A model generated the notes under the pieces. That model made no database searches. It was not told the origin of the DNA and worked only from the letters and a program-made list of their open reading frames with translations. A program made the position numbers and the translations under genes. Positions 1-64,000 of a stretch of 64,000 nt of DNA are shown piece by piece. Positions within the stretch are counted from its first letter, which is position 1; each line of letters begins with the position of its first letter. Source of the stretch: Caryophanales bacterium (GTDB taxonomy: Bacteria > Bacillota > Bacilli > CAJFEE01). Location of the stretch: NCBI GenBank assembly GCA_029256085.1, contig JAQSYP010000002.1, positions 124,001-188,000 on the forward strand, read 5' to 3'.

Positions 1-797
1 CCTACACCTGCTGGCGTTCCAGTCGCGATTATGTCTCCAGGCTCTAGTGTTATTCCCTTTGAAATAGTTGAAATTATTTTTTCAACTGAAAAAGTCATAT
101 TTGCAACTAGATCATTTTGTCTTATTTCTCCATTTACTACAGTAATAATTCTACAATCTTTAATATTTGAAATGTCTTCTTTTTCAACAATCCACGGTCC
201 TATTGGGCAGAACGTATCTAAGCTTTTTCCAAAGAAAAACTGATTATGCTTTGACTGAAGGTCTCTTGCCGTTACATCATTTAAAATTGTGTATCCAAAA
301 ACATAGTTAAGAGCTTCATCTTCAGTAATATTTTTGCCCTTTTTACCAATTACTACGGCCAATTCACCCTCATAATCCAAAGCATTTGTTAATTCACTAT
401 GTGCATTTATTTTTCCACGGTTACCTATTAATGTAGTTTGAGGTTTAGAGAATAAAACAATATGCTCGCTTCCATCATTTCGATCACCCGTTTCTGCTGC
501 ATGGTCACGATAATTTTTACCGACACATATAATATTTTTAGGTGGGTTTAAGATTGGTGGTAAAAACCGATAGTCACCATTGATCTGACAACTATCGTAA
601 TATGTTAGATCGAGATATGTAATTCGGTTTCTCAAATAGTTGTATTGATCTATATTGTTTAAATTAACGTGGAGTAAATTACTTACTTTATTCGTACCTA
701 AAATAGCTAGTTCAAGCAGCTGAATATCGAAATTTTTTTCTTTATGTATAATTCCAAGTATTATTTTGTCATCTTGTTTTATTTGAGCTAGTTTCAT
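1..797 (-). CDS. yisK: Fumarylacetoacetate hydrolase (FAH) family protein, 3' end cut by window
   Basis: The minus-strand frame is open from the ATG at 797 to the window edge and encodes 265 residues without a stop. An AAGGGG ribosome site precedes the ATG. Residues 1-80 form a variable N-terminal part and the FAH fold follows. GKNYRDHA lies at about 93-100, DYEGELA at 141-147 supplies the acidic metal ligands, and ILNDVTARDLQ follows at 171-181. The end has the GDIIATGTPAG signature. Family members hydrolyse or decarboxylate beta-keto acids with Mg or Mn. B. subtilis YisK, which sits beside gerP as this gene does, has oxaloacetate decarboxylase activity. The substrate here is inferred. Only the last few dozen residues are missing. 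Confidence 0.85.
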   Translation of the reverse strand, partial: MKLAQIKQDDKIILGIIHKEKNFDIQLLELAILGTNKVSNLLHVNLNNIDQYNYLRNRITYLDLTYYDSCQINGDYRFLPPILNPPKNIICVGKNYRDHAAETGDRNDGSEHIVLFSKPQTTLIGNRGKINAHSELTNALDYEGELAVVIGKKGKNITEDEALNYVFGYTILNDVTARDLQSKHNQFFFGKSLDTFCPIGPWIVEKEDISNIKDCRIITVVNGEIRQNDLVANMTFSVEKIISTISKGITLEPGDIIATGTPAGV

Positions 798-853
798 ATA
801 AAAACCCCTTTAATATTACTAATACTATTTTACTTCATATAGTTTGTATAGGC

Positions 854-880
854 ACGTATTACATAATTGCTCATAGTATA
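854..880 (+). promoter_or_regulatory. Sigma-K-type promoter of the gerP operon
   Basis: AC at 854-855 is followed after exactly 16 bases by CATAGTATA (872-880), which fits the sigma-K pattern AC-N16-CATANNNTA. Transcription would start near 887 and give a leader of about 110 nt that contains the repeat at 892-975. gerP is transcribed by sigma-K in the mother cell in B. subtilis, so the match agrees with the known regulon. Confidence 0.6.
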
Positions 881-891
881 TAACGATAACT

Positions 892-975
892 TCAAAAGCT
901 ACAGCAGAGCCGTAGTTGCACTTATGCGGTAAGAAATTATGAACTACGAAGAAGTTTATATTTTCTTTATATAGT
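892..975 (+). repeat. Family II repeat, diverged copy in the gerP leader
   Basis: This copy keeps GCAGAGCCGTAGTTGCACTT and a GAACT...AAGTTTATA stem-loop shared with the copies at 19313, 37694 and 59817. It lacks the 5' ACTCGGC hairpin. The stem AGAAATTATGAACT pairs with AGTTTATATTTTCT apart from one mismatch and one G-U pair. It lies between the predicted transcription start and gerPA, so it would be part of the mRNA leader. Confidence 0.75.
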
Positions 976-997
976 TTAAAAAAAGGAATGATTCTAA

Positions 998-1219
998 ATG
1001 CCTGCCATGGTTGGATTCGTAAACGTTATTAGTATTGGATCTAGTAGTATTTTTAACATCGGTGACGTTTTCTATATTTGTCCTAATAGTAGTGCCCGAA
1101 CATTTGCCGGTGCGGGCTCATTTAATACAGGTGATAGTTTAAATATCGCAAACTATGAAAGTACGACAAATGTAAATGACCCTGATCAATATGACATGCC
1201 TATTATAGGAAACTTTTAA
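998..1219 (+). CDS. gerPA: Spore germination protein GerPA
   Basis: A 73-residue GerPA/GerPF-family protein, first gene of a six-gene operon. It has the N-terminal MPAMVGFVNVISIG block, a central IGDVFYICP segment and a GAGSFNTGD motif. GerP proteins are made late in the mother cell and sit in the inner coat, where they are needed for germinants to pass through the coat to their receptors. An AAAGGAA ribosome site precedes the ATG. GerPF at the end of the operon is its closest relative here, and both share the length and the GAGS/GSGA-NT motif. Confidence 0.95.
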   Translation: MPAMVGFVNVISIGSSSIFNIGDVFYICPNSSARTFAGAGSFNTGDSLNIANYESTTNVNDPDQYDMPIIGNF

Positions 1220-1241
1220 CGACAGATTTGAGGGATAGATT

Positions 1242-1439
1242 ATGAACTTTTATATTAATCAATCAATAGTTATTGGACAATTTAAAATTGGTGGTGTAAC
1301 TAATTCTTCAGTGCTTCAAATAGGAAGTGCTGGCTTAATCAAAGCAGAGTCAAGATTACTAAACACAGGCAGTTATCTTGCCCCAGCTCCACCTTTAGTA
1401 TCGCCAAAGCAATTAATTCAATCTACAACACAAAGCTAG
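1242..1439 (+). CDS. gerPB: Spore germination protein GerPB
   Basis: A 65-residue GerPB-type protein 22 bases after gerPA. The N-terminus MNFYINQSIVIGQFKIGG and the following SSVLQIGSAG segment are typical of the family. The C-terminus is rich in Pro, Gln and Ser. A GAGGGA ribosome site precedes the ATG. It belongs to the gerP coat-permeability set and probably acts with GerPD, which has a similar SSSVFLVGD core. Confidence 0.92.
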   Translation: MNFYINQSIVIGQFKIGGVTNSSVLQIGSAGLIKAESRLLNTGSYLAPAPPLVSPKQLIQSTTQS

Positions 1440-1508
1440 TCATTCACCCAAATTTGAATTAATGAATATATATAATTTAGAAACCAAACTGAATTGGAGG
1501 GTTGCAGA

Positions 1509-2123
1509 ATGAATAATAATTTTAGTTGGGAAAACTTTATAAATAATTTAAACTCGCACCTCTCTAATCAGGATAGAAAAATTTGTGAACTTGAAAACAC
1601 AATTCGAGAACTTAAAAAACAACTTTCGGAAATGGCAAGCTCTAGACAAGTTAGCATTGATAAAATTGAATATAAGTTTGATCAGCTAAAAGTAGAAAAA
1701 TTAGAAGGTACTTTAAATATTGGGTTAAATCCTTTTTCAGGTGAAGCAATTGAAGACTTCTCCGTGAAAAATAGTGCGTTAGATGTTAATCTAATGCCAT
1801 TTAATCAAGATGAATTTGCTAGAAATCTATCAAACTCTGCTCAGGAATTTTTAAATAATGAAGGTAAGCTTTTGATTGATCAAATCGCTGCCGCTCGAAG
1901 TGTTAATGTCTCCGATGATATTTCTATGTTCATACTCGATGATATTAAACGTCAAATGCCAGCACGATTACATTATCACCAACAAATGCTTATTCAGCAA
2001 TCAGGTAATCAAATTCCTCCTAATGAACTTCATACGAGAGTGCTGGCTGCCCTTGAAAGCGACCTGAAGCAAGCAATTGAGGTATTCTTATCAAATTTAC
2101 CACAAGAATCAAGTGAGGTATAA
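1509..2123 (+). CDS. gerPC: Spore germination protein GerPC
   Basis: A protein of 204 residues, the largest GerP component. An N-terminal Asn-rich stretch is followed by a coiled coil at about residues 25-55 (KICELENTIRELKKQL). A domain with VEKLEGTLNIGLNP comes next, then a helical C-terminal half. The start is the ATG at 1509, which has GGAGG at 1496-1500. An in-frame TTG at 1494 would overlap that ribosome site and is less likely. It lies between gerPB and gerPD in the canonical order. Confidence 0.93.
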   Translation: MNNNFSWENFINNLNSHLSNQDRKICELENTIRELKKQLSEMASSRQVSIDKIEYKFDQLKVEKLEGTLNIGLNPFSGEAIEDFSVKNSALDVNLMPFNQDEFARNLSNSAQEFLNNEGKLLIDQIAAARSVNVSDDISMFILDDIKRQMPARLHYHQQMLIQQSGNQIPPNELHTRVLAALESDLKQAIEVFLSNLPQESSEV

Positions 2124-2125
2124 CA

Positions 2126-2302
2126 ATGAATTTTAATGTAATTAATAGAGAACTTAAAGTATTAAATATTGATTTAGGTACTGTAACTAGTTCATCAGTT
2201 TTTCTAGTCGGTGATACAAACTATATTTTATTAAATGCATACTTCGATACACCACCAGAATCACTAATTTTAACACCATTTGTACCTATCTCATTAAGGT
2301 GA
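2126..2302 (+). CDS. gerPD: Spore germination protein GerPD (58 aa)
   Basis: A short gene of 59 codons including the stop, easily missed by length filters. The protein starts MNFNVINRELKVLNIDLG, contains SSSVFLVGDT, and ends with a Pro/Leu-rich tail TPFVPISLR. Length and sequence fit GerPD. It starts 2 bases after gerPC, with GTGAGG just upstream inside the gerPC end. It is followed after 4 bases by gerPE, which places it in the expected operon position. Confidence 0.93.
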   Translation: MNFNVINRELKVLNIDLGTVTSSSVFLVGDTNYILLNAYFDTPPESLILTPFVPISLR

Positions 2303-2306
2303 CTTT

Positions 2307-2675
2307 ATGTTAGGTAGAACAGTAAGCGTCGGAAGTTTAAAAGTATTTTCTCTCTCCCAAAGTGCAATTGTACAAATCGGTGATTCTAAGCAAATTACAC
2401 CTACTTCAAGGGCTATTGCAGTCCAACAGAAATCAAGTAATTTTACTAAACTATCTACAGAAGAGTTTGAAAAATATGAGGTATTTCATTTAAAGAACAA
2501 TCCACAAATTATTGACGATAATATATTTTTTAGTACATTTCATGAACATCCGTGTTTCTCTGTAAATTGTATACAAATTAAAGGTATCGTTGCTGCAGGA
2601 GTGTTTCATGCTGGTAATACTGAATGTATTATTTCTGATTCTAGAGTAAAACATATACGTGACTTTTCAAGATAA
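2307..2675 (+). CDS. gerPE: Spore germination protein GerPE
   Basis: A 122-residue GerPE-type protein. It begins MLGRTVSVGSLKVFSLSQSAIVQIGDS, the shared GerP-like strand pattern, followed by a less conserved C-terminal half with two Cys residues. The start lies 4 bases after the gerPD stop, with AAGGTGA as the ribosome site. It is co-transcribed with the other gerP genes and is expected in the inner spore coat. Confidence 0.93.
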   Translation: MLGRTVSVGSLKVFSLSQSAIVQIGDSKQITPTSRAIAVQQKSSNFTKLSTEEFEKYEVFHLKNNPQIIDDNIFFSTFHEHPCFSVNCIQIKGIVAAGVFHAGNTECIISDSRVKHIRDFSR

Positions 2676-2692
2676 ATGTTAGGAGTGAGACC

Positions 2693-2908
2693 ATGCCCTC
2701 AGTAATTGGTGGAATTAACATTCAAAATAACGCTGGTATTTCTAATTTTGGTGATGCTTTTTATCTCAGTCCTAAATCTGCTAATAAAACTAATACTGGA
2801 TCTGGTGCTGTCAATACAGCAAACTTTCTTATGACGAACAATGGTGTCAACGCTACAGGTGTTGTAGATCCAGACGTCGCAGATCAAAATATTGTTGCAA
2901 ACGCGTAA
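2693..2908 (+). CDS. gerPF: Spore germination protein GerPF
   Basis: A 71-residue GerPF, last gene of the operon. It has MPSVIGGINIQNNAGISNFGD at the N-terminus, SPKSANKTNTGSGAVNT in the middle and DPDVADQNI near the end. It is a paralogue of GerPA in the same operon. TTAGGAGTGAG precedes the ATG. The intrinsic terminator at 2907-2935 starts inside its stop codon. Confidence 0.95.
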   Translation: MPSVIGGINIQNNAGISNFGDAFYLSPKSANKTNTGSGAVNTANFLMTNNGVNATGVVDPDVADQNIVANA

Positions 2909-2935
2909 ACTGGCTCTATATGGGTCAGTTTTTTT
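2907..2935 (+). terminator. Intrinsic terminator of the gerP operon
   Basis: AAACTGGCTC (2907-2916) pairs with GGGTCAGTTT (2922-2931) through 10 pairs including two G-U. The loop is TATAT and a T tract follows. The hairpin starts within the gerPF stop codon. Confidence 0.8.
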
Positions 2936-2942
2936 ATTGCCA

Positions 2943-2972
2943 TAAAATAAACTTGGCTTTAGCCAAGTCCAC
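2943..2972 (-). terminator. ACTTGGC hairpin, terminator-like, downstream of addA
   Basis: ACTTGGC-TTTA-GCCAAGT is a 7-bp stem with A-rich DNA on its 5' side, so on the minus strand it reads as a stem followed by a U-rich stretch. It can end transcription from addA. The same hairpin recurs before other family I repeats (10711, 13780, 37814 and, decayed, 29021). Confidence 0.55.
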
Positions 2973-2995
2973 TTAACAAATTTTCACACTATGGA

Positions 2996-3101
2996 AAAAC
3001 TGCTCGACTCCAGCGGGAACAGCACGAGCCGAAAATCCATTTTTGCAAGTGAACCTTGCAAAAATAGCCTGAGGTCGTGCCCTCGGAAAGCGAGCAGTTT
3101 T
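2996..3101. repeat. Family I interspersed repeat, copy 1
   Basis: Arms AAAACTGCTCG and CGAGCAGTTTT are perfectly complementary. Inside are GACTCCAGCGGGAACAGCACGA on the left, a TTTTTGCAAG / CTTGCAAAAA central palindrome, and GTCGTGCCCTCGGAAAG on the right. It lies between convergent gerPF and addA and has no open frame. Other copies start at 10771, 13824 (inverted), 29068 and 57628. Confidence 0.88.
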
Positions 3102-3165
3102 AGAGAGTGTATAATAATAACCTAAACTTATACTTTCTTGTTTTCTTTTTAAAAATTGTTCTAAG

Positions 3166-6100
3166 CTAGTGCAGTTTCACTTCTTCATCAATATCAAATA
3201 AATATAAATAGCATTCTTTTACTTTTTTGTTAGTAATTTCTTCAATTGCGCGTTTATACACTTCTAGTTGTTTTCTGTAGTTTTCAACAAGTTTTTTCTT
3301 GCCAGTTTCAGCGTCCTTGTATTTTCCGATAATCTTGTCTGTCTTGAAGTCTAGTATCACTAATTCACCATCTTCTTCAAACATACAATCAATTATTCCC
3401 TTTACAAAGACTTTTTCGTTACTACTAATATGCTGATATACCTCAGATATTGGGATTGCAAAATTGAATGGAAGCTCTCTCCATCTTCTAGATGATTTAG
3501 TTAATCTTTCAGCTATGCTACTCTCAAAGAAGTTGCTAATTTTTTGAGTATCTATGACTTCTTTGTCTTCTCTAGTAATTAGCTCCTTGTCAATCATAGA
3601 TTCAAGCTCTCGTTCAACATCTGCAACAGACTTATTAGATGTAAGACTTATAAACTGCATTATTTTGTGAGTAGCTGTTCCTCGCTCAGTAGATGTCACA
3701 TCTTTTTCTTTCATGAATGCTGGTCTATCCCACAAAAACGGCATTGGAACAGTATTTTTAGTAATGCCTTCTTCTTGTTCAAGCTGTTGGGATCGCCTCT
3801 TTATTTCAGTAACCGTCAAATTTGCTGGAACCTTTGTAAGATTTTCATATGGATATATCCAATTCATTCTCGTAGATATTTCTTCAACATCGATATCGAC
3901 ATTTGGAATTATATCTCTATTTTCTATAAATTCCATCCACCCAAAATCATTCACTTCTTTAACCGCAACTACCTCATGAACATCATGCTTTTTAATAAAA
4001 TTAAATTTTATGTTAACTTTATCGTCCTTATATTTACCAAAATCTTCTGCAAAGTTAAGCAGTTTGCCAAAGGCAGGACCAACCCAATCAATATATGATT
4101 TGGCTTTTATCCTTGAATATCTTGGAATAATTCCACTCGCATCACAAGTTTGATTCCAATCTTTTATCGATTTTTCTTTATTTTTGACTGTACCTACCAT
4201 TATCAGCTTTTCTTTGGCACGAGTTAAAGCTACATAGAGTACACGCATCTCCTCAGAAAGTTGCTCTAGTTTCGCTTTTTCTTTAATCGCTAGTAATGGT
4301 AATGTGTCAAGTTTAATACTTAAATCAGTTCTTACATGTTGCAAACCAATTCCGAGTTCTTTATCAATTAATGAGCTTGAGTTTAGATCTTGCATATTAA
4401 ACTGTTTTCCAAGGTTAGAAATGAATACAACAGGGAACTCTAATCCTTTGCTTTTATGAATTGTCATAATTCTTACTACATCTTCTTGCTCACTAAGAGC
4501 CCTTGCTGTACCAAGATCATCTCCACGTTTTTTCATTCTATCTATATACTGTAGGAATCTGAATAATCCTTGATACGCTGTTTTTTCGAAATTTTTAGCT
4601 CTCTCATACAATACTCGTAAATTAGCTTGCCTTTGCTTTCCAGCAGGAAGCCCGGCAATAAAGTCAAAGTATCCTGTTTCCCTATAAAGCACCCATATAA
4701 AATCTGCTAATGATGTTTTGCGGGCCATAGTTCTCCATTTACTTAAGTTGTCAGTAAATCGTTTTACCTTAACTAATGCTTCGTGGTTTACATTTTCAGG
4801 TGGATTATTAACATAATATTTCAACGCTTCATAGAAACTGTCGCTTCTCTCATATGATCGAATATGTGCTAAGGACGGTTCATTTAATCCTACAAGTGGA
4901 GACCTTAATACTGACGCTAAAGGAATATCCTGCTGTGGATTATCGATAACTTTTAATAAAGATAAGAAAATACCAATTTCCACAGCATCAAAATATCCAG
5001 TAGATAATTCTGCATATACCTTAATACCTTGTTTATTTAATTCCTCCATCATTTCAGGTACCCAAGTCATTGACCTAACCAAAATTACTATGTCCTTATT
5101 TTCAAGAGGCAATCTCTGATCAGTTTTACCATTATAGACAAGGAATTTTTGCTTTCTCATCTCAATAATTTTTTTCGCTATTACCCTTGCTTCTATTTGA
5201 GATCTTTCTAATTCTTCAAAAGTATCCTCGTCAGTGCTAGTTTGTTCTTCATCATCGGTTTGAGATTCTACAGTACTATCATCGCTACTATTTATAATTA
5301 ATAACTCCGTACTCATTGCGTCGCACTCTGGATAATTAGTAGCTCCTAAATATAACCTTGCATCTTTGTCATATTCAATTTCACCTACTGCCTCATCCAT
5401 AATACATTCAAAAATAAAATTGGTTGAATCTAAAACTTCACTTCTACTTCTAAAGTTTTTTGATAAATCTATTCTAATCCCTGTTTTTGTACCGTCTTTA
5501 GTAAACCTTTTGTATTTCTCGAGAAATAAATTTGGCTCTGCTAAACGGAATCGATATATAGATTGTTTAACGTCACCAACCATAAATCTATTCCCTTTTG
5601 TATCAGAAACAACACTTTTAATAATTTCTTCTTGAACAAAATTTGTATCTTGATACTCATCTACATATATTTCTGAGAACTTCTTTTTATAATAAAGAGA
5701 TACATCAGGGTTTCTCAATATTTCTAGACAGTAATGTTCTAAATCTGAGAAGTCTACGATTCCTAGCGACTGCTTTTCCTTACTAAACATTTCAGAAAAT
5801 GATTCAACTAGATTTGTAAGTTTGCATACTAAAGGATATAAAGCTTTTATATCGTTTAATAGACTAGCCTCTGATCTTTGAAAATACTTTTCTTTAATTT
5901 TTGCAATGATTTTCTTTGCTGAATCTCTTTGAGCCTTCGCATTCTCAAGCAATTCCTCATCTACATCTTTAGTTGGTTTTAGTCTTTTGAACTCTATTGC
6001 GTTGACTTTCGTCCTAATAGATTCCCATGTAGAATTGTTAGCATACTCTAACACATCTGCAACTTGGGAAATTTCATCTATTAGGTTCGACAAATAGACT

Positions 6101-6864
6101 ACTGGCCCATTTACTCCATTACAGCAGTCTTCAGAACCTTCTAATTTTGTTAAAGCACCCTCAAGCTCGATCGCTATTGAATTTTTCAATCTACGAGTAA
6201 TAACTAAATCATCAATAGAATTGATTTTATTAATGTTGTATGCTTCTCGGACTTTTTCTAAATAAACCTTTGGATTTGGCGTATTTATTGCAAAAGTATA
6301 CAACTTCAATACTAAATTTCTTAACGTACTGTCATCACTGTCGCTTGTGTAAGAATCTACTAACTTAAAAAAGTCCTCATTTGCTTCATTACTGTATTCA
6401 AATTCTAGCAATTCCTCTATTACGTCATCCTTAAGCATTTGAAGTTCAGCTTCATTGCCAATTCTAAAGCCTGGATCAATATTAATCTCATAGTAGTAGT
6501 TTCGAATAACTTCGAGGCAGAATGAGTGTATAGTTGATATTGATGCTGAATTCAGAATGCTCAATTGCTTTCTCAAATGTAAAGACGCAGGATTTTTTCT
6601 TAATTCTTTTTCAATTGCTTCTCCAATTCTACTTCTCATTTCTTGTGCGGCTGCATTTGTAAATGTTACTACTAGCAACCTATCTACTTCGATGGGATCT
6701 TTCTCATCTAGAATTCTTTTTATTATTCTTTCTACTAATACTGCTGTTTTACCTGATCCAGCTGCTGCTGCAACTAGAATGTCATTCCCCCTTGCATAAA
6801 TAGCCTTCCACTGATCATCTGTCCACTTTTCATTTATTGGTTTAACTGGTATCGAATTTAACAT
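3166..6864 (-). CDS. addA: ATP-dependent helicase/nuclease subunit A (AddA)
   Basis: A 1232-residue subunit of the AddAB helicase-nuclease, which resects double-strand breaks, recognises Chi and loads RecA; it is the Gram-positive counterpart of RecBCD. The Walker A motif AAAAGSGKT is at about 32-40. The UvrD-type motif II YVDEYQDTN is in the first half, RIMTIHKSKGLEFPVVF in the middle, and VALTRAKEKL is motif VI. The C-terminal RecB-type nuclease carries VILDFKTDK. The length matches the family. Its first 7 bases overlap addB, so the two are translationally coupled. In B. subtilis sbcDC follows addA; here gerP follows directly. Confidence 0.97.
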   Translation of the reverse strand: MLNSIPVKPINEKWTDDQWKAIYARGNDILVAAAAGSGKTAVLVERIIKRILDEKDPIEVDRLLVVTFTNAAAQEMRSRIGEAIEKELRKNPASLHLRKQLSILNSASISTIHSFCLEVIRNYYYEINIDPGFRIGNEAELQMLKDDVIEELLEFEYSNEANEDFFKLVDSYTSDSDDSTLRNLVLKLYTFAINTPNPKVYLEKVREAYNINKINSIDDLVITRRLKNSIAIELEGALTKLEGSEDCCNGVNGPVVYLSNLIDEISQVADVLEYANNSTWESIRTKVNAIEFKRLKPTKDVDEELLENAKAQRDSAKKIIAKIKEKYFQRSEASLLNDIKALYPLVCKLTNLVESFSEMFSKEKQSLGIVDFSDLEHYCLEILRNPDVSLYYKKKFSEIYVDEYQDTNFVQEEIIKSVVSDTKGNRFMVGDVKQSIYRFRLAEPNLFLEKYKRFTKDGTKTGIRIDLSKNFRSRSEVLDSTNFIFECIMDEAVGEIEYDKDARLYLGATNYPECDAMSTELLIINSSDDSTVESQTDDEEQTSTDEDTFEELERSQIEARVIAKKIIEMRKQKFLVYNGKTDQRLPLENKDIVILVRSMTWVPEMMEELNKQGIKVYAELSTGYFDAVEIGIFLSLLKVIDNPQQDIPLASVLRSPLVGLNEPSLAHIRSYERSDSFYEALKYYVNNPPENVNHEALVKVKRFTDNLSKWRTMARKTSLADFIWVLYRETGYFDFIAGLPAGKQRQANLRVLYERAKNFEKTAYQGLFRFLQYIDRMKKRGDDLGTARALSEQEDVVRIMTIHKSKGLEFPVVFISNLGKQFNMQDLNSSSLIDKELGIGLQHVRTDLSIKLDTLPLLAIKEKAKLEQLSEEMRVLYVALTRAKEKLIMVGTVKNKEKSIKDWNQTCDASGIIPRYSRIKAKSYIDWVGPAFGKLLNFAEDFGKYKDDKVNIKFNFIKKHDVHEVVAVKEVNDFGWMEFIENRDIIPNVDIDVEEISTRMNWIYPYENLTKVPANLTVTEIKRRSQQLEQEEGITKNTVPMPFLWDRPAFMKEKDVTSTERGTATHKIMQFISLTSNKSVADVERELESMIDKELITREDKEVIDTQKISNFFESSIAERLTKSSRRWRELPFNFAIPISEVYQHISSNEKVFVKGIIDCMFEEDGELVILDFKTDKIIGKYKDAETGKKKLVENYRKQLEVYKRAIEEITNKKVKECYLYLFDIDEEVKLH

Positions 6865-9800
6865 TCTTCGCCAACCTCTTTGTTTATCATTTCGATTAAA
6901 TCATTTTTCTTATGTGCTCTTAAGTTATTGACTTTATTCGCTTCCATTTGTCTATCAAATTGACAAACAAACTTATATTCACAATAACTACAAGCCATAT
7001 TGCTCTTATACCTTGAAGGATATGCAGTTACATCCCCACAGACTATTTTGTTACCTGCCGTTACAAATTGGTTTCTAGTAAACTTCCTCAAGTTCATAAG
7101 TGAACCCTCATCAATCGTGTCATAACTTTCAGAATCTGATAGCCCATCTTTTTTGTAGTAAATGTTTACTACTGGAGATCCTTTTTCTTTAGTTTCTATA
7201 TCCATTAGTTTTAGAACTTCTTCATTTGACAGTAATAATCCCCGCATTTTAAACTTCTTGAAAATATCATCTTTTATCTTAGCCTCATCTGCTTCATTTT
7301 TCATAGACAATACAGGGTTTATCATTGGAAAATACAAAACTCCAGCCGCTTCTGCGCTCTCCCCTAACCATGATTTTGAGTTGTCCACAACTAAATCCAA
7401 GTATGTTACTAGTTGGAGAGCAAGACCATAGTAAACCTCATTTAAATCAAGCTTTTTATTGGATGATTTATAATCTAAGATCCTTAAATACTTTTTATCA
7501 TTTACTTGAGCTATATCAATTCTATCAATTCTACCTCTGAGCGACATATCGAAGTTATGTTCTAGACTAAGGCTAATTTCAGGAATTCTTTTGCCAGCAC
7601 CAAACGGTTCTTCCATTGCATAAGGCTTAAATTCACTTCTGAGTGAATGCTCTCTTATAACTTCTGCAACTTTCATTAGAACTTTCTCAAGTCGCTTTGT
7701 AACATACTTATATTTATTTGATGACATTAAAATTTCATTGTAGAACTTAGGCGTAAGTATTTCTAAACATGCCCCCGCAAGGCCTCTCGCATCATTTGCT
7801 GTTAAATCAGACCACGACTTACCCTCATTACGCAATTTAACAAACATAAGCCTAATACACTCATGATATAAACTACCTACTTGATGTCTTTGTAACGTAT
7901 ATTCTTCACGTTCTCTTAATTGCAGACCATAATTTGAAAAATGCTTAAATGGACAGGTAAAAAAGTTCTCGATTCTTGAAACACTAGCTTCAATTGTTTT
8001 ACCATATAGCTTTTCATTTAACTCTATTGGAAGATTCAAGTAATTATTTTTATAAAACAGGCCATCTAATACATCTAAATTAACGTCCTTAAAACGATTA
8101 ATAGCATAGCTATTATAAACAGCCTTCCATATCTCAAAGCCACTTTCACCTTTTTTACATCGCTGCAACACTCTAATTAAATACGATAATGTACCTCTTG
8201 CATTAATAATAAAGTGTTCCTGACCATCCTCTTTTATATCCATAGGGTCATGTGAAACAAACCTATCTTTAATTAGTGGATACATTTCTTTTATTTGCCT
8301 TATATACATTGAAGGTATTAGTGCACTACCTTCTTCATCAGCAAGTGGAACTGTTAAGTAAAGCTTTTCTGACGGAAGAGTCAGTGCAAGGTAAATTGCA
8401 GTGTGGTCATTCAGAATTTTTTGTCTTGAGCTAAATCCTAGCTTTATTCCATTACTTTCTAAAAGCTCTCGATCTTCAGTTTTAAGTACACCTTCATCCT
8501 TTACTTGACGAGGGAATACACCTTCATTCATACCTAATACAAATGCTGTTTTTATTTTAGAAAATCTAGAATGATCAAAATTCGCAATTAGGACCTGATC
8601 AAGAGCCGATGGAACAAAGGAAAATTCAAGTCCTTCAATTCCAGATTCAATTATTTTAATAAAACCCTCGGTAGTTATAGTGTCATTTCCTACTACTTCA
8701 ACCATTTGCTCGAATAACTCCATTACCGCCTTCCAAGCCTGTTGATGCTCTATTGCAGAGTTCAAATCACCAGTTCCCTCTGATTCTATTCTCCATTTAT
8801 CCAACTTCTCTGGAATATTACATTCTTCTAAAAATTCTACTATTACATAACATTTGTCTTTAATAGATTCTGCTGCTTTAAATCGATCAAAAAATGATAT
8901 TAGAGGTGTGGCGATGATGTTTTTTAAATGGTTTAATTCATCTTCAACTTCTTTTTCCTTTGTCGTTTGTACACTTCTATTATCAAATGAATTAAGAAAT
9001 CTTCCATATTTCCATCTTGAATTACTTGTCCATTTGCTACCTTTAATGCCGTTAGCTAAGCAATAATTTTCTAGAAAATCAATTTTTTCTCGCAAATGTT
9101 TAGCATCTTCATTAGAGGTTATTAGCAAGTCTGTTTTTAAACATCTAAAAACGGCTTCATATCTCCAATTACTTTTAAATATGTCTAGTGAAGCCCTAAT
9201 TAATTCAATAAGTGGATGATGCTTCATTTTTCTCTTCTCATCAATATACATCGGAATATTAAAATCAAAAAACACGGTTTTGATTAAGCTATTGTACTCA
9301 TCTGCATTTCTAACTAAAACCGCTATTTCGTTATATCTTAAATTGTCTCTTCTTACAGTGTGAATAATTTCTCTCGCTATTGCTTCAACTTCTGCTCTTC
9401 TACTTCCCGCCGAAAAAATCTCTATTTCAGGTACTTCGTTATATGTAACTATTGGCCTAATGTCATAGTTTTTTTCGAGATGAGCAAGCGATTTTGCGTT
9501 TGTAAATCTTCCATTCTCAGTACTTAAAAATAAAGGAGATTCAATTTTAATTTTATTCTCTTTTGCTAAATTGACTAGTTGAATACTTGTTTCCCACGTC
9601 ATATAAAATAAATCCATTGGCTGCAATATTCCGTTTTGAGGCAACTCAACAGTCAGTGTAATATTCACCCTTTTTACATTTGCGAGTAATGCTGAAATTA
9701 CCTTTAGCTCCTGTGGTGTTAGATCATGAAAACCATCTATATAAATTTCTGCATTCTTTAAGTAATTTGCTTGAGGAATTTTCTCAGCGAGTAAATCTAA

Positions 9801-10346
9801 ATAGTCCTGACCATCTAGATATTTTTCAGCAATTTCTTTTTCGAATTGATCATAAATTAGTTTAATATCCCCTAATTTCTGCTGAAGTGATATATCTGAA
9901 AGTTTTATCTTGTTTTCTATATCTGCTAAGCTACTAGGTGATAGCTCATAGCGTTTGAATTCACGAATAACTTGTTCTACTTGTTCAATAAACCCTGTTT
10001 GCTCTGCTGCCCTTCTATAAACGTTAAATGAGTCTTTATTATCCTCTATTATTTTTCGGAGAAGCATCCACACACCAACTTTGTTAATATGTGTTCGTGT
10101 TAATCCGCCTGTTTCTTGTAGTAACCACCATGCTAATCTTTTCAAGCTAAGTACTTGAGCTCTCACAGTCCCTTTGACATCATCTGATGAAATAAGTTCA
10201 TAGCTCGTTTGAAACGTCATTTGATCAGGAACTAATAATATAATTGGATCTCCTAATGGATTCTCTTTTAGTTTAGTTTTAATATCCTCTAAAATATAAT
10301 TGCTTTTTCCACTACCTGATCTACCTAATATAAACCTTAAAGACAT
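6858..10346 (-). CDS. addB: ATP-dependent helicase/nuclease subunit B (AddB)
   Basis: A 1162-residue partner of AddA. The N-terminus has an intact Walker A motif (GRSGSGKSN, about 8-16). The middle is the inactivated helicase fold that scans for Chi. The C-terminal nuclease domain has RILDYKSSNK. Four cysteines of the 4Fe-4S pin are present: one in FFTCPFKHF and three in the C-terminal CSYCEYKFVC. It is the first gene of the addBA operon, with GGAGG 8 bases before the ATG. It acts in recombinational repair and, in competent cells, in transformation, which fits the nearby comK. Confidence 0.97.
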   Translation of the reverse strand: MSLRFILGRSGSGKSNYILEDIKTKLKENPLGDPIILLVPDQMTFQTSYELISSDDVKGTVRAQVLSLKRLAWWLLQETGGLTRTHINKVGVWMLLRKIIEDNKDSFNVYRRAAEQTGFIEQVEQVIREFKRYELSPSSLADIENKIKLSDISLQQKLGDIKLIYDQFEKEIAEKYLDGQDYLDLLAEKIPQANYLKNAEIYIDGFHDLTPQELKVISALLANVKRVNITLTVELPQNGILQPMDLFYMTWETSIQLVNLAKENKIKIESPLFLSTENGRFTNAKSLAHLEKNYDIRPIVTYNEVPEIEIFSAGSRRAEVEAIAREIIHTVRRDNLRYNEIAVLVRNADEYNSLIKTVFFDFNIPMYIDEKRKMKHHPLIELIRASLDIFKSNWRYEAVFRCLKTDLLITSNEDAKHLREKIDFLENYCLANGIKGSKWTSNSRWKYGRFLNSFDNRSVQTTKEKEVEDELNHLKNIIATPLISFFDRFKAAESIKDKCYVIVEFLEECNIPEKLDKWRIESEGTGDLNSAIEHQQAWKAVMELFEQMVEVVGNDTITTEGFIKIIESGIEGLEFSFVPSALDQVLIANFDHSRFSKIKTAFVLGMNEGVFPRQVKDEGVLKTEDRELLESNGIKLGFSSRQKILNDHTAIYLALTLPSEKLYLTVPLADEEGSALIPSMYIRQIKEMYPLIKDRFVSHDPMDIKEDGQEHFIINARGTLSYLIRVLQRCKKGESGFEIWKAVYNSYAINRFKDVNLDVLDGLFYKNNYLNLPIELNEKLYGKTIEASVSRIENFFTCPFKHFSNYGLQLREREEYTLQRHQVGSLYHECIRLMFVKLRNEGKSWSDLTANDARGLAGACLEILTPKFYNEILMSSNKYKYVTKRLEKVLMKVAEVIREHSLRSEFKPYAMEEPFGAGKRIPEISLSLEHNFDMSLRGRIDRIDIAQVNDKKYLRILDYKSSNKKLDLNEVYYGLALQLVTYLDLVVDNSKSWLGESAEAAGVLYFPMINPVLSMKNEADEAKIKDDIFKKFKMRGLLLSNEEVLKLMDIETKEKGSPVVNIYYKKDGLSDSESYDTIDEGSLMNLRKFTRNQFVTAGNKIVCGDVTAYPSRYKSNMACSYCEYKFVCQFDRQMEANKVNNLRAHKKNDLIEMINKEVGEEC

Positions 10347-10430
10347 AACTTACCTCCAGGCTTCTAATTATTGATTTTTAACACTAAACCTTATTGTTGA
10401 TGTTCAGAATCTGCTCGCTTTCCTGGGGCT

Positions 10431-10450
10431 GCGAAACGCATGCGTTTCGC
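10431..10450. repeat. Perfect 20-bp palindrome 1
   Basis: GCGAAACGCATGCGTTTCGC equals its own reverse complement over all 20 bases. The central ten bases alternate purine and pyrimidine. It is flanked by TCGCTTTCCTGGGGCT and AAGCCTCCTC, wording seen in interspersed repeats of other Bacillaceae as I remember them. Confidence 0.85.
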
Positions 10451-10506
10451 AAGCCTCCTCACTCGAAAACTCGTTGCGGGGTCTTGCTTGGCCAGCTATC
10501 CCCTAG

Positions 10507-10526
10507 GGAAAATGTATACATTTTCC
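10507..10526. repeat. Perfect 20-bp palindrome 2
   Basis: GGAAAATGTATACATTTTCC is fully self-complementary, and its central ATGTATACAT alternates purine and pyrimidine. It lies 56 bp after palindrome 1. Confidence 0.85.
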
Positions 10527-10618
10527 GCAAATTCTTCAACATCAACTAAACTAGAAAAATCACGGGAATTCACATAATATTTTCAGTTTTTCAGCGTCCT
10601 CGTTCACTCTCCCGCTGG

Positions 10619-10636
10619 CGAAATGCATGCATTTCG
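10619..10636. repeat. Perfect 18-bp palindrome 3
   Basis: CGAAATGCATGCATTTCG is fully self-complementary with an alternating purine/pyrimidine core. It has the same GAAA...TTTC frame as palindromes 1 and 2 and lies between CTCCCGCTGG and AGCGCCTTCGC. Confidence 0.85.
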
Positions 10637-10710
10637 AGCGCCTTCGCTCAAATCTAAATATATTTTTATGATTTAAACAACGTTTAAACTACTTATAAAG
10701 TTTAAAATAA

Positions 10711-10734
10711 AATAAACTTGGCATTGCCAAGTAC
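10711..10734 (-). repeat. ACTTGGC hairpin
   Basis: ACTTGGC (10716-10722), ATT loop, GCCAAGT (10726-10732), with an A-rich left flank. It is the same module as at 2943 and again precedes a family I repeat by about 40 bp. Confidence 0.65.
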
Positions 10735-10770
10735 TCTGAGATGAATAGATTAATTTTTAACATGAAGCTA

Positions 10771-10877
10771 GAAACTGCTCGACTCCAGCGGGAATAGCAC
10801 GAGCCGAAAATCCATTTTTGTAAGTGTAAACTTGCAAAAATTAGTTGAGGCCGTGCCCGCGGAAAGCGAGCAGTTTC
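10771..10877. repeat. Family I interspersed repeat, copy 2
   Basis: Arms GAAACTGCTCG and CGAGCAGTTTC pair perfectly. The outermost pair is G-C where copy 1 has A-T, a compensatory change. The interior carries ACTCCAGCGGGA, the TTTTTGTAAG / CTTGCAAAAA centre and GCCCGCGGAAAG. Confidence 0.9.
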
Positions 10878-10916
10878 TGCGAGTGTACTAATAGAATTCT
10901 ATACTTCTTTAACTTT

Positions 10917-10952
10917 AAAAAAAGCACACCATACAAAAGTAATGTGCTTTTC
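10917..10952 (-). terminator. Terminator of the signal peptidase gene
   Basis: AAAAGCACA pairs with TGTGCTTTT around a 14-base loop. On the minus strand a T-rich run follows the stem. Confidence 0.75.
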
Positions 10953-11005
10953 AATTTACGTATATTATATCATCAGACCATATTAAATTTTTTATATGGT
11001 CTTTA

Positions 11006-11554
11006 CTAGTTTTCGAAGCTCATCTTGAAATCTTTAACTGGCCAGTATCGCAAATTAACTTTTCCAACGACTTGATCTTGTTTGATAAAGCCGAAATGTC
11101 TACTATCAAAACTACCTAACCTATTATCTCCTTCAACAAATAGATGTCCTTTAGGTACAACTTTCATACCTGTTATTTCTTCTAGGGTGAAATCGCCTGT
11201 AAGCATTGTACCTTGATTATCTGACTTCATTTCATTTAGAAATGGTTCATTCACTTTTTTGTCATTTATGTATAATATATCTTGTTTATATTCGATTTTA
11301 TCTCCAGGTAATCCAATAACCCTTTTTACATAGTCTTCTTTATCATTTGCATGAAAAACTATTACATCAAAGTGTTCAAATTCACCTATATAATTACCCA
11401 CTTTATTAATAACTAGTAAATTTCCATCTTTTAGTGTTGGATCCATAGATTTTCCCTCAACAGAATATGTAGAAAAAAGATATGTTCTAATTACTGTCGA
11501 TAATAAGAACCCCACTAGCAGAATTATTGCCCATTCCTTTATGAATGCCTTCAT
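11006..11554 (-). CDS. sipV: Signal peptidase I (SipV-like)
   Basis: A 182-residue type I signal peptidase that removes signal peptides from exported proteins on the outer face of the membrane. One N-terminal membrane anchor lies at about residues 8-27. The catalytic serine is Ser36 in GKSMDPT and the lysine is Lys77 in DYVKRVIGLPGD. GDNRLGSFDSRHFG, the conserved box near the C-terminus, is intact. In B. subtilis sipV lies between yhjE and addB, the same place as here, which supports the symbol. Several sip paralogues are usual, so sipV rests on synteny. Confidence 0.92.
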   Translation of the reverse strand: MKAFIKEWAIILLVGFLLSTVIRTYLFSTYSVEGKSMDPTLKDGNLLVINKVGNYIGEFEHFDVIVFHANDKEDYVKRVIGLPGDKIEYKQDILYINDKKVNEPFLNEMKSDNQGTMLTGDFTLEEITGMKVVPKGHLFVEGDNRLGSFDSRHFGFIKQDQVVGKVNLRYWPVKDFKMSFEN

Positions 11555-11661
11555 TACCTACCCCCTAGATTTGCAAAAGCGATACGATGCTTCTATTTTA
11601 CCATTTTTCACAGTTAATATAGTGAGTTTAAAAATATTTATTTTTAACATTTTGTGCATTT

Positions 11662-12273
11662 TTAATCTTTTATTACCTTGGTAAACTCCAGTTTTTTCTC
11701 TACATGCTTACCAATGTACCAAACGATAACTAAAACTACTACTGCAATTAGTGATTTTATAGGTTTTTCAATAAATGACCTAAAATCTGCACCAACATAG
11801 CTCATCATAAAGATCATTATAATTTTACTCAAAGTAATAGCAAGTAAAAATTGATATACTTTAATTTTCGAAAGTCCAGACATTACGTTTACTATAATTA
11901 CAGGCGTAAAAGGAAAACACAATATTATGAATAAAGGACCAAACCCTTTTTGTTCAAACCACCTTAGCCCACTCTCAACGTGGGGATGTCTTGTTAAGAA
12001 ATTGAAAAACTTTGCCTGTCCATATTTCCTAACTAACAAAAACAATAAAAACGAACCAACTACGGATCCAATCCAAGAGTAAATAAATCCTTGCCATAGT
12101 CCGAATGCTGCAGCATTAGCCATAATTATTACAACTAACGGTAGAAACGGGAAAAATGATTCTACTAAAGGAATACCGATACCTAGGAGTGGTCCTCCAG
12201 CCTCACCGTATGCCTTTAATAATCCTTCTATATTCTCGAGCGTGAAAAATTCTTTAATTCCAGCTATATCCAT
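11662..12273 (-). CDS. yhjE: TVP38/TMEM64 (DedA-like) membrane protein YhjE
   Basis: A protein of about 203 residues with five to six hydrophobic segments and the VTT-domain pattern, including FPFLPLVVIIMANAAAFG, WIGSVVGS and CFPFTPVIIVNVMSGLSK. The family is thought to move lipids between membrane leaflets; the role here is not known. I place the start at the ATG at 12273, preceded by AATGGGGA. A GTG at 12309 would add 12 residues and has no ribosome site. It sits beside the signal peptidase gene as in B. subtilis. Confidence 0.87.
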   Translation of the reverse strand: MDIAGIKEFFTLENIEGLLKAYGEAGGPLLGIGIPLVESFFPFLPLVVIIMANAAAFGLWQGFIYSWIGSVVGSFLLFLLVRKYGQAKFFNFLTRHPHVESGLRWFEQKGFGPLFIILCFPFTPVIIVNVMSGLSKIKVYQFLLAITLSKIIMIFMMSYVGADFRSFIEKPIKSLIAVVVLVIVWYIGKHVEKKLEFTKVIKD

Positions 12274-12414
12274 GGTGTTTTCCCCATTAACTATTATTTT
12301 AAAATCCACTTAATCGTATCATATTTATTTATAGTTTTCATTTTTAGTTGTAGAATTATTACTTTTTGTATAAACTAATATAGAACAAATGTTCTTATTT
12401 GGAGGGGAAGTTAA

Positions 12415-12786
12415 ATGTCAAGGCTAACAACAGAAGACTGGTCGATAATAGAGGATGGTATTTTTCTACCGATGGTATCAATCATTTTACAACAGGATAT
12501 TAGAATCATTGAGGATAGCCCCCATAAACTTAAGAAGCCTTATATAAACCTTTTGGAATTATCGTTAAAAAAAGTTCAAAGTGATATAGCGACAACAAAA
12601 AGAAGATTGCGAGGTAAACAGCTAAAGATTATTCAAAAGTACAAGGATGAGCATTTTACGACGTACACTTTTGTAATTTCTGGTTACGAAGAAGTTCATA
12701 AATATTTTAATCCAGTTATTAAAAATAAAGTTCAGGATAAATTAGCAATTTACCTCGCCAGTACTAGCGATGATGTGTTAGTCTAA
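12415..12786 (+). CDS. yhjD: YhjD family protein of unknown function
   Basis: A soluble, charged 123-residue protein that is mostly helical in pattern. It begins MSRLTTEDWSIIEDGIFLPMVSIILQQD and has a basic central segment KRRLRGKQLK. GGAGGGGAAG precedes the ATG. I recognise it as YhjD by sequence feel and position next to yhjE and comK; no function is known to me. Its last 9 bases overlap the end of comK on the other strand. Confidence 0.8.
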   Translation: MSRLTTEDWSIIEDGIFLPMVSIILQQDIRIIEDSPHKLKKPYINLLELSLKKVQSDIATTKRRLRGKQLKIIQKYKDEHFTTYTFVISGYEEVHKYFNPVIKNKVQDKLAIYLASTSDDVLV

Positions 12787-13326
12787 GACCCAAATATCAC
12801 TATTTCTTTTCTCAGCTACACTTGATTCTGTATTTCTTAATAACATCTTTTTAAAGCCACTTCTTGTGTCGAGCATACTTTTAAGTTTTGTCGCTCTTAG
12901 GAATTGGTTTTCAAACGAATTTCTAGAAATACCAATTATGTATGTGCTACCGTTTGTAAACGTAACATTTGTACGAGTGATATCTACTTTCTCGCTTTTT
13001 AATACATGAGCCTGAGATATCCATATACAATCTTTGAGCGTAGGCGACATTGTCGGAAAAAAGTAGATTCCATTTGATGAACTTATAGCTATTGGGGCTT
13101 TATGCGTAATCTGTATAACAGTTCGTGTTCCCTCTTTTCTACCGCGGTAGCTGCTTCCGTAGTATTGACAGCTGCTGTCAATAATCTTTAGGGGTTCTTG
13201 GCGAATATAAACACAACCGTCGGACTCTAAAACAAGTGTCCCAATTTCACCATTGTTAAAAAAATGTGGCAATAATGCAATCGTATCTTGATGAATTTCA
13301 TAATTTTCTAGTGTTCTTACTTCCAA
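12778..13326 (-). CDS. comK: Competence transcription factor ComK
   Basis: A 182-residue ComK, the master activator of DNA-uptake genes, which binds AT-box pairs (AAAA-N5-TTTT) in the minor groove. Recognisable blocks include EIGTLVLESDG, SSCQYYGSSYRGRKEGT, KAPIAISSSNGIYFFPT and HVLKSEK. The start is a TTG at 13326, preceded by GGAGTGA. Two in-frame stops lie just upstream, so no longer form exists. Candidate AT boxes lie upstream. Its presence suggests competence, together with addAB; the uptake genes themselves are outside the window. Confidence 0.93.
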   Translation of the reverse strand: MEVRTLENYEIHQDTIALLPHFFNNGEIGTLVLESDGCVYIRQEPLKIIDSSCQYYGSSYRGRKEGTRTVIQITHKAPIAISSSNGIYFFPTMSPTLKDCIWISQAHVLKSEKVDITRTNVTFTNGSTYIIGISRNSFENQFLRATKLKSMLDTRSGFKKMLLRNTESSVAEKRNSDIWVLD

Positions 13327-13433
13327 ATATCATCACTCCTTTATTTTTTCACACAACATTCTCCAAAATCAGACTTATTTTCGATAAATTGTGCAACTAA
13401 ATAATATCAAAAAAAATAAAATAATTTCATCCT

Positions 13434-13489
13434 AAAATTTAATTTTTCAAAATTTTTACACAAATTCGTAACAATTAAAAATTATTTTT
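13434..13489 (-). promoter_or_regulatory. Candidate ComK box pair upstream of comK
   Basis: AAAA-TTTAA-TTTT at 13434-13446 and AAAA-ATTAT-TTTT at 13477-13489 both match the ComK AT-box. They are 30 bases apart, close to the 31-base spacing I recall for autoregulated comK promoters. The surroundings are very A+T-rich, so chance matches are possible. Confidence 0.4.
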
Positions 13490-13566
13490 TTAAAGTTTTT
13501 TCAATTATCTGGCAATTTTTCTGTCCCATTGCTCTATAATAGTAAAAAGCGATTGGGGTGGTAAAG

Positions 13567-13776
13567 ATGAGTAAGGAGGAAAAACAAAATACTCTGAGTA
13601 TAAATCAGAATATTAACCCTAGTCAATTTGTTGATAAGTTTCTAGCTGAGTTGATTTATGAAGAAACTAAAAGAAAGCTACTTATTAAAATTGATAATTC
13701 ACTCGTTACAAGAAACGAAAAGGAATTTTATATATTATCTGACCAGTACAATAACCTAATAAATAGTAAGATCTAA
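13567..13776 (+). CDS. yhzC: IDEAL-domain small protein (YhzC-like)
   Basis: A 69-residue protein with an N-terminal polar part and a C-terminal IDEAL domain at about residues 20-62 (VDKFLAELIYEETKRKLLIKIDNSL). This domain binds partner proteins in Bacillus; ComK-adjacent YhzC is one example. The start is the ATG at 13567 with GGGGTGG before it. A GTG nine bases upstream would bury the ribosome site. It is divergent from comK. Confidence 0.75.
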   Translation: MSKEEKQNTLSINQNINPSQFVDKFLAELIYEETKRKLLIKIDNSLVTRNEKEFYILSDQYNNLINSKI

Positions 13777-13779
13777 ATC

Positions 13780-13799
13780 GACTTGACTAAACTCAAGTC
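13780..13799. repeat. GACTTGA hairpin preceding inverted family I copy
   Basis: GACTTGA (13780-13786) pairs with TCAAGTC (13793-13799) around CTAAAC. It occupies the place of the ACTTGGC hairpin seen beside the other family I copies and may end yhzC transcription. Confidence 0.5.
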
Positions 13800-13823
13800 C
13801 TTAAGGAAGTTAGCCTTTTGCTC

Positions 13824-13926
13824 AAGGCGCTCGCTTTCCGCGGGCACGGCCTCAACTAATTTTTGCAAGTAAACTTGCAAAAATGGATTTTCGGCTCGTG
13901 CTGTTCCCGCTGGAGTCGAGCGCCTT
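13824..13926. repeat. Family I interspersed repeat, copy 3 (inverted)
   Basis: Read on the plus strand the ends are AAGGCGCTCG and CGAGCGCCTT, a third pair of complementary arms. The interior is the reverse complement of the consensus (CTTTCCGCGGGCACGGCCTC to TGTTCCCGCTGGAGTC). It lies between convergent yhzC and the M48 protease gene. Confidence 0.9.
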
Positions 13927-14050
13927 TGCTTTATCTAAAAAAATATTTTGTGATAAATTTATTCTTTCCATTTTCTTCTTGGAAATCGGACTAGCCAAGA
14001 CCCCCAATCTGCAAAAGTTACCTGAAATCACTTTTATTACTATCATAAAT

Positions 14051-14090
14051 AAAAAACGCAAAATTAGTTTTCACTGATTTTGCGTTTTTT
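14051..14090. terminator. Strong bidirectional terminator
   Basis: AAAAAACGCAAAATTAGT pairs with ACTGATTTTGCGTTTTTT, about 18 pairs with one imperfection. A and T tracts sit on the two sides, so it can end transcription from both the plus-strand small gene and the M48 gene. Confidence 0.85.
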
Positions 14091-14123
14091 GATGGCTAGT
14101 TTTGTCCCAGCCTCTTTATTTTA

Positions 14124-15407
14124 TTAATTATTGATTTGTTCCTGTAACTTATTCTTTTTTGTTAACTCGACATCAAGGGTTGTAATTCTTTCTAACATTG
14201 TAGGGTGACCGTATCTAAAGATTTTAACGAGAAGTGGTGGATTAACCTGCGCTAGGCTATTTCTAGCAAGTTCTTGGAACGTATTAACACCTGCTTCAGA
14301 ATTCTTTGTAAGTTCTACTGCATAAGTGTCACACACAGTTTCTTGATACCTAGAGTAAGCATTTGTAAATGGTGTAATTGCAAAGCTCATGATCGAGAAT
14401 AGTAACAATAAAAGTGGTAATGAAGCAAGCCTTCTAGAATCATAAATTTGAAGTCTACTACCCCATTTTCTAGTAAGAAAACCTAAGAATACTTTCGCTA
14501 TATATAACCCAATAAAAGACAGCGACAATGAAATTGCGAGTCCAATATAAATGTGTTTTTTAACATAGTGGGCCATTTCATGTGCCATAATAAATAAGAT
14601 TTCTTTTTCACCAAGTTTGTTAAGTGTAGTATCCCACAAAACAATTCTAGCGTTAGAACCAATCCCAGTGACATAAGCATTCATTGATTTAGTTTTTTCT
14701 GACATATTAACCTGATAAACCCGGTCAGTAGGAATATTCGACTCTTTGGCTAACGCTAATATTTTCTTTTCAAGTTGCTTATTTTCAAGAGGCGTAAATT
14801 CATTATATAAAGGATCGATTATAACTGGTTGGATAAACGACAAAAATAGTGTAAATGGAATAGATAGTAGCCATGCATGCAACCACCATTTTTGTTGATT
14901 TCTGCTCATTAGCCAGTACATTACTAGAACAATAACGAACGTAATTAAATAGTCAGTCCAAAATCCAATCATTAAATCCTTCATCCAACTATTAAATGGT
15001 TGGACAGAAATTCCATATGTTTTTGAAATATAATAGCTAATCCAATCTAACGGAAAACTAACAGCTGACATAAATAAGGACAAGTAAAACACAAAAACAG
15101 CTGTATGTATTGGCCTAAATTTAGAAATAACGCTAGCCCATTCATCGAACTTTCTAGATATTCCAGTTATTAATAATAAGAATAATACTATCCACTCAAA
15201 GGGAATAGATAGAAAAAATAATAAGTTTTTTATGTTTGAAAAGTCCTCACTTAAAACTAATTGTCTAGCATTCATAAAAGTTGAAGGGTCAACACTCGAC
15301 CACCGCAAATGCGTTGGAATTGAAGTATCTGCAAAATGAAATAAATATAAATACATACCAATTCCATAAAAAACAAATATACTAACTAACCATTTAAAAA
15401 TTCTCAA
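14124..15407 (-). CDS. yhfN: M48 family metallopeptidase (YhfN, Ste24-like)
   Basis: A 427-residue membrane metalloprotease. Four to five hydrophobic segments precede the catalytic part. The zinc motif HEMAH is at 276-280, and the third ligand lies in YQETVCDTYAVEL near residue 357. The architecture is that of CAAX-prenyl-protease-type M48 enzymes; the bacterial substrates are unknown. Two more membrane segments flank the active site. The start is a TTG at 15407 with GAGGTGG before it. B. subtilis YhfN has nearly the same length and lies between lplJ and comK, as here. Confidence 0.9.
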   Translation of the reverse strand: MRIFKWLVSIFVFYGIGMYLYLFHFADTSIPTHLRWSSVDPSTFMNARQLVLSEDFSNIKNLLFFLSIPFEWIVLFLLLITGISRKFDEWASVISKFRPIHTAVFVFYLSLFMSAVSFPLDWISYYISKTYGISVQPFNSWMKDLMIGFWTDYLITFVIVLVMYWLMSRNQQKWWLHAWLLSIPFTLFLSFIQPVIIDPLYNEFTPLENKQLEKKILALAKESNIPTDRVYQVNMSEKTKSMNAYVTGIGSNARIVLWDTTLNKLGEKEILFIMAHEMAHYVKKHIYIGLAISLSLSFIGLYIAKVFLGFLTRKWGSRLQIYDSRRLASLPLLLLLFSIMSFAITPFTNAYSRYQETVCDTYAVELTKNSEAGVNTFQELARNSLAQVNPPLLVKIFRYGHPTMLERITTLDVELTKKNKLQEQINN

Positions 15408-15508
15408 TTGTTCCCACCTCTTACTAAACCATTTAAAAATGGTTTAACTTTATTGTCCAACCTATTATGATTTTATTTTTTGGACGAGATAATAGAACAA
15501 ATTGGCAT

Positions 15509-15532
15509 AAAAAAACTCGGCGATTGCCGAGT
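15509..15532 (-). terminator. ACTCGGC-GATT-GCCGAGT terminator
   Basis: A 7-bp GC-rich stem with a GATT loop; on the minus strand it is followed by seven T. It lies directly after the DUF59 gene. The hairpin is identical to the 5' module of the family II repeats. Confidence 0.8.
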
Positions 15533-15538
15533 CTCTAA

Positions 15539-15841
15539 TCAATGTCCTAAAATTTTCAGTGCTGCCTGGGACATTCTTTCAGGTGTCCAAGCAGGCTCCC
15601 ATACTACATCAACGTCTACATTATTAATACCATCTATGCCTCTTACTACATTTTTGACACCTGAAACAATACTGTCATGCAGAGGGCAACCAGGGGTTGT
15701 TAGCGTCATTTCAATTTGAACATTATTATTTGTATCAATATTCACATCATACACGAGTCCTAAATCAACGATGTTAATATCTAGCTCCGGATCAATAACT
15801 TTATGAAGTTCTCTATAAACTGAATCCTTTAATTCTTCCAT
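15539..15841 (-). CDS. DUF59/MIP18 family Fe-S assembly-type protein
   Basis: A 100-residue single-domain DUF59 protein. It has the VIDPELDINIVDLGLVYDV motif at about 14-34 and TLTTPGCPLHDSI, whose conserved Cys is near residue 51. A Trp-Pro box (VWEPAWTPERM) lies near the end. Relatives (SufT, PaaD, YitW) help assemble or transfer iron-sulfur clusters. It is the last gene of an operon with an oxidase-subunit-like membrane protein and two DUF2249 proteins, behind FNR- and Fur-type sites. A role in cluster maintenance under low oxygen or nitrosative stress is inferred. An AGGAGG site precedes the ATG. Confidence 0.85.
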   Translation of the reverse strand: MEELKDSVYRELHKVIDPELDINIVDLGLVYDVNIDTNNNVQIEMTLTTPGCPLHDSIVSGVKNVVRGIDGINNVDVDVVWEPAWTPERMSQAALKILGH

Positions 15842-15852
15842 TTTGAAACCTC

Positions 15853-17091
15853 CTATTTTCTTAAAACATTAAATATTATTGCTGAAAACACAGTAGTAGC
15901 AATTATAAAAATAGCTTGTGATACTTGAAAGATTGTCGTAGAACCTAGTATTATCGCTAAACCGACACCGAGAGCACCTACTGTAAAAGCTGAGAATACA
16001 GGTATTGCTAACGGTTCATTCATAAGATCCTTTAATGCAGGCACCTTTTCTTTTCCCATCAATTTACTATACTTGTGGGTCCACCATAAAAAAGGAACAA
16101 TCTTATACAAGTAACCAACGATACTAAATACTACCCAAGTAATTAAATATAAATATGCTAAAACAATAAACAGATCTTTGCGATTAAATAATATTGCTAT
16201 AACTGCTCCAAAGTGAATTAGTAAACCGAAACCAATAGCGATAATTGAAAAGATAAAAGGTTTATCTAATACTTTTTTTAAGCGTTTTTTAATGACCTGA
16301 TTCATGTGATACGCAAATAAGGCAAATCCAATTAATAATAAAATTGATCCAACTAAAAGAATAAAGTCACTATTATAAAAAAAGCTCATCGAAACAACAA
16401 TTAATCCAAAAATATAAGAAGTAGTAACCCAAGTGCTTAATCCCATAGAAAATCCATGAGCTAATGAAAACATTGGCAGCATCTTATATGAAAAACCAAA
16501 AATAAGTAAAGTAAACCAACCAACTAATCCTAAAAGAATATGTGTATATAATACTGGTAAATGGTCAATTGTCGCATGTCCAGTTAAGGATAGTGCAAGC
16601 AGTAGTCCAAGGATTATAGTTAGGAAAAGGCATAGTAACGCACTACCTACAAGTACAGTCATTATATTTTTTTCTTTTTGAACATTTATAGTTTTGTACA
16701 TTTGAAAAATAAAAAGAAGAATTCCTATTATAACAATGGAAGCCGTATATGCTATATGCTCAATCTCATAAAATAGTGTGTAAGAGAATGCAACAATGCC
16801 GATGCTACTTATAAAAAATTGAATAAAACCTAACTTCTCACTCCAGATTGGTGTAAGAAAAACAACAGGTACAAGCTGGTACATTGCTCCCATTGCAAGC
16901 ATTAACATCCACCCTAGGACTAAAAGGTGGGCTGAAGACCACAGCAATGGTACTCTATATGCACCATTTACAATGTAGTCCCCACCAAAAAAGAAAAGAC
17001 CTTGTGAAACAATAAATGCCACTAAACTAAATATAATAAAAGAGAATGGCAATTTAATATTAGTTTCTGTAGAGCTAATTTGTGGAATCAT
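15853..17091 (-). CDS. 12-TM heme-copper oxidase subunit I-like / NnrS-like membrane protein
   Basis: A 412-residue protein with about 12 hydrophobic helices. A motif recurs three times: HLLVLGW...MYQLVPVVF near residue 55, THILLGLVGW...SYKMLPMF near 190, and AYLYLITW...LYKIVPFLWW near 320. This gives a 3 x 4-helix layout like the oxidase subunit I fold. Two helix histidines that could bind a heme are visible, but the paired His of a CuB site are not. It is therefore probably not a standard terminal oxidase; a NO- or heme-related role like NnrS is a guess. It lies between DUF59 and DUF2249 genes in a divergent cluster with FNR-type boxes. Confidence 0.7.
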   Translation of the reverse strand: MIPQISSTETNIKLPFSFIIFSLVAFIVSQGLFFFGGDYIVNGAYRVPLLWSSAHLLVLGWMLMLAMGAMYQLVPVVFLTPIWSEKLGFIQFFISSIGIVAFSYTLFYEIEHIAYTASIVIIGILLFIFQMYKTINVQKEKNIMTVLVGSALLCLFLTIILGLLLALSLTGHATIDHLPVLYTHILLGLVGWFTLLIFGFSYKMLPMFSLAHGFSMGLSTWVTTSYIFGLIVVSMSFFYNSDFILLVGSILLLIGFALFAYHMNQVIKKRLKKVLDKPFIFSIIAIGFGLLIHFGAVIAILFNRKDLFIVLAYLYLITWVVFSIVGYLYKIVPFLWWTHKYSKLMGKEKVPALKDLMNEPLAIPVFSAFTVGALGVGLAIILGSTTIFQVSQAIFIIATTVFSAIIFNVLRK

Positions 17092-17096
17092 ATTAT

Positions 17097-17309
17097 CTAC
17101 CTTCTAATCTTAATAGTAAAGCTGCCGTCTTCATTCTCTGAAGTTTCATGCTTGCAGCCTTCCATTTCTAAATGTTCATATAAGAACATTGGTTTTCTAT
17201 CATTAATAATTGTCAACACTTCGTTTTCCTTTAAAGTTTCTAACGCCTCCATAACTCTCATCATCGGCTGAGGTGGTTCTAGCCCTCTATTGTCTAAAAT
17301 CAAGCTCAC
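17097..17309 (-). CDS. DUF2249 protein (TusA-like fold)
   Basis: A 70-residue DUF2249 protein with DNRGLEPPQPMMRVMEAL near the N-terminus, then NDRKPMFLYEHLEMEGC. The layout recalls TusA, but the catalytic Cys-Pro of TusA is replaced by Pro-Pro. DUF2249 domains also occur fused to hemerythrin-type iron proteins, which suggests redox or Fe-S work. The start is a GTG at 17309 with GGGAGG before it, overlapping the upstream DUF2249 gene by 4 bases. The downstream membrane protein starts 5 bases after it, so the set is a tight operon. Confidence 0.82.
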   Translation of the reverse strand: MSLILDNRGLEPPQPMMRVMEALETLKENEVLTIINDRKPMFLYEHLEMEGCKHETSENEDGSFTIKIRR

Positions 17310-17551
17310 ATGAAATCCTCCCTTTTAGTAAAAGTAACTTTATACTTCTTCTTATCAAGTTGTTCCATTTTATGTTTATAGCCTTTAGCCTTCATAATTC
17401 CAATCAAAGGTAATGGCTTCAAGGGTGCAATGAGAACAAAATAGTCATTGTCCTTCACATTCAAAACTGCATCCATAATTTTTTGGAACGGATCTAGCTT
17501 ATTTGCTAAATCTTGAGTAACATCTAATTCAAAAATTCTCGGTTGGTCCAT
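17306..17551 (-). CDS. DUF2249 protein, second copy, first gene of the leftward operon
   Basis: A DUF2249-type protein of about 81 residues with ELDVTQDL, DPFQKIMDAVL and APLKPLPLIGIMKAKGYKH. It is distantly similar to its downstream neighbour. I choose the ATG at 17551, which has GGGGG about 8 bases upstream. The ATG at 17564-17566 would add five residues and has no ribosome site. Its promoter region holds a Fur-type box at 17588-17602 and an FNR-type box at 17614-17629. Confidence 0.78.
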   Translation of the reverse strand: MDQPRIFELDVTQDLANKLDPFQKIMDAVLNVKDNDYFVLIAPLKPLPLIGIMKAKGYKHKMEQLDKKKYKVTFTKREDFM

Positions 17552-17587
17552 AGGAAATACCCCCATCTTGTTTATATTCTATCTCAA

Positions 17588-17602
17588 TGATAATCATTAT
17601 CA
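17588..17602. promoter_or_regulatory. Perfect Fur-type 7-1-7 box
   Basis: TGATAATCATTATCA is a perfect 7-1-7 inverted repeat and equals the B. subtilis Fur consensus TGATAATNATTATCA. It overlaps TATCAT (minus strand, 17592-17587), a possible -10 element of the leftward operon, so repression by iron-loaded Fur is plausible. Confidence 0.72.
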
Positions 17603-17613
17603 AACATATGTGA

Positions 17614-17629
17614 TGTGATGTTTATCACA
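17614..17629. promoter_or_regulatory. FNR-type box 1
   Basis: TGTGATGTTTATCACA fits the Bacillus FNR pattern TGTGA-N6-TCACA without mismatch. Its centre is about 41 bases from a predicted leftward start near 17580, the usual activating position. Confidence 0.72.
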
Positions 17630-17663
17630 AGTAAATTATTCCTAGTTATATTGTTTATTAAAA

Positions 17664-17679
17664 AGTGATTAATATCACA
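17664..17679. promoter_or_regulatory. FNR-type box 2
   Basis: AGTGATTAATATCACA has one mismatch to TGTGA-N6-TCACA. If TAATAT (17701-17706) is the -10 element and transcription starts near 17713, the box is centred at -41.5, the class II activator position for the rightward radical SAM gene. Confidence 0.62.
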
Positions 17680-17737
17680 AATAAAATGATTTTTTTTTTG
17701 TAATATATGATTATCTAATTAGATAGGAGGGCTCTTA

Positions 17738-18871
17738 ATGTTAGAAAGAGACTTTAATGAAAACCCCTTTATTGTTATTTGGGAACTAACAAGAGCTTGT
17801 CAGTTAAACTGTCTTCACTGTCGAGCAGAAGCACAGTATAAAAGAGATCCCCGCGAATTAAATTTTGAAGAAGCAAAAAATTTAATTGACCAAATATATA
17901 GTTTAGATAATCCTATGTTAGTGTTTACCGGTGGTGACCCTTTAATGAGGGATGATGTGTATGATATAGCGAAATACGCTATTGATAAAGGTGTCCGTGT
18001 TTCAATGACACCGAGTGCTACTCCAAACGTAACAAAAGAAGCAATTCGAAAAGCTAAAGAAGTAGGTTTATCGAGATGGGCATTTAGCTTAGATGGACCA
18101 ACTGCAGAAATTCATGATCATTTTCGTGGTACAAGTGGTTCATTTGATTTAACGATGAATGCAATTAAATATTTGCACGAATTAGAGATCCCTATTCAAA
18201 TCAATACTGTTATTTCTAGATACAACATTGATCATCTCGATGAAATGGCAAGGCTAGTTGAAGAGCTTGATTGTGTTTTATGGAGTGTGTTCTTCCTAGT
18301 ACCAACAGGTCGTGGTAAAGAATCTGATATGATTTCCCCGGTACAACATGAAAAGGTATTTCAATGGCTTTACGACTTGAGTAAACGTGTGCCTTTCGAC
18401 ATTAAAACAACTGCTGGACAACATTATCGTCGTGTTGTAATAAATCAAAAAATTAGAGACAACAAGGATAGCGATAAAGAGATCCGTTATAGAGATGCTT
18501 TAAACAAAGGTAAAACTGGCCAATTTGATGGTTTGGGACGTGCACCTAGTGGTGTAAACGATGGCAATGGCTTCGTATTTATTTCGCACATAGGTGATGT
18601 GTACCCTAGTGGTCTATTACCTATAAAGTGTGGAAATGTCAGGGAACAATCTTTAGGTGATATATATCGTAATTCACCAGTATTTAAATCATTAAGAAGC
18701 CCTGATGAATATAAAGGTAAATGCGGTGTTTGCGAGTATAGATTTGTTTGTGGAGGATCACGCTCACGTGCTTTTGCAGTAACTGGGGATTATCTAGAAA
18801 GTGAACCATTCTGTGTTTATATACCTCAGGCACTAAGAGATGCGAAAAAAGAAGCAAATACACAGCAATGA
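17738..18871 (+). CDS. Radical SAM/SPASM protein (AhbD/NirJ-like)
   Basis: A 377-residue radical SAM enzyme. The SAM cluster motif is C21-x3-C25-x2-C28 in LTRACQLNCLHC, followed by VFTGGDPLM. The C-terminal SPASM-type region has C329, C332, C338 and C359 (CGVCEYRFVCGG), fit for one or more auxiliary clusters. Relatives include the heme-synthesis enzymes AhbC/AhbD and NirJ and peptide-modifying enzymes; no precursor peptide gene is visible nearby. GGAGG precedes the ATG. It is divergent from the DUF2249/oxidase-like operon and shares its FNR-type control region. The substrate is unknown. Confidence 0.8.
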   Translation: MLERDFNENPFIVIWELTRACQLNCLHCRAEAQYKRDPRELNFEEAKNLIDQIYSLDNPMLVFTGGDPLMRDDVYDIAKYAIDKGVRVSMTPSATPNVTKEAIRKAKEVGLSRWAFSLDGPTAEIHDHFRGTSGSFDLTMNAIKYLHELEIPIQINTVISRYNIDHLDEMARLVEELDCVLWSVFFLVPTGRGKESDMISPVQHEKVFQWLYDLSKRVPFDIKTTAGQHYRRVVINQKIRDNKDSDKEIRYRDALNKGKTGQFDGLGRAPSGVNDGNGFVFISHIGDVYPSGLLPIKCGNVREQSLGDIYRNSPVFKSLRSPDEYKGKCGVCEYRFVCGGSRSRAFAVTGDYLESEPFCVYIPQALRDAKKEANTQQ

Positions 18872-18873
18872 GT

Positions 18874-18912
18874 AAAAGCGTTCTATAAGGCATTCTTGTA
18901 GAACGCTTTTTT
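18874..18912 (+). terminator. Terminator of the radical SAM gene
   Basis: AAAAGCGTTCTA (18874-18885) pairs perfectly with TAGAACGCTTTT (18899-18910), followed by TT. Confidence 0.88.
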
Positions 18913-19051
18913 ATGATTCTACATAATTTTTTCAAAAAATGTTCATTATTACTTTGCAACATTGTCACGTTATTTAATATTCATAATAAATTAATATTAG
19001 AAATATAAATATAACAAATAAGTGACAACATAGAAAAAGGGGATGATTTTA

Positions 19052-19312
19052 ATGTCATCATTAGTAACACATTTAAAAGATAATGAGTATTTTACACTCT
19101 CTAATATTTTAATTTCGTTAATTGGTTGGCTTTCATTCTGGGTTTCTCTAATTTTTATTCCATTGTTTTTCGGAGTTATTAGCTTATTAGCAGGATACTT
19201 AACAATTTATAAAGGTAAAGTATTTTATGGTGCATTAATGATGCTAATGGCTATGTTTGGTACAGTTGTCGGCCTCGTGTACTCAGTAGTAGTTGTAGGA
19301 ACTTGGATTTAA
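19052..19312 (+). CDS. Small membrane protein, unknown
   Basis: An 86-residue protein with a short polar N-terminus and about three hydrophobic helices that contain many Gly residues (GVISLLAGYLTIYKGKVFYGALMM). I do not recognise the family. The ATG at 19052 has AAGGGG nine bases upstream; the ATG at 19043 is too close to that site. A family II repeat begins at its stop codon. It is monocistronic between the radical SAM gene and convergent lplJ. Confidence 0.6.
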   Translation: MSSLVTHLKDNEYFTLSNILISLIGWLSFWVSLIFIPLFFGVISLLAGYLTIYKGKVFYGALMMLMAMFGTVVGLVYSVVVVGTWI

Positions 19313-19424
19313 TAAAGTAAACTCGGCGATTGCCGAGCCTTTAGAGCGACGGCAGAGCCGTAGTTGAACTTATGCGTTAGGAAAGTATGAACTAGTCAAA
19401 AGTTTATACTTTTTCTATTAGCTA
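19313..19424 (+). repeat. Family II repeat, full copy
   Basis: Starts with ACTCGGCGATTGCCGAG. It continues with GCGACGGCAGAGCCGTAGTTG and TTAGGAAAGTATGAACT, then AAGTTTATACTTTTTCTATTAGCT, which folds back on the preceding strand. It abuts the stop codon of the small membrane gene. Confidence 0.88.
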
Positions 19425-19468
19425 AAAAAAGAAGAAGCTCCGAAAGTAAATATGGAGCTTCTTTTTTT
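19424..19468. terminator. Bidirectional terminator between the small membrane gene and lplJ
   Basis: GAAGCTCC (19434-19441) pairs with GGAGCTTC (19454-19461), with A and T tracts on both sides. Confidence 0.82.
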
Positions 19469-19469
19469 A

Positions 19470-20453
19470 TTACTTGAATAAATTAATAAATTCTTCGTTT
19501 GAAATATTTCCAAAGTATTTGGATAAGTCAAAACTGTCCAAGACACTTGATGCTTCGTCAAACTTAACTCCAATTAGGGCATTTTCTATCTCGAAAACAT
19601 CTTGAAAGCCAAAGAAGTCCCCAAAAATTTTGGCATTAGTGATTATTCCTTTTTCTACATGTAACCTTATATCTACACCACCAGCTGGAAATCTATGATT
19701 AATTTGAACATTAGATTTTGGAGATTTTCCATAATTCCAATCCCAATTGCCATACCTGTCTTCAGCTAATTTCCGAACATTATTCCAGTCATTTTCACTT
19801 AATTCATGTGTTTGAATTGCGTCAAATTCTGTAAAGATACTATCAATTAAATAAGATCTAAACTCTTCAATAGTCATTTCATTCCTAATAAATTCACTTA
19901 TATTAGCAACGCGACTTCTTATAGATTTGATTCCTTTTGATTGTATTTTATCTAATTTTACATTTAGAGCTTGCACCACATTATCCATATCAGTTTTAAA
20001 AAGAAGTGTTCCGTGACTAAACATTCTTCCGTTTGTAGAAAATTGTGCGTTTCCAGAAATTTTTCTACCATCGACTAAAATATCATTTCTCCCACTCAAC
20101 TCTGCATTAACCCCAAGTTTGTGTAACGCCTCGATCACTGGTAAAGTAAACTTCTTGAAATTATTAAAACTATTACCATCATCTTTTGTAATAAAGCTAA
20201 AATTTAAATTTCCAAGATCGTGATAAACCGCTCCCCCACCTGATAGTCTGCGAACTACATGCACTTTGTTTTCTTCTATATATTCATTATTAATTTCTTC
20301 AATCGTATTTTGATTTTTACCAATAATTACTGAAGGTTCATTAATATAAAATAATAAATATGTTTCTTCTGGATCTAAGTTTCTTAGTATATGTTCTTCT
20401 AAAGCCAAGTTCAAGGTAGGATCAGTAATGCCTTGATTGTCGATAAATTTCAT
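19470..20453 (-). CDS. lplJ: Lipoate-protein ligase LplJ
   Basis: A 327-residue lipoate-protein ligase that attaches free lipoate to 2-oxoacid dehydrogenase E2 subunits and GcvH. Family motifs are clear: IGKNQNTIEEIN, VVRRLSGGGAVYHDLGNLNFSF, LSGRNDILVDGRKISGNAQ and SHGTLLF. The start is the ATG at 20453 with GAGGT seven bases upstream, giving MKFIDNQG as in B. subtilis. An in-frame upstream extension to 20507 has no support. About 90 bases upstream begins a phased repeat array. Confidence 0.93.
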   Translation of the reverse strand: MKFIDNQGITDPTLNLALEEHILRNLDPEETYLLFYINEPSVIIGKNQNTIEEINNEYIEENKVHVVRRLSGGGAVYHDLGNLNFSFITKDDGNSFNNFKKFTLPVIEALHKLGVNAELSGRNDILVDGRKISGNAQFSTNGRMFSHGTLLFKTDMDNVVQALNVKLDKIQSKGIKSIRSRVANISEFIRNEMTIEEFRSYLIDSIFTEFDAIQTHELSENDWNNVRKLAEDRYGNWDWNYGKSPKSNVQINHRFPAGGVDIRLHVEKGIITNAKIFGDFFGFQDVFEIENALIGVKFDEASSVLDSFDLSKYFGNISNEEFINLFK

Positions 20454-20538
20454 GGAAATGACCTCACAGTATTTTAGATTCTGTAAATAGTTTAAATTAT
20501 TTGACATTTTTAAACAAATATTTTTAAAATTAAATTTT

Positions 20539-20660
20539 GCCTTTGGATTAAAAAAAATATTTTTGGATTAAATATTTAAATAATTGGATTAAAAAATAAA
20601 TTTTCGGATTAAAAGTTTTGATTTTCGGATCAAAAAACTAGATTTTGGATTGATTAAGAA
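20539..20660. repeat. Six-unit GGATTAAA array with about 20.5-bp period
   Basis: GGAT occurs at 20545, 20565, 20586, 20606, 20627 and 20647, so the intervals are 20, 21, 20, 21 and 20. Each unit has the form TTTT(C)GGATTAAAA or close. The spacing equals two turns of B-DNA, so all copies lie on one face. No open frame is present. It could be a regulator array, a bend or an old tandem repeat. Confidence 0.8.
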
Positions 20661-20731
20661 AATTCGGTGATTGCCGAGCCCTTAAAAGCGATGGCAGGCC
20701 GTAGTTGCACTTATACTTTCCTTATAGCAAA
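20654..20731 (+). repeat. Family II repeat, internally deleted copy
   Basis: AAAATTCGGTGATTGCCGAG is followed by a diverged AAGCGATGGCAGGCCGTAGTTGCACTTA, then directly by TACTTTCCTTATAGC. The stem-loop's left arm is missing. It lies just after the stop of hemY. Confidence 0.75.
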
Positions 20732-20746
20732 CAAAAAAGCTAAACC

Positions 20747-22195
20747 TTAACGGCTAGCTTCTTGTAATTCTTTGTTATTAACTTGTAATCCATCAATTAC
20801 TTTCGCAACAGTTGCTACTGCTTGATCAATACAGTCAGGTACACCAATTCCGTTGAAGGAACCTCCTGCTAAGTAAATACCAGGCATTTTTGTAGCTAAG
20901 GCTGAGTTAGCTTTATTCATTCTATCTACGTGACCAACAATATATTGTGGCATTGCATCTTTCCATCTATTAACATAAGTAAATTCTGGTTTAGAAGTAA
21001 TATTCATTGTTTTGCTTAAATCGTCTAAACATACTTTGATAATTTCATCATCTGTTTGTTCAACAATAGCTTCATGTCCAGGTTTGCCAACATAGCATCG
21101 TAAAAGTGCGTATCCTTCAGGGGTAGAATGCTCCCATTTTTTATGTGTCCAAGTACAAGCAGTAATTGTATAGTCACTATTGCGGGATACTACAAAACCT
21201 GTACCGTCTATATCCTTTTCAATCGCACTAAGTGGGAATGCCATTGATACATTTGCAACAGACGTTGATGGCATATCATTGAAAAATTGCACTTCCTCAA
21301 TATCTGGTAAAAGATGAGGAACACTTTGATGCTGAGTACTAATGATGACACTATCTGCAATAATTATTTCATCGTTATTTAATGTCAATTCATACTGTTC
21401 GCCTTTTTTGACAATTTTCTCAACCTTAACACTTTTCTTAACGGTGTTTGGCTCAAGTTTTTCTTCAATTGCATGAACAAGAGATTGAAGACCAGTTCCT
21501 ACAGAAATGAAAATTCCTTTCTTAGAACCTTCCTTAGGAGTTTGAGTCTTAGGTTTCGGCGGAGTAACTGTTCTTAGCCCTAATACAAGGCTGCGATGCT
21601 CTCTCTCAATTTTGTCAAACATTGGGAATGTAGCAAGTAAGCTCATTTTATCAATGTCACCAGCGTAAATTCCAGATAAAAGTGGCTCAATTAAGTTTTC
21701 AACAACCTCATTACCAAATCTTCTTCTGAAGAAATGTCCAAGAGATTGGTCGCCTTCAATACCTGATCTCGGTAAAACAAAGTCTAATGATGCTCGTACT
21801 TTTCCGATAGGAGAAAATAACCCCGATAATATAAATGGAGTCACTTGAGTCGGTATTCCCATAAATGATCCTTCAGGCATTCTATGTAACTTTCCACGCA
21901 CTTGAACATAGGATTTTCCAGCACTATTATGTACTATTTGGTCTCCAAGTCCAACTTCACGGATTAATTTTGTCGCACTTACTTTTCTTGCTAAGAAACT
22001 ATCTGGGCCTTTTTCAATTATAAAGCCATCTTTAGATATAGTCTGTATTTTGCCCCCAAGTCTACTAGAAGCTTCAATTAAAATTGTTTCAATAGGTAAG
22101 TTTTTTTCTTTAGCTTCCTTCTGCAAGTAATATGCAGCAGACAGACCTGTAATTCCCCCACCTATAACGACAACTCGCTTTTGGTTATTTTTCAT
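20747..22195 (-). CDS. hemY: Coproporphyrinogen III / protoporphyrinogen oxidase HemY (CgoX)
   Basis: A 482-residue FAD enzyme of heme synthesis. In Gram-positives it oxidises coproporphyrinogen III to coproporphyrin III. The dinucleotide-binding VVIGGGITGLSAAYYL is at about 9-25. EASSRLGGKIQT and GFIIEKGPDSFLARK follow, and the C-terminal FAD box is LAGGSFNGIGVPDCI. It is last in the hemE-hemH-hemY operon, 33 bases after hemH. Confidence 0.95.
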   Translation of the reverse strand: MKNNQKRVVVIGGGITGLSAAYYLQKEAKEKNLPIETILIEASSRLGGKIQTISKDGFIIEKGPDSFLARKVSATKLIREVGLGDQIVHNSAGKSYVQVRGKLHRMPEGSFMGIPTQVTPFILSGLFSPIGKVRASLDFVLPRSGIEGDQSLGHFFRRRFGNEVVENLIEPLLSGIYAGDIDKMSLLATFPMFDKIEREHRSLVLGLRTVTPPKPKTQTPKEGSKKGIFISVGTGLQSLVHAIEEKLEPNTVKKSVKVEKIVKKGEQYELTLNNDEIIIADSVIISTQHQSVPHLLPDIEEVQFFNDMPSTSVANVSMAFPLSAIEKDIDGTGFVVSRNSDYTITACTWTHKKWEHSTPEGYALLRCYVGKPGHEAIVEQTDDEIIKVCLDDLSKTMNITSKPEFTYVNRWKDAMPQYIVGHVDRMNKANSALATKMPGIYLAGGSFNGIGVPDCIDQAVATVAKVIDGLQVNNKELQEASR

Positions 22196-22228
22196 ATCAA
22201 TATCCCCTTACTTGACAATAATTTCATC

Positions 22229-23173
22229 CTAAATCTTTACATTCACAGTATTTTTTGTATCTTCCACAATTGTGGTCAATAAATTAATAAATTCATCAGA
22301 TGAGTTTGGCATTTGTGGTCTATAATAAGATGCTCCAAGAGAATCTGTAACATGTTTACATTCAATGTCATTATCATATAAAACCTCTAAATGTTCAGCA
22401 ACAAATCCCGCTGGTACATAGATGAAAGCTTTATACTTATGCTCATCGTATAGTTCCCTTGTTAAATCTTGTACATCTGGCCCTAGCCATTTATCTGAAG
22501 TTTTTCCAGCACTTTGCCACCCAACAACAACTTCGCTTTTATTAATTGCATCGGAAATTAGTTTGGCCGTATGCTCTAACTGCTTAGGATATGGATCGTC
22601 AATTACTGCACGCTCTGGTAAACTATGTGCTGAAATTATTACAACACTATTATCGTGTTGATCTTTAGGCATCTTTCTAAGAATATCGCTTATTTGTTCT
22701 GCCCAAAAATTTATATACTGAGGATGATGATACCAAAAATCTACAAAATGAAGTTTCGGTCCGTTAATTGTTTCGGTAGCTTTAATAGCTCTTCCTTGAT
22801 AAGATTCATAACTGTATTTAGAATAATGAGGTGCTAAAATTACTCCAATCGCTTCCTCAATTCCATCATTCTTCATTTCTTGGACTGTATCTTCAATAAA
22901 TGGTTCAATATGCTTCAATCCAATATAAGCTTTATATTCGATTTCATCTTGAGATTTATTTAAATTAGCTTCAAGCTTTGCAACAACATCCTGTGTTATA
23001 TGAGAAAGGGGAGAGATCCCACCGATAGCTTCATATCGCTCTTTCAAGTCTTGTAGAAGCTCAGGTGATGGCTTTCTACCTCTTCTAATATGAGTATAGT
23101 ATTTTTCTAAGTCATCTTCAGAATAAGGCGAACCATATGCCATTACTAGCAAGCCTAACACCTTTTTACCCAT
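22229..23173 (-). CDS. hemH: Coproporphyrin/protoporphyrin ferrochelatase HemH (CpfC)
   Basis: A 314-residue ferrochelatase that inserts iron into coproporphyrin III in Gram-positives. It starts KKVLGLLVMAYGSPYSEDDLEKYYTHIRRG. The catalytic His lies in ISAHSLPERAV near residue 182, and the acidic metal-guiding residues lie near SLGASYYRP. It is the middle gene of hemEHY, 21 bases downstream of hemE. GGGGGA precedes the ATG. Confidence 0.95.
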   Translation of the reverse strand: MGKKVLGLLVMAYGSPYSEDDLEKYYTHIRRGRKPSPELLQDLKERYEAIGGISPLSHITQDVVAKLEANLNKSQDEIEYKAYIGLKHIEPFIEDTVQEMKNDGIEEAIGVILAPHYSKYSYESYQGRAIKATETINGPKLHFVDFWYHHPQYINFWAEQISDILRKMPKDQHDNSVVIISAHSLPERAVIDDPYPKQLEHTAKLISDAINKSEVVVGWQSAGKTSDKWLGPDVQDLTRELYDEHKYKAFIYVPAGFVAEHLEVLYDNDIECKHVTDSLGASYYRPQMPNSSDEFINLLTTIVEDTKNTVNVKI

Positions 23174-23194
23174 GGAAAATCCCCCTATAATTAA

Positions 23195-24238
23195 TTACTT
23201 CTTTGATGCTGAGTATTCGTGAACGAATGTAGTTAATCTCTTTAATGTTTCAGGGTTAACTTGTGGGAATACTCCGTGACCTAAGTTAAATACATAACCT
23301 GGTTGTTCCATTCCAGCATCAATAATCTCTCTTGCACGCTCTTCAATAACATCCCAAGTTGAGATTAATAGTGAAGGGTCTAAGTTACCTTGTAATGATT
23401 TTGTAATACCCATTGCACGTGCTTCTCTAATTGGTAATCTCCAATCAAGTCCAACAACATCTAATGGTAAGTCAGCCCATTCTTTAGCAAGATGGCTAGC
23501 ACCAACACCGAACATGATTAATGGAACATTTTCTTCTCTTAATGCTGAGAATATTTTCTCCATCGTTGGCTTAATGAAATAACGGTAATCTGCAACATTA
23601 AGTGCTCCAACCCAAGAATCAAAAATTTGTACTGCCTTTGCTCCAGCTTTAATTTGAGCTTTAACATAGATAATTGTAGTTTCTGCTAATTTATCCATAA
23701 GTGCAAACCAAGCCTTTTGCTCAGCGTACATAAATGATTTAGTCTTGTTATAATTTCTAGAAGGTCCACCCTCAATCATGTAACTTGCAAGCGTAAATGG
23801 TGCACCAGCAAATCCGATTAGAGGTACTTCTAACATTTCAGTTGTTAATAACTTAATTGTATCAAGAACATAAGGTACATCAGCTTCTGGATTGATTTCA
23901 CCAAGTTTTTCAACATCTGCAAGTGAACGGATCGGATTGTCGATAACCGGGCCAATTCCAGATTTAATGTCAACTTGAACTCCAATTGATGGTAGAGGAG
24001 TCATAATATCCTTATATAGGATAGCTGCATCTACACCGTACTGTTTAACTGGAAGCTCAGTTACATATGCACATAGTTCTGGTTGATGAGTGATTTCAAA
24101 AAGTGAATATTTTTCTTTAATTGCTCTGTATTCCGGCTGCGAACGACCTGCCTGACGCATATACCAAACTGGTACATGATCTGTTTTTTCACCAAGGCAT
24201 GCCTTTAAAAATGTGTCATTAAATGTTTTAACTGCCAT
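23195..24238 (-). CDS. hemE: Uroporphyrinogen decarboxylase HemE
   Basis: A 347-residue enzyme that converts uroporphyrinogen III to coproporphyrinogen III. Motifs are [16 protein letters not shown] near the N-terminus, [31 protein letters not shown] and [10 protein letters not shown] choose the ATG at 24238 with AAGGGTGA before it; a GTG nine bases upstream lies within that site. It is the first gene of hemEHY. A PerR/Fur-like 7-1-7 sequence lies about 35-45 bases upstream. Confidence 0.95.
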
Positions 24239-24270
24239 TCTCTTCACCCTTTAAAAAATTATTGTTAATT

Positions 24271-24285
24271 TTATTATGATAATTA
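24271..24285. promoter_or_regulatory. Imperfect PerR/Fur-like 7-1-7 box upstream of hemE
   Basis: TTATTATGATAATTA matches 12 of 14 positions of the PerR consensus TTATAATNATTATAA. It lies just after a possible promoter (minus strand TTGTAA, 17 bases, TACTAA). The region is A+T-rich, so this is tentative. Confidence 0.35.
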
Positions 24286-24436
24286 GTATGTCCTATTATC
24301 CCTTTTTACAATATACATAGTAGAATAACACTATGTATATATTAATTAGACATTGTTCAAAAAATTGACGATTATTTGTGAAAACATTCGATCAAATTAC
24401 TTATCCAAAAAGCTAGAATTAAGATTTTAAAAAACA

Positions 24437-24463
24437 AAAAACCCTCTAATGTAGAAGGTTTTT
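24437..24463 (-). terminator. Terminator of ecsAB
   Basis: On the minus strand AAAACCTTCTA pairs with TAGAGGGTTTT apart from one mismatch, followed by a T run. It lies 60 bases after the ecsB stop. Confidence 0.75.
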
Positions 24464-24525
24464 AGAAATATTTGGAAAAATCATCATTTTTTCCTATAAA
24501 ACGTATAGGAATCATTATCTTGTTG

Positions 24526-25737
24526 TCAAGTAATTGCTTTTCTAGTAATTACTAATTTGGTAAATATTATACTAAATATTATAGCACTAATAAAACACGT
24601 TAAAAAATATAGAATATTAGCATGAACAAGTAAAATCATTAAACTACTAAGTGTACCAAATACAAATAATTGCATTGTAAAAAAATTACCTATACTCTTT
24701 GTCTTCTCCGCATCTTTCCCTGGTAGTATTGTCCACCATACATTATTAGATAAACTACCTAAAATTGGTAGAAGCTGTATTCCATATGCATATAAAAAAG
24801 CAATAAAAAACACGATTACAAACATATTCAATTCCATCATATAAAAAGTTATTAACAACACAATCTGTAATCTAAAGAACAGTCCAAAATAATCACCCGA
24901 TCTTGCCCATGTTCTCCATAAAATAAAATAAATTCTATTGTTAGTATTAAAATTTATTTTAGGAAGTACAACGTCTAAGTATTTTCTTCTATTAAGTTGC
25001 CCACCAATAATGGGAACATCGGTAACTAAATTAGCAATTTTATAAATACGATATGAATAGACTTCATCTTTATCAATCCAATAAAGCCAGCTAAATGTCT
25101 TATTTGAAACATACTTATTAAGTATAAAAATACTAATAGATAACATCAATGCTATTGAAAATGCAAATAAATTATTATTAGTTAAGAGTAGATAAAAAAT
25201 TATAAAAGTTACAACCATTTGGGTAAATGTTAGCGCAATGTTAGAAAGTTTATGTAATAAATAAGGTCTAACCCAACTAATATATAAATTCCATACCTTC
25301 ATTAAGATAATTATAAATATATATATAAACAAATTGTCTTTGATATTAGAATCATATTTATTTAGTAATGGCAAAGTGGGTAGTATGAATAATACTGTTG
25401 TAAACATTTGAATTCCAAAACTAACTAATAAACATTTTCTAAAGTAATTACTTAATCGGTACTCACTAGGTGTTAAATAAATTATATCTGCTTTGTTAAG
25501 AAACGTCATAATTGGTGATGGAATAATAACTAACATCCAAATAATAGATGTTACAATTATCCACGGGAAGTTTTCTGATGAGTTTTTCAACCATTCTTGA
25601 TAATAGTAACCTCCCCCACCAATCAATATTAGTAATACAATTATTAAATGATCGCTAAAAATATATCTTAAGTATTTCATGTAACTATTTATCCTACTTA
25701 AAAAGCGTTTTTCCCACATTGTATTAATATCTATCAT
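24526..25737 (-). CDS. ecsB: ABC transporter permease EcsB
   Basis: A 403-residue integral membrane protein with about ten hydrophobic segments. It matches EcsB by its N-terminal pattern (WEKRFLSRINSYMKYLRYIF) and PSPIMTFLNKADIIYLTPSE. With EcsA it forms an exporter that affects secretion, competence, sporulation and intramembrane proteolysis by RasP in B. subtilis. Its start overlaps the ecsA stop by 4 bases. No ecsC gene follows, unlike in B. subtilis. Confidence 0.9.
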   Translation of the reverse strand: MIDINTMWEKRFLSRINSYMKYLRYIFSDHLIIVLLILIGGGGYYYQEWLKNSSENFPWIIVTSIIWMLVIIPSPIMTFLNKADIIYLTPSEYRLSNYFRKCLLVSFGIQMFTTVLFILPTLPLLNKYDSNIKDNLFIYIFIIILMKVWNLYISWVRPYLLHKLSNIALTFTQMVVTFIIFYLLLTNNNLFAFSIALMLSISIFILNKYVSNKTFSWLYWIDKDEVYSYRIYKIANLVTDVPIIGGQLNRRKYLDVVLPKINFNTNNRIYFILWRTWARSGDYFGLFFRLQIVLLITFYMMELNMFVIVFFIAFLYAYGIQLLPILGSLSNNVWWTILPGKDAEKTKSIGNFFTMQLFVFGTLSSLMILLVHANILYFLTCFISAIIFSIIFTKLVITRKAIT

Positions 25738-26474
25738 TCAATTTCATCCTTTGTAATAGCTAAATAAATTTCATCTAAAGAAGAAGCAGCCATACCAGCT
25801 TTCTCTCTAATTTCTTTAAGAGTCCCCATCATCTTAATTCTGCCATTGTGTAAAATTATAAAGCGATCACAATATTTCTCTGCAGTTGCAAGAATATGAG
25901 TAGACATAAAGATTGTTGATCCATCTTCTCTAGCCTTATTAAGTAATTCCAATAACGAGTGGATACCTAATGGATCTAAACCTAAGAATGGTTCATCAAT
26001 AATATACAACGGCGGATTTACTAAAAAGGCACTCATAATCATAACTTTTTGTTTCATACCTTTAGAAAAATGAACCGGAAACCAATCTTTTCTTTTTTCC
26101 ATTTTAAATTCTTTAAGTAACCATGAAACTCTTTCATTGAAAGTTTTCTCGTCAATACCGTAAGACATAGCAATAAATTGAAGATGTTCGACTAAAGTCA
26201 ATTCCTCATATAGAATTGGCATTTCTGGTATGTATGCGAAATTTTTTCTGTAGTTTTCAATATTCTCTTCAATCTTATTACCTAAAATGGAAATTGAACC
26301 TTTCTGAGGTTCCATTAACCCAATTAGGTGTTTTATAATTGTGCTCTTTCCTGCACCATTAAGACCAATTAAACCGATAATTTCACCTTTCTGAAGTTCA
26401 AAATTTATGTCATGTATCACAGGCTTTTTCGAGTATCCTCCAAACAAGCCATCTACTTTTAAAACTGAATTCAT
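25734..26474 (-). CDS. ecsA: ABC transporter ATP-binding protein EcsA
   Basis: A 246-residue ATPase. Walker A GLNGAGKSTI is at about 37-46. The signature is HFSKGMKQKVMIM, a normal EcsA variant of LSGGQ. Walker B is LYIIDEPFLGLD and the switch is STHIL. It partners EcsB. TTAGGAGATCG precedes the ATG. Upstream, on the plus strand, is the candidate RNA at 26562. Confidence 0.94.
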   Translation of the reverse strand: MNSVLKVDGLFGGYSKKPVIHDINFELQKGEIIGLIGLNGAGKSTIIKHLIGLMEPQKGSISILGNKIEENIENYRKNFAYIPEMPILYEELTLVEHLQFIAMSYGIDEKTFNERVSWLLKEFKMEKRKDWFPVHFSKGMKQKVMIMSAFLVNPPLYIIDEPFLGLDPLGIHSLLELLNKAREDGSTIFMSTHILATAEKYCDRFIILHNGRIKMMGTLKEIREKAGMAASSLDEIYLAITKDEIE

Positions 26475-26561
26475 AAGCGATCTCCTAACATTTTCAATAT
26501 TTTATATAAAAATAATATAATTTATAAATACTTTTCGCAAAGTATGGAAACCATAATTATT

Positions 26562-26931
26562 GTAGAGAGAGAGTTAAAGCTTTTTCAATATTAACTTCCT
26601 CAAGTTAAACTTATTCTTGTTCAAGATTTCGGGGGTGTCAGTCGGACACAATTTACTTTAAGTAAAAACCGATTAACCTACGAGATGAGGTGTTTCCAAA
26701 AGGCTTTGAAAAACATGGTCGCTAACAATTACTTGCGAACATCTTATGCTTTGCATAATATTCTTAGCGAAGGTAGCTCTAAATGAACAAGGTTGCATAG
26801 TATTGTGTAAAACTCTCATAAATGAGGTGTTGATCGCAGATAATATTGCTATTTAAATTTTGTTAAACTTTTTCCATCTCTCTACTTTGGAGCAGGACGC
26901 AACCCGCAAGCGTTCTGCTCTTTTTATTTCC
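26562..26931 (+). ncRNA. Candidate structured RNA of about 370 nt, unidentified
   Basis: The end is a strong terminator: AGCAGGACGC, short loop, GCGTTCTGCT, TTTTT (26891-26924). The first bases GTAGAGAGA (26562-26570) pair with TCTCTCTAC (26876-26884) just before it, closing the molecule. CATAAT at 26552 could be the -10 element; the -35 is weak. Inside are hairpins TTAACTT-CCTC-AAGTTAA (26591-26608), GTGTC-AGTCG-GACAC (26635-26649), TTTACTT-T-AAGTAAA (26653-26667) and TTATGC-TTT-GCATAA (about 26744-26758). It does not resemble 6S, SRP, tmRNA or RNase P RNA as I know them. Confidence 0.5.
26890..26931 (+). terminator. Strong intrinsic terminator before hit
   Basis: AGCAGGACGC and GCGTTCTGCT pair over 10 bases with one G-U around a short AACCCGCAA-containing loop, followed by five T. 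No protein gene on the plus strand precedes it, which points to an RNA gene upstream. Confidence 0.85.
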
Positions 26932-27030
26932 CAAATATTTTTTCAATTTAATTGAATTGAATGATATTTTAGGTAATAATAAAAATAAATGTAAAAAATT
27001 TCCTAAACGAGAAGATACGGGGGTATTTTT

Positions 27031-27459
27031 ATGGGACATGACAATTGTATTTTTTGTAAAATAGTTTCTGGTGAAATCCCGGCACATAAAGTGTATGAAG
27101 ATGATCACACTTTGGCATTCCTAGACATTAGTCAAGTAACAAATGGTCATACATTAGTAATTCCTAAAAGTCATAAAGAAAATATTTATGAATTAGACGA
27201 TGTTACAGCAAAAAATTTGTTTGCAGTAGTTCCTAAAGTATCTAATTCTATTTTAAACGTATTTAATCCTGTTGGATTAAATTTAATTAATAATAATGGT
27301 GAGGAAGCAGGGCAATCTGTATTTCATTTTCATCTACATATTATACCAAGATATGGTAAGGGTGATGGATTTGGTGTTGTTTGGAAGACGCACGAAATGA
27401 AATACACTCAAGATGACCTATCGAGCATTGCAATTAAAATAAGACAAAATATTGAATAA
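27031..27459 (+). CDS. hit: HIT family nucleotide-binding protein Hit
   Basis: A 142-residue histidine-triad protein, likely a nucleoside phosphoramidate or dinucleotide hydrolase. The triad HFHLHII has His99, His101 and His103. The zinc-type pair Cys6-x2-Cys9 is near the N-terminus, and NGHTLVIPK follows near residue 39. GGGGG precedes the ATG. It is divergent from ecsAB, as in B. subtilis, and followed closely by yhaH. Confidence 0.94.
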   Translation: MGHDNCIFCKIVSGEIPAHKVYEDDHTLAFLDISQVTNGHTLVIPKSHKENIYELDDVTAKNLFAVVPKVSNSILNVFNPVGLNLINNNGEEAGQSVFHFHLHIIPRYGKGDGFGVVWKTHEMKYTQDDLSSIAIKIRQNIE

Positions 27460-27477
27460 ACAATGGAGTGGAATATT

Positions 27478-27798
27478 ATGAGCGGGAAAAAATCATTCTT
27501 TACAGGTTTAGTATTAGGTAGTATCGCAGCATCAGCAACAGTTTACGCCCTAAAAACGGAAAAAGGTAGGGAATTCGCAGTTAAAGCGAAAGATTCTTTT
27601 AAAGATATGGCAAGTAAAGTTGAGGACAGTATCGAAAACAAAGAAGAAATAATTGAATTTGTTAATGATTACATTACTGAAAAAACAAACTCCATTGTAA
27701 ACTTTGGTGCAAAAAAAGAAACTTCAGAAACAGAAATTATTGAAAAAGAGTTACACAGATTAAAAAAAGAAATAGAATCTATCGAGAGTTCAATCTAA
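27478..27798 (+). CDS. yhaH: YtxH-domain protein YhaH
   Basis: A 106-residue protein. An N-terminal glycine-containing hydrophobic segment (SFFTGLVLGSIAASATVYAL) is followed by TEKGREF and a charged helical tail. This is the YtxH/general-stress type. The ATG at 27478 has GGAGTGG about seven bases upstream; the ATG at 27463 precedes that site and is rejected. It is 18 bases after hit, probably co-transcribed. Confidence 0.8.
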   Translation: MSGKKSFFTGLVLGSIAASATVYALKTEKGREFAVKAKDSFKDMASKVEDSIENKEEIIEFVNDYITEKTNSIVNFGAKKETSETEIIEKELHRLKKEIESIESSI

Positions 27799-27924
27799 AA
27801 ATAGTAAAATATGGTAAATATTGTTTGTAAAATATAGTATTTTCATTTAAATTAGATATATGTTATTTTTTATTATTTCTAAATACTATTTAGTAAACAT
27901 CAAAGGGTCAGTGGGGGAAAATTA

Positions 27925-28500
27925 ATGATTGAGCAAAACGAACTGAAGCATGCACTTATGTTCAGTCAAAGGGTTGCACAGCTATCAAAAGCATTGTGGA
28001 AAAGCATTGAGAAGGACTGGCAAAATTGGATTAAACCATATGATTTAAACATTAATGAGCATCATATTTTATGGATTGCTTATCATCTCAAGGGTGCAAG
28101 TGTTTCAGAAATTGCAAAATTTGGAGTAATGCACGTTTCAACTGCATTTAACTTTTCTAAAAAGTTGGAAGAACGAGGATATATCGAATTCTCAAAAAAG
28201 GAAAACGATAAGAGAAATACATATATTCAACTTACTCAAAAGGGAGAAGAAATTTTCCTTGATTTAATGGGAACATTTACTGGTAAGGAGAATGCTGTTT
28301 ATCAAGGAGCAATCCCATTAAAGAATTTGTATGGTAAATTCCCTGAATTACTTGAATTAAACGCTATTGTTAAACAAATATACGGCGAAGAATTCATGGA
28401 AATCTTTGAAAGATCATTGGACAATCTAGATACAGAATTTACTGAAGACAAAGGTAAGCTAGTAAAAAAAAGTAGCTTAGATGAAAAAGTAGTACAATAA
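27925..28500 (+). CDS. scoC: MarR family transition-state regulator ScoC (Hpr)
   Basis: A 191-residue repressor of extracellular protease and sporulation genes in B. subtilis. The winged helix-turn-helix is clear: [23 protein letters not shown] at about 40-62, [22 protein letters not shown], then the wing [12 protein letters not shown]. The long C-terminal part distinguishes ScoC from ordinary MarR proteins. GTGGGGGAA precedes the ATG. It lies between yhaH and yhaI as in B. subtilis. Confidence 0.95.
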
Positions 28501-28508
28501 TTAATTTC

Positions 28509-28838
28509 TTATCTGCAGTACTTCTGGAATTCTTTCATTAAATTTATGTAGATTTTGCTAATTAATAATGTATTAATTAATTCTCTAATATCACAAGAAG
28601 AAGGTAATTGGTTTTTGAATTCTTGAAAAAGACTTTCGAACCACATTAGACCTTCTTCTTTTTGTTTTGTCATTATTTCATCTAATTGTTCACATGTGGA
28701 CATCAATTTATCGACTTCTTGCTTTGAAAGTTTTTTTCTTATTATGTAAGATTCGAAAGGGTTTTTTTCTTGGTCAATTATCGTTAGCATTAATTCTAAA
28801 TGATACTCTAATAATTCTAATTTTTTATGTAATCCCAT
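28509..28838 (-). CDS. yhaI: DUF1878 family protein YhaI
   Basis: A 109-residue helical protein that starts with GLHKKLELLEYHLELMLTIID and contains FESYIIRKKLSKQEVDKL. The family's function is unknown. It is convergent with scoC, with 8 bases between the stops, and has no clear terminator between them. GGGGGAAAG precedes the ATG. Position next to scoC supports the name. Confidence 0.8.
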   Translation of the reverse strand: MGLHKKLELLEYHLELMLTIIDQEKNPFESYIIRKKLSKQEVDKLMSTCEQLDEIMTKQKEEGLMWFESLFQEFKNQLPSSCDIRELINTLLISKIYINLMKEFQKYCR

Positions 28839-29067
28839 ATCACTTTCCCCCTCAGATTTTATAATACACTAATATAAAAATAAATAAAACTGACTATTGC
28901 AAGCCAATAAAGGGGCAGTTACTTTTCGCAAAATATAATCCAATAAATACTTACATTTCTTGCACCAGGAAATGTAGATTCAGACCACTTACAGTAATTT
29001 ATATTTTATTTGTTTAACTTTAAAATAAACATGGATTTGTCAAGTCATTTAATTAAGTAGAATTATG

Positions 29068-29171
29068 AAACTGCTCGACTCCAGCGGGAACAGCACGAGC
29101 CGAAAATCCATTTTTGCAAGTGAAACTAGCAAAAATTAGTTGAGGCCGTACCCGCGGAAAGCGAGCAGTTT
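29068..29171. repeat. Family I interspersed repeat, copy 4
   Basis: Arms AAACTGCTCG and CGAGCAGTTT. Inner GACTCCAGCGGGAACAGCACGA and GGCCGTACCCGCGGAAAG are conserved. The central palindrome has decayed to TTTTTGCAAGTGAAACTAGC. Confidence 0.9.
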
Positions 29172-29197
29172 TTTATTATTATACTTTATTTACTTTA

Positions 29198-29229
29198 AAT
29201 AAAAATGGTGAAGGATTTCTCCTTCACCG
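29198..29229 (-). terminator. Terminator of the SscA-like genes
   Basis: GGTGAAGG (29207-29214) pairs with CCTTCACC (29221-29228). On the minus strand a T-rich run follows. Confidence 0.82.
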
Positions 29230-29235
29230 TTGATC

Positions 29236-29319
29236 TTATAACCAGCTAGCACCGATGATTATTAAAAGAATAAATAACACTACTAATAATGCGAAACCAT
29301 TTCCACCATAGTTTGTCAT
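29236..29319 (-). CDS. YjcZ/SscA family sporulation mini-protein 1 (27 aa)
   Basis: MTNYGGNGFALLVVLFILL leads into a hydrophobic helix that ends IIIGASWL. This is the YjcZ/SscA pattern: a short polar Gly/Asn head and one membrane helix. AGGAGGG lies eight bases before the ATG at 29319; an ATG at 29325 is too close to that site. SscA helps spore-coat assembly in B. subtilis, where it also lies near prsA. Two more copies follow. Confidence 0.85.
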   Translation of the reverse strand: MTNYGGNGFALLVVLFILLIIIGASWL

Positions 29320-29388
29320 GGTCATGCCCTCCTATTTAATAAATTTTTATTAATATTCATAATAATGGTAATGCTTATATATAAGGTA

Positions 29389-29475
29389 TTAGCAGATTGC
29401 AGCACCAACTATTATTAATAAGATGAACAATACAACGATTAATGCGAACCCATTGTTGTGGTTTACGTGAGTCAT
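29389..29475 (-). CDS. YjcZ/SscA family sporulation mini-protein 2 (28 aa)
   Basis: Begins MTHVNHNNGFALIVVLF and ends in a hydrophobic helix, IIVGAAIC. GGGGAGGTG precedes the ATG. A sequence CATAATATA upstream fits a sigma-K -10 element, but no good -35 partner was found. It ends in Cys like copy 3. Confidence 0.83.
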   Translation of the reverse strand: MTHVNHNNGFALIVVLFILLIIVGAAIC

Positions 29476-29569
29476 ATTAACACCTCCCCTTTATGACTTA
29501 AGATATATTATGCAGTTTAATTCAATGAGGCATAGGCATTAGTCACGGTTTTTAGTTAGAATTATTCTA

Positions 29570-29656
29570 TTAACAAATTACTGCCCCGATAATGATTAAT
29601 AAAATGAATAGAACAACCAGTAAAGCAAAGCCATTTGAATAATTATAATTGCTCAT
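29570..29656 (-). CDS. YjcZ/SscA family sporulation mini-protein 3 (28 aa)
   Basis: Begins MSNYNYSNGFALLVVLF and ends IIIGAVIC. AAAGGGGGTAGG precedes the ATG. It is the third tandem member; each gene has its own ribosome site and spacer. The NGFALxVVLFILLII core is the same in all three. Confidence 0.83.
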   Translation of the reverse strand: MSNYNYSNGFALLVVLFILLIIIGAVIC

Positions 29657-29872
29657 TTAATCCTACCCCCTTTAGTAATTTCAATATAGTGTATTAAATA
29701 CCCAGCGATTTGTGTAAACGAATGTCCCGATTTTTAAAAAAATTGTAGATTAATAAGTGAAGAAATTATGAATTTAAAGTTTAATTTGTTAGTTTGTGTT
29801 ATATTAATTGTTGTGGTTTTTGTACATACTGAAAGTAGGCATACCGCAAAAATACATACTAGGGGTGTTATA

Positions 29873-30763
29873 ATGAACAAACGTTTTCTATTTTCTGTTG
29901 TTGCAGCTGCTACTCTAGCACTAACTGGCTGTAATGATGCAAAAACAAGTTCTGAAAAAGTAGCTGAGACAAAGCAAGGAAATGTCACAAAGGACGAGCT
30001 TTATGAAGCAATGAAGGGTAGATATGGTGCACAAACACTTCGTGAATTAGTATACGAAAAAGTTCTAAGCGAAAAGTATAAAGTAGACAACAAAGACGTT
30101 GATGCTGAAATTGCTAAACTTAAAGAACAATATGGTGCTCAATTTAATGATGTATTAATTCAAAGTGGATTTGCTGATGAAGCTGCTCTTAAAAGATCTA
30201 TTAAAGTAAGTCTTTTACAAGAAAAGGCAGCAACAGCTAAATTAGTTTTCACTAGCAAGGAACTTAAAGACTACTACGAAAAATTAACTCCTGAGTTAAA
30301 AGCTAGTCATATATTAGTTGGAACAGAGAAGGAAGCAAAAGACATTAAAGCTAAGTTAGATAAAGGTGAATCTTTTGATAAATTAGCAAAAGATCACTCT
30401 AAAGATCCAGGTTCAGCTTCTAAGGGTGGAGATTTAGGCTACTTTAAATCAGGCCAAATGGTTCCTGAATTTGAAAAGGCTGCTGCAGCTCTAAAAGTTA
30501 ATGAAATTTCTGCACCAGTTAAATCGCAATTTGGTTACCACATTATTAAGTTAACTGATGTTAAGGAAAAAGAATCTTTTGAAAAGATGAGAGAAGATAT
30601 TAAAAAGGAATTAGCTCAAACTAAACTTACTACTGAGTTTGTAGATCAAGCTGTTCAAGAAGAAGTAAAGAAAGCTGATGTTAAAATTTCAGATTCAGCT
30701 CTAAAAGATATTTTCAAACCACAAGCTCCTCCAGCAGCTGGTGGAACAAATCCACATCAATAA
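29873..30763 (+). CDS. prsA: Foldase lipoprotein PrsA
   Basis: A 296-residue peptidyl-prolyl isomerase lipoprotein that folds secreted proteins outside the membrane. The signal peptide ends at the lipobox LTGC (Cys20). The parvulin domain spans about residues 138-227, with ASHILVGTEKEA, GGDLGYFKSGQMVPEFE and FGYHIIKLTD. N- and C-terminal chaperone parts flank it. The ATG at 29873 has AGGGGTG upstream; the frame's earlier start at 29768 would add 35 unlikely residues. A Pro-rich tail ends the protein. A terminator follows. Confidence 0.95.
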   Translation: MNKRFLFSVVAAATLALTGCNDAKTSSEKVAETKQGNVTKDELYEAMKGRYGAQTLRELVYEKVLSEKYKVDNKDVDAEIAKLKEQYGAQFNDVLIQSGFADEAALKRSIKVSLLQEKAATAKLVFTSKELKDYYEKLTPELKASHILVGTEKEAKDIKAKLDKGESFDKLAKDHSKDPGSASKGGDLGYFKSGQMVPEFEKAAAALKVNEISAPVKSQFGYHIIKLTDVKEKESFEKMREDIKKELAQTKLTTEFVDQAVQEEVKKADVKISDSALKDIFKPQAPPAAGGTNPHQ

Positions 30764-30772
30764 ATTAACAAT

Positions 30773-30820
30773 GCTGTCGATAAATACACAAAGTGTATTT
30801 GTCGGCAGTTTTTTTATTTT
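30773..30820 (+). terminator. Terminator of prsA
   Basis: CTGTCGATAAATACAC pairs with GTGTATTTGTCGGCAG (imperfections at two places), followed by a run of T. Confidence 0.85.
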
Positions 30821-30868
30821 TTTACTCAAGGTTTCAGACGCTTGCTACGAGTGTGCTAATAAACTACA

Positions 30869-30901
30869 TAAAAAAGATGTCCCTGAAATCGGGACATCTT
30901 T
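30869..30901 (-). terminator. Terminator of yhaL
   Basis: AAAGATGTCCC and GGGACATCTTT form an 11-bp perfect stem; on the minus strand T residues follow. Confidence 0.87.
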
Positions 30902-30905
30902 GATA

Positions 30906-31103
30906 TTAGTTATTTTTTACCATCTCATTAGTTTCATATCTTCGCTTTCTTTCTTCGGCTATTCTTTCCATATAGTAATTACCTTCATGCTCAATTAACC
31001 GTTCATCAACAATTTCTTTATCTTCTTCTATGAATGCGGTGATAGCCTTATACCCACTAAATACAATTCCTGCAACAACAAAATAGATCCACCATGGAAG
31101 CAT
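30906..31103 (-). CDS. yhaL: Sporulation protein YhaL
   Basis: A 65-residue protein with one N-terminal membrane helix (WWIYFVVAGIVFSGYKAI) and a charged C-terminal tail rich in Glu and Arg. It fits the sporulation YhaL family, whose function is unknown. AGGAGG precedes the ATG. It lies between prsA and yhaM, the same place as in B. subtilis, and has its own terminator. Confidence 0.85.
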   Translation of the reverse strand: MLPWWIYFVVAGIVFSGYKAITAFIEEDKEIVDERLIEHEGNYYMERIAEERKRRYETNEMVKNN

Positions 31104-31163
31104 CCAATTTCCTCCTTAAATAGACAAGCTATTAAATTGTATTCAGGAATTTTTATAATATTA

Positions 31164-32102
31164 CTAAAAATTTGGTTTATAAAATGCTCGGTTATCTAGA
31201 GCAAAAACTCGCTCCGTAAATTCACCAGGCTTTACTCTCTCAAGTGCACGATCCATCATGTTCATTTTCGCGTCTAGATTATCAATATAGTGTAATATCT
31301 CGGCTTCTTTTATAACTGGTTTTTTAGGACTACCCCACTCTTCTTTCCCATGGTGACTTAGAACTAAATGTTGAAGTAGCATTACTTCCTCGCCTTCAAT
31401 TCCTAATTCTTCTGCCTCTTTACCGATTTCATTAACCATAATAGAAATATGCCCTAATAATTGGCCTTGTAAAGTATAGGTAGTCGAAACAGGGCCAGAT
31501 AATTCAAATACCTTACCTAAGTCATGGAGAATTACACCTGAATATAATAAATCCTTATTTAAAGTTGGATATAGTGTTGCAATTGCCTTAGCAAGTCTTA
31601 GCATGCTAACTACATGGTAAGCCAATCCTGATACAAATTCATGATGATTTTTAGTTGCCGCTGGGAATTCTAAAAATTGCTCTCTATATTTAGCGACAAG
31701 ACCTCTTGTTATTCTCTGAATATTTGAGTTTGTCATTTCAAATATGTATGTATTTACCTCAGCTAGCATATCTTCCTTTGATTCTGGAGCTGTTTCAATG
31801 AAATCTTCAATTCGAACATTTGCATCATTTGCTGGTTCTAGTAGTGTTAGTCTCAACTGATGCTTTCCTTGATACAACTGCACCTCTCCGTTAACCTTAA
31901 CAATTTTCCCAGGAACAAAGTGTTTACATGTCGCTTCATTAATATCCCATAATTTCCCTTCTATTTCTCCAGTTTTATCTTGGAAAATAATTGTTAAATA
32001 CGGCTTTCCATTTTTCGCAAGTAATCTTTGGGAATTTTTAATAAGAAAAAATTTATCTATTTTATCATTCACATGGTAATGTGCAATTCCTTTTGTTGTC
32101 AT
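31164..32102 (-). CDS. yhaM: 3'-5' exoribonuclease YhaM
   Basis: A 312-residue nuclease that trims RNA 3' ends and can also act on single-stranded DNA. An N-terminal OB fold (residues about 15-75, with [19 protein letters not shown]) is followed by an HD domain with [22 protein letters not shown] and [15 protein letters not shown]. The start overlaps the yhaN stop by 4 bases, so yhaO-yhaN-yhaM form one operon of nucleic-acid-processing genes. Confidence 0.95.
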
Positions 32103-34828
32103 CTTAATTCACGCTCCTTTTCTAACGTTATTAAGTTTATTTTATCAAATAAATTACTAAAATTATAATGACAAGTAAAATATATTATTTGGACCTGTTT
32201 ACTTAATACTTTAAATAGGTTAAATACGTTCTCTTGACGCCTACCATCAAAGTTAACAAAAGCATCATCAATAATAATAGGCAATTTCGTTTGCTTACTT
32301 ATATTTACGACTAAAGCCAATCTTAGGCTTACATAAAGTTGCTCCTGAGTGCCTTTACTTAAATCAGAAGGACTAATAGCAATTCCATCGTTTGAGTTGA
32401 TTATAAGCCTTCCATTTTCATCTGATACTGAAATTACAGTATATTGTTGATCTGTTAGTATAGAAAAATATTCTTGTGCTAAAAGTAATGTTTCTGGCAG
32501 TCTTTCATTACGATATTTACTAATGGTTCTTTTAATTAATTCAATAGCGACACTGTGAGAAGCCCATTTTTTCGAAAGATCAAATAATTCCTCTTTTTTA
32601 TTTTCGTATTTTTGGTTTAAAAAATCTAATGTGTCATTTTTTTGTAGGTCCTCTATTCTAGCTGTCGTCGAGCCATACATAGACATTAAAGAGTTTAATT
32701 CATTCCTTGAAAATCGAATTCCTTGATCTACTTCACTTATTTTTCGCTCAATATCATTATCCAATTGTAGACTTTTTATGTTTATTTTATTGCCTTCTGA
32801 AAGTATTTCTTCAATTATTTTTTCTACCTTAGCGAGTTCGCTTAAATTATACAAATATCGATTATACTTCCCTACAAATTCCTCGTAATTATTAAACTGA
32901 CAGCAGCCCTTTGCTAATGTATTAAAAATTAAGTGATTATTTTCTAAAGCTGATTTTAAGTAACGAGTATTATTTACAATCTCATTATATTTTTCTTCAA
33001 TTTTTTGATTTATCACTTCTTCTTTTCTGTATTCTTCGACTTTATGAATAATACTACTTAAGATCTCGCTTGGAGTTTTGCTTTTAATGTGTAAATTACT
33101 TATATAAGTACGCCACTTATTTCTAATAGTATTTTCAAGCAAGTTTATTTTTTCAATTTCTAAGTTAATCATGTTGAGTTTTGTTTCAATAGTAGCAACT
33201 TTATTTAATAATTCAACCAATCTCGGGACAATAATGATTTCAGTTTCTACACTCAAGCCAAATTGATCTAAAATTTCATTTACAGAATCAATTATGCCCT
33301 CTAACTTATTCTTTAATTGATTAATATTATTTTGATAATTACCTAGTTTTTTCTCATTGAATCGAATGTTCTCCTCGATTGAAATAATGTTGTTATCTTT
33401 TTTAGTGTTTACATTTGATACAAAGAAGTAAAGACTCCCTAGCGTTAATAAGCTAGAAAAAATAATCTGAAGCTTGTCAACATTGCTAATCGATTCATAC
33501 AGCATAACTCCTGCAATTAATAAAGTTAAGATTGAAATAATTATGGTGAAATTGTTTCGATTTTTTACTCTCGAGTTTTTTAGTTTCTCATCAATTTGTT
33601 CGTATTGAACTTTTAAATTTTCTTTTGTATTTTCATACTCGAATCCAAGTGATGTCAAAGATTTATTGGTGCTCTCATATTCAGTCACTAAGTTCCTAAT
33701 CTTTACTTGTAATTCCAAATTGAAGTGAGTTTTTTTAGAATTATAAATTTGCCTTCTTGAGCCTAATTCACTACTAATCTCATTAAGTTCATTTATCAAA
33801 TTATTTTTTTCATTCTCTAATTGTGATAAGCTAGTTAATCTTTTATCTAACTGAGAAAAATCTTCTAATATATAATCCTTATTATTATCTAATTCTTTTA
33901 ATGCACATACACTAGATATTCCGTTATATCTTACTTCATGTTCTTTATATGCTTTAAGATTAGAATTAAGTTGTCGGTTTAAATCATTTATTTCCCCTAC
34001 TGTATTTTGTAAATCCGTAAATTCTACCTCTTCAAAATGCTTGCATGCTTCTACACTCTCAATTAACGTGTTCCTTTGTTGTATTAAAGGGTTTAAACGT
34101 TTTTGTAATTCATAACATTGTTTTTTTTGTTCTAGATCATTTATTTCATAGTTTAATTTTTTAATATTTGTCTCTAGATTTTTTTTGTCTTCAATTAATT
34201 TATTAAACTCATATAAACCTTCACTTTCAGGAATAAACTGTTTATCAATGTCATTTAACTCTAGAATAATTCTATTAATTTCCTGATTTTTCCCATTTGC
34301 TTTAAAAATTTCATCTCTACTTTTTATTAATGTCTTCAAATCTTCTTCTGGATTGTAACTACCAAGTAATGAGCTTGATAGTAAATAATTACCGATATCA
34401 TCACCACTTAATTTTGTAATTTGTTGAACTCCATCAAGCCCAAAATGAAAAATGCTACAAAAAGATGAGTGTGTAATTCCCTTCAAAATTTCATTTGATA
34501 AAAAGGTTTCAGGTAATTCATTTCCACTTTTATCAATAATTTTTACTTCCCCACAAGCCTTGTTTAGTGCTATTCTCTCAATAATATATATTTCACCATT
34601 ATGGGCTACATTTAATGAACCACCATATGCTCCACCACGGATTGGCGGATAATTTTTTTCTAATGAATTTTTTGTTGGAAAGCCAAATAATATTTGCTTA
34701 ATAAATTGCATTATTGTTGTTTTACCAGCTTCATTTTCACCATAAATAATATTTATATTTTCATTGAAATTTATTTTTAAATTTTGTAATTTACCAAACC
34801 CGTATATATTCAAGCTATTAATTTTCAT
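32099..34828 (-). CDS. yhaN: SbcC/RecN-like ATPase YhaN
   Basis: A 909-residue ABC-type ATPase of the SMC/Rad50 class. The N-terminal Walker A is [10 protein letters not shown] at about 29-38. Long coiled coils fill 170-780, interrupted at about 435-480 by two hydrophobic stretches ([28 protein letters not shown]) that could be a membrane hairpin. The C-terminus has [16 protein letters not shown] and Walker [12 protein letters not shown]. It partners the nuclease YhaO like SbcC with SbcD. It is the middle gene of yhaO-yhaN-yhaM. Confidence 0.92.
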
Positions 34829-34842
34829 GAGTATCCCTACTT

Positions 34843-36024
34843 TTATCTTAGCTTTGAAATTAATCTTTTTGCATCTTTTAGAATTTCTTCTTTGTCAAAG
34901 CAAGTACTATTTAAATATTTATACGTTTTTTGGGTTAATGGTTTAATTACTTTGTTAAATTCATCAACACCGAGGATAGATCTATCTAACTCTCTAAAAA
35001 ATTCACTTTTATTCTCAAAGCTATTATTAATATTAGTTTCTAATATTTCGATCAAACAGGAAAAATTATTGCTCCCTGGTAGATCTTTATTATACACCGA
35101 ATTTACCAATTCATTGAATTCGTACATATCAATACTTTCAGATGGCTTCATATTTATAAATTCAATTATTACTAGAGATTTTTGATATTTTTCTAGTATT
35201 TTTTTTCTCAATAATTCAATTTTAGTAGTAATTTCTACAAAGGAATCCTTTTCTTCAATCTCAATTGTTTCTTTTAACCAGATTATTGCGCTAGTTTTGA
35301 TAAATTCAATTTTAGTTTCTTTATTAGAAAGTTTTACTAAAAAACAGCCCTTGTCTCCTGTTTCCTTTTTACTTTGTCCTTGGGGGTTGCCTGGATAAAT
35401 GATAAAAGGATTCTCCTTAAGAATATTACTTTTATGTATATGGCCAAGCGCCCAGTAATCAAATTCCTTTTCTAGTAACTCTGAAATGTTGAATGGGGCA
35501 TAAGGAGCATGAGAAGACTCACCATCATTTGATCCATGATATACAGCTATATTGAAAGTAGTCTGATTGTTTCTTTTAAATTTATTTGCCATTCTATTAT
35601 AGTTAGCGCCTGATGAGTAACTAAAACCTTGAATACTAACTGTATCCCTGAAAATATATTCTTCAATAACATCATCTTTAAACACATATGTATTTTTTGG
35701 CAAATCTAGAGTCAGCCATTTACCATTGTTACCGTCATGGTTGCCTTTAGAAATATAAACGCTTATATTTTCTTCAGCTAATCTATTTAGTTGTTTAATA
35801 AATTCATATTGAGATTTAGGTGTTGGTGTTGGTGTATCAAACGTGTCACCAACAAATAAGACGAAATCTACTTTATTTAAAATAGCTATGTTTACTATGT
35901 TTTCAAGTGCCTTATACGGAGAATCATTTACTACCTTCAATAAATGATTTGGTAAATATGACAGACCTTTAAAAGTGCCTCCCAAATGTAAATCTGCTGC
36001 ATGAATAAAGCTAAGCTTTTCCAT
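34843..36024 (-). CDS. yhaO: SbcD-like calcineurin-type DNA exonuclease YhaO
   Basis: A 393-residue metallophosphoesterase. All five metal motifs are visible: AADLHLGG near residue 10, FVGDTFDTPTP, SKGNHDG, YHGSND and LGHIHKS. The C-terminal third is a capping region. Paired with YhaN it resembles the Mre11-Rad50/SbcDC pair and probably processes DNA ends or hairpins, a notable function in a region full of hairpin repeats. AGAGGTGAGAT precedes the ATG. It is the first gene of the operon. Confidence 0.92.
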   Translation of the reverse strand: MEKLSFIHAADLHLGGTFKGLSYLPNHLLKVVNDSPYKALENIVNIAILNKVDFVLFVGDTFDTPTPTPKSQYEFIKQLNRLAEENISVYISKGNHDGNNGKWLTLDLPKNTYVFKDDVIEEYIFRDTVSIQGFSYSSGANYNRMANKFKRNNQTTFNIAVYHGSNDGESSHAPYAPFNISELLEKEFDYWALGHIHKSNILKENPFIIYPGNPQGQSKKETGDKGCFLVKLSNKETKIEFIKTSAIIWLKETIEIEEKDSFVEITTKIELLRKKILEKYQKSLVIIEFINMKPSESIDMYEFNELVNSVYNKDLPGSNNFSCLIEILETNINNSFENKSEFFRELDRSILGVDEFNKVIKPLTQKTYKYLNSTCFDKEEILKDAKRLISKLR

Positions 36025-36094
36025 ATCTCACCTCTAACGTAATTATAATTATATTTTACCATAAAATACGAATATACGTTCTTTAAAAATCAAA

Positions 36095-36124
36095 CAAAAA
36101 ACTGACTAGTGTTATTAGTCAGTT
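36095..36124 (-). terminator. Terminator of hemZ
   Basis: AACTGACTA (36100-36108) pairs with TAGTCAGTT (36116-36124), with an A run on the left that reads as T on the minus strand. It overlaps the hemZ stop. Confidence 0.85.
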
Positions 36125-37596
36125 AAATACTCATCTATTAATTTACATTTCTCTTGAATATAGTGATCAAGATTTAGCATATAGCTTCTTGTATCTTTTG
36201 GGTTAGCAAAATGTTCTATTGTCTGTTTATTTTTGCTAATGAATTTACTCGCTGCACCGCATCCTATCCCGATAATAGTCTGTGCCTCTTCCATAATTAG
36301 AATATTATAGATACTTTCTTTACCTTTCTTTGCATATCCAATATTCTCTAAATTTCCGAGAATATTTTTTTGTCGATAAAGATAATAAGGTTCATAGTTA
36401 TTTTCTTGAGCCCATCTCTTAGCCAGTTCCATCATATTTATTATTTCTGTACTTGATGCTACCGTATATTTGTCCTTATTCTGTGACATTTGTGATGCTC
36501 TCTTAAATGATAAAGTATGAATTGTAACTGATTCCGGTTGAAGATGACTCATTTGTTCAAGTGAAAATTTCAATTCATCTACACCTTCATTTGGAAGGCC
36601 AATTATCAAATCCATGTTAATATTAGTGAAATTATTTGCTCTTGCAAGCTCGTATTTTTCTATCGTTTCGTTGACAGTATGGTGCCTTCCGATCGCATCT
36701 AGAGTTTCCTGATTGAAGGATTGCGGGTTAACACTTATTCTTGTAACCTTAAATTTATTAAGTACATCTAACTTTACTTTTGTTATAGTATCTGGTCTTC
36801 CAGCTTCCACGGTTAATTCCCTAATTGAAGACATATTCGGTATCCAATCGTAAAGCTTTGCAAAAAGGATTGTTAGTTGTTCTTCATTTAAACTAGTTGG
36901 TGTTCCTCCACCTAAATAAACTGTAGTCACCTTAATTTTCTTTTTAGATAAATAATTTCCAACAGCTTCTATTTCAGTAAGAAGGCACTTAAAAAAGTCT
37001 TGAACTTCATTACCTTTTTTGGGGATCAAATAAGCCGGAAAAGTACAATATGCGCACTTTGTTGGACAATAAGGTATACCAATGTATATACTGACTTCGT
37101 TGTTCAAAGTATATAAATCTTTGACTGATTTTAATTGTCTTTCAACAATTGATTCTAATAATATAATTTTCTCGTCATCCAAAAATTTATTTTCCTTTAA
37201 AGTACTAGAAACTTCGTAATCATTCATTCCTTCTTGTTTGTATTTGTGGTATAACTTTGTTGGCCTAATTCCGGTTAATATTCCCCAAGGTTGCTTAGTT
37301 TGGGTAAATGACTCGAGGACTTTGAGTGTTGCTTTCTTTATAGCTGTAGTCTTATTTTGACGATAAGTATGCCGGTTCTCTGAGTTTTCAAATTTCATCT
37401 TCGAGAACTCATGACTTAAATCAAAAGAGTTTAGTCTACATTCGACTTCTTTATTTGAAAAATTGTATAAGAGTTCTAATTTATGCCCATCTTCTTTATT
37501 TTTCGTTAATTCTAACTCATCAAAAAACAACTTACATATGTTTCTTATACTCGTTAAAAAATGCTCTTCTGTTATTCCATTTATAAATATTTTCAA
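36115..37596 (-). CDS. hemZ: Coproporphyrinogen III dehydrogenase-like radical SAM protein HemZ
   Basis: A 493-residue HemN-family protein. A HemZ-specific N-terminal domain of about 160 residues is followed by the radical SAM core with CPTKCAYC (C-x3-C-x2-C), YLGGGTPTSLNE and INMDLIIGLPNE. B. subtilis HemZ has been linked to anaerobic coproporphyrinogen oxidation, though related proteins are often misassigned. I choose the TTG at 37596, which has AAAGGTGAT upstream and gives MKIFINGI. An upstream ATG at 37629 would place 11 residues over that site. Confidence 0.88.
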   Translation of the reverse strand: MKIFINGITEEHFLTSIRNICKLFFDELELTKNKEDGHKLELLYNFSNKEVECRLNSFDLSHEFSKMKFENSENRHTYRQNKTTAIKKATLKVLESFTQTKQPWGILTGIRPTKLYHKYKQEGMNDYEVSSTLKENKFLDDEKIILLESIVERQLKSVKDLYTLNNEVSIYIGIPYCPTKCAYCTFPAYLIPKKGNEVQDFFKCLLTEIEAVGNYLSKKKIKVTTVYLGGGTPTSLNEEQLTILFAKLYDWIPNMSSIRELTVEAGRPDTITKVKLDVLNKFKVTRISVNPQSFNQETLDAIGRHHTVNETIEKYELARANNFTNINMDLIIGLPNEGVDELKFSLEQMSHLQPESVTIHTLSFKRASQMSQNKDKYTVASSTEIINMMELAKRWAQENNYEPYYLYRQKNILGNLENIGYAKKGKESIYNILIMEEAQTIIGIGCGAASKFISKNKQTIEHFANPKDTRSYMLNLDHYIQEKCKLIDEYLTD

Positions 37597-37693
37597 CAAA
37601 ATCACCTTTGTACCAATAATGTACTTCAATGATATATGAATTCAAAATATGATACAAATGGTTTATTTATTTTAAGGAACGACAAAATGCAAC

Positions 37694-37806
37694 TTTTAAA
37701 GAAAACTCGGCGATTGCCGAGCTTTTAAAGCGACGGCAGAGCCGTAGTTGCACTTATGCGTTAGGAAAGTATGAACTACTCAGAAGTTTATACTTTCCTA
37801 TTAGCT
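37694..37806 (+). repeat. Family II repeat, full copy
   Basis: TTTTAAAGAAAACTCGGCGATT starts the element, with GCGACGGCAGAGCCGTAGTT next. The last part is TTAGGAAAGTATGAACT, ACTCAG, AAGTTTATACTTTCCTATTAGC, a stem of about 18 pairs. It is nearly identical to the copy at 59817. Confidence 0.9.
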
Positions 37807-37813
37807 TAAATTA

Positions 37814-37831
37814 AACTTGGCTAAAGCCAAA
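37814..37831. repeat. ACTTGGC hairpin
   Basis: ACTTGGC-TAAA-GCCAAAT, the same short module as at 2943 and 10711, here between the family II and family III repeats. Confidence 0.6.
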
Positions 37832-37888
37832 TCCTATAAGGAATCACAGAAGTTCAAACTAGCTATAAAATTGGTAGAAATGAGCGAA

Positions 37889-37965
37889 GGACGCTTGACT
37901 CCTGCGGCAAAGCGATCTAGGCGAGACTACAGGCTCGACAGATCGGCCGCGGAAAGCAAGCGTCC
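37889..37965. repeat. Family III interspersed repeat
   Basis: Arms GGACGCTTG and CAAGCGTCC. It starts like family I (GACTCCTGCGGCAAAGCGA versus GACTCCAGCGGGA) and ends like it (GGCCGCGGAAAG), but the middle differs (TCTAGGCGAGACTACAGG...GACAGATC). It looks like another subfamily of the same kind of element. Confidence 0.8.
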
Positions 37966-38052
37966 ATAAGCAAAAATCTATATACTTTTATATATTTTTA
38001 GTTTTTTTCTGTGGAAACGAATGGACAACGATCTTAATTAGTCAATAATTAT

Positions 38053-38916
38053 CTAGCTTCTTGTCATTTTTCTCACAAATTGGATACGTTGTTGCTTTCT
38101 GAAGTGTTCACGAACCATATACGTTACGCCATTTTCGTCATTCGATCGCGTTACCCAGTCCGCCGCCTTCTTTACTTCAGGTAAAGAATTCCACATTGCA
38201 ACTCCTAGTCCTACGTTTTCTAGCATATCTTTATCATCTAAACCATCACCAATAACAACCATTTCTGATAAAGGAATACCTAGTTTTTTACCTAATTGTT
38301 GTAATCCCCAAAGCTTTGAAACACCAGCTGGTACAATTTCGATTTTTTCATTATTTACATTAATAATATTAATATCATTAAATGATTTGTTTAAAGTATT
38401 AATTGCTTCAAACTTTTCTAATGGATTATCGAATAATACTTCAATTTTTGGAGTGCTAATCTCCTCATCTCTCAAAACGTCACTTATAGAATCGAAGAAC
38501 TGAACCGGATAAAAGATTGGATCATTTTTTGTAAATACCGCTTTAGCAATTAAATTAACATCTAATTTCTTTCGATTTGCATAAGTAAACCTTTCCGTAA
38601 TTACTCTTACATTACAGTCATAGAAGTCTAATGCCTGTGCAACTTGAAAAGTTCTCATTGGACTAATTCTTTTATCAATATATGGTTCATCTATGTCATC
38701 TGCAATGAATGCTCCGCTGTGAGTTACGAGTAATGATGGGATTTGTAATGCTCTTGCAACCTTTTGTGCTGATGGAAAGTTACGACTTGTGACAAGAGTT
38801 ACTACAACCTCCTTATTTTGAACAAAATTTATAGCTTCTCTTGTTTGTTTGGGTAGGGATCCATTTGAACGTAGTAGAGTACCATCAATGTTTATAGCCA
38901 ACAATTTAAAGAACAT
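38053..38916 (-). CDS. yhaX: Cof-type HAD family protein YhaX
   Basis: A 287-residue Cof/HAD protein of the haloacid dehalogenase superfamily. Motif IV, VVIGDGLDDKDML, and the Cof cap domain are present. Motif I reads LAINIDGTLL: the nucleophilic Asp of DxDGT is Asn9 here, while the second Asp (Asp11) is kept. Phosphatase activity is therefore doubtful. B. subtilis YhaX is a sporulation-linked Cof protein near hemZ. Whether Asn9 is shared across the family was not checked. Confidence 0.82.
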   Translation of the reverse strand: MFFKLLAINIDGTLLRSNGSLPKQTREAINFVQNKEVVVTLVTSRNFPSAQKVARALQIPSLLVTHSGAFIADDIDEPYIDKRISPMRTFQVAQALDFYDCNVRVITERFTYANRKKLDVNLIAKAVFTKNDPIFYPVQFFDSISDVLRDEEISTPKIEVLFDNPLEKFEAINTLNKSFNDINIINVNNEKIEIVPAGVSKLWGLQQLGKKLGIPLSEMVVIGDGLDDKDMLENVGLGVAMWNSLPEVKKAADWVTRSNDENGVTYMVREHFRKQQRIQFVRKMTRS

Positions 38917-39040
38917 GTAAAAGCCCCCTCTGCTTCCGCTACATACTGTTAAGTTAATTCAATTTATGAATTATACAAACTAATTAGAACATTCAAGGAC
39001 TATATATCAAAAATTGTACAGGCACACTTAGTAGTCATTC

Positions 39041-39068
39041 ACCTAACTTTATGATTGTTCATAGAATA
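39041..39068 (+). promoter_or_regulatory. Possible sigma-K promoter of the YheD/YheC-like operon
   Basis: AC (39041-39042), 17 bases, then CATAGAATA (39060-39068), a match to CATANNNTA. The spacing is one base longer than ideal. The following genes are spore-type, which makes this plausible. Confidence 0.4.
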
Positions 39069-39107
39069 AAGAGCAAATGCCTATATAAATATAATGAGGT
39101 TATTACT

Positions 39108-40454
39108 ATGAACAAAATTACTAAAGCAATAGTTAGTAAAGATCCTAATCAACATATAAAAGAAATAAAAGTTACAAAAAGTTTAGCAACAGAGCTAGGT
39201 TTTTTGAATGAAGAAAAAGTTCATCTCAACTGTGGGAAAACTTGTCTCGAATTATATTTAAATATTGTTAATTCAAACAAAAACTATATCCTTTTGTCTG
39301 AGTCAACGATTGATATGTTCAATTTACCAAATGATAGTGCTTATTTACGTGTTAGTTACAGTAAATTGTCTAAGACGATATATATTGGACCAGTCATTTG
39401 TTTTTTCACGGAGATATACGAGAAAAGCAAGGATCCAATAAGCACTTTATCCTCATTTAGTAAAGAATTTCAAAGGTTATGTAATAAAGATGGTGGGATT
39501 TTTTATCTTTCTAATTTCAATAATTTTGACAAACAAAACATTGAAGGATACTACTATGAAAATGATACGCTAGTAAAAAAGCGATTCCCTTTACCAGATG
39601 TAGTCTATAACAGAATTCATATGCGAAATAATGAAAAAAAATTAAATCATGTTTTTAAATTTTTAAATCAACAATCTATTCCTTATTTTAATGATAAGTA
39701 TTTAGACAAATGGGAGCTTCATAATTTTATATACTCGTTTCCTCACTTACGGCCATTTGTTCCTGAAACTCTATTTCTATCTACTGAAAACGACTTAAAA
39801 TACATGCTTACTAATTATGATATCGTCTTTTTAAAACCTACTAATGGATCACAAGGACGATCTATTTTTAAAATATCAAAAACCGAAGATGGATATTTCA
39901 TCGATACCTCAAATAATAAGAATGCTAATCCCCAGAAAATATCTAATATTCCACAACTGTTTAAAAAAATTAAACGTAAAATTACAAATCGCCCATACAT
40001 TATACAAAGGGGTATTACTTTATTGGATTTTGAAAATCGCAGCTTTGATATTCGAGTATTGTGTCATCAAACAGATGAGTTGCATTGGAAAGTGACTAAC
40101 CATGTTGCACGTGTCTCACACCCTGAAATGATAGTCTCAAATATCGCTAAGGGAGGAGAACTACAACCACTAGACGTTGTTTTATTAACATCGTTTGATC
40201 TAAAAAAATCCAAACACATTAAAAAATTTATTATGGAACTATGCATTGATATATGCACTTCACTTAATGGGGTATTAAGTGGTATATATGCTGAATTTGG
40301 GATTGACATTGGAATCGATGAAGAAGGTAAACCGTGGATTATTGAAGTAAACACAAAACCTTCAAAAAACACTACTAATGAAAATAATTCGATTCGTCCC
40401 TCTGTTTACTCTATATACCACGCCTGTAATTATTTTGGTTTTAATAAGGAGTGA
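39108..40454 (+). CDS. yheD: YheD-like ATP-grasp protein, long type, copy 1
   Basis: A 448-residue protein of the YheC/YheD (spore-coat-associated) ATP-grasp family. An N-terminal beta-rich domain of about 115 residues, ending YIGPVICFFTE, precedes the ATP-grasp part. That part has VFLKPTNGSQGRSIFKI and the C-terminal Mg site IIEVNTKPSKN. FDIRVLCHQ lies between. The ATG at 39108 has GAGGT upstream; an earlier in-frame ATG at 39051 lies upstream of the predicted promoter -10. It is the first of four tandem family members. The ligase substrate is unknown. Confidence 0.85.
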   Translation: MNKITKAIVSKDPNQHIKEIKVTKSLATELGFLNEEKVHLNCGKTCLELYLNIVNSNKNYILLSESTIDMFNLPNDSAYLRVSYSKLSKTIYIGPVICFFTEIYEKSKDPISTLSSFSKEFQRLCNKDGGIFYLSNFNNFDKQNIEGYYYENDTLVKKRFPLPDVVYNRIHMRNNEKKLNHVFKFLNQQSIPYFNDKYLDKWELHNFIYSFPHLRPFVPETLFLSTENDLKYMLTNYDIVFLKPTNGSQGRSIFKISKTEDGYFIDTSNNKNANPQKISNIPQLFKKIKRKITNRPYIIQRGITLLDFENRSFDIRVLCHQTDELHWKVTNHVARVSHPEMIVSNIAKGGELQPLDVVLLTSFDLKKSKHIKKFIMELCIDICTSLNGVLSGIYAEFGIDIGIDEEGKPWIIEVNTKPSKNTTNENNSIRPSVYSIYHACNYFGFNKE

Positions 40455-40458
40455 GAGA

Positions 40459-41529
40459 ATGATACGGCTTGGACTACTTACAGTAAAACACGGTCAAGAA
40501 CTAGGTATGTTCACAAAGATTGCACAACTTGCAAAAAAATGGGGAATCTCTGTAGTGAGGTTCACTCCTACTTCAATCCAACCAATTACTCACGACGTAA
40601 ATGGTTACAGCTTCCATCCAGATAAAAATGCATGGGTAGAAGCAACATTCCCGATCCCACCATTCATTTATGACAGATGCTTTTACACTACAAAGGAATC
40701 ATATAGTAAAAACTCACCAATAGTTGAATGGTTAAAAAAATCTCCTAATACTAATTTTTTAGGATATGGGTTACCTTCGAAATGGTTAATATACGAATCA
40801 CTTAAATCGAATCCAGATATTGCACCTTTTCTACCAATTACTGAGCAAGCATCTACTCTAGATGTAATTAACAACTTTTTACAAGACTATAAGACAATTA
40901 TTTTGAAGCCTGACCATGGATCTCAGGGGAAAGGTATATTTAAAGTAACAAAAAATCGTTCGCGAATTGAAGTGTCTACTCAAAATAAAGAAACGACTAT
41001 TACAAAGAAACTAGAAACCACCGAGGATTTTCATAAATTTTTAAACTCACTAATAATTAAACGTGATTATCTAGTTCAACCTTTTTATTCTCTATCTGAT
41101 AGAAGTGATAGGCCTTTTGACATTAGAATTCTAATGCAAAAAAATAAATACGGTGAGTGGGCTGAAACAGGTAGAGGTGTGAGAACAGGTAGTCAAAGTC
41201 ATTTCGTATCTAATTTATTTAGTGGAGCAACTATTTCTAATTTCAACGATTATTTGCAAACCTATTCGAATCGGAATAAACAAATCATATTATCTGAAAT
41301 TGACCAAATTTCTAAAACTCTCCCAAAGGTCCTTGAAGATAACTTTAATAGATTATTCGAGCTTGGAATTGATATTGGGATTGATAAATATTTAAAGATA
41401 TATATTTTGGACTGCAATTCAAAGCCTGGAAGAAAAGTTGCACTTGAAACAAATAGGGATAAAGAAATGGAAATTATTGAAGCACCTTTAGCATACTGCT
41501 CTTACTTGGCTAATAAATTAAGGGCATAG
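40459..41529 (+). CDS. yheC: YheC-like ATP-grasp protein, short type, copy 1
   Basis: A 356-residue YheC-type protein without the N-terminal beta domain. It starts IRLGLLTVKHGQELGMFTKIAQL. ATP-grasp motifs are IILKPDHGSQGKGIFKV, FDIRILMQ and ILDCNSKPGRK. In the last motif Asp stands where the other copies have Glu. It begins 4 bases after the previous stop, with AAGGAG seven bases before the ATG. It is likely made with its neighbours late in sporulation. Confidence 0.83.
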   Translation: MIRLGLLTVKHGQELGMFTKIAQLAKKWGISVVRFTPTSIQPITHDVNGYSFHPDKNAWVEATFPIPPFIYDRCFYTTKESYSKNSPIVEWLKKSPNTNFLGYGLPSKWLIYESLKSNPDIAPFLPITEQASTLDVINNFLQDYKTIILKPDHGSQGKGIFKVTKNRSRIEVSTQNKETTITKKLETTEDFHKFLNSLIIKRDYLVQPFYSLSDRSDRPFDIRILMQKNKYGEWAETGRGVRTGSQSHFVSNLFSGATISNFNDYLQTYSNRNKQIILSEIDQISKTLPKVLEDNFNRLFELGIDIGIDKYLKIYILDCNSKPGRKVALETNRDKEMEIIEAPLAYCSYLANKLRA

Positions 41530-41550
41530 CCTGAAAGGAGCAAACTTCTA

Positions 41551-42903
41551 ATGAACATTTTTGAATTCATAACCCATGATGAAAATAATAATACAATTTA
41601 TTATGATGATAAATGTATTCAGCTGAACACTTTAAACAAGATAGGTTTCGGTAGGAAAATATGTTCAGTTACATTTGAAAATAATCAAAATCTTGGATAT
41701 AAGATTAAGATCCCAAAAAATATAAGTTCAAAACTTTATTTTCCTAATTTGAAATTTAAGCTTAAAGTATATATTCAAGATGACACCTTATATATAGGGC
41801 CATTAATTGGAATCTTTACCGCTGGTTTTGCTGATTCAGATATACGTCCAATTGGCGATAGGTCTTTATTTTTCTCAAAGCTACTATCATCACAAGATGT
41901 AGTAGGATGTGCAGCTTATATATTTGGTGCTCATTCAATTGATTGGGGTAACTGTTTAATCGAAGGATACGTTTATGACAGAGACGGATGGAAGATAATA
42001 AAAATTCCATTCCCTAACGTTGTTTATGACCGACTTCCTAATCGAAAAACTGAAAATCACAGACTACTTCAACGTGTAAAAGATCGTTTCACCAGTGATT
42101 ATAAAATTCCATGGTTTAATCCTGGATTCTTTAATAAAGGGGAAATAAATAGCTTTCTAGAAAAAATTGATTCTGTTAAAAGATACTTACCTTCAACGAT
42201 AAAACATCCTACTCTTAAACAAATTGATGAATTGCTAGATTTATTTCCGGCGCTATATTTAAAGCCAGAAAATGGGTCCCTTGGAAATGGAGTTATTAAA
42301 TTATGGTATAGCAATGAGGAACAGGCTTATTATTGCAAATATAGTGATGAAGAAAAAAATAACGTGAAAAAATTTGATAATTTAGAAACTCTCATAACAG
42401 TTTGCATAAAGGATCGATCCTTAAGTAGATATATTGTGCAGCAAAGCATCTCATTAATAAGAGAAAAAAAGCAACCTATAGATTTCCGAGTTCATACTAA
42501 TAAGGATGAAAAGGGAGAGTGGCTTGTTACAGCTATTGCAGCAAAAATTGCTGGGAAAGGTAGCCCAACAACCCATATAAAAAATGGTGGTTACGTAAAA
42601 ACCATTGATGAACTAAATATTTCACCTGAAAAAAAGCTAAAATACGAAGATATGCTTATATCGGTATCACTTTTAATAAGTAAAGAATTAGATAAAAACT
42701 TTGAAGGTTTAATAGGTGAACTTGGATTTGACTTGGGGATTGATGTAACTGATGACGTTTGGTTTTTCGAGGCAAATTCTAAGCCTGGTCGTTCCATCTT
42801 CCATCATCCAAAGCTTCTAAAGAATGACAATCTGACTAGAGAATGTTCCTTACTGTATGCCACTTATTTAGCAGAAAAATCTTTTAGTAATCACTTGTGG
42901 TAG
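41551..42903 (+). CDS. YheD-like ATP-grasp protein, long type, copy 2
   Basis: A 450-residue second long member. The N-terminal domain ends LYIGPLIGIFTAGF. ATP-grasp motifs are LYLKPENGSLGNGVIKL, IDFRVHTN, GELGFDLGID and FFEANSKPGRS. GAAAGGAG precedes the ATG. It is clearly paralogous to the gene at 39108 but diverged over most of its length, which argues for an old duplication rather than a recent one. Confidence 0.85.
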   Translation: MNIFEFITHDENNNTIYYDDKCIQLNTLNKIGFGRKICSVTFENNQNLGYKIKIPKNISSKLYFPNLKFKLKVYIQDDTLYIGPLIGIFTAGFADSDIRPIGDRSLFFSKLLSSQDVVGCAAYIFGAHSIDWGNCLIEGYVYDRDGWKIIKIPFPNVVYDRLPNRKTENHRLLQRVKDRFTSDYKIPWFNPGFFNKGEINSFLEKIDSVKRYLPSTIKHPTLKQIDELLDLFPALYLKPENGSLGNGVIKLWYSNEEQAYYCKYSDEEKNNVKKFDNLETLITVCIKDRSLSRYIVQQSISLIREKKQPIDFRVHTNKDEKGEWLVTAIAAKIAGKGSPTTHIKNGGYVKTIDELNISPEKKLKYEDMLISVSLLISKELDKNFEGLIGELGFDLGIDVTDDVWFFEANSKPGRSIFHHPKLLKNDNLTRECSLLYATYLAEKSFSNHLW

Positions 42904-42909
42904 CATATT

Positions 42910-43947
42910 ATGAAAAACTATTTATCAATTGGAATTCTAGTCAGTTCTTTAGTTCAAAGACATCAAAAGCTAATAAAAAAATTATCTGCAGAACTTGCTT
43001 CAGATAACTGTAACGTCTATTTATTTTCTGGAAAATCCATAAAAGATAAATATATTAAAGGTTATCAATTCAATAGTATTTCTAACACATGGGAGATAAC
43101 TAAGTTTAACGTTGCTCTAGATGTAATTTATAATCGAATTTCAACTAAAGCAAGCGAAATAAAATTCTATGAAGAACATTCACACTTTATAGATTTAAAT
43201 AAAGATAAAATAGTAAATCCTTGTTTTTTCTCAAAATGGGATATATATAAAATACTATCAAGTAGCGATATTCTTAGAAATTACTCGCTCGATAGTAATA
43301 ATAAATGGAGTAGAAGCGAATTAGAAAGTTATCTCATCAAATATGGCTCGCTATACTGCAAAAATGAATACAATTCACAAGGTAAAGGTATATTTAAACT
43401 TTCGAGATTGAGTAATAACTCACTATTGTTTGAGTCATTCAATAAAAAGCTCGTTTTCGCTAATGTAGATACTTTTCTTAAAACATATAAGCAAAACTTA
43501 AATGATAGCTATATTTACCAAGAGGCTTGTCAAACACTTCTAGTTGATGGATGTAAATGGGATTATCGTATTTTAGCACATCTTGATTCTAGTGATAAAT
43601 TTTCAGTATCAGGTGTTGGAATTAGAATGGCATCTAAGGACTCAAATCTCTTAACTCACACTTTAAATAACGGTACAATTATTGAATATAAGGATTTCCC
43701 ATATAAAATTAATTTAGATCTATTAAGTAATATAATTGAGCAACTCGGTATTGCTTTAAAAGATTCATATGGAAATGTAGGAGAATTCTCAGTAGACTTA
43801 GGCTTATGCGAAGATAATAATTATAAAATATATGAGATAAACTCCAAACCAATGATTTTTGATGAGCACGATATACAAAATATTGGTATTAGCAATTTAA
43901 AAAATATGTTAATCCATTACTGTAATACATTAAAATCCGCTAGATAA
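42910..43947 (+). CDS. YheC-like ATP-grasp protein, short type, copy 2
   Basis: A 345-residue second short member, starting LSIGILVSSLVQRHQKLIKKL. The phosphate-binding motif is LYCKNEYNSQGKGIFKL, where Asn-Glu replaces Pro-Asp/Glu of the others. WDYRILAHL and IYEINSKPMIF follow. It begins 6 bases after the preceding stop. The terminator at 43933 overlaps its last codons. With the three genes before it, it forms two long-short pairs. Confidence 0.83.
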   Translation: MKNYLSIGILVSSLVQRHQKLIKKLSAELASDNCNVYLFSGKSIKDKYIKGYQFNSISNTWEITKFNVALDVIYNRISTKASEIKFYEEHSHFIDLNKDKIVNPCFFSKWDIYKILSSSDILRNYSLDSNNKWSRSELESYLIKYGSLYCKNEYNSQGKGIFKLSRLSNNSLLFESFNKKLVFANVDTFLKTYKQNLNDSYIYQEACQTLLVDGCKWDYRILAHLDSSDKFSVSGVGIRMASKDSNLLTHTLNNGTIIEYKDFPYKINLDLLSNIIEQLGIALKDSYGNVGEFSVDLGLCEDNNYKIYEINSKPMIFDEHDIQNIGISNLKNMLIHYCNTLKSAR

Positions 43948-43968
43948 TTCTAGCGGATTTGTTTTTTA
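43933..43968. terminator. Bidirectional terminator after the ATP-grasp operon
   Basis: AAATCCGCTAGA-TAAT-TCTAGCGGATTT is a 12-bp perfect stem with a T-rich tail. It overlaps the stop codon at 43945-43947 and can also serve the convergent ferritin-like gene. Confidence 0.88.
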
Positions 43969-44373
43969 TATAGCATTATAAATTGTTGAAAATCTTATTG
44001 CATGTTCAGTTTCATCATGCATTGCATTTAATAAAGGCTCATAATCTTCATCATCTGGTATTTCAAACATCATTTTTCTATATTTTTCAGCGGCTTCAAG
44101 TTCATCTTCAAAAGCTTTCCTAATTCCATCTTTAAAATTTGTTACTAACTCAACCTTCTCATTATTATTGTAATACTTACCTGTTAATTTATAATGTAGT
44201 TTTTGAAAATCGTTATAGTGCTTCTTCTCATCCATTCTCGCATGGTCAATTAATGAACGGAAGAATTCATCATTTGTTGACTCCATTAATTTAGTATAGA
44301 AATTATATGCTGCCCACTCATCATCAATAGAAGTTTGCAATTTATAAACAAACATGTTCATATCATTACTCAT
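43966..44373 (-). CDS. Ferritin-like/rubrerythrin-type diiron protein
   Basis: A 135-residue four-helix protein. Conserved metal-ligand spacing is visible in each helix: DDEWAAYNFYTKLM, ARMDEKKHYNDF, EDELEAAEKYRKMM and MHDETEHAIRF. This is the ferritin-like diiron pattern, without a rubredoxin tail. Such proteins reduce peroxide or store iron; the spore-gene neighbourhood suggests a sporulation role but does not prove it. GAGGAGG precedes the ATG. A 24-bp inverted repeat overlaps its probable -10 region. Confidence 0.75.
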   Translation of the reverse strand: MSNDMNMFVYKLQTSIDDEWAAYNFYTKLMESTNDEFFRSLIDHARMDEKKHYNDFQKLHYKLTGKYYNNNEKVELVTNFKDGIRKAFEDELEAAEKYRKMMFEIPDDEDYEPLLNAMHDETEHAIRFSTIYNAI

Positions 44374-44390
44374 AAAAAAAACCTCCTCAA

Positions 44391-44414
44391 ATTCATACGT
44401 TATAATGTATGAAT
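44391..44414. promoter_or_regulatory. Inverted-repeat operator candidate of the ferritin-like gene
   Basis: ATTCATAC-GTTATAAT-GTATGAAT has perfect 8-bp arms around 8 bases. On the minus strand it contains TATAAC, a likely -10, so a bound repressor would block transcription. No regulator is assigned. Confidence 0.5.
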
Positions 44415-44448
44415 AAGGTAGGTATTTGTTTACATACTAAACTTGTAA

Positions 44449-44712
44449 TTATCTTGAACGAACAATCATGTTTACAGCCTCTTGGATAATATCATCTGCA
44501 CTCTCACCGAGAGCTTCACGTTCTTTTATACATGCTTCTAAATTTTTCGCAACTATTACACCTATCGCTCTATCGACAGCAGATCTAATTGCTGATAATT
44601 GAGTAACTACTTCGCGACACTCAGTTTGTTCTTCCATCATTCTTAGTACGCCTCGAACTTGGCCTTCTATACGCTTTAATCTATTTTTCACATCTTGGTT
44701 ATAATGATCCAT
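44449..44712 (-). CDS. cstR: CsoR-family repressor of the CstR (persulfide-sensing) type
   Basis: An 87-residue DUF156 repressor. The core RLKRIEGQVRGVLRMMEEQTEC gives the first Cys, and VAKNLEAC gives the second. The copper ligand His four residues before that second Cys is Asn here. Copper-sensing CsoR has Cys-His-Cys; S. aureus CstR, which senses persulfides with two Cys, has Asn at this place as I recall. The tail IIQEAVNMIVRSR also resembles CstR. No partner gene is adjacent; the CoA-disulfide reductase-rhodanese at 50878 is a possible target. Confidence 0.72.
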   Translation of the reverse strand: MDHYNQDVKNRLKRIEGQVRGVLRMMEEQTECREVVTQLSAIRSAVDRAIGVIVAKNLEACIKEREALGESADDIIQEAVNMIVRSR

Positions 44713-44734
44713 TACCTCACCTACTTTCTTTATA

Positions 44735-44747
44735 ATTACCCCCTAAT
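44735..44747. promoter_or_regulatory. CsoR-family operator candidate
   Basis: ATTA-CCCCC-TAAT has inverted outer arms around a C/G tract, the A/T - G/C tract - A/T layout of operators bound by this family. It lies just after TATAAT (minus strand, 44757-44752), so it suits autorepression of the CstR-like gene. Confidence 0.5.
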
Positions 44748-44774
44748 GTATATTATACACTTAATTGTAATTTA

Positions 44775-44996
44775 TTAAATAATTTCAATGTCTATATTTT
44801 CATAACCCTTACAATTTGGACAAAAAAAACTATGAGTACAAGTACTTTTATAACTCTCATCGAGATCGTATTCAACATATGCACTATAGTCGTCAAATAA
44901 ATCAGATATTCTCCCAAGTTCTTTAAGTTCATTCCCACAGAAATGGCAATCATAATTAGTCATATTAAGACCATTACATTGAGGACATATTGACAT
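44775..44996 (-). CDS. Small zinc-ribbon protein, unknown
   Basis: A 73-residue protein with three Cys pairs or knuckles: CPQC near residue 4, CHFC near 17 and CPNC near 60. Four of these probably hold a zinc. An acidic stretch (LFDDYSAYVEYDLDESY) lies between. I do not recognise the family. AAGGAGAAT precedes the ATG. It lies between the SASP and the CstR-like gene. Confidence 0.6.
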   Translation of the reverse strand: MSICPQCNGLNMTNYDCHFCGNELKELGRISDLFDDYSAYVEYDLDESYKSTCTHSFFCPNCKGYENIDIEII

Positions 44997-45111
44997 GGCT
45001 ATTCTCCTTAAAAATTCAACCTATATATATATGTTATTCACATTTGCTAGATATGATATACGATACGATAAAAGGATGGGGTTTCCCCCATCCTTAGCCA
45101 AGAATATTTAA

Positions 45112-45318
45112 TTATCTAGAGAATCCGCCGCCTAATTGTTGTTCAGCCATTCTTACTAAACGCTTAGTGATTTCACCACCAACTGAACCGTTAGCGCGTG
45201 CAGAAGTTTCAGCTCCTAATTGAACACCAAACTCTTGAGCGATTTCATACTTCATTTGGTCTAGAGCTGATTCAACGCCAGGAACTAATAACTGATTACT
45301 GTTACGATTGCTGCTCAT
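45112..45318 (-). CDS. sspB: Alpha/beta-type small acid-soluble spore protein
   Basis: A 68-residue SASP that coats and protects spore DNA. It has [13 protein letters not shown], which contains the GPR protease cleavage site (Glu-Phe), and [15 protein letters not shown], the second conserved block. A Gly-rich tail follows. AGGAGGTGAGAG precedes the ATG. B. subtilis sspB lies in the yhe region, which supports the name, but alpha/beta paralogues are hard to tell apart. Confidence 0.9.
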
Positions 45319-45413
45319 ATTCTCTCACCTCCTCGTGCTGGAGTAATAATAGTTTGCGAAAAAACTTATATTATATTCTCAAAAAGAGGTGGAAATTTTT
45401 GGTTTTTTAAAAT

Positions 45414-46151
45414 TTATTTTTGTAACATACTTAAAAATTGTTTCGTGCGATCATTTGATGGATGCTCAAATACCTCTAAAGGCGTGCCTTGTTCAACAAT
45501 AACCCCATTATCCATAAAGACAACTTTATCAGCTACGTTTTTTGCAAATGAAAGTTCATGTGTAACAATAACCATCGTCATACCTGTGCTTGCTAAGTCT
45601 TGCATTACCTTTAATACTTCTCTTACAAGTTCAGGATCTAAAGCTGATGTTGGCTCATCAAAGAGTACAACCTTAGGATCAAGAGCAATTGCTCTTGCAA
45701 TACCAACACGTTGTTGTTGCCCACCAGAAAGTTGATGCGGATAATTTTCTTGTTTATCACCTAAACCTACTAAATCAAGTATCTTTTTAGCTTTTTCAGA
45801 CGCAACTTCTCTGCTAAGCTTCTTTACTATAATTAGTCCTTCCATCACATTCTCTAAAGCCGTTTTATGAGGGAAAAGGTTAAAATGTTGAAAGACCATA
45901 CCCGATTTTCGTCTAAAATCTAGCAGTTGTCTTTTGTTAATTTTTTCAGAAAACTTTAACTCTACATTGTCAATGCTAACACTTCCTGTGTCTGGCATTT
46001 CTAACGCGTTAATACAACGCAAGACAGTAGTTTTACCCGAGCCTGATGGGCCAATAATAACTACTACCTCTCCTTCCTTAACTTCTAAGTCTATATTCTT
46101 AAGTACATGATTAGTTCCAAAACTTTTATTTATATTTGATAATCTTATCAA
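45414..46151 (-). CDS. tcyC: Amino acid (cystine-type) ABC transporter ATP-binding protein
   Basis: A 245-residue polar amino acid importer ATPase. Walker [10 protein letters not shown] is near residue 34. The signature is [14 protein letters not shown], Walker B is [13 protein letters not shown] and the switch is [14 protein letters not shown]. It is the last gene of a binding protein-permease-ATPase operon, 14 bases after the permease gene. The assignment to cystine comes from the binding protein. Confidence 0.85.
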
Positions 46152-46165
46152 AAGAATTCTCCTAA

Positions 46166-46864
46166 CTATCTTGAAACGTAACGTTCAAGTCGTTTTTCTA
46201 TATGGTCTTGCCCAAAAGATAATATTGTACAAATAATCCAATAAAGTATTGCAGCCTCAGTATAGACTAACATAAATTCGAAATTTGTAGCAGCAATTTC
46301 TTGAGCTTTTCTGAACATTTCCGTAACTAGTATTAAAGATGCCAAAGAAGTATCTTTCACAAGCGAAATAAAAGTATTAGATAGCGGTGGTACAGAAACC
46401 CTAGCTGCTTGAGGCAAAATTACTCTTAATAACGATTGAGAATATGTCATTCCTACTGAAGTTGCAGCCTCCCATTGTCCCTTAGGAATGGATAATATTG
46501 ATGCTCTTACTATTTCAGACGCATATGCCCCTATATTTAGAGAAAAACCAATAACTGCTGCAGGAAATGGATCAATTATTATACCTATATTTGGTAAACC
46601 ATAGAAAATTATAAATAATTGAACTAATAAAGGAGTACCTCTAATTATTGAAACGTAAAACCTTGCGATTCTTTGTAGCGTTTTTATTGTTGAGATTCGA
46701 AAAAGTGCTGTTATAATTGCCAAAATCAGTCCTAAAATGAACGACGAAATCGTTAAAGGAATAGTAGCAGAAATTGCCCCTTTTATAAGGGGCAATAGGG
46801 ATGTTTGGGCAATATTTATCAGCCTCTCCGCTCTTTCCGGATCGCTAAATAAATTATTGAGCAC
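46166..46864 (-). CDS. tcyB: Amino acid (cystine-type) ABC transporter permease
   Basis: A permease of about 232 residues with five hydrophobic helices. It has [22 protein letters not shown] near residue 80 and the EAA loop [23 protein letters not shown] place the start at the GTG at 46864, with TGGTGA upstream. A TTG at 46876 and a GTG at 46873 are also in frame. The start overlaps the end of the binding-protein gene. Confidence 0.82.
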
Positions 46865-47651
46865 TGTTTTCACCAAACCATTTATTGTAGATTTCGTCGT
46901 ATGTTCCGTCAGACTTCATTTCATCTAACGCTTTATTTACTTCTTTAACTAACTCTTCACTATCTTTTCTAAACATTAAACCACTATCTGATTTATCTTC
47001 AGTAGTTTCAATCATACTTAATTCCTTGTCATTCTTTTCTTTAATATAAGTTAATACTGAAAGCTTATCATTTACTGTTGCATCAACACGACCTGATTTT
47101 AATAACTCAATTGCTTGATTAAAGCCTTCTACTCCAACGATTTCGGCACCATTCTTCTTTGCTATTTCAGCATAGTTAGAAGTTAAAGATTGTGCAGTCT
47201 TTTTGCCTTTTAGATCAGCAAAAGCTTTAATATCCTCGTTATCCTTTTTAGTAACTAAAACTGCTGATGAAGTAATATAAGGGTTAGAGAATAAGTATTT
47301 CTCTTGTCTCTCAGGCTTTATTCCAACTTGGTTTGCAATCATATCAAAACGCTTTGCATCAAGACCTGCAAACATAGCATCCCACTGAGTTTCTTTGAAT
47401 TCAATTTCAACACCTAATCTTTTCGCAACTTCTTCTGCGATTTCTACATCGAAACCAGTTAATTTATCATTTTCATCATGGAAAGTAAAAGGAGGATATG
47501 TCCCCTCAGTTCCAACAACTAATTTTTCTACAACTGTCTTCTTCTCATCTTTTTTTGCATCTTCCTTAGGTGTGCTTTCTTTAGCTCCACCACAAGCAAA
47601 TAATGAAAGTACTAATGTTAAACTAAAAAATAATCCTATAAATTTCTTCAT
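46854..47651 (-). CDS. tcyA: Cystine-type ABC transporter substrate-binding lipoprotein
   Basis: A 265-residue lipoprotein. The signal peptide ends at the lipobox LFAC (Cys near 20), followed by a Lys/Glu-rich linker. The type 3 binding domain has [40 protein letters not shown] and [17 protein letters not shown], close to B. subtilis TcyA (YckK) as I remember it. The ATG at 47651 has GGAGGAGG upstream; the longer frame start at 47717 is rejected. A sigma-A promoter precedes it. Confidence 0.82.
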
Positions 47652-47708
47652 GTAAAGCCTCCTCCAATAAATCTGATAGGTATAATAGGAATAACGTTTT
47701 GCTTTTTT

Positions 47709-47737
47709 ATAATACATTGACTAAAAGTTTTCGTCAA
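47709..47737 (-). promoter_or_regulatory. Sigma-A promoter of the tcyABC-like operon
   Basis: On the minus strand TTGACG (47737-47732), 17 bases, TATTAT (47714-47709). The leader of about 50 bases contains TATTCCTATTATACCTAT, which may be part of a sulfur-regulator (CymR-type) site; that part is uncertain. Confidence 0.6.
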
Positions 47738-47841
47738 TAAAAAAATGTTGACATATTTCACTAATATTATGATGCCAATTTTTTTATTTTTTTATGATTT
47801 ATCTTCCACATGTGGATTATATGGGAATTGCCATTTAAAAT

Positions 47842-47873
47842 AAAAAAAGCACCTCCGTTGTGGAAGTGCTTTT
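47842..47873. terminator. Terminator downstream of the CNNM/CBS gene
   Basis: AAAAGCAC-C-TCC-GTTGT-GGA-A-GTGCTTTT, a stem with one mismatch. On the minus strand T residues follow it. Confidence 0.72.
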
Positions 47874-47880
47874 GTAGTAG

Positions 47881-49149
47881 TTATTCAGTTATAGGTTCGA
47901 CTATATTATTTTTAATATATACTCTTACTTTTCTTATTCTTCTGTTATCAATTTGATGAACTTTAATTACTAAGTTCTCATGCATAAAGCTATCATTTTG
48001 CTTAGGAATCTTACCAAATTTCTCGATAATCCATCCGCCTAACGTATGATAATCAGTAACTGGTTCCTTCATTTCAAATGTTTCAACAAATTCATCTAAT
48101 GGTAATTCTGCATTAAATTCATAACAATTTTCATTAATTTTTATAATATTTCTAACAGTTTCGTCATGCTCATCCCAAATATCACCTACAAGTTCCTCCA
48201 GGATATCTTCTAAAGTAATTAAACCAGAAGTTCCACCAAATTCATCGACAACAATCGCCATATGAACTTTAGCTTTTTGAAGTTCAGGTAGTAGTGTTGA
48301 TATTTGCATCGACTCAACTACAAAGTAAGGATCACGTATTAATTCTCTAACATTTATCTCATTATTTTGGACTAGTTCACTTAAGAATTCTCGTTCTGAT
48401 AGAATACCGATTATATTATCAATACTGTCTTCAAACACAGGTATTCTAGAGTATCTTTCTTCTAAGAAAACGTCTCTTATCTCTTCTATAGATTGATTAA
48501 CCTCTACAGCAATTATATCTATTCTAGGTGTTGTTACTTCCCCAACTAATATATCGTTAAAGTCCAGTGACCTCTGAACTAATTCAGCTTCATTGTTACC
48601 GATTGTTCCCTCTTCTTCAGAAATCTCAACCATTACTTTAATTTCTTCTTCTGTGATTGAGGGCATCTTATTATCGTCTTTAGTATATTTAGATACAAGA
48701 TTCTTTAATTTAATAAAGAAAAACGTAATAGGAATAAATAATTTAATCAAAGTTGACAGTAATCCTGATGTCGCCAATGCAAAATCTTCAGCTTTATCTT
48801 TAGCTATAGATTTTGGAAGGATTTCCCCAAAAATCAAGATTATGAAAGTCATAAGTATGGTACTGTAAAGAAGTCCTTGAACACCAAACATGTCTGTAGC
48901 AACTTTAGTACTTATTGAAGCTGCGGCAATATTTACAATATTATTACCAACTAAAATAGTCGAAAGTGTTCTATCAAAATCGTTTGAGATATCAAGCGCC
49001 TTTTTACTTCCTCTTCTTTTCTCTTCTGCATAGTTTTTTAGTCTGATACGATTAACACTTGAAAATGCAGTTTCGCAAGCTGAAAAAAATGCAGAAATTA
49101 CAATAAGAACTAAAAGGATCACCATGTAACTCAGTGGCAAATCATCCAA
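47881..49149 (-). CDS. CNNM transmembrane / CBS-domain (CorC/HlyC) protein
   Basis: A 422-residue membrane protein. The N-terminal CNNM/DUF21 domain (1-190) has SAFFSACETAFSSVNRIRLK and FGEILPKSIAKDKAE. Two CBS domains follow (about 205-330; VTTPRIDIIAVE, RIPVFEDSIDNIIGIL, MAIVVDEFGGTSGLITLEDILEE). The CorC_HlyC domain is at the C-terminus. Relatives export magnesium or other divalent metals (MpfA-type); the older name is hemolysin. Several paralogues exist in Bacillus, so no symbol is given. Confidence 0.9.
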   Translation of the reverse strand: MDDLPLSYMVILLVLIVISAFFSACETAFSSVNRIRLKNYAEEKRRGSKKALDISNDFDRTLSTILVGNNIVNIAAASISTKVATDMFGVQGLLYSTILMTFIILIFGEILPKSIAKDKAEDFALATSGLLSTLIKLFIPITFFFIKLKNLVSKYTKDDNKMPSITEEEIKVMVEISEEEGTIGNNEAELVQRSLDFNDILVGEVTTPRIDIIAVEVNQSIEEIRDVFLEERYSRIPVFEDSIDNIIGILSEREFLSELVQNNEINVRELIRDPYFVVESMQISTLLPELQKAKVHMAIVVDEFGGTSGLITLEDILEELVGDIWDEHDETVRNIIKINENCYEFNAELPLDEFVETFEMKEPVTDYHTLGGWIIEKFGKIPKQNDSFMHENLVIKVHQIDNRRIRKVRVYIKNNIVEPITE

Positions 49150-49313
49150 AAAATCTCACTCTCCTATAATGTAATTATTTTTCTATATAAAATATACTTT
49201 ACCACAGGAAACCCTATTATTAAAGGTTTTGTTACTATGTATTCTACTCCCACGGTATATATACTCCTTTTATGCAAAAGATATTATTAGTAAATTTGGA
49301 AGGGGAGACTTCA

Positions 49314-50744
49314 ATGACAACTCAAAAATATATGCCTTTTCATTTACATAATATTGACGACTCTAGGAAGTTAATGCCTATAAAATCACCATATTCTAAT
49401 GAAGAAATTGGCTTATTGTATCCTTGCTCGAAAGATGAAGTCGATGAATCAATAAAACGTGCAAAGGCTGCTCAAAATATTTGGAAAACAGAAACTGTAA
49501 GACAAAGAGCTGAACTCTTATTTTTATGGGCGAAACAAATAAATAGCTCGGTTGAAGAAATGGCCTCTATTTTAATGCAAGAAGTTGGTAAAGGAATTGA
49601 CGATGCAGTTAAAGAAGTTAAAAGAACAGTAGACTTTATTAATTATACTGCTGAAGAGGTTATCCATATGACTGGGGAAAGTATGCGAGGAGAAAATTTC
49701 CCTGGTGGCTCAAGGAAAAAATTAGCAATTATTGAACGTGTACCTCTAGGGGTTGTCTTATCTATAGCTCCGTTCAATTATCCGATAAATCTAGCAGCAG
49801 CAAAAATTGCTCCCGCATTAGCAGCTGGGAATAGCTGTATCTTCAAACCAGCCACGCAAGGTTCAATTTGTGGATGGTACTTAGTTAAAACATTAATAGA
49901 TGCTGGGATGCCAGAGGAACTAGTACCACTTATTACTGGAAAAGGATCGGAAATAGGTGATTACCTCGTACAGCACCCTTTATTAAACTTTGTAAGTTTT
50001 ACTGGTGGGACTGAAACGGGATTATCAATAGCTAAAAAAGTTGGAATGGTTCCTATAGTAATGGAGTTAGGTGGTAAGGATCCTGCAATTGTTTTTGATG
50101 ATGTTGATCTTGAGCTTATTGCTAAAACAATTGTTGCAGGTGGATTCTCATATTCTGGTCAACGTTGTACTGGAATAAAAAGAGTAATAGCTCATAAAAG
50201 CATAATCCATGAATTAACCAAACTTTTGACAAAGGAAGTAGAATTACTATCAATTGGATCTCCTGAGGACAATTGCTCAATTGTGCCATTGATAGATACA
50301 AAGGCAGCAGATTATATAGTTGAATTAATTGACGATGCTTTACAAAAAGGAGCAGTGGCTCTTACTGGTAATAAACGTGAAGGAAATATTGTTTACCCTA
50401 CTTTATTAACTAATGTTAATTTAAATATGAGAGTTGCATGGGAGGAACCTTTTGGACCTGTATTACCAATTTTTGAATTTGAAACAGAAGAAGAAGCAGT
50501 TAATTTGGCAAATGCTTCTGATTATGGTCTACAGGTAAGTATTTTTTCTAGTAGCTATGATCGTGCTTTTAAAATGTCAGACCGCCTTGAAACAGGTACA
50601 GTCCAAATAAATGGTCGTCCCGAGCGTGGTCCTGATCATTTTCCTTTTATAGGTACAAAACATTCTGGTATTGGAGTTCAAGGTATTAGAAAAAGTATTG
50701 AAAGTATGAGCAGAGAAAAAGTAACAATACTAAATTTCGAATAA
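49314..50744 (+). CDS. gapN: NADP-dependent non-phosphorylating glyceraldehyde-3-phosphate dehydrogenase (GapN-type)
   Basis: A 476-residue aldehyde dehydrogenase. The active-site Cys lies in YSGQRCTGIKRV, the sequence typical of GapN rather than general ALDH (which usually has GQxC). The catalytic Glu is in VMELGGKDPAIV. The Rossmann part has VLSIAPFNYPINLAAAKIAPAL, and the end has RPERGPDHFPFIGTKHSG. GapN makes 3-phosphoglycerate and NADPH while bypassing ATP formation. The ATG at 49314 has GGAAGGGGAGA upstream and gives the usual family length. Confidence 0.85.
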   Translation: MTTQKYMPFHLHNIDDSRKLMPIKSPYSNEEIGLLYPCSKDEVDESIKRAKAAQNIWKTETVRQRAELLFLWAKQINSSVEEMASILMQEVGKGIDDAVKEVKRTVDFINYTAEEVIHMTGESMRGENFPGGSRKKLAIIERVPLGVVLSIAPFNYPINLAAAKIAPALAAGNSCIFKPATQGSICGWYLVKTLIDAGMPEELVPLITGKGSEIGDYLVQHPLLNFVSFTGGTETGLSIAKKVGMVPIVMELGGKDPAIVFDDVDLELIAKTIVAGGFSYSGQRCTGIKRVIAHKSIIHELTKLLTKEVELLSIGSPEDNCSIVPLIDTKAADYIVELIDDALQKGAVALTGNKREGNIVYPTLLTNVNLNMRVAWEEPFGPVLPIFEFETEEEAVNLANASDYGLQVSIFSSSYDRAFKMSDRLETGTVQINGRPERGPDHFPFIGTKHSGIGVQGIRKSIESMSREKVTILNFE

Positions 50745-50745
50745 T

Positions 50746-50779
50746 TCTAACCGGTGCATACATCGGTTATTTTTTTATA
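50746..50779 (+). terminator. Terminator of gapN
   Basis: AACCG(GTG) pairs with (A)TCGGTT around GCATACA, followed by a run of T; the stem is short. Confidence 0.6.
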
Positions 50780-50826
50780 AATATTAAAACAAAATTGTTG
50801 TAAATCGTTATGTAATAACATATTAT

Positions 50827-50842
50827 ATACCCATGTAGGTAT
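50827..50842. promoter_or_regulatory. ATACC-N6-GGTAT inverted repeat upstream of the CoA-disulfide reductase gene
   Basis: ATACC-CATGTA-GGTAT has perfect 5-bp arms 36 bases before the start codon. It resembles the ATACCC...GGGTAT type of site bound by CsoR/CstR-family repressors; the link to the regulator at 44449 is an inference. Confidence 0.4.
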
Positions 50843-50877
50843 GAATGATTTTACCTTAAGAATAGGTGGAGATATAA

Positions 50878-52593
50878 ATGGAAAAAAAGAAAATTATTAT
50901 TGTAGGTGGAGTTGCTGGTGGAGCAACCGCAGCTGCACGTTTACGAAGATTAGATGAGTCAAGTGAAATAATAATTTTTGAGCGTGGTGAATACGTATCT
51001 TTTGCAAACTGTGGTTTACCCTACTACATTGGTGATGTAATTAAGAAAAGAAGTTCACTTCTTGTTCAGACTATATCTGGCATGAAAAATAGATTTAATA
51101 TTGATATTAGAAACTTCTCTGAAGTTACAAAAATTGATTCTGAAACTAAGACCGTAACAGTTCATAATTTAAGTACTAATGATGTTTATACAGAGTCATA
51201 TGATAAATTGATATTATCGCCAGGTGCTAAGCCTTTTATTCCAACTATCCCTGGGCTAGATAATGCGAAAGAAAAGGTATTTACATTACGAAATATTCCT
51301 GATACAGATAGAATTTATGATTTTATTTCTAAAGAAAACCCTAGAAATGCAGTGGTAATTGGTGGTGGTTTTATTGGCCTTGAAATGGCTGAAAACCTTT
51401 CAGAACGCGGATTAGAAGTAACAATTGTTGAGATGGCAAATCAAGTAATGGCTCCGTTGGATTTTGAAATGGCAAAAATAATTCATCACCATCTTGGACA
51501 AATGGGTATTAACCTAATTTTAGAAGATGGGGTTAAGTCATTTTCTGAAAATGGTAAAAGTATTGACCTTAATAGTGGAACTACTCTCCAAACTGATATG
51601 ATTATTTTAAGTATAGGTGTTCAGCCTGAAAGTAGTCTCGCTATAGAAGCAGGTCTCGAAGTAGGTCCTAGAAAAACAATAATTGTAAACAAGCATCTTC
51701 AAACATCTCAACCTGATATATATGCAATTGGAGATGCGATTGAAGTTAATGATTATATAAATGGCAAACCAACTTATATTCCATTAGCTTGGCCAGCTAA
51801 TAGACAAGGTCATTTAGTAGCAGATCATATAAATGGAATGCAGGTTGAATATAAGGGAACGTTAGGTACTGCAGTAGCAAAAGTGTTTGAATTAACAGTA
51901 GCATCAACTGGTAATAACGAGAAAACACTTAAAAGACTAGAAATACCATATGAAACTATTCATATTCATCCAAATTCACATGCTAATTACTATCCTGGTG
52001 CTTCGCAGATTAATCTTAAATTGCTTTTTGCACCTACAGATGGAAAAATACTAGGTGCTCAGGCAATTGGTGCACTTGGTGTAGAAAAAAGGATAGACGT
52101 AATCGCTACTGCAATTAAAGGTGGCTTAACAGTATATGATTTAGCCGATCTAGAGCTATCCTATGCTCCTCCATATTCATCTGCTAAGGATCCAGTAAAT
52201 ATGGCAGGATATACTGCGATTAACTTATTAAATGGATTAACAAAAACTATCCAATGGCATGAAATAAATGAATTTGCTGAAAATGACGGCTATATTTTAG
52301 ACGTTAGAGAACCAGCCGAGCTTGAAAAAGGCTTTATTAAAGGATCAATAAATATTCCTTTAGGTCAATTGAGATCTAGACTTGATGAATTACCTACAGA
52401 TCAACCAGTTGCTGTGGTATGTCAAGTTGGTTTAAGGGGTTACATCGCTACAAGAATTCTATTACAAAATGGCATAGATGCACGCAACCTTGATGGTGGT
52501 TACGTTACCTATAGTTATGTATTCAATGATATCATTTACAATAAAAATAATGTGAAAATTGATGACACTGGTGTTGCAGAAATTAATGACTAA
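50878..52593 (+). CDS. CoA-disulfide reductase with C-terminal rhodanese domain
   Basis: A 571-residue fusion. The N-terminal 450 residues form an FAD/NAD(P)H disulfide reductase with VGGVAGGATAAARLRR and the single redox Cys45 in SFANCGLPYYIG, the CoADR signature. A second nucleotide site AVVIGGGFIGLEMAENL follows. Residues about 460-555 are rhodanese, with DVREPAELEKGFIKGS and Cys515 in VVCQVGLRGY. Such enzymes reduce CoA disulfide, CoA persulfide and polysulfide. GGTGGAGAT precedes the ATG. It stands alone, followed by a strong terminator. Confidence 0.92.
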   Translation: MEKKKIIIVGGVAGGATAAARLRRLDESSEIIIFERGEYVSFANCGLPYYIGDVIKKRSSLLVQTISGMKNRFNIDIRNFSEVTKIDSETKTVTVHNLSTNDVYTESYDKLILSPGAKPFIPTIPGLDNAKEKVFTLRNIPDTDRIYDFISKENPRNAVVIGGGFIGLEMAENLSERGLEVTIVEMANQVMAPLDFEMAKIIHHHLGQMGINLILEDGVKSFSENGKSIDLNSGTTLQTDMIILSIGVQPESSLAIEAGLEVGPRKTIIVNKHLQTSQPDIYAIGDAIEVNDYINGKPTYIPLAWPANRQGHLVADHINGMQVEYKGTLGTAVAKVFELTVASTGNNEKTLKRLEIPYETIHIHPNSHANYYPGASQINLKLLFAPTDGKILGAQAIGALGVEKRIDVIATAIKGGLTVYDLADLELSYAPPYSSAKDPVNMAGYTAINLLNGLTKTIQWHEINEFAENDGYILDVREPAELEKGFIKGSINIPLGQLRSRLDELPTDQPVAVVCQVGLRGYIATRILLQNGIDARNLDGGYVTYSYVFNDIIYNKNNVKIDDTGVAEIND

Positions 52594-52599
52594 ACTATT

Positions 52600-52634
52600 A
52601 GGTATCCAAAAAATATTTGGATACCTTTCTCTTT
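52600..52634 (+). terminator. Terminator of the CoA-disulfide reductase gene
   Basis: AGGTATCCAAA pairs perfectly with TTTGGATACCT over 11 bases around a 5-base loop, followed by TTCTCTTT. Confidence 0.85.
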
Positions 52635-52666
52635 GTCAATTACATCTTAATATGTTAATTTTATCT

Positions 52667-52685
52667 TAGTTAACCAAATTAACTA
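52667..52685. promoter_or_regulatory. MarR-type operator candidate
   Basis: TAGTTAA-CCAAA-TTAACTA has perfect 7-bp arms and lies 15 bases before the MarR gene. It fits the size of MarR sites and suggests that the regulator represses its own operon and the exporter. Confidence 0.55.
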
Positions 52686-52699
52686 TAGGATGGTGCCAA

Positions 52700-53128
52700 A
52701 TGGATAAAATCCAAAAAATTTTAGAAGTAGAAAACCTAATGCGGAATATATTTAGAATAGTTAAAAGTGATCTTTCTAATCTGTTTAAGGATGACATATC
52801 AAACAATGAATTTATAATTTTAAAAGTTCTATCAGAAAACTCATCACTCAAGTTAAGTGATGTATCAAAATTACTGAATGTTTCAAAAGCACATCTAACT
52901 GCTGTTACTGATACACTTGAATCAAACGGATTAATTTTGAGAGACCGATCTACAATAGATAGAAGAGTTATGAATTTGAGCATAACTCCTAAGGGACTAG
53001 AGACACTAAAAAGACTTGAACAAATAAAAAGCGAATATTTTATAAATAAATTTCAGAGTTTTACTAATCAAGAATTGGATACATTAACATATATGCTAGA
53101 AAAAATGAACGAAACAAAAAATAAATGA
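52700..53128 (+). CDS. MarR family transcriptional regulator
   Basis: A 142-residue winged-helix regulator. The helix-turn-helix runs from LKLSDVSKLLNVSKAHLTAVTDTLESNGLI (about 50-79), then the wing RDRSTIDRRVMNLSIT. GGATGGTG precedes the ATG. It is followed after 13 bases by an MFS exporter, the classic arrangement of a drug-responsive repressor and its pump. The inducer is unknown. Confidence 0.85.
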   Translation: MDKIQKILEVENLMRNIFRIVKSDLSNLFKDDISNNEFIILKVLSENSSLKLSDVSKLLNVSKAHLTAVTDTLESNGLILRDRSTIDRRVMNLSITPKGLETLKRLEQIKSEYFINKFQSFTNQELDTLTYMLEKMNETKNK

Positions 53129-53141
53129 GGTAAATCCGAAC

Positions 53142-54734
53142 ATGGAAACTCTCCATAATAAGAAAAAAACGGCAATAATGCTTTCAATTATGGCAGCATT
53201 ACTATTTTCTTCATTAAATCAAACTATTGTAGGAACAGTACTTCCAAAGATAATATCTGAACTTGGCGGTATCAATTATTTTAGTTGGGTGTTTACAATA
53301 TTTATGCTAACTTCAAGTATAACTGGAGTATTAGTAGGTAAACTGTCAGATATATACGGAAGAAAACCTTTCATATTAGCTGGGTTAATTATATTTATGA
53401 CAGGATCATTGTTAGCAGGAACGTCTAGTACAATGATTCAATTGATAATTTACCGAGGGGTTCAAGGACTAGGAGCTGGTATGATTATCTCTACTGCATT
53501 TTCATCAGTAGCAGATCTATATCCACCTCGCGAAAGAGGAAAATGGCAAGGGTTACTAGGCTCAGTTTTTGGTCTTTCGAGTATTTTAGGACCAACTATA
53601 GGTGGTTGGATTGTAGACTATTCTGATTGGCACTGGGTTTTTTGGATATTTATTCCATTTGGAGTACTTGCATTTTTTCTTATTTTCTTCATGATGCCGT
53701 CATCTCAAAAGAAATCTTCTGAAAAAATAGACTATCTTGGGTCGTTGTTCTTAGCAATTACTTTAGGTTCTTTACTTTCATTATTTAGCTTAGGTGGAAA
53801 AAGCTTTGAGTGGGTTTCAGTTTACTCATTATTTCTTTTTATACTTTCAATCGGAGCATTAATTATATTTGTTTATATTGAGGGTCGTGCTAAAAGTCCT
53901 GTTTTACCTTTATGTTTATTTAAAACAAAAGAGTTTACATTAGCAAACATAATTAACTTCACGGTAGGAGTTGCAATGTTCGGCTCAATAATGTATACAC
54001 CATTCTTTATACAAGGAGTGCAAGGAGCATCAGCTACAAGTTCCGGAATTATTATGATGCCTATGACGCTAAGTCTTGTTGCAGCGAGTGCCATCAGTGG
54101 GCAAGTTATGTCCAAGACTGGAAAATATAAATCCCTCTTAATATTAGGACTGTTTTTTATACTTTTAGGTGTTTATTTTAAAAGTACTTTAAAACCAGAT
54201 TCATCAGTAACCTTAGTAGTAATTTATAACATTATTACTGGTATTGGTTTAGGAAGTGTTTTTCCAATACTATTAATTTCTGTTCAAAATACAGCCTCTG
54301 ATAAACTTACTGGTGTTGCAACTTCTTCTGTGCAGATGTTTAGACAAATTGGAGGTACAATTGGAGTTGCTATATTTGGAACGCTACTAACGACGAGAAT
54401 GGAAAACGAAATGGGTTCTGTAGTGGGAAAAAAGTTACTACTTAAGAAGTTTAATGAATCAGACGAATCCGCACTTATTGTTTCAAAAGTTTCCAATCCA
54501 CAAATATTACTAAATCAGGAAAAACTGGATGCCTTTATCTCCACAATACCGCCAAATATAAAACCTGCAATTGATGAACTAATTGTTCTATCGAAACTAG
54601 CTTTATCAAATTCAATTACATATGTTTTTCTAATATGCACATTAATTGTGGCAATCTCACTAGTTCTAGTATTTTTCATAAAAGAGATACCTTTAAGAAC
54701 TAATATGAATATAGAAGGTAATGATAAGTGCTAG
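53142..54734 (+). CDS. DHA2-type MFS multidrug exporter
   Basis: A 530-residue transporter with about 14 hydrophobic helices. Antiporter motif A, GKLSDIYGRKPFILAG, is near residue 66. ADLYPPRERGKWQG is the loop 4-5 motif, and motif C is GSVFGLSSILGPTIGG. It is likely a proton-driven exporter of toxic organic compounds (EmrB/QacA subfamily). A 75-residue extracytoplasmic loop (about 415-490) lies before the last helix. It is probably in an operon with the MarR gene. Confidence 0.88.
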   Translation: METLHNKKKTAIMLSIMAALLFSSLNQTIVGTVLPKIISELGGINYFSWVFTIFMLTSSITGVLVGKLSDIYGRKPFILAGLIIFMTGSLLAGTSSTMIQLIIYRGVQGLGAGMIISTAFSSVADLYPPRERGKWQGLLGSVFGLSSILGPTIGGWIVDYSDWHWVFWIFIPFGVLAFFLIFFMMPSSQKKSSEKIDYLGSLFLAITLGSLLSLFSLGGKSFEWVSVYSLFLFILSIGALIIFVYIEGRAKSPVLPLCLFKTKEFTLANIINFTVGVAMFGSIMYTPFFIQGVQGASATSSGIIMMPMTLSLVAASAISGQVMSKTGKYKSLLILGLFFILLGVYFKSTLKPDSSVTLVVIYNIITGIGLGSVFPILLISVQNTASDKLTGVATSSVQMFRQIGGTIGVAIFGTLLTTRMENEMGSVVGKKLLLKKFNESDESALIVSKVSNPQILLNQEKLDAFISTIPPNIKPAIDELIVLSKLALSNSITYVFLICTLIVAISLVLVFFIKEIPLRTNMNIEGNDKC

Positions 54735-54760
54735 ATAATTTTATTATTTAGCACTTTTTT
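54726..54760. terminator. Bidirectional terminator between the exporter and the ArsR gene
   Basis: AAGTGCTA (54726-54733) pairs with TAGCACTT (54749-54756), with an inner ATAAT/ATTAT, and T follows on the plus strand. It includes the stop codon of the exporter. Confidence 0.8.
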
Positions 54761-55103
54761 CTTGATAATGTTCAAAAGCTACCTTAATGAGCTGATTTAC
54801 ATGATCATCATCTAAGGAATAATATATCAATTTTCCTTCTTTTCTAGATTTAGTTATACCCAAGGTTTTTAGTAGTCTTAAATGATGAGAAGCAGTTGCC
54901 ACACTCGAACCAATTATTACAGATACATCACATACACAAAGCTCTCCTGCTTTATAAAGACTATATGCAATTTTAAATCTTGTCGGATCTGATAAGGCTT
55001 TAAAAATTTCAACTACACCGCCGAAATTATATACTTCTATCTCGTTTTGAACTTTACTTACATTTTCTATATCAGTACAAAAAACTTCACAACTATCGCT
55101 CAT
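54744..55103 (-). CDS. CadC-like ArsR family metal-sensing repressor
   Basis: A 119-residue winged-helix repressor. Four Cys fit the CadC metal site: Cys5 and Cys9 in the N-terminal arm (SCEVFC) and Cys56 and Cys58 in helix ELCVCD; CadC of plasmid pI258 has Cys7, 11, 58 and 60. SHHLRLLKTLGI is the recognition helix region. The ATG at 55103 has AGAGGTGA upstream; a GTG at 55112 lies inside that site. No cadA-type ATPase is next to it, so its target is elsewhere or is the divergent azoreductase gene. Confidence 0.85.
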   Translation of the reverse strand: MSDSCEVFCTDIENVSKVQNEIEVYNFGGVVEIFKALSDPTRFKIAYSLYKAGELCVCDVSVIIGSSVATASHHLRLLKTLGITKSRKEGKLIYYSLDDDHVNQLIKVAFEHYQEKSAK

Positions 55104-55139
55104 GAATATCACCTCTTACTTACATAATACTAAAAAAAA

Positions 55140-55151
55140 TATCAAATGATA
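55140..55151. promoter_or_regulatory. Short palindrome between the ArsR and azoreductase genes
   Basis: TATCA-AA-TGATA is a perfect 12-bp palindrome in the 88-bp divergent spacer, a plausible half or core of an ArsR-family operator. Confidence 0.35.
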
Positions 55152-55191
55152 AATAGGTACGATTAATTTAAATTGTAATTGGAGGTAAAAG

Positions 55192-55827
55192 ATGAGTACA
55201 GTCTTATATATAACTGCGAATCCTAAGCAAGTTAGTGCATCGTATAGTTTAACAGTAGGTGAAGAGTTCCTTAAAGCTTATACAGAAAAAAATCCTAAAG
55301 ATAACATTGTAAGAATCGATTTATATAAAGATAATATCCCGCAAATCGATGAAGATGTATTCTCAGGTTGGGGAAAACTCGAAGGTGGTCAAGAATTCAG
55401 CAGCCTTAACGCAAATGAATCCAGTAAGGTAAGTCGTATAGACCAACTATGTAACCAATTTATTGAAGCTGAAAAATATATTTTTGTTACTCCAATGTGG
55501 AATTTGTTATTCCCACCATTAGTTAAAGCTTATATAGACACAATTGTTATTGCTGGTAAAACATTTAAGTACACAGCAGAGGGACCAGCTGGTCTACTTG
55601 AAAACAAAAAGGCGCTTCACATTCAAGCAACTGGTGGCGTTTATTCTGAAGGACCATCCCAAGATTATGATTTTGCAAGCAAATATCTCAATGGGATTAT
55701 GAACTTTATTGGTGTTAATGACTTTCAGAAGCTCTATATTGAAGGTTTTAGTCAGTACCCTGAAAGAGCTGATGAAATTAAACAAAAAGCCATTACAACC
55801 GCAAAAAATCTAGCAACTATATTTTAA
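55192..55827 (+). CDS. azoR: FMN-dependent NADH-azoreductase / quinone reductase
   Basis: A 211-residue flavodoxin-fold reductase. It has ITANPKQVSASYSLTVGEEF at the N-terminus for FMN phosphate binding, FVTPMWNLLFPPLVKAYIDTI near residue 100 and ATGGVYSEGP near 145. AzoR enzymes reduce azo dyes and quinones with NADH and protect against thiol-reactive quinones. GGAGG precedes the ATG. It is divergent from the CadC-like gene and ends at its own terminator. Confidence 0.9.
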   Translation: MSTVLYITANPKQVSASYSLTVGEEFLKAYTEKNPKDNIVRIDLYKDNIPQIDEDVFSGWGKLEGGQEFSSLNANESSKVSRIDQLCNQFIEAEKYIFVTPMWNLLFPPLVKAYIDTIVIAGKTFKYTAEGPAGLLENKKALHIQATGGVYSEGPSQDYDFASKYLNGIMNFIGVNDFQKLYIEGFSQYPERADEIKQKAITTAKNLATIF

Positions 55828-55840
55828 TAACGACATTTAG

Positions 55841-55876
55841 CCTACCTTTATTATTGTTAACTTGGGTAGGTTTTTT
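55841..55876 (+). terminator. Terminator of azoR
   Basis: CCTACC (55841-55846) pairs with GGTAGG (55865-55870), followed by six T. Confidence 0.75.
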
Positions 55877-55878
55877 AC

Positions 55879-55907
55879 GTTAACCTAATTTATTTTTAGG
55901 TTGACAA
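55879..55907. promoter_or_regulatory. BirA biotin operator
   Basis: GTTAACC-N13-GGTTGAC is the BirA half-site pair of Firmicutes. Its right half overlaps the -35 element TTGACA (55901-55906); TATACT at 55925-55930 is the -10, 18 bases on. Biotin-loaded BirA would block this promoter. Confidence 0.75.
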
Positions 55908-55963
55908 TGAAGTTTTGAACCATCTATACTCAATTTGTACATCATTTTGAGAGGGGAAAAATC

Positions 55964-56515
55964 ATGAGAAGAGGACACACATACGAATTAATTTTAGTTT
56001 CTTTATTTGCAGCTTTAACAGCTATAGGTGCTAGGATACAAATACCAATACCACCAGTACCTATGACTTTACAATTCTTTGTTATTTTATTAGCTGGAGG
56101 ACTTTTAGGAGCAAGACTTGGTTTATATTCCCAATTAACATATATAACTCTTGGTTTAATTGGATTACCTGTCTTTGCATCAGGTGCTGGTTTATCTTAC
56201 GTTTTAAAACCTACATTTGGATATTTAATTGGATTTGCGATCGGTGCGTTTGTAATTGGACTATATTTAAAAAATAAATCAGTAAAAACCATTAAGGATT
56301 ATGTTATTGCAAATCTATTATCACTAATTCCAGCTTATGGCATAGGTGTAGCATACCTATATATCGCTATTAATACTTGGGTAGGTAAAGAAATGCCAAT
56401 ATCAGCTGCAATTGCTGCTGGTTTTACACCTTTTATAATAAAAGATATTGTAGTATGTTTTATTGCTGCAATAATTGCTGAGCGTGTAGCAAAAGTAGTC
56501 AAAATTAAAAACTAA
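55964..56515 (+). CDS. bioY: Biotin ECF transporter S component BioY
   Basis: A 183-residue membrane protein with six hydrophobic helices. It has AALTAIGARIQIPIPPVPMTLQFF near the N-terminus, then LLAGGLLGARLG, the BioY signature. It binds biotin and works with an energy-coupling module encoded elsewhere. GAGAGGGG precedes the ATG. It is the first gene of a bioY-bioB operon under the BirA site. Confidence 0.95.
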   Translation: MRRGHTYELILVSLFAALTAIGARIQIPIPPVPMTLQFFVILLAGGLLGARLGLYSQLTYITLGLIGLPVFASGAGLSYVLKPTFGYLIGFAIGAFVIGLYLKNKSVKTIKDYVIANLLSLIPAYGIGVAYLYIAINTWVGKEMPISAAIAAGFTPFIIKDIVVCFIAAIIAERVAKVVKIKN

Positions 56516-56531
56516 ATCTAGGAGAAGAAAA

Positions 56532-57542
56532 ATGGATTGGAATCAGCTTGCAACTGACATATTAAATGGATATGAGTTAACAATTGACGAGGGATTAGAA
56601 ATACTTAACTCAGATGACTCTGAAATCCTATCTATATTACACGCCGCGTACATGATTAGAAAGTCTTACTTTGGTAAAAAAGTTAAACTTAATATGATTC
56701 TAAATGCCAAAAGTGGATCATGCTCCGAAAATTGCGGATACTGTTCTCAATCGTCAGAATCAAATGCTCCGATTGAAAAATACAGATTTGTTTCTAAAGA
56801 AGACTTAGTTAGAGGAGCAGAAGAAGCAATTGCAAAAAAGGCTAATACTTATTGTATAGTAGCAAGTGGCCGTGGTCCAACAACAAGTGAATTAGAAACT
56901 GTTGCTGAAGCAATTAAAGAAATTAAGGAAAAGTATGATATTAAAATATGTACGTCACTTGGATTAATTAGTGCTGAACAAGCACTTAGACTCAAAGATG
57001 TTGGTATAGATAGATACAATCATAACCTTAATACATCTAAAGAACACTATGGTAAGATTGCTACTTCTCACACTTACGATAATCGAGTAGATACAATCAA
57101 GATACTTAAAGAAGCAGGTATTTCTCCTTGTTCTGGTGTAATTATTGGAATGAAAGAAACAAAAGAAGATATTGTAAAAGTTGCTAACTCTATAAAATTA
57201 CTTGATCCCGAATCAATACCAATTAACTTTTTAAATTCAGTAAAAGGGACTAGATTCGAAGATGTAAAAGAATTGACACCTGTTTATTGCCTAAAAGTTT
57301 TAGCGCTTTATAGATTCATTAATCCAACTAAGGAAATAAGGATATCTGGTGGTAGAGAAATAAATCTACGTTCCCTTCAACCTCTTGGACTATATGCCGC
57401 AAACTCTATTTTCGTAGGAGACTATCTTACAACTGAAGGTCAGGCAGTAAATAAAGATCATGAAATGATAGTTGACTTAGGTTTTGAGATTGAAATCACA
57501 CACGAAATTCAAAAATATATTAAAGAAGAAATTAATATTTAA
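56532..57542 (+). CDS. bioB: Biotin synthase BioB
   Basis: A 336-residue radical SAM enzyme that adds sulfur to dethiobiotin. The 4Fe-4S motif is Cys64-x3-Cys68-x2-Cys71 (SCSENCGYCSQS). YNHNLNTSKEHY, IGMKETKED and the late RISGGREINLR with the 2Fe-2S Arg ligand are all present. It starts 16 bases after bioY with TAGGAGAAG upstream. No other bio biosynthesis genes are near, so the cell may make biotin from imported precursors or have them elsewhere. Confidence 0.95.
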   Translation: MDWNQLATDILNGYELTIDEGLEILNSDDSEILSILHAAYMIRKSYFGKKVKLNMILNAKSGSCSENCGYCSQSSESNAPIEKYRFVSKEDLVRGAEEAIAKKANTYCIVASGRGPTTSELETVAEAIKEIKEKYDIKICTSLGLISAEQALRLKDVGIDRYNHNLNTSKEHYGKIATSHTYDNRVDTIKILKEAGISPCSGVIIGMKETKEDIVKVANSIKLLDPESIPINFLNSVKGTRFEDVKELTPVYCLKVLALYRFINPTKEIRISGGREINLRSLQPLGLYAANSIFVGDYLTTEGQAVNKDHEMIVDLGFEIEITHEIQKYIKEEINI

Positions 57543-57552
57543 TATATTTAAT

Positions 57553-57592
57553 AACCGACAAACCATTATATAAGGTATGTCGGTTTTATTTT
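57553..57592 (+). terminator. Terminator of bioYB
   Basis: AACCGACA (57553-57560) pairs with TGTCGGTT (57578-57585), followed by a T-rich run. Confidence 0.8.
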
Positions 57593-57627
57593 TGAGACGT
57601 TGATTAATGCTGGTTTGCACGTATAAG

Positions 57628-57737
57628 CATAGGCACTCGACTCCAGCGGGAACAGCACGAACCGAAAATCCATTTTTGTAAGTGAAACTTGCAAAAATTA
57701 GTTGAGGCCGTGCCCGCGGAAAGCGAGTGCCGAATGC
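57628..57737. repeat. Family I interspersed repeat, copy 5
   Basis: Arms GGCACTCG and CGAGTGCC, with GCAT and ATGC pairing outside them. The inside is consensus GACTCCAGCGGGAACAGCACGA...GGCCGTGCCCGCGGAAAG. The arm sequence differs from the other copies but stays complementary. Confidence 0.9.
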
Positions 57738-57834
57738 GCCCGTCAAACTTTGCAAATCTATGTTTATTTTATTTGTATAAAAACAACGGAATAGAATAAC
57801 AACTAAAGAAGACTCATAATTAGGGGTGAAACTA

Positions 57835-58527
57835 TTGCTTAAACAACTATTAATTATAATTAGTCTATTACTACTTACATCATGTGCAACAAGTAAAACA
57901 TCTGATAGTTATAAAAAGAAAATTAAAGATATTAAAGAAGTCTTCTTAAAAATTGATACATCAAATAGTACTTTACATTTCAAGAAAACTCAACATAAAG
58001 AAGTCGTTTGGGCAGAATTTGAATTTGGTGCGAAGAAGCCAAAAGTTAAATATAGAAACTCAAATAATATAGCTTATGTAAATATTAGTGGACCTGGTAG
58101 AATTGAAGGACAGAATTTATTCGGAAATATTTATAATAAAATTGACGCCAGGGTTTATAAAAATCTTCCGTTAAATCTCGAAGTAAAAACTGGAACAAAT
58201 TTTTGCAGATTGGACCTGACTGATTTAGACTTAAAAACATTTGACCTTAATATAACCGGAAAAGAAAAGCTTATAGACTTTAGTAGAGTAAAGAAACAAG
58301 ATATGGTCGGTACAATCAATATCAAAAATGCCGAAACAATTATTATCATACCGAAGAATATTGATACAGAAATCAATGTGTCTGGAAATTCAAATAAAAT
58401 AAGTGCTAAAGATTTCTTTATCGAAAATTCAATATTAAGATTAAAAAAACAGCCTCACGTTGGGAAGCTGTTAAAAATCAACTTAGAAATAGATGATGAA
58501 TCTGCATTAAAATTATTATCTCGCTGA
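57835..58527 (+). CDS. Putative lipoprotein, beta-rich, unknown
   Basis: A lipoprotein of about 230 residues. A signal peptide ends at the lipobox LTSC (Cys near 17). The rest is rich in beta-strand patterns with regular Asp/Asn turns (LDLTDLDLKTFDLNITG, GTINIKNAETIIII), like the right-handed beta-helix seen in DUF4097/LiaF-type domains, but I cannot assign it. The start is probably the TTG at 57835 with AGGGGTGA upstream; a GTG at 57826 overlaps that site. Confidence 0.65.
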   Translation: MLKQLLIIISLLLLTSCATSKTSDSYKKKIKDIKEVFLKIDTSNSTLHFKKTQHKEVVWAEFEFGAKKPKVKYRNSNNIAYVNISGPGRIEGQNLFGNIYNKIDARVYKNLPLNLEVKTGTNFCRLDLTDLDLKTFDLNITGKEKLIDFSRVKKQDMVGTINIKNAETIIIIPKNIDTEINVSGNSNKISAKDFFIENSILRLKKQPHVGKLLKINLEIDDESALKLLSR

Positions 58528-58597
58528 CTAAAAAAATCCATACTTTATGCAAATTTATATTTTATATTTAACTTACCTTAATAAACCTAAACCTTTT

Positions 58598-58624
58598 TCT
58601 GTGGAATCCCACAGATTTTTTTTT
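58598..58624 (+). terminator. Terminator of the lipoprotein gene
   Basis: TCTGTGG pairs with CCACAGA around AATC, followed by nine T. Confidence 0.85.
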
Positions 58625-58634
58625 GCTCTGAAAA

Positions 58635-58850
58635 CTACTTTTTATCCTCAATTGACTTCCTTACTATGTTTACTAGTAAGAATAAAAACGTGTTCAATAT
58701 TACCATCGCAAAAGAAATAAAACCAATGATTGTCCACCTATGCTCACTAGAAATCACTGTATTTTCTGATGTTAAGTTTACACCTATTACTGTAGCTATC
58801 ATCAATATAGTTGCTATGATAAAAATAACTAATAACTTTTTTTGACTCAT
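58635..58850 (-). CDS. Small two-helix membrane protein, unknown
   Basis: A 71-residue protein with hydrophobic helices at about 6-24 and 43-64, joined by a polar loop with NLTSENTVISSEHRW. The C-terminus is KSIEDKK. I do not recognise it. AAGGTGG lies before the ATG. No terminator facing it was found. Confidence 0.55.
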   Translation of the reverse strand: MSQKKLLVIFIIATILMIATVIGVNLTSENTVISSEHRWTIIGFISFAMVILNTFLFLLVNIVRKSIEDKK

Positions 58851-58963
58851 ATGTATCCACCTTCCTATAAAAATTATATAATAATTCTGTTAAAATTAAA
58901 AAGTTTACTTCAATATATATGGTGATAGAATATTACATATATGTTCATAATAGGAGCACCTTA

Positions 58964-59851
58964 ATGAAAAAACTGAATTATATTATCTTAGGAATTATTG
59001 TATCAATATTGATTGCGCTTTATGTTTTATTCCCTAGTGCACCGAATAACCTTTATATTAAGTATTTTGGCTCGAAAATAACTATAGATAAAAAAGATAA
59101 TACTAGTAAAGACGTTGAACCTGTTCAACCAAATGATAGTCCTAAAGAAACTGATGATAAAGAAGGTTTCGAACCTGGTCCTGATACACCTTCACCTACT
59201 CCAATCGAAGATGAGAAAGACACTATAATGATTGAAGGGAAATTAATTTTAACTGATCCTGCTTCCTTGACAGTTCTAGTTAATAAGGAACGTAATTTAC
59301 CAGAAAATTATACACCTAACAATCTAGTTATTGGAGATTTTACAAAAATTAATTACGTCTTAAAACAACAAATAGATAAAAACCGTGTTAGGATTGAGGT
59401 ATTACCTTATTTAGAACAGCTATTTGCAAAGGCTAAAGCAGACGGTATTACCATTTATGTATCATCTGCATATAGATCCTACAATACACAAAAAAGTATC
59501 TTTGCTTGGAATCAAAGTGTTTATGGAGCTGAAAAGGCAAACACTATTAGTGCACACGCTGGTCAATCAGAGCATCAAACTGGATTAGCAATTGATTTTA
59601 CAAGTAAATCTGTTAACTTTGATTTAGTTGAACGGTTTGAACAAACTCCTGAGGGTATTTGGCTTGCAAATAATGCTTACAAATATGGATTTATACTTAG
59701 ATATCCAAAAAACAAATCTAACATAACTGGTTATGTATATGAACCCTGGCATTTTCGCTTTGTAGGTCAAGAACTTGCTTCCGAAATTCATAAAAATGAT
59801 TTAACACTTGAAGAGTATTTTAAAGAAAACTCGGCGATTGCCGAGCCTTAA
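58964..59851 (+). CDS. D-alanyl-D-alanine carboxypeptidase, VanY/M15B type
   Basis: A 295-residue membrane-anchored peptidase that trims terminal D-Ala from cell-wall peptides. One N-terminal helix (about 4-24) is followed by a Pro/Asp/Glu-rich linker. The M15B domain has SAYRSYNTQKSIF, SAHAGQSEHQTGLAIDF (zinc His and Asp) and EPWHFRFVG (catalytic and ligand His). The ATG at 58964 has AGGAG upstream; the frame start at 58919 is rejected. The last ten codons, FKENSAIAEP and stop, lie inside a family II repeat. Confidence 0.9.
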   Translation: MKKLNYIILGIIVSILIALYVLFPSAPNNLYIKYFGSKITIDKKDNTSKDVEPVQPNDSPKETDDKEGFEPGPDTPSPTPIEDEKDTIMIEGKLILTDPASLTVLVNKERNLPENYTPNNLVIGDFTKINYVLKQQIDKNRVRIEVLPYLEQLFAKAKADGITIYVSSAYRSYNTQKSIFAWNQSVYGAEKANTISAHAGQSEHQTGLAIDFTSKSVNFDLVERFEQTPEGIWLANNAYKYGFILRYPKNKSNITGYVYEPWHFRFVGQELASEIHKNDLTLEEYFKENSAIAEP

Positions 59852-59930
59852 AGCGACGGCAGAGCCGTAGTTGCACTTATGCGTTAGGAAAGTATGAACT
59901 GCACAGAAGTTTATACTTTCCTATTAGCTA
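59817..59930 (+). repeat. Family II repeat that forms the 3' end of the VanY-like gene
   Basis: TTTTAAAGAAAACTCGGCGATT...ATGCGTTAGGAAAGTATGAACT...AAGTTTATACTTTCCTATTAGCT. It is nearly identical to the copy at 37694. It enters the coding sequence and supplies the stop codon TAA at 59849-59851. Confidence 0.9.
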
Positions 59931-59989
59931 AAACTAAAGCTACGCCATAATTATTAGTAAAATTAATAGAATTCTTGGAGGATTTTAAT

Positions 59990-60259
59990 GTGGGTAATCT
60001 CACCTTTTTTGTAGCCTCATTCGTATTTGGTTTTGTTCTACTTTGGGCTATGGCTTTTCTAATAGCTAGGAAAGATTTTTCTTATATATTCGCGATAATA
60101 TTTGGTTTTGTTTATTTCGTAATTGCACTTCTTTTTTGGACAATTTACGTTGCGAACGATTCCCTTTTCACATACTTCGGAATAATGTACTATCTTGTAG
60201 CTTTTGGAGTTTATTCTATAATCATTATGCTTGTAAATTCTTATAAAAAAAATATATAA
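59990..60259 (+). CDS. Small three-helix membrane protein, unknown
   Basis: An 89-residue very hydrophobic protein with three helices at about 5-26, 33-54 and 60-80, and a Lys-rich end. I do not recognise the family. The GTG at 59990 is the only start with a good ribosome site (GGAGG at 59977-59981, eight bases upstream). The overlapping ATG at 59988-59990 is in another frame that stops soon. Confidence 0.55.
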   Translation: MGNLTFFVASFVFGFVLLWAMAFLIARKDFSYIFAIIFGFVYFVIALLFWTIYVANDSLFTYFGIMYYLVAFGVYSIIIMLVNSYKKNI

Positions 60260-60301
60260 AGGAGCTTCCTTTCCCAAAAGTAGCTTCTTTATATATTTTT
60301 T
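60258..60301 (+). terminator. Terminator-like hairpin after the three-helix protein gene
   Basis: AAAGGAGCT (60258-60266) pairs with AGCTTCTTT (60282-60290) with one G-U, followed by an A/T-rich tail ending in T. Confidence 0.5.
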
Positions 60302-60313
60302 CGCTCGTATGAA

Positions 60314-60574
60314 TTACTTGTATTTCTTAGGCTTAATCATTAGAAAAAAGTTTATTATGAAAGCTAGTACTAAAACAAATGGAGTAAAATCTAAAACTAT
60401 CGCTTGAACATTACTCGTTAAATGGAAGTATAGCTTAGGAAATTCAGGACTTACTAACCTATCCACGTTATTAGAAAAAATCTCTGCTGGGTGTTTCATA
60501 CTTATCCAAAAAAACAAGTTAGCAATAAATGCAATGAAAAGAAAACCCAAATTCATTAAGTAGATTTTTTTCAT
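60314..60574 (-). CDS. Small two-helix membrane protein, unknown
   Basis: An 86-residue protein with an N-terminal hydrophobic helix (MNLGFLFIAFIANLFFWI), a middle polar loop and a second helix (IVLDFTPFVLVLAFIINFFL). The C-terminus is KPKKYK. No family recognised. AGGAGAAT precedes the ATG. It is convergent with the gene at 59990 and upstream of glpD's terminator. Confidence 0.55.
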   Translation of the reverse strand: MKKIYLMNLGFLFIAFIANLFFWISMKHPAEIFSNNVDRLVSPEFPKLYFHLTSNVQAIVLDFTPFVLVLAFIINFFLMIKPKKYK

Positions 60575-60626
60575 ACTAGATTCTCCTTTCGTCTTGCAAT
60601 AATCTATACTATACTATTCGTGAAAT

Positions 60627-60658
60627 AAAAAAATGTACGGGCCTCAATCCGTACATTT
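60627..60658 (-). terminator. Terminator of the glp operon
   Basis: AAATGTACGG pairs with CCGTACATTT over 10 bases around GCCTCAAT. On the minus strand T residues follow. Confidence 0.87.
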
Positions 60659-62310
60659 TAATTAAAAGTTGCGTTTCTAGATAAATATATTTCTTCCTCT
60701 ACTTCTTTTAAATACTTAACCTTCTCTTCTTCATTCCATTTAAGGACATCTGACATCAGTTCTATAATTTCGTCTTTATATTCTATTACAACATCAATAT
60801 CAAAAAACATACATCCCGTTCTTCTTAGAAAATAGTCAATTGGCTTAGTAATCATTTCAAAGTAAATACTATACATTACTGAACAGTAGATAGTTAAAGG
60901 GAGATTATACCCAATACTATCTGAATAAAATGCAAAAGCACTTTCACAATTTGAACCATAAAACTTAGCAAGCATTAGACTCTCATTGAATGTTAACCCA
61001 TAGCCTTCGCCAACATGCGCCATTAGATTTTGATAAAATTCTAAATTTTTAGAACCCCCAACATCTCCACCGCTAATTTTAATATTTATCGTTTTACTAT
61101 TATCAAATACGTCCCAATTTTCAAGATATAGTTGCTCATATATTTTATCAACTATTTCTAAAGCCATTTTCCTATACCCAGTCAATTTACCACCAGCAAT
61201 AGATATTAAACCAGTTTCTGATTGCCAAATCTCATCTTTTCTTGAAATTTCTGACGGATTTTTCCCTACTTCATAAATTAGCGGTCTTAAGCCAGCCCAA
61301 CTTGACTCAATGTCTGTGTCTGCTACTAGTTTATTGGGAAATATATAATTAATTGCATTAAGTAAGTATTTTTTATCTTCAACAGTCAGTCGAGGGTTTG
61401 CAATATCTCCATCATAGAACGTATCTGTTGTTCCTATATAAACTTTGCCTTCTCGGGGAATAGCAAAAACCATTCTCTTATCAGGAGTATCAAAATATAT
61501 CGCCTGACTTAACGGTAAAACACTGTTGTCGATAACGATATGCGCACCTTTAGACAGTTTGAGTTTTTTGCCTATTTTTGAATTGTTAAGTGTTCTAATT
61601 TCGTCAACCCACGGTCCTGCTGCATTTACTACTTTTTTTGCCTCAATTACAAATTTTGTATTTTTGATCGAATCAAGTACTTCAACTCCACAAACTTTAT
61701 TATCTTTATATTTGAACCCAACAGCTTTTGAATAGTTTATTGCCATAGCACCAAGACTAATAGCTTTTTTTAAAACTTCAATTGTTAATCTTGCGTCATC
61801 TGTTCTGTATTCTACATAGTACCCACTACCAAGTAACCCATCTCTTTTTAACATAGGTATTTTTTTAATAGTTTCATCCGCAGTTAACATTATTCTACGC
61901 TCTGATGAATTAACCTTAGCTAAGTAGTCATAAAATTTAAGACCCAAAGAAGTACTTAATTTACCGAAAGTTCCGTTTTTATATATTGGTAAAAGCATTG
62001 GTTCTGGTGTCGTAACGTGTGGACCGTTCTCATACACAATAGCTCTTTCTTTACCCATATCTGCAACTATTCCTAACTCAAATTGTTTTAAATATCTAAG
62101 TCCACCATGAACTAGTTTAGTTGAGCGACCTGATGTACCCGATGCAAAATCTTGCATTTCTATTAAAGCTACTTTCATTCCTCTAGAGGCTGCGTCTAGC
62201 GCTATACCACAACCTGTAATGCCTCCACCTATAATAACTAAATCAAATAATTGTTTTTGAAGCCTTTGGGATATTTCGTCACGGTCTAAACTGGAAAATC
62301 TAGTGTTCAT
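60658..62310 (-). CDS. glpD: Aerobic glycerol-3-phosphate dehydrogenase GlpD
   Basis: A 550-residue FAD enzyme at the membrane that oxidises glycerol-3-phosphate to dihydroxyacetone phosphate and passes electrons to quinone. FAD site VIIGGGITGCGIALDAASRG is near residue 20. SGRSTKLVHGGLRYLKQFE follows, and YIGTTDTFYDG is in the middle. The ATG at 62310 has TTGGAGGAT upstream. It follows glpK after about 100 bases and ends at a strong terminator. Confidence 0.96.
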   Translation of the reverse strand: MNTRFSSLDRDEISQRLQKQLFDLVIIGGGITGCGIALDAASRGMKVALIEMQDFASGTSGRSTKLVHGGLRYLKQFELGIVADMGKERAIVYENGPHVTTPEPMLLPIYKNGTFGKLSTSLGLKFYDYLAKVNSSERRIMLTADETIKKIPMLKRDGLLGSGYYVEYRTDDARLTIEVLKKAISLGAMAINYSKAVGFKYKDNKVCGVEVLDSIKNTKFVIEAKKVVNAAGPWVDEIRTLNNSKIGKKLKLSKGAHIVIDNSVLPLSQAIYFDTPDKRMVFAIPREGKVYIGTTDTFYDGDIANPRLTVEDKKYLLNAINYIFPNKLVADTDIESSWAGLRPLIYEVGKNPSEISRKDEIWQSETGLISIAGGKLTGYRKMALEIVDKIYEQLYLENWDVFDNSKTINIKISGGDVGGSKNLEFYQNLMAHVGEGYGLTFNESLMLAKFYGSNCESAFAFYSDSIGYNLPLTIYCSVMYSIYFEMITKPIDYFLRRTGCMFFDIDVVIEYKDEIIELMSDVLKWNEEEKVKYLKEVEEEIYLSRNATFN

Positions 62311-62416
62311 TTTAATATCCTCCAAACTAACTAGATTAGTGCCTATATTACTTTATGAAGCAAAAATCAAATTGTTCGAAGGTTTTTAAGATGATTATAT
62401 GACAAAAAATATTTAA

Positions 62417-63916
<1,500 letters not shown>

Positions 63917-64000
63917 CTATATAATTGGAATGTAATTACCGTTTTCAGTGTGCTCATTATCAAGGAGTAAGGTTAATGCTTTAATTTTAGTAACTGCCAT
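63917..64000 (-). CDS. 3' end of a gene upstream of glpK, possibly glpF
   Basis: The minus frame is open from the window edge to TAG at 63917-63919 and encodes 27 residues ending NGNYIPII. The stop lies 9 bases before the glpK start. In Bacillus glpF (glycerol facilitator) commonly precedes glpK, which is the only reason for the suggestion; the tail itself is not diagnostic. Confidence 0.35.
   Translation of the reverse strand: MAVTKIKALTLLLDNEHTENGNYIPII

Follow-up and report, generated by a model that had tools for sequence, protein, structure and literature searches.

A free-standing small RNA gene between ecsA and hit in a Caryophanales bacterium, very probably a divergent relative of the Bacillus RNAs Bvs196 and S357

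The spacer between hinT (hit) and ecsA is known to hold a small RNA in two species of Bacillus. In Bacillus velezensis, PMC9147052 describes Bvs196, a 294-nt sRNA of this spacer that is forespore-specific and controlled by sigmaF/sigmaG, mainly by sigmaG. According to PMC9147052, spores of a Bvs196 deletion withstand heat and UV less well and formaldehyde better, the RNA binds spo0A and sspN-tlp mRNA in vitro (Kd 3.57 uM for spo0A), and its conservation in 253 Bacillus genomes was found by BLASTn with Bvs196. In Bacillus subtilis, S357 and ncr1670 are one RNA (PMC4410918), a listed sRNA of 256 nt in the hinT-ecsA spacer (PMC3574147 and PMC4410918), which is 2.77-fold enriched with B. subtilis Hfq (PMC3574147 and PMC4410918) and is reported to be affected by hfq inactivation (PMC4410918). 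PMC9147052 introduces the B. subtilis homologue as S357 but discusses it under the name S547, the latter looking like a slip. Repeated modules are not described in the portion of the literature on Bvs196, S357/ncr1670 and ecsA that our search covered, which lay mostly outside subscription papers.

We analyzed a 64,000-nt stretch of DNA, hereafter the window, from a Caryophanales bacterium with a genome of 2.6 Mb in 17 contigs. The ecsA-hit spacer of the window (26475-27030) contains a real, free-standing sRNA gene of about 360 nt, which extends from 26562 to about 26926 on the strand of hit. A preliminary description made from the sequence had proposed an RNA here; the candidate is real, but its author was unaware of the sRNA already described from this spacer (Bvs196/S357/ncr1670). 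The minus-strand neighbours of the RNA are EcsB and EcsA, the latter with about 60-65% identity to EcsA of Bacillaceae, and the plus-strand neighbours are HIT, a YtxH-like protein and a MarR-family protein at the place where Hpr/ScoC would sit. A DUF1878 protein (28509-28838, minus strand) adjoins the MarR-family (Hpr/ScoC-like) gene, and two tandem YjcZ_2 (PF09680) small peptides of 28-29 aa are encoded at 29236-29325 and 29389-29475 (minus strand). The host encodes SpoIVA and a SigG that scores over the cut-off, as well as another strong match, which fits SigF; given sigG, a sigF-like gene and spoIVA, the host should form endospores. No 16S or 23S rRNA genes were found in its assembly (G000), where they were probably lost as repeats.

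Table 1. Features of the ecsA-hit region of the window (positions are those of the 64,000-nt stretch)
Feature	Position	Strand	Description
ecsA	25734..26474	-	divergent neighbour; ABC transporter ATPase, Pfam PF00005
-35-like AAATA	26526..26530	+	aligned, one base off, with GHATA of relatives
-10 region GGAAACCATAAT	26546..26557	+	GGACATCATAAT in relatives; degenerate putative sigmaF/sigmaG-type promoter
Closing helix, 5' strand GTAGAGAGA	26562..26570	+	perfect complement of TCTCTCTAC
Possible degenerate A-like module (CGGGGGTGTCAGTCGGACAC)	26628..26652	+	weak, A-matrix score 0.2-1.1 bits
Module A, copy 1 (AGATGAGGTGTTTCCAAAAGGC)	26683..26707	+	23.0 bits, second-best site in the window
Module A, copy 2 (AAATGAGGTGTTGATCGCAGAT)	26820..26844	+	31.2 bits, best site in the window
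Closing helix, 3' strand TCTCTCTAC	26877..26885	+	perfect complement of GTAGAGAGA
Intrinsic terminator	26889..26926	+	12-bp stem GGAGCAGGACGC / GCGTTCTGCTCT, 9-nt loop, T-rich tract
hit/hinT	27031..27459	+	downstream neighbour; Pfam PF01230

The 9-bp closing helix encloses a body of 325 nt and stands directly before the intrinsic terminator, whose stem begins three bases after it. In 1000 dinucleotide shuffles of the body, the terminal 20 nt on either side share 9 consecutive Watson-Crick pairs with P = 0.001. Both elements had been read from the sequence before, and both readings hold: no credible ORF lies in front of the terminator, which has the stem and T-rich tract listed in Table 1, and the first nine bases pair perfectly just before it, closing the molecule. 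The terminator went unseen by our pattern scan because the scan accepts only loops of 3-8 nt. The predicted fold has -100.7 kcal/mol with the terminator (z -4.6 versus shuffles) and z -3.6 without it, and the opposite strand folds less well (z -2.7). Perfect hairpins, defined by a stem of at least 5 and a loop of 3-8 and compared with 1000 dinucleotide shuffles of the body, number 5 versus 2.3 expected (P = 0.06); taken alone, this count is weak evidence for an RNA. Folding predictions mostly bury the cores of the modules described below.

Upstream of the RNA, 44 of 58 distinct relatives carry GHATA at a distance of exactly 19 nt from the GG of GGACATCATAAT, after which the RNA begins with purine-rich sequence. 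The promoter of the relatives thus has the form GHATA-N14-GGACATCATAAT, which we take to be of the sigmaF/sigmaG type, in line with the results from reporters and mutants for Bvs196 in B. velezensis. In the window, the -10 suggested in the preliminary description corresponds to CATAAT at 26552-26557. With a matrix of the relatives' promoters, the window site ranks third among about 128,000 positions and scores only 1.6 bits, the 5% quantile of the relatives being 19. Judged by this score it would be a poor sigmaG promoter, and since the score is so far below those of the relatives, the timing of expression in the host is uncertain.

A BLASTN search with the spacer against 61 genomes matched only the spacer itself, the sequence being too diverged, so relatives were gathered by synteny. 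A search with EcsA returned 80 named loci, which together with the window and the genome G001 yielded 79 ecsA-hit spacers. Of these, 70 measure 400 nt or more; the comparison covers about 70 species. Two recurrent modules were recognized. Module A has the consensus AAAUGRGGUGUYURYYRMAGRY (every position being left out of its own selection when counted), in which G2, G4, G5, U6 and G7 are nearly exceptionless. Module B has the consensus AGGRGAUGRUYNNNWUGNACAA. Of the 70 long spacers, 69 contain module A, which spans more than 20 genera and has two to seven copies, usually three; the A copies are usually mixed with module B, which is mostly present zero to two times per spacer. The total per spacer ranges from 2 to 9 modules at a median spacing of about 63 nt, the common orders being ABABA, AAA and AABA and the longest AAABAAABA. 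Across the ecsA-hit spacers, module A lies 230 times on the RNA strand and never on the opposite one. B. sonorensis and B. paralicheniformis (L041 and L072), two species included in PMC9147052, have three A modules each, and the window two.

Modules are missing from the short spacers (115-167 nt) of Alkalibacillus, Piscibacillus, Salimicrobium, Listeria ilorinensis, B. badius and B. wudalianchiensis. They are likewise missing from the 316-nt spacer of G001, which belongs to the same family as the host and is the nearest and only relative compared from its order; the RNA is absent there. The G001 spacer matches that of Candidatus Harrysmithimonas galli (L036) in length and sequence.

When both strands of the 64 kb were scanned with a module A matrix built without the window, the third-best site reached 5.2 bits, compared with 31.2 and 23.0 bits for the two copies in the RNA. 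A model of 63 A modules gave the two copies E = 4.6e-5 and 0.0036 in the window, and the same copies are the best two sites of the whole 2.6-Mb genome (E 0.0019 and 0.15). The stretch CGGGGGTGTCAGTCGGACAC resembles GGGGTGTCAGTTAAAGAC of Peribacillus, and 26628 may hold a third, degenerate A copy. No module B is visible in the window RNA. Among 349 genomes of the class, a strict A pattern had 17 matches in 12 genomes, versus 2 for the reversed control, and all 17 sit between ecsA and hit. The A model has matches in 30 of 399 genomes; matches with several modules are mostly at ecsA-hit, the remainder being at other loci, or single and possibly due to chance.

The closing helix recurs in relatives with other sequences. 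In most species the 5' end is rich in purines and pairs with pyrimidine-rich sequence immediately preceding the terminator, and the sequences differ: GTAGAGAGA/TCTCTCTAC, GAAGGGGAA/TTCCCCTTC, GAGGAAGCGATG/CATTGCTTCCTC and GAAGAAGGGGTTC/GAACCCCTTTTTC are among the pairs. The helix thus changes in step on both sides. Cognate ends scored 20.7 versus 16.3 for swapped ends (z 6.9), with none of 5000 permutations as high, a result that is no strict probability because the species are related. The 5' segments were placed from the -10 and not by complementarity, a rule that misplaced several of them. No 3' end of another species pairs better with the 5' end of the window RNA than its own.

Inner structure is less constant. 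RNAalifold on 31 ABABA-type sequences returned only the closing helix, the terminator and weak inner pairs, and a hairpin within module A (UGUYU/AGACA) is compatible in 79% of cells, its covariation not exceeding that of shuffles. Since inner folds are poorly conserved and the A hairpin lacks covariation, the modules are conserved as sequence and not as helices; by this comparison the most conserved parts of the family are linear modules rather than the hairpins stressed in the preliminary description. The earlier count of at least four perfect hairpins stands, five being present. The proposal of a structured RNA gene itself survived alignment of the relatives' spacers and the test for covariation: the RNA looks independently transcribed, and its closing helix and modules are conserved in relatives. 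Because modules, place and closing helix agree, we assign the window RNA to this family.

RNAs of the same anatomy also occur elsewhere. Neobacillus drentensis has a second, paralogous RNA, of order A-B-A, outside ecsA-hit (L123:2100-2430), with modules of 35.8, 38.4 and 30.5 bits. In B. badius and B. wudalianchiensis the RNA is absent at ecsA-hit and instead lies between a response-regulator region and genes for cytochrome oxidase, in a short B-A version (L124:1980-2180 and L125). The frame after B in these two species, about 19 codons long, stops at the UGA of the next A. In Evansella clarkii such an RNA adjoins an apparent selA. Read by eye, promoter-like boxes and terminators are visible at the other loci, as is a closing helix in N. 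drentensis, B. badius and B. wudalianchiensis, Evansella having a 5' hairpin instead. As the same anatomy is found at other loci, the RNA is an independent gene rather than a hit leader or an element bound to ecsA.

Neither the window nor 20 loci from relatives gave an Rfam match at the gathering score, and a permissive search gave chance matches only, e.g. a plastid intron model with 25 bits against a cut-off of 140. At the gathering threshold this excludes 6S, SRP, tmRNA and RNase P RNA, none of which had been recognized in the preliminary description either. Two coding readings were rejected. Translation from module A (AUG AGG UGU...) meets UGA at once in the second window copy. For a small-peptide mRNA read through module B, frame 0 is no longer than other frames, and the window has no B; moreover, unlike in coding sequence, the second codon of module B varies at its first base and not at its third.

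The best overall explanation, which we hold to be reasonably probable, is a divergent spore sRNA acting as a multi-site binding RNA. It would be expressed in the host itself and, to judge from the relatives, transcribed from a promoter of the sigmaF/sigmaG type while the spore develops. The closing helix beside the terminator would hold its ends together, and the RNA would present repeated near-invariant modules, of which two are clear here and as many as nine (A and B together) occur in other species. Each module would bind one same conserved partner, which the RNA would titrate or gather (scaffold) in the forespore. We infer multi-site binding because a fixed one-strand sequence varies in copy number inside a covarying closing helix, and we give this mechanism an even chance. 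Points against the explanation are the poor promoter of the window, the lack of the RNA in G001, the predicted folds that mostly bury the module cores, and the base-pairing with mRNAs that is proposed for Bvs196. Candidate partners are Hfq, the anti-Shine-Dalgarno of the 30S subunit (16S tail) and another protein.

It could also be that the RNA is a trans-acting antisense sRNA whose variable loops pair with the spo0A and sspN-tlp mRNAs, the modules being merely structural. The published binding in vitro (Kd 3.57 uM for spo0A) and the altered spore resistance on deletion, as given in PMC9147052, argue for such pairing. However, it is the repeated module and not the variable loops that is most conserved over more than 20 genera, micromolar affinity is weak, and the A hairpin lacks the covariation expected of a purely structural element; we therefore consider antisense action rather unlikely. 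That the whole locus is an untranscribed spacer with fortuitous hairpins, as the hairpin P of 0.06 might suggest, has a negligible probability in our judgment, given that modules, closing helix, terminator and place coincide.

Two further alternatives concern the identity of the partner. The modules could mimic a Shine-Dalgarno sequence, binding the 3' end of 16S rRNA so as to hold or load forespore 30S subunits. Both A (AAA-u-GRGGUG) and B (AGGRG-a-UGRUY) pair with GGAUCACCUCCUUU, each with one fixed mismatch; all 76 of the 76 distinct B sites have UUG or AUG at position +14, 8 nt on and so ideally spaced; and the duplexes are energetically better than about 96% of those from letter shuffles. 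Other places in the rRNA pair as well or better, though, so that the anti-Shine-Dalgarno is not singled out (pairing was tested on Neobacillus rRNA, the host assembly being without rRNA genes). Together with the length of the frames after B, which do not exceed other frames, the first-base variation of the codon after its start, and a module consensus that is never a perfect Shine-Dalgarno, this makes mimicry improbable. Hfq prefers simple purine repeats, and the module is a fixed 22-nt sequence, which speaks against an Hfq-binding sponge or an Hfq-dependent sRNA. The 2.77-fold enrichment of ncr1670 with B. subtilis Hfq and the reported effect of hfq inactivation on ncr1670/S357 favour such a role; this enrichment is, however, among the lower ones listed, and we rate Hfq as a shade less probable still than ribosome binding by mimicry. 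A broader idea, namely that a widespread Bacillales forespore RNA with 2-9 near-identical modules, Shine-Dalgarno-like but for one fixed mismatch and in some cases with a start codon at ideal distance behind them, lures away or parks 30S ribosomes, or else a dedicated RNA-binding protein, during the onset of dormancy, seems to us unlikely.

With multi-site binding by a spore sRNA as the preferred reading, what is new here is the architecture of 22-nt modules and a distribution far broader than that published; the kind of RNA and its place were already known. An sRNA of the Bacillus subtilis group thereby becomes a Bacillales family absent from Rfam, with A/B module repeats, a closing helix and, in relatives, a sigmaF/sigmaG promoter as its signature. 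That a fixed 22-nt module recurs, with two to seven A copies, across more than 20 genera suggests that its forespore partner is conserved.

Among works-alike systems, titrating RNAs of the CsrB/RsmZ type carry many copies of a short motif per sRNA, and the comparison extends to the mode of action only. They are not members of the family: its A modules lack the GGA core needed by CsrA, and hosts and structures differ. A CsrA-titrating RNA was rejected on the same ground, the consensus AUGRGGUG having no GGA and the hairpin no covariation. CsfG, an sRNA of endospore formers, shares forespore expression under sigmaF/sigmaG (as cited in PMC9147052) and is set apart by its different locus. S357/ncr1670 lies in the same spacer as the window RNA; it has 256 nt and a modest association with Hfq, and the excerpts at hand report no module or function for it. 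Bvs196 and the window RNA have in common the hinT/hit-ecsA spacer, a 3' terminator, a spore-forming host and, in relatives, the sigmaF/sigmaG-type promoter. They differ in that the window RNA is longer (about 360 versus 294 nt), has a degenerate promoter and is not found by an ordinary DNA search. Repeated modules are not described in the accessible part of PMC9147052. On this evidence, the window RNA is very probably a divergent orthologue of ncr1670/S357 of B. subtilis and of Bvs196 of B. velezensis, its homology to Bvs196 resting on place, promoter type and the relatives in B. sonorensis and B. paralicheniformis.
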